From: Sutterellaceae bacterium | GTDB taxonomy: Bacteria; Pseudomonadota; Gammaproteobacteria; Burkholderiales; Burkholderiaceae_F | Direction of reading: 5' to 3' | NCBI GenBank assembly: GCA_030531135.1 | Contig: JAUNOJ010000044.1 | Location: 1 to 10,616, forward strand | DNA length: 10,616 bases | Shown here: positions 1-10,616 of the stretch, piece after piece | Layout of the letters: each line of letters begins with the position of its first letter | Numbering within the stretch: position 1 is the first letter of the stretch | Notes under the pieces: model-generated | Databases searched by the model: none | Told to the model about the DNA's origin: nothing | The model's input: the letters and a program-made list of their open reading frames with translations, nothing else | Program-made: the position numbers and the translations under genes

Positions 1-1110
1 TATCCGAGAACGATCGGTGTCGTGACAAGCTCCGAAGGCGCAGCTTTCAGAGACGTTATCAAAACGGTTCGCAACCATGCGCCCTGGGTCAACATCATCT
101 TGTATCCGACGTCGGTTCAAGGTGCTCAGGCCGAAGGCGAAATTCTCGCGGCTTTAAACGCCGCCGACACGCGCCAAGAAGTCGACGTGCTTCTTTTAGT
201 CAGAGGCGGGGGATCTTTAGCCGACTTGTGGAGCTTTAATCTGGAGTCGGTCGCAAGACGAATCGCGCGCATGACGATTCCCGTCATCACGGGCGTGGGG
301 CACGAAACCGACTTTACGATTGCCGACTTTGTCAGCGACTGGCGAGCCGCCACGCCTACGGCTGCAGCCGTCAAAGCCGTGACGCTTTTTTCCCAAGTAC
401 CTTCTCAACTGCAAGACTTTGAGAGACGCGCGCACAAAGTCGTGGCCAATGTCTTGAATATGGCGCAGACTCGCTTGCGTCAAGCCGACAGAATGGACTT
501 TGCTGTCAAAACGGGCGTGCGTCACGCACAGATGCGAGTGGACGATGTTGTGCGCAGAAATGCCAACGCCATGGATTTTCGCTTGCAACAAGCCAAGTCT
601 CGTTTTGCCAAAGCCGATCGCATGGACTATACGGTCCGCAGTATGTTGCAACAGGCCCGCGTCCGTCTCGATGCCGTTGCCGACATCGGCAAAATCATCC
701 AAAACAGAATCGACACTTGCCAACAACGCGTGGACATGAGTCAGGGCGCATTGGGCGAAGCGGCTTTGCGAGGGTTGGAAACGCGACTTGCCCGTTTGGC
801 GGTTTTGGATGCCCAAGTCAAAAAGCCCGACTTTGACAAAGATCGCTTGGCGGTTGAGTCGCTGCAAAATACTTTAAAGCGACTCGTCTCGGGCGACGTT
901 GCCATTCGCAGAGAAAAACTCAAAGGTCTGCAAAAGCGTTTGTCCGGAATGGATGTCAATCGCGTCATGCAACGAGGCTTTAGTCTTGTGACCGACGAGA
1001 AGGGCAAACTCGTGCGCGACGTCAAAAATCTCAAATCCGGAGATGCGTTAACCGTACGTTTTGCCAAAGGATCGGCCGTTTCTCGTGTGGAAAATGTTAC
1101 GGCCGAGTAA
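1..1110 (+). CDS. xseA: Exodeoxyribonuclease VII large subunit, C-terminal part (5' end outside window)
   Basis: XseA is the catalytic large subunit of exonuclease VII, which works with the small subunit XseB in the cytoplasm to degrade single-stranded DNA in both directions during repair. The reading frame is open from base 1, so the gene starts upstream; a GTG at 22 is internal. The visible fragment is 369 residues. It begins with PRTIGVVTSSEGAAFRD, then YPTSVQG, the glycine-rich RGGGSLADLWSFN and the catalytic-domain block PVITGVGHETDFTIADF, all family hallmarks. A long, helical, Arg/Lys/Gln-rich region follows, predicted to be the coiled-coil part that binds XseB. The end shows the conserved QRGFSLV...G...RDVKNLKSGD block. 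The helical region contains an internal repeat: RLRQADRMDF recurs as RFAKADRMDY 43 residues later. The N-terminal OB-fold is not in view. sodB follows on the same strand after 178 bases, so it is probably a separate unit. Confidence 0.95.
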   Translation, partial: YPRTIGVVTSSEGAAFRDVIKTVRNHAPWVNIILYPTSVQGAQAEGEILAALNAADTRQEVDVLLLVRGGGSLADLWSFNLESVARRIARMTIPVITGVGHETDFTIADFVSDWRAATPTAAAVKAVTLFSQVPSQLQDFERRAHKVVANVLNMAQTRLRQADRMDFAVKTGVRHAQMRVDDVVRRNANAMDFRLQQAKSRFAKADRMDYTVRSMLQQARVRLDAVADIGKIIQNRIDTCQQRVDMSQGALGEAALRGLETRLARLAVLDAQVKKPDFDKDRLAVESLQNTLKRLVSGDVAIRREKLKGLQKRLSGMDVNRVMQRGFSLVTDEKGKLVRDVKNLKSGDALTVRFAKGSAVSRVENVTAE

Positions 1111-1209
1111 AAATGGCAAGGAAAAACCCGAGACAAGCAAAATTATTGTCGTAAGTCTATAACTCGTCTTGTGTAAGGGGATATGATTAGAGGGCGTAAG
1201 TTGCAGTTG

Positions 1210-1230
1210 CGGCGAAAGCGCTTTTTGCCG
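1210..1230 (+). other. Small hairpin upstream of sodB
   Basis: CGGCGAAA (1210-1217) can pair with TTTTGCCG (1223-1230) around a 5-base loop, with one G-T pair. No T-run follows outside the stem, so it is a poor terminator for xseA. It could sit in the sodB 5' leader. Upstream, TATGAT at 1182-1187 is a possible -10 element, but I found no convincing -35 partner. Confidence 0.25.
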
Positions 1231-1288
1231 ATCACGCTAGCGACTTTGTAGAAATCTATTGAAAACAAGTACAACAAGGAGAAAACCG

Positions 1289-1924
1289 ATGAGCCAGTTT
1301 GTTTTACCCAAGCTCGAGTTTGCCATGGATGCCCTTGCTCCGGTCATGAGCGAAGAAACGCTGCAGTTCCATTACGGCAAGCATCATCAGTCGTACATCA
1401 CCAATCTCAACAACCTGATCAAGGGCACGATGTACGAAGCAGAATCTCTGCGTGAAATCATCAAGACCAGTCAAGGCGCCATCTTCAATAACGCCAGCCA
1501 ATCCTACAACCACGCTTTCTTCTGGAAGTGCTTGAGCCCCAACGGGGGCGGCGTGCCCACGGGCGGCTTGTTGGACGAAATCGTCAAGAAGTGGGGTTCT
1601 TTTGACGGCTTTAAGGAACAGTACATTGCAATGGCAGCTTCCAACTTCGGCTCCGGCTGGACGTGGCTTGTCAAGCGCTTGGACGGCGAACTCGAAATCG
1701 TCAACACCAGCAATGCCGGTTCGCCCTTGACGCAGCATTTGAAGCCTTTGCTCGTGATCGACGTTTGGGAACACGCCTACTACATCGATTATCGCAACGA
1801 TCGCGGCGCTTACTTGAAGGCATTCTTCGATAAGCTCGTGAACTGGTCGTTCGTTGAAAAGCGCTTTAACGGCGAACCCTGCGGTTGCGACTGCAAGGAA
1901 GAAGGTTGCGGTTGCGCTTGCTAA
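1289..1924 (+). CDS. sodB: Iron superoxide dismutase with a Cys-rich C-terminal tail
   Basis: The enzyme converts superoxide to oxygen and hydrogen peroxide in the cytoplasm. The 211-residue protein follows the E. coli SodB pattern closely over its first ~193 residues. The metal ligands are visible: H28 (in FHYGKHH), H75 (in SYNHAFFW), D158 and H162 (in DVWEHAYYIDY). Gln71 lies in NNASQSYNH, the place where Fe-type enzymes carry their active-site glutamine, so iron is the likely metal. The ATG at 1289 is preceded by AAGGAG (1276-1281) with a 7-base spacer. An in-frame TTG at 1259 would add ten residues but has no such site. The odd feature is residues 196-211, an 18-residue-class extension beyond the normal end with six cysteines (198, 200, 202, 207, 209, 211) in CxCxC and CxCxC clusters. 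E. coli SodB lacks this. Its role is unknown; metal binding is a reasonable guess. Confidence 0.96.
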   Translation: MSQFVLPKLEFAMDALAPVMSEETLQFHYGKHHQSYITNLNNLIKGTMYEAESLREIIKTSQGAIFNNASQSYNHAFFWKCLSPNGGGVPTGGLLDEIVKKWGSFDGFKEQYIAMAASNFGSGWTWLVKRLDGELEIVNTSNAGSPLTQHLKPLLVIDVWEHAYYIDYRNDRGAYLKAFFDKLVNWSFVEKRFNGEPCGCDCKEEGCGCAC

Positions 1925-1960
1925 AGCAAACTTTGTCAGATAACAGTCTGAAATAAATCA

Positions 1961-1996
1961 AGGCGATGCCCGGAACAAGGAGCATCGCCTTTTTTT
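1961..1996 (+). terminator. Intrinsic terminator of sodB
   Basis: AGGCGATGC (1961-1969) pairs perfectly with GCATCGCCT (1982-1990) and is followed directly by a run of T. It lies 36 bases after the sodB stop. On the other strand the same hairpin is followed by T-rich sequence, so it may also stop the convergent DUF192 gene. Confidence 0.9.
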
Positions 1997-2002
1997 CCTT
2001 GA

Positions 2003-2026
2003 GAGCAATCGAAAAAACGATTGCTC
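2003..2026. repeat. Perfect 9-bp inverted repeat between convergent genes
   Basis: GAGCAATCG (2003-2011) and CGATTGCTC (2018-2026) flank a run of six A. The hairpin lies just beyond the stop of the minus-strand DUF192 gene. No T-run follows it on that strand, so it may protect the 3' end of the message or work together with the adjoining terminator rather than terminate alone. Confidence 0.6.
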
Positions 2027-2031
2027 AAAGC

Positions 2032-2478
2032 TTATTTGCGACAGTACTTCGTTTGAACCAAAGCGGGAACCGTGATGCCTGAGCGGATGTCATTTTGGGC
2101 AAACCAGCCGCCGGCCATTTCCACCACGGTTGCGGCGTTGCCGAACGAATGATGCAGATCCAACGTACCTTCTTTCATGGTCTGAATATTGAGAAGTTTG
2201 CCGCAGGCATCGAAAAACGCCGCATCGATATCCATACGGGTGTTTTTCATCCACATGGCGACCTGACGCGGGGGCTCGAAGATAAAGAGCATGCCGTGGT
2301 TTTTGGGCAACGCCGTGCGATACATCAACCCTTGGCGTTGTTCTTCGGGCGTTTGTGCAATTTCCAACGTGACGGTAATGCCTGAGATTTCAACGGTTTG
2401 AACGCCGACGGCACAGGCCTGGTGCGCCGCAATGAGCGCAAGCATCGGCAAAAGTAAAGTAAAGCGTCGCATGGGCAA
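2032..2478 (-). CDS. DUF192 family secreted protein
   Basis: This is a 148-residue protein of the DUF192 family, whose biochemical role is not well defined. Residues 1-23 form a signal peptide: MPMRR, a hydrophobic stretch, and a likely cleavage after AHQACA, so the mature protein is probably periplasmic. The family blocks are clear: GLMYR (50-54), GMLFIFE (62-68), WMKNT (76-80), then DIDAAFFD and a final VVEMAGGW...G segment. Start choice: the TTG at 2478 has AGGA seven bases upstream, while the ATG two codons later (2472) would sit 13 bases from it. I keep the TTG but the ATG is a fair alternative; both leave the signal peptide intact. The gene is convergent with sodB and divergent from the cold-shock gene. 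A TATACT on the minus strand (rc of 2535-2540) could be its -10, without a clear -35. Confidence 0.92.
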   Translation of the reverse strand: MPMRRFTLLLPMLALIAAHQACAVGVQTVEISGITVTLEIAQTPEEQRQGLMYRTALPKNHGMLFIFEPPRQVAMWMKNTRMDIDAAFFDACGKLLNIQTMKEGTLDLHHSFGNAATVVEMAGGWFAQNDIRSGITVPALVQTKYCRK

Positions 2479-2549
2479 TACCGATTCCTGAAGGGGTTGA
2501 CAGACAGCGTGACAAATAAACTACCTGTTTCGCAGTATACACAAAACTA

Positions 2550-2557
2550 CCTAGGGA
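2550..2557 (+). repeat. CCTAGGGA motif, left copy
   Basis: CCTAGGGA here opposes TTTCCCTAGG at 2703-2712, and both are followed inwards by similar bases (ACTAT towards the centre), giving an imperfect inverted repeat of about 20 bases around a 165-base stretch. A third match lies at 7827-7836. Confidence 0.4.
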
Positions 2558-2569
2558 GAAATTACTATG

Positions 2570-2603
2570 CCCAATTTCGTGTGTCGAATACGACGAAATT
2601 GGG
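2570..2603. repeat. 11-bp perfect inverted repeat
   Basis: CCCAATTTCGT (2570-2580) is the exact reverse complement of ACGAAATTGGG (2593-2603), with a 12-base loop. A GGGAG ribosome-site-like stretch and an ATG (2567) lie just before the left arm, and another ATG (2604) starts just after the right arm. It may be an operator or an RNA hairpin. Confidence 0.7.
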
Positions 2604-2699
2604 ATGTCGCGGACGGTCAATAAGGCCGAAAAAGAGCCGTTGATCTGCGACCTATGCCGAAAGGAGGTGGTCGAAAGGCGTGTATATAAAAAGAGATAG

Positions 2700-2712
2700 T
2701 GCTTTCCCTAGG
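2700..2712 (-). repeat. CCTAGGGAAAGCA motif, right copy
   Basis: Read on the minus strand this is CCTAGGGAAAGCA. The 11-mer TAGGGAAAGCA recurs on the plus strand at 7810-7820, and TTTCCCTAGG recurs at 7827-7836. CTAG is rare in many bacterial genomes, which makes the recurrence less likely to be chance. Confidence 0.45.
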
Positions 2713-2746
2713 TTACAGGAAATTCTTGCAAATCGACGCGCCGAAT

Positions 2747-2768
2747 GCGCAATACAGGCGTATTGTGC
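2747..2768 (+). other. Stable stem-loop upstream of the cold-shock gene
   Basis: GCGCAATAC (2747-2755) and GTATTGTGC (2760-2768) pair over nine positions (one G-T) around a four-base loop AGGC. It reads as part of a structured transcript. Confidence 0.5.
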
Positions 2769-2828
2769 CTCACAGCAGTAAGCCTGACGTGCGGGGCCGT
2801 AAGTCTCGAAACCTCTCGCTCACAGCCC

Positions 2829-2886
2829 CAAAGCGTCTCATGTTTTATCCGATTTTCCGAGACGCTTTGAGCTTCGGTGTTTTTTT
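2829..2886 (+). terminator. Terminator-like or attenuator-like hairpin before the cold-shock gene
   Basis: CAAAGCGTCTC (2829-2839) is the exact reverse complement of GAGACGCTTTG (2859-2869). A run of seven T lies at 2880-2886, but ten bases separate it from the stem, which is longer than usual for an intrinsic terminator. GACG plus GGGGC (2786-2797) could instead pair with GCCCC plus CGTC (2825-2837), which would block the left arm. It either ends an upstream small transcript or is a switch in the cold-shock leader. Confidence 0.5.
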
Positions 2887-2952
2887 GTTTTAGGCATTGA
2901 CACAGTTGTCCGCCCATACGCCGAAGTAGGATAAAGAAGTAAGGAGTTAGAC

Positions 2953-3159
2953 ATGGCACATGGTGTTGTCAAGTGGTTCAATGATGCCAAGGGTTTCGGT
3001 TTTATCACGCCCGACGAAGGCGGCGAAGATTTGTTCGCTCACTTCTCTGCTATTGAAATCGAAGGTTTCAAGACCCTGAAGGAAGGCCAGAAGGTGACGT
3101 TTGAAGTCGTCACCGGCCCCAAGGGCAAGCAGGCCAGCCACATCAAGCCCGAAAAGTAA
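2953..3159 (+). CDS. cspA: CspA-family cold-shock protein
   Basis: This 68-residue protein is a single cold-shock domain, a five-stranded beta barrel that binds single-stranded RNA and DNA and melts RNA secondary structure. RNP1 is seen as KGFGFI (residues 13-18) and RNP2 as LFAHFS (27-32). The start [10 protein letters not shown] and the end [15 protein letters not shown] are typical of the family, and the length matches. AAGGAG (2941-2946) sits six bases before the ATG. It may or may not be cold-inducible: many paralogs are not, and the symbol is given at family level only. In related genomes, from memory, a csp gene is often followed by clpS and clpA; here it is followed by its own terminator and an AT-rich island instead. 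Confidence 0.96.
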
Positions 3160-3217
3160 TTTCAAGGCTTGGCGTTGAGCGTTTCTTTAGAAGTGCTCTG
3201 ACGGCAAAAGATACGAG

Positions 3218-3257
3218 AACACCGCGCGGAGTTGAAAAATTTCGTGCGGTGTTTTTT
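3218..3257 (+). terminator. Intrinsic terminator of the cold-shock gene
   Basis: AACACCGCGCGGA (3218-3230) pairs with TTCGTGCGGTGTT (3241-3253), 13 pairs including two G-T, followed at once by a run of T to 3257. It lies about 60 bases after the stop codon. Confidence 0.9.
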
Positions 3258-3298
3258 CGTGTGCATAAAATGTCTATATCAGTTCACTGCTTGACGTC

Positions 3299-3307
3299 TG
3301 CGATAAT
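3299..3307 (+). promoter_or_regulatory. Possible extended -10 promoter for the first island gene
   Basis: TGCGATAAT reads as an extended -10 (TG, one base, GATAAT), placing a start site near 3314 and a short leader before the gene at 3337. A TTGACG at 3291-3296 lies too close to be its -35, but could pair with AATGAT (3313-3318) at a 16-base spacing. Confidence 0.35.
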
Positions 3308-3336
3308 CTCGGAATGATCGTTATGGAGTTTAGTGC

Positions 3337-3906
3337 ATGTGGGATCGACTAATTAGTGTAGCTGTTAATCAGGCGCCAATAGGATTGGTGTTCTGTGTAT
3401 GTGGCCTGTTGCTGCCATCTGATTATTTTCACGAGGAAGCTTTGAGAGTTCGTGAACAGATCTCAGCATTTTTATTTTGGTTTGGGCTTTTTGAATTCTC
3501 GGTAGTATTGGTCAATTCAAGTTTTTGGATAGTGAAGAAAATCTTTACATACATTAGGGAGGAGAGACGTATAAATGCTACGGTGGATGAGTTTAACAGC
3601 CTTAAGGTCACAGAACGCAAGCTACTGATAGATGCATATATCTCAAGAGAGACGATTTTTGAGGTTGTCAAGGATGCTAGCGTTCAAAGGTTATTAAAGT
3701 GGGGGTATCTTGAAGAACTGAGTGGTTCTTACAATCCGATGGATGACACGATTGATTTGAATGTTTCATTGAGCCGTTCAACGATCGAATTGTTTCAAAA
3801 GCGACTAAATAAGCTTCGCAAACGGCTCTCATTTGATTCATCGGAAAAAGCGAATGTTTGCAGTGAAGGTAGAATTCGATTTTTGTTATCAAAAGTCAAG
3901 AGATGA
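3337..3906 (+). CDS. Two-TM membrane protein, SieB-like (superinfection exclusion) candidate
   Basis: This 189-residue protein has no motif I can name with certainty. Two hydrophobic segments are visible, about residues 13-27 and 43-66, followed by a basic stretch (KKIF...REERR) and then a cytosolic region. That region contains FNSLKVTERKLLIDAY (86-101) and a block around SVQRLLKWGYLEEL (115-128), and it ends in a Lys/Arg-rich helix. This layout of two N-terminal TM helices plus a small C-terminal domain with an E(R/K)xLL helix matches my recollection of SieB, the prophage protein that blocks superinfecting phages at the inner membrane. The ATG is preceded by GGAG (3325-3328) with an 8-base spacer. 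Base composition is far more AT-rich than the neighbours, which suggests recent acquisition. The gene at 4115 has the same plan. An unrelated two-TM sensor or toxin-type protein is an alternative. The gene is well supported; the family is a guess. Confidence 0.8.
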   Translation: MWDRLISVAVNQAPIGLVFCVCGLLLPSDYFHEEALRVREQISAFLFWFGLFEFSVVLVNSSFWIVKKIFTYIREERRINATVDEFNSLKVTERKLLIDAYISRETIFEVVKDASVQRLLKWGYLEELSGSYNPMDDTIDLNVSLSRSTIELFQKRLNKLRKRLSFDSSEKANVCSEGRIRFLLSKVKR

Positions 3907-3929
3907 GAATTGGCAACCCCAACTTCTGA

Positions 3930-3958
3930 TTGAGCTGGTGGCTTTCATGTTGTATTAT
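3930..3958 (+). promoter_or_regulatory. Possible sigma70-type promoter for the second island gene
   Basis: TTGAGC (3930-3935) and TATTAT (3953-3958) are spaced by 17 bases in the 208-base gap between the two island genes. The start site would be near 3965, leaving a leader of about 150 bases. No terminator was seen after the first gene, so read-through is also possible. Confidence 0.35.
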
Positions 3959-4114
3959 TCGCCATTTGTCCTTCCTGTGGATAAACTGAACCATCAGTCT
4001 TGCTCGGCCTTATTGCTAGCAGTACAGACATCTCCTTTATTTGTGTGTTTGTTTATCATTTTCCCTCAGTTGGGTTAATCTCCACTCTCCTGACCAAAAA
4101 ATTTAGGTTTCCAA

Positions 4115-4657
4115 ATGTCTGATTTGGGCAAATTATTAGTGTTTTTGCAAGGCAGGCCTGCGATGATCCTTCTCATTTCAGTAGTGATTGTTGCATTCAT
4201 ACCCTTTGAAAGCTTGGCCGAGTTCAAACAAGAGTACGGGGTTTGGGTGACGCTTGCCGGGGTGATAGCGGGTTCATCTGTGTTCGTGAATCTACTGTTT
4301 GTGTTGAAAGACGGTGGAGTGATGCAGATGATCCGTAACTGGAAGGAAGAGAAAAGAAAGAAAAAGGAGTTCGAACTTTTGTCGCCGGCCCAACAATTGT
4401 TAGTATTGAATTTATATTTTGGGGGCATGGCGGGTAGCTATGTCGATGATGATCTCGAACCAGTCAAGGAGCTAATCAATGACGGTTTTGTGACGTGGGG
4501 TTGCATCACCGTAGGAGAGGGAGTTCTCTTGGAGTTGACAAGTCCTGCTCAAGATTTTATTAAGAAAAATAAAGATCAAATGAAATGCTTGAGAAAAAAC
4601 CTCATAAATCAAGGCATACACAGCCAGGTTTTTGATTGGATTGTGTTGCAGAGATAG
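4115..4657 (+). CDS. Second two-TM membrane protein, SieB-like candidate (distant paralog)
   Basis: This 180-residue protein has the same plan as the gene at 3337: hydrophobic segments at about 17-30 and 43-64, a strongly basic linker (NWKEEKRKKKEF, 75-86), then a cytosolic domain. That domain opens with FELLSPAQQLLVLNLYFGG (86-104), comparable in position to FNSLKVTERKLLIDAY in the first protein, followed by DDLEPVKELINDGFV (112-126) where the first has DASVQRLLKWGYL. Sequence identity is low, so the two are at best distant relatives. The ATG at 4115 has only a weak AGG (4105-4107), seven bases upstream. The gene is AT-rich like its partner and lies just before the rplM leader. SieB-like phage exclusion at the inner membrane is the best suggestion; a membrane protein of unknown function is the safe label. 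Confidence 0.78.
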   Translation: MSDLGKLLVFLQGRPAMILLISVVIVAFIPFESLAEFKQEYGVWVTLAGVIAGSSVFVNLLFVLKDGGVMQMIRNWKEEKRKKKEFELLSPAQQLLVLNLYFGGMAGSYVDDDLEPVKELINDGFVTWGCITVGEGVLLELTSPAQDFIKKNKDQMKCLRKNLINQGIHSQVFDWIVLQR

Positions 4658-4806
4658 GGAACTGAGTTTTGAAGGCCTTTATTTTGTGGGTAGACGTCAA
4701 TAAACCAGAGAGAGTTGAGCGGAAAGAGGATTTGTTTTCGAGTTGAGAGCGTTAGTACGTTTGCTGCTGACCTCTATCCTGAGGGTGGCAATCAGGGCAA
4801 ATTTTT

Positions 4807-4836
4807 TTGTTCAGCCCCCTAGCTTTTTTGTATAAA
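4807..4836 (+). promoter_or_regulatory. Candidate promoter of the rplM-rpsI operon
   Basis: TTGTTC (4807-4812) and TATAAA (4831-4836) are 18 bases apart. A start site near 4843 would give a leader of about 270 bases. TATCAT at 4843-4848 is an alternative -10 with a poorer -35. Confidence 0.45.
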
Positions 4837-4867
4837 TTCGGGTATCATTACGCGTCTGATTTTCCCG

Positions 4868-4904
4868 TGCGATCGGTTTCCCCGTTTTCCACGAACCGAT
4901 TGCG
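4868..4904 (+). other. Leader hairpin 1 upstream of rplM
   Basis: GCGATCGGTT (4869-4878) pairs with AACCGATTGC (4894-4903), ten pairs with one G-T. An inner CGT/ACG stem (4883-4885 with 4891-4893) continues it beyond a four-base bulge. No T-run follows, so it looks like a leader element rather than a terminator. Confidence 0.5.
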
Positions 4905-4944
4905 AAAAAGCGGTTAAGAAAATCAACAACGAATTCACGGTGGA

Positions 4945-4984
4945 ACCACATTGCTTTTGCAACTAACAAGAGCAATCGGGTGGT
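4945..4984 (+). other. Leader hairpin 2 upstream of rplM
   Basis: ACCAC (4945-4949) plus ATTGCTTTT (4950-4958) pair with AAGAGCAAT (4968-4976) plus GTGGT (4980-4984), 14 pairs with a three-base bulge CGG and a nine-base loop. T-rich sequence follows about ten bases later, so an attenuator role is conceivable. Confidence 0.5.
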
Positions 4985-5114
4985 GTCTGCCTTATTTTTG
5001 TGACCCGACGACGGTTTTTGTCAAATGTAGCGGCTTCGGTCGTTATGTAAAGCACGAGCGCCATCTTGAGCGAGACAAGAGTCCATCGTCAATTGAATCA
5101 ATTAGGTGAAAACA

Positions 5115-5543
5115 ATGAAGACCTTCTCTGCCAAGCCGCTCGAAGTCGAGCGCGACTGGTACGTGGTCGATGGTAGCGACAAGGTGCTCGGCCGCCTCGC
5201 TGCTGAAATCGCACTGCGCTTGCGTGGCAAGCACAAGCCCGAATACACGCCGCATGTCGATACGGGCGACTACATCGTCGTGATCAACGCCGACAAGTTG
5301 AAGCTTTCTGCCGAAAAAGCCGGCAAGAAGACCTACTACCGTCACACCGGTTACCCGGGTGGCATCTACTCCACCACGTTTACCGAAATGCAGGCTAAGC
5401 ATCCCGGTCGCGCTTTGGAAATCGCCGTGAAGGGCATGCTTCCGAAGGGCCGTCTCGGCTACGCCATGATCAAGAAGCTCAAGATCTACGCCGGCGCCGA
5501 ACATCCGCATACTGCTCAGCAGCCCAAGGTTCTTGACATTTAA
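5115..5543 (+). CDS. rplM: 50S ribosomal protein L13
   Basis: L13 is an early-assembly protein of the large ribosomal subunit. The 142 residues match E. coli L13 in length and almost block for block: MKTFSAKP at the start, [40 protein letters not shown]-type [19 protein letters not shown] and the terminal AQQPKVLDI. The ATG at 5115 follows AGGTGA (5104-5109) and gives the family's exact N-terminus. A GTG nine bases earlier is in frame but overlaps that site. rpsI begins 11 bases after the stop, so the two form one operon, as in most bacteria. In E. coli this operon is known to be controlled by L13 acting on its own leader; the long structured leader here would fit, by inference only. Confidence 0.98.
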
Positions 5544-5554
5544 GGTGGACAAAG

Positions 5555-5947
5555 ATGATCGGTAACTACAACTACGGCACCGGCCGTCGTAAGAGCTCGG
5601 TTGCTCGCGTCTTCATTCAGCGCGGTACCGGCAAGATCGTGATCAACGGTCGCGAACTCAACGAATTCTTCAAGCGTGAAACGGGTCGGATGATCGTCAT
5701 GCAGCCGTTGCAACTCACCGACAACGTCGAAACGTTTGACATCAAGGTCAACGTGACCGGCGGCGGTGAATCCGGTCAGGCCGGCGCCGTTCGTCACGGC
5801 ATCACCCGCGCCTTGATCGACTACGATGCAGGCTTGAAGAGCGTTCTCTCTAACGCCGGTCTCGTGACCCGCGACGCTCGTGAAGTCGAACGTAAGAAGG
5901 TCGGTCTTCGCAAGGCCCGCCGCGCAAAGCAGTTCTCCAAGCGTTAA
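5555..5947 (+). CDS. rpsI: 30S ribosomal protein S9
   Basis: S9 belongs to the small-subunit head, and its C-terminal tail reaches the P-site tRNA. The protein has 130 residues, the same as E. coli S9. Visible blocks are [67 protein letters not shown] and the terminal FSKR with its tRNA-contacting Lys-Arg. AAGGTGG (5542-5548) overlaps the rplM stop and lies six bases from the ATG, so the two genes are tightly coupled. A terminator follows before argC. Confidence 0.98.
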
Positions 5948-6020
5948 TTCGTTTTTGGCACAATTGCTGCGTATGCCCGAATGTTTCGACGACTTTCGTT
6001 GCAAACTTCGGGCAAACACA

Positions 6021-6057
6021 AAAAACGCCACGGTTGTTTTCAACTGCGGCGTTTTTT
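6021..6057 (+). terminator. Intrinsic terminator of the rplM-rpsI operon
   Basis: AAAAACGCC (6021-6029) pairs with GGCGTTTTT (6048-6056), with an inner CGGTTG/CAACTG stem around a TTTT loop, and the T-run is part of and follows the right arm. Just upstream, GCCCGAA (5975-5981) and TTCGGGC (6007-6013) form a second stem, extended by GTTT/AAAC past a one-base bulge. Confidence 0.85.
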
Positions 6058-6103
6058 GCGTTTGTAAAATACATTTTTGTGTTTTGTTCGAAGGAAAAAG
6101 ACA

Positions 6104-7174
6104 ATGACCGAAAAGAAAATCGAAGCTGCCGTGGTCGGTGCCACGGGCTATGCGGGCGGGGAACTTTTGCGTATTCTTGCCACGCACCCCTCGGTGATCG
6201 TCAAAGCCGCCGTGGCGCGCGCCGAAGCGGGCAAACCCGTCACTGCCATGTACCCGCATTTGAGAGGATTCTTGGACGGCTTGAACTTTGTGGCGATGGA
6301 TCTCGATGTTTTGAAGTCTTGCGACGTTGTCTTTTTCGCAACGCCTCACGGCGTGGCAATGAGCTTGGCTAAAGAACTGTTGGCAGCAAATACGCGCATC
6401 ATCGATTTGGCGGCGGACTTTCGCCTCAAGGATACCGAGACCTTTAAGACCTGGTACAAGATGGATCACGCGTGCCCCGATGTCTTGGATCAGGCCGTTT
6501 ACGGTCAGCCTGAGACCATGCGAGACAAGATGCGAGGTGCCAAGGTTTTCGGTATGGCAGGCTGCTACCCGACTTCGATCGAATTGGGGCTGTTGCCTTT
6601 GATGGAGTATGAAAAGGCGCACCCGGGCACCTTTGATCTGACAACCCTGATTGCTGACAGCAAGTCGGGGATTTCCGGCGCAGGCAAAAAGGCCGACACG
6701 ACGCTTTTGATGAGCGAAATGAACGATAACTTTCATGCCTACGGCGTCAAGGGCCATCGCCATCAGCCTGAAATCGTGCAGCAATTGAAACTCCTGTCGG
6801 GTAACGACAAGGTGCATTTGACTTTTGTGCCGCACCTGCTTCCGACCATTCGCGGGATTCATTCCACGATTTATGTTCGCCTCAAAGACGCCGCAACGCA
6901 AATCGATTTGCAGGACCTGTATGAAAAGCGCTTTGCCGGCGAATATTTTGTGGATGTGATGCCTTCCGGAACCCACCCCGAAACGCGCTCCGTCAGAGGC
7001 TCGAACTTCGCGCGTATCGCCGTGCATCGACCGCAAGGGGGCGACTTGATCGTTGTTTTGGTGGTCGAAGACAACTTGGTCAAGGGTGCTGCCGGCCAAG
7101 CCGTTCAGGCCATGAATTTGATGTTTGATTTGGACGAAAAAACGGGGCTCGATCGTCCCGCTTTGATGCCCTAA
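6104..7174 (+). CDS. argC: N-acetyl-gamma-glutamyl-phosphate reductase
   Basis: ArgC reduces N-acetylglutamyl 5-phosphate to N-acetylglutamate semialdehyde with NADPH, the third step of arginine synthesis, in the cytoplasm. The protein has 356 residues. The N-terminal Rossmann fold is marked by [16 protein letters not shown] (10-25). The catalytic cysteine is C154 in MAGCYPTS, and the active-site histidine region is [11 protein letters not shown] (214-224). [18 protein letters not shown] and the terminal [19 protein letters not shown] are further family blocks. The ATG at 6104 has AAGGA (6091-6095) eight bases upstream; a GTG at 6077 lies before that site. The gene follows a terminator, so it should have its own promoter. 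TAAAAT (6065-6070) is a possible -10, but no good -35 is seen. From memory, betaproteobacteria often carry erpA between rpsI and argC; it is absent here. Confidence 0.97.
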
Positions 7175-7188
7175 GAGGCAAAGGTCGC

Positions 7189-7247
7189 TTTTTGCCATAT
7201 TCTTTTGCATTTTTGGGGCCTTCGGGCAAACAGAATAAGGCAAAAAC
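7189..7247. repeat. Long inverted repeat between argC and yajC
   Basis: The arms at 7189-7203 (TTTTTGCCATATTCT) and 7233-7247 (AGAATAAGGCAAAAA) pair at 14 of 15 positions. The stem continues inwards with TTTGC (7204-7208) and GCAAA (7227-7231) past a one-base bulge, for about 19 pairs in all. The 3' arm ends in A, not T, so this is not a normal terminator on either strand. The right arm reaches the -35 region of the yajC promoter candidate. Confidence 0.7.
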
Positions 7248-7261
7248 AAGGTTTAAACCCT

Positions 7262-7267
7262 TATAAT
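7262..7267 (+). promoter_or_regulatory. Consensus -10 element upstream of yajC
   Basis: A perfect TATAAT lies at 7262-7267, with an expected start site near 7274 and a leader of about 55 bases before yajC. The expected -35 position (around 7239-7244) reads GGCAAA, a poor match, so an activator or the neighbouring inverted repeat may matter. Confidence 0.5.
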
Positions 7268-7281
7268 CAGGAAATTCCTGA
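7267..7281. promoter_or_regulatory. Operator-like palindrome over the yajC start site
   Basis: TCAGGAA (7267-7273) and TTCCTGA (7275-7281) form a perfect 7+1+7 palindrome that touches the TATAAT and covers the predicted transcription start. With a one-base centre it cannot form an RNA hairpin of full length, so a dimeric DNA-binding protein is the natural reading. The regulator is unknown. Confidence 0.4.
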
Positions 7282-7329
7282 AAGAGGGATCGTTACAACC
7301 ATATATTTTTATCTACTAAGAGGTCAATC

Positions 7330-7674
7330 GTGTTCTTGATTTCCGATGCATTTGCTCAGACGGCCGGCGCAGCCGGCGGTATGAACGATATCGTCATGCA
7401 GCTTATTCCCATCATTCTGATTTTTGTCGTGTTCTGGTTCTTCCTGATCCGTCCGCAGCAGAAGCGTCAGAAGGAACACCAGAAGATGTGCGAAGCCTTG
7501 GCCAAGGGAGATGAAGTCTTGACCGTGGGCGGTATGGCCGGTCGTATTGCCGACGTGAGCGAACAGTACATTGTGATCGAAATCAGCAAGGTCGATGACA
7601 AGCCTGTGACGTTGACGCTGCAACGCGCTGCCGTTCAGACGGTTTTGCCCAAGGGCACTTTGAAGTCGCTCTAA
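7330..7674 (+). CDS. yajC: Sec translocon accessory subunit YajC
   Basis: YajC is a small inner-membrane protein found in complex with SecD and SecF, which help the SecYEG channel. The 114 residues show a short periplasmic start (MFLISDAFAQ), one transmembrane helix around residues 23-41 (MQLIPIILIFVVFWFFLI), the family signature RPQQKRQKEHQK, and the cytosolic block ALAKGDEVLTVGGMAGRI, ending VLPKGTLKSL. Start is a GTG at 7330: AAGAGGT (7318-7324) lies five bases upstream, and the resulting N-terminus aligns with E. coli YajC. The neighbours secD and secF are the usual ones; the usual upstream tgt/queA genes are not here, with argC in their place. Confidence 0.96.
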   Translation: MFLISDAFAQTAGAAGGMNDIVMQLIPIILIFVVFWFFLIRPQQKRQKEHQKMCEALAKGDEVLTVGGMAGRIADVSEQYIVIEISKVDDKPVTLTLQRAAVQTVLPKGTLKSL

Positions 7675-7691
7675 CGGGGCGAGAATAAAAG

Positions 7692-7732
7692 CGGGCGCAA
7701 ATCCTTCGTTAGGGGATGGCGCCCGTTTCGTG
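7692..7732 (+). terminator. Terminator-like hairpin between yajC and secD
   Basis: CGGGCGC (7692-7698) pairs perfectly with GCGCCCG (7719-7725), with a CC/GG extension inside, followed by a broken T-rich stretch (TTTCGTGTTTTCTTT). It lies 18 bases after the yajC stop. It may be a partial terminator or attenuator that lowers secD expression relative to yajC. Confidence 0.6.
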
Positions 7733-7809
7733 TTTTCTTTCAGCAGACCGCCGAAGGGTTTTCCTTTTGCGGTTTTGTCGTCCGAATTCGAAAAGTTTTT
7801 TCTTTTGAG

Positions 7810-7834
7810 TAGGGAAAGCAAATGTATTTCCCTA
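7810..7834. repeat. Inverted repeat upstream of secD
   Basis: TAGGGAAA (7810-7817) and TTTCCCTA (7827-7834) are perfect reverse complements with a nine-base loop. The right arm is part of TTTCCCTAGG, a 10-mer that also occurs at 2703-2712. No T-run follows. The rest of the 234-base gap shows no clear promoter. Confidence 0.6.
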
Positions 7835-7908
7835 GGGCTTTGGATTTCGAGTGCCGGACGTAAAAATTTTTCCCAAAGCCGTTTTCCGGATTTTCGGAGT
7901 TCTTTTGT

Positions 7909-9813
7909 ATGAATCGTTACGCCCTTTGGAAGTACATCATGATCGCGATGGCATTGATCATCGCGGCCGTGTATACGCTGCCTAATTTTTACGGCGAATC
8001 GCCTGCAGTGCAGGTCAGTTCCGCCAAGTCGACGGTCAAAGTCGACGAGTCCGTGATGACGCGCGTGGAAAATGCCTTAAAAGACGCCAAGCTTTCGCCC
8101 AACGGCATTTTCTTTGAGCAGGGTGCTCAGCAAAATACGGTGCGCGTGCGTTTTGATCCGACCGCTGCCGAACAACAGTTGCAGGCACGCGAAATTTTGG
8201 AAAAGGTTTTAAACCCCGATCGCACCAATCCGAGCTATATCGTCGCACCCAACCTCGTGCCCAATACGCCCTCTTGGCTTTTGAGCTTGAATGCGTTGCC
8301 GATGTACTTGGGTCTTGACTTGCGCGGCGGCGTGCACTTCCTCTTGGAAGTCGACATGCACGCAGCCATTGAAAAGCGTGCCGAGTCGACCGCTTCGGAT
8401 CTTCGCACCCAGTTCAGAGACAAGCGCATCCGTCATGCCGGTATCAGCCGCACGGGTACGACCATCGAAGTGCGCTTTGCCGACGAAACGGAACGCGCTC
8501 GCGCCATGGACTTGATGCGCTCTACCCAACCCGATCTCACCATGCGTGAAGAAAAGTCGGGCGACAACTTCGTGATTCTTTGCGAATTGTCTCAGAACGC
8601 CATCAAGAACGTTCAGGACTATTCCTTGAAGCAAAACATTTCGACGTTGCACAACCGTATTAACGAATTGGGTGTGGCCGAACCCGTGATCGCTCAGCAA
8701 GGTGCCGATCGCATCGTGGTGCAGTTGCCCGGCGTTCAGGATACGGCCAAGGCCAAGGACATCTTGGGTCGTACGGCAACCTTGGAAGTGCGTATGGTGG
8801 ACGACACGCCTGAAGCATTGCAGCAGCTCGCTCAAGGCAATGTGCCCTTCGGTGATGAAAAGTATCTCGATCGAGAAGGTCGTGCGATTTTAGTCAAGCG
8901 CCGCGTGGTTCTCACCGGTGAAAACTTAAACGACGCTCAGCCCGGTTTCGATTCTCAGACACAGGAACCCACGGTCAATTTGACGTTGGATAACAAGGGC
9001 GCTCGCATCTTCCGTGACGTGACGCGCGACAACGTGGGCAAGCGCATGGCCATCATCCTTTTTGAAAAGGGTAAGGGCGAAGTGGTGACCGCTCCCGTGA
9101 TTCGTCAGGAAATCGGCGGCGGTCGCGTGCAGATTTCCGGTCGTATGACCACGATGGAAGCCACCGACACGGCTCTGCTCTTGCGTGCCGGTTCCTTGGC
9201 TGCTCCGATGGAAATCGTCGAAGAACGTTTGATTGGCCCCTCTTTGGGTGCTGACAACATCAAGTCCGGTTTCCAGTCGACCTTGTACGGTTTTGCCATC
9301 GTGGCGATCTTCATGATGGTCTACTACCAGGTGTTTGGTGTCGTGTCTGCCGTGAGTTTGCTCTGTAACGTGATGTGCTTGATTGCCATCCTTTCGATGC
9401 TGCAAGCCACGCTCACGTTGCCGGGTATTGCCGCTATTGCTTTGACCTTGGGTATGGCAGTGGACGCGAACGTCTTGATTAACGAACGCGTGCGTGAAGA
9501 GTTGCGCGCAGGACGAACGCCGCAGCTAGCCATCAGCGAAGGTTACGATACGGCCTTTAATACGATTTTGGACTCCAACATCACGAGCTTGATTGCCGGT
9601 ATCGCCCTGTTGATCTTCGGTTCCGGCCCCGTGCGCGGCTTTGCCGTGGTGCACTGCTTGGGCATTATGACTTCCATTTTCACGTCCGTGATGGTGTCTC
9701 GTGCCATGATCAACTTGATCTACGGTCGTCAGAAGAAGTTGGCCAAGGTTCATATCGGTCAGGTTTGGAAGCCCGATCAGAGCAAGGTCGACAAGGCCTT
9801 GAAACTTCGCTAA
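7909..9813 (+). CDS. secD: Protein translocase subunit SecD
   Basis: SecD is an RND-superfamily inner-membrane protein that with SecF uses the proton gradient to pull exported proteins through SecYEG. The protein has 634 residues, near the usual size for proteobacterial SecD. TM1 is at about residues 8-25. The large periplasmic region includes LGLDLRGGVHFLLEVDM (134-150), the conserved EIGGGRVQISGRM (401-413) and LLLRAGSLAAPMEIVEERLIG (423-443, quoted here only as AGSLAAPMEIVEER). Five more TM segments fill 455-605, with GMAVDANVLINERVREE (515-531); Asp519 in this motif aligns with the proton-relay aspartate. The ATG has GGAG (7896-7899) nine bases upstream. secF follows after 24 bases with no terminator, so secD and secF are one unit. 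Confidence 0.98.
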   Translation: MNRYALWKYIMIAMALIIAAVYTLPNFYGESPAVQVSSAKSTVKVDESVMTRVENALKDAKLSPNGIFFEQGAQQNTVRVRFDPTAAEQQLQAREILEKVLNPDRTNPSYIVAPNLVPNTPSWLLSLNALPMYLGLDLRGGVHFLLEVDMHAAIEKRAESTASDLRTQFRDKRIRHAGISRTGTTIEVRFADETERARAMDLMRSTQPDLTMREEKSGDNFVILCELSQNAIKNVQDYSLKQNISTLHNRINELGVAEPVIAQQGADRIVVQLPGVQDTAKAKDILGRTATLEVRMVDDTPEALQQLAQGNVPFGDEKYLDREGRAILVKRRVVLTGENLNDAQPGFDSQTQEPTVNLTLDNKGARIFRDVTRDNVGKRMAIILFEKGKGEVVTAPVIRQEIGGGRVQISGRMTTMEATDTALLLRAGSLAAPMEIVEERLIGPSLGADNIKSGFQSTLYGFAIVAIFMMVYYQVFGVVSAVSLLCNVMCLIAILSMLQATLTLPGIAAIALTLGMAVDANVLINERVREELRAGRTPQLAISEGYDTAFNTILDSNITSLIAGIALLIFGSGPVRGFAVVHCLGIMTSIFTSVMVSRAMINLIYGRQKKLAKVHIGQVWKPDQSKVDKALKLR

Positions 9814-9837
9814 TCGGGATTAAGGGAGAAAACAAAG

Positions 9838-10616
9838 ATGGAGTTTTTCCGCATTCATAAAACGATTCCCTTTATGCGTTATTCGCATATTCTGAATCTG
9901 ATTTCTTTGGGATCGTTCCTCGTGGCCGTGTACTGGATTTTCTTCCACGGTCTGGCGTTCTCGATTGAGTTTACGGGCGGCACCCAGGTTGTGGTGCAGT
10001 ACTCGGAAGCCGCTCCCACCGAGCAAATCCGAGATCAAATCAAGGATAAGTTGGGGGTGGAAGCCGCCGTGCAAAACTACGGTACGGCACGCGACGTGAT
10101 GATTCGACTTCCGATGAAAGAAGGCGAATCTTCCGGTCAGCAGGCGCAGGAACTGATGCAGGCTTTGCAGCAGACCGAACCCAATGTGAAGTTACTCAAT
10201 AACGAATTCGTGGGTCCGCAGGTCGGTGAAGAATTGGCAACCGATGGCGGTACGGCGCTTCTTTTGGTGGTCTTGGGCATCATGATCTACTTGGCCTTCC
10301 GTTTCGAATGGAAGTTTGCCGTGGCGGCCATTATCGCCAACTTGCACGATATCTTTATCGTGGTGGGTATCTTTGCCGTGATGCAGTGGGAATTTTCGCT
10401 GCCGGTGCTCGCAGCCGTCTTGGCCGTCTTGGGTTACTCGGTGAACGAATCCGTGATTATTTTCGACCGTGTGCGCGAACACTTTAGAAAGATGCGTCGT
10501 GCCGATACGGTGGAAGTGATCAACTCGGCCATTACCGCAACGATTTCCCGTACGGTGATTACCCATACGTCTACGCTTGCCATGACCTTGTCGATGTTCT
10601 TCTTCGGCGGTCCGGC
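9838..10616 (+). CDS. secF: Protein translocase subunit SecF, N-terminal 259 residues (3' end outside window)
   Basis: SecF pairs with SecD in the proton-driven export-assisting complex of the inner membrane. The frame is open to the window end, so only 259 residues are visible. They show a short cytosolic start, TM1 at about 17-36, the periplasmic domain beginning FSIEFTGGTQ (41-50), the conserved EFVGPQVGEELA (123-134), three TM segments between 138 and 205, and the GYSVNESVIIFDRVRE motif (199-214). ISRTVITHTSTLAM (237-250) contains the conserved arginine of the proton path. In the GYS motif a Glu (E204) stands where E. coli SecF has Asp (NDS). GGGAG (9824-9828) lies nine bases before the ATG. 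Confidence 0.97.
   Translation, partial: MEFFRIHKTIPFMRYSHILNLISLGSFLVAVYWIFFHGLAFSIEFTGGTQVVVQYSEAAPTEQIRDQIKDKLGVEAAVQNYGTARDVMIRLPMKEGESSGQQAQELMQALQQTEPNVKLLNNEFVGPQVGEELATDGGTALLLVVLGIMIYLAFRFEWKFAVAAIIANLHDIFIVVGIFAVMQWEFSLPVLAAVLAVLGYSVNESVIIFDRVREHFRKMRRADTVEVINSAITATISRTVITHTSTLAMTLSMFFFGGP

Follow-up and report, generated by a model that had tools for sequence, protein, structure and literature searches.

What are two adjacent genes for small membrane proteins doing between a cold-shock gene and rplM in a Sutterellaceae bacterium? The original prediction was that they form a tandem pair related to SieB, the classic exclusion gene of lambdoid phages. We followed this up across the whole contig of 10,616 nucleotides (hereafter the window), whose other genes include a superoxide dismutase gene and a DUF192 gene, both checked in Pfam, and what we take to be csp, rplM, rpsI, argC, yajC, secD, secF and xseA, named by eye from the sequence. 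We consider it somewhat more probable than an even chance that the pair arrived by horizontal transfer as a superinfection-exclusion module of two genes, of SieB type, and now stands alone between csp and rplM. The features concerned are as follows.

3163..4835, no strand: insert found in this genome only; limits approximate, from blastn against the csp-rplM regions of nine congeners
3211..3262, + strand: hairpin plus T run that follows csp; RNA fold
3337..3906, + strand: orfA, 189 amino acids, ATG start; SieB family protein with a long helix and a winged-helix-like cytosolic domain
4115..4657, + strand: orfB, 180 amino acids, ATG start; SieB-like protein with an orfA-like layout and a different cytosolic domain

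Two genes in an AT-rich stretch

The two same-strand open reading frames of 189 and 180 residues are as first described in size, strand and coordinates. Among 500 single-base shuffles of positions 3163-4835, none gave an ATG-initiated frame of at least 180 amino acids (the longest was 175). The stretch had also been called an AT-rich island, and this holds for both G+C content (0.393 for orfA and 0.431 for orfB versus 0.523-0.585) and GC3 (0.392 and 0.511 versus 0.591-0.746), in which the two genes lie below all 10 other window genes measured, two of these being cut by the window ends.

Each protein was expected to have two N-terminal transmembrane segments, a basic linker and a small domain, and both hydrophobicity and the structural models agree with this predicted topology. 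Non-overlapping hydrophobic stretches (>1.2) span residues 8-26 and 42-60 of orfA and residues 17-35 and 45-63 of orfB; a basic stretch and then a small C-terminal domain follow in both. Judged from hydrophobicity and the models, orfA and orfB would share the layout of SieB, in which two membrane segments near the N-terminus precede a cytosolic domain at the C-terminus.

Membership in the SieB family

Against the Pfam SieB family (PF14163; gathering cut-off of 26 bits), orfA scores 37.5 bits. The score of orfB is 20.6 bits (20.1 if begun at codon 17), below the cut-off, and we therefore term it SieB-like rather than a member. In a scan of the bacterium's own genome, the adjacent orfA and orfB were the two best SieB matches (37.7 and 20.1 bits), with the third at 12.6 bits. 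Because proteins that are not SieB by eye reached up to 18.9 bits among 67 genomes of the family, the score of orfB is insufficient alone for a SieB claim. The assignment to SieB is therefore upheld for orfA, whereas orfB is a probable SieB relative, being below the cut-off but linked to the prophage protein P0003 (see below) and the second-best match of its genome, directly beside orfA.

Profiles of our own gave results that depended on P0003. We built a SieB profile from 85 of 91 proteins (P0004-P0094, with six outside 150-215 amino acids dropped) together with lambda and P22 SieB. Without P0003, this profile picked out neither protein (4.4 bits for orfA and 6.9 for orfB, with 7.4 for the best of 400 local shuffles). 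Once P0003 was included, orfA scored 17.6 and orfB 16.9 bits versus at most 7.7 for shuffles, and inclusion of orfA as well gave orfB 19.2 bits versus at most 10.6. The cytosolic half of orfB alone scored below zero in all three profiles. In single hhalign comparisons with seven SieB proteins including P0003, orfA gave E = 1.7e-5 (probability 78.7) and orfB E = 8.2e-5 (probability 60.8). When an alignment that included both proteins was used for a database search, 92 proteins were returned, with orfA among them and orfB missing.

At positions conserved in at least 90% of 42 aligned proteins, an alignment dominated by gammaproteobacterial SieB and inspected by eye, orfA has retained the two N-terminal prolines along with L89 and L97, but not T90, G118, K122, F141 and W145; orfB has retained the two prolines along with L89 and G124, the others being absent. 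Neither PADLOC nor NCBIfam had a convincing match to orfA or orfB. Since PADLOC likewise missed lambda and P22 SieB, and NCBIfam missed P22 SieB and P0004 (a close relative of lambda SieB), absence from these collections says nothing about the pair.

Split similarity to a prophage protein

P0003, from a sister genus (genome G009, L045:9450-10064), is the one other SieB protein above the cut-off among the 67 family genomes. Its neighborhood includes a large terminase gene of lambda type and a primase-like gene, and it was therefore assigned to a prophage. In single BLASTP comparisons, P0003 matched orfA with E = 4e-12, and its first 86 residues matched the start of orfB with E = 2e-8. Comparison by halves divides this similarity between the two genes. 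The membrane halves of orfB and P0003 are identical at 24 of 72 positions (z = 9.7), and the cytosolic halves of orfA and P0003 at 32 of 81 (z = 16.3), with 0 of 1000 shuffles as good in either case. The membrane halves of orfA and P0003 are weakly similar (z = 2.8, 19 of 1000 shuffles as good), and the cytosolic halves of orfB and P0003 are at chance level (z = −0.3, 623 of 1000). P0003 thus resembles orfB in its membrane half and orfA in its cytosolic half, whereas it differs from both in being a single protein, in the greater length of its charged linker and in its prophage setting.

Between orfA and orfB themselves, BLASTP gave E = 4.8, and the similarity of both the membrane halves (z = 0.2, 350 of 1000 shuffles as good) and the cytosolic halves (z = 0.7, 247 of 1000) was at chance, so direct paralogy is not supported by sequence. 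The cytosolic domains had been described as opening with similar helices; a helix does begin at residue 91 in both models, but the sequence likeness claimed for this region is no higher than chance. That the two are diverged relatives is still plausible, with the amendment that each resembles a different half of P0003 and neither directly resembles the other.

The split match suggests exchangeable modules, with membrane and cytosolic halves that evolve and are exchanged separately. A bolder generalization, which we put forward tentatively and hold to be doubtful, is that SieB-type proteins are two-module machines whose membrane and winged-helix modules are swapped independently, that the present pair consists of two diversified versions serving as stand-alone chromosomal defense, and that the sister-genus prophage carries a recombinant of an orfB-type membrane module and an orfA-type sensor. 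With its halves matched to different halves of a single prophage protein, the natural pair offers ready material for domain swaps, which would tell the phage-choosing part from the acting part.

Predicted structures

The models of orfA and orfB, of modest confidence and based on SieB alignments, consist of a membrane hairpin followed by a long helix and a tail that resembles a winged helix. Foldseek found 0 matches to the orfB model at E = 0.001 in PDB and BFVD. The best solved look-alikes of this model were MarR/ArsR-type regulators and NLR winged-helix domains, and its best viral fold match was Q38660 of P22, labeled 'initial portion of N operon' (E = 0.1, prob 0.97), which by its size and place is probably SieB. 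The structure search with the orfA model gave nothing convincing. By sequence, no solved structure matched orfA, and orfB had one match (E = 0.49).

These look-alikes bear on the idea that orfB is not a SieB in function, but a small, unrelated membrane protein that ends in a winged helix, for example a regulator of orfA bound to the membrane, and has only the anchor in common with SieB. Its subthreshold Pfam score, the regulator-like folds and a C-terminal half that matches neither orfA nor P0003 would fit this idea. We nevertheless hold it to be very improbable, given an N-terminal half that resembles P0003 far above shuffles, a rank second only to its neighbor among the SieB matches of the genome, and a best viral fold match to Q38660.

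The csp-rplM spot in related genomes

The ~1.6 kb that holds both genes was without a DNA match at the corresponding place in all nine congeners, although its flanks matched by blastn. The left limit of the insert falls at 3151-3163, and the right limit at 4834-4851 in six of these relatives; in the remaining three, the right-hand flank match begins at 5048 or 5102. No SieB match was found in the nine congeneric genomes at E = 0.01. The expectation that the pair is variably present between the cold-shock gene and rplM was therefore borne out, as none of the nine has a SieB match in its genome, nor insert-matching DNA at this spot. The orfA-orfB pair is probably foreign.

All 10 genomes of the genus have csp next to rplM, with csp inverted relative to rplM in four of the nine congeners (G011-G014). 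The gap between them (395-3256 bp in the nine congeners, L036-L044) contains no recognized gene in G012, G013, G016 and G019, isocitrate dehydrogenase in G015, G017 and G018, a porin-like gene (by eye) in G014, and, in G011, a TnpB-like gene (Pfam Cas12f1-like TNB) together with what looks by eye like a piece of a sulfatase; gene content was viewed for part of G014 and for G016 beyond its start, and for G015 through neighbor, blastn and isocitrate dehydrogenase comparisons. Because the gap holds metabolic, porin-like or TnpB-like genes or nothing recognized, we regard the spot as generally variable and not as a defense hotspot, and its genes unconnected with defense count against the exclusion-pair reading. 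Isocitrate dehydrogenase lies beside csp in 4 of the 10 genomes (G015, G017, G018 and, outside the gap, G011). It has no match in the bacterium's own assembly, and the other five genomes have only a shorter, more distant match. As the own assembly is 87.6% complete, we give no direction for the displacement of this gene.

Site-specific integration was considered and set aside, as there was no tRNA, no Rfam match and only short two-copy repeats. The earlier statement that no integrase is nearby has a limited reach, because the contig ends with the window.

Expression signals and gene organization

Each gene is preceded by its own ribosome-binding-like site (GGAG 8 nt upstream of the orfA ATG, AGGT 6 nt upstream of the orfB ATG), and 208 bases separate the two. 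Downstream of csp, the RNA fold of positions 3200-3265 reaches −32 kcal/mol (z = −5.3; none of 200 shuffles did as well), and its hairpin is probably both the csp terminator and the left limit of the insert; it is absent from the list of a consensus terminator scan. Promoter-like sites (5 versus 3.3) and terminator-like sites (2 versus 1.8) occur at shuffle level.

Such signals, no higher than those of shuffled sequence in a gene-poor, AT-rich stretch, could be expected of debris from a decayed prophage or other foreign DNA without present function, and the relatives of the pair do lie in a prophage (P0003) and in lambdoid phages. We think it quite unlikely that the pair is debris, as both frames are open over their full lengths and have start sites, no other phage gene was recognized in the insert and there are no flanking repeats of note.

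The arrangement of the genes also allows for a joint unit, in which exclusion would fall to orfA, with orfB as its regulator or as its partner in a mixed oligomer. The precedent is Esc of P22, an N-terminally shorter sieB product that restrains SieB; the P22 record places it in the sieB frame from codon 25 and notes that the product 'inhibits SieB'. orfA and orfB are adjacent, on the same strand and alike in layout, and orfA has an in-frame TTG at codon 36 (3442-3444), after the first membrane segment. GAGG lies 5 nt upstream of this TTG, which, by sequence match only, could be an internal start like that of Esc. We judge a joint unit to be unlikely, considering the 208-base spacer, the separate ribosome-binding-like sites and the finding of P22 SieB and its relatives as single genes in the genomes searched. 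If it were right, Esc would be comparable as a second SieB-derived product acting on SieB, whereas it differs in arising from an internal start within one gene; orfA and orfB are separate, diverged genes.

Distribution of SieB

SieB genes above the cut-off are rare and scattered, occurring in 2 of 67 genomes of the family, 2 of 399 of the order and 7 of 369 of the class (own genome counted each time), as well as in 2 of 14 control genomes. None of the eight other SieB-bearing genomes has a second SieB on the same contig (search to E = 1); weaker matches in three of the eight sit on other contigs. Nor did a local profile show a second SieB at any of 25 SieB loci; most of these have flanks of no more than 1.5-3 kb, L082-L089 have similar scores, and L052 and L077 seem to be the same sequence.

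From the 67 family genomes, a profile combining orfA, orfB and P0003 retrieved these three proteins and, beyond them, a single weak partial match (E = 0.0024); from the 399 order genomes it retrieved nothing but the own pair. Searches for public protein relatives returned only the own sequence for both orfA (127 candidates) and orfB (69 candidates). By tblastn, no orfA relatives were found in phages or plasmids and no orfB relatives in phages, and viral contigs had no match to P0003, orfA or orfB. No paper on SieB pairs, whether tandem or chromosomal, came up among the titles and abstract openings listed. Systems of this kind are known; the tandem arrangement without recognized phage genes, together with the split homology, appeared in none of our searches.

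Gene neighborhoods were viewed at two SieB loci, with five neighbors each. In Vibrio penaeicida (L074:1830-5453), SieB adjoins Abi_alpha (PF14337), whose protein also matches PADLOC candidate PDC-S47, and lies near a cytidine-deaminase-like gene. These neighbors fit a defense setting. At the Cupriavidus locus (L079), no defense gene was recognized among the five neighbors.

A proposed mode of action

Little is understood of how SieB is triggered and how it acts at the membrane. Passages of a published article (PMC10883804) call sieA and sieB 'less well-understood' and report that P22 SieB stops phage development midway as macromolecular synthesis ceases.

Like SieB of P22 and lambda, the present proteins have a similar size, two membrane segments, a basic stretch and a small cytosolic domain, and orfA exceeds the family cut-off. 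Unlike them, orfA is highly diverged (it scores 37.5 bits, and the lambda and P22 proteins reach 103.5 and 101.4), and there are two genes in tandem without any other recognized phage gene around. By family, we infer that orfA, and less firmly orfB, encode exclusion proteins of the SieB sort; judged from family alone, the two probably protect the bacterium against phages.

Each protein would be anchored by its two-helix membrane hairpin and carry a winged-helix-like cytosolic domain, which might detect a product or process of phage growth; phage recognition by this half is a guess. The membrane part would then halt phage development midway, as P22 SieB does. Because the cytosolic domains of orfA and orfB differ, the likeliest division of labor would be two specificities that feed the same kind of membrane output. 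In this scheme, transfer from elsewhere, defense, sensing by the tail, membrane output and division of labor are what we infer.

In favor of an exclusion module we count the Pfam score of orfA, the second-ranking SieB match of the genome (orfB) next door, the split P0003 match, the low G+C content, the absence from all nine congeners, the rarity and scatter of SieB, the Abi_alpha neighbor in Vibrio and the phenotype of P22. Against it we count the score of orfB below the cut-off, the 18.9 bits reached by proteins that are not SieB, the null result of the profile without P0003, the lack of orfB among the 92 proteins of the database search, the matchless cytosolic half of orfB and the lack of phage, plasmid (orfA) or viral relatives.

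Additional observations

A candidate for a third, broken SieB, hydrophobic by eye, at 3833-4078 was rejected: an hhalign comparison with seven SieB proteins returned E = 0.38 across 7 columns, and Pfam had no match to this frame, with one chance-level row for its C-terminal part. The region is a short hydrophobic open reading frame (81 amino acids, TTG start) that overlaps the end of orfA and the spacer. Elsewhere, locus L053 (G675:C95) carries a short SieB frame whose 106 residues reach no further than the membrane part, and its Pfam match covers model positions 3-71 only.
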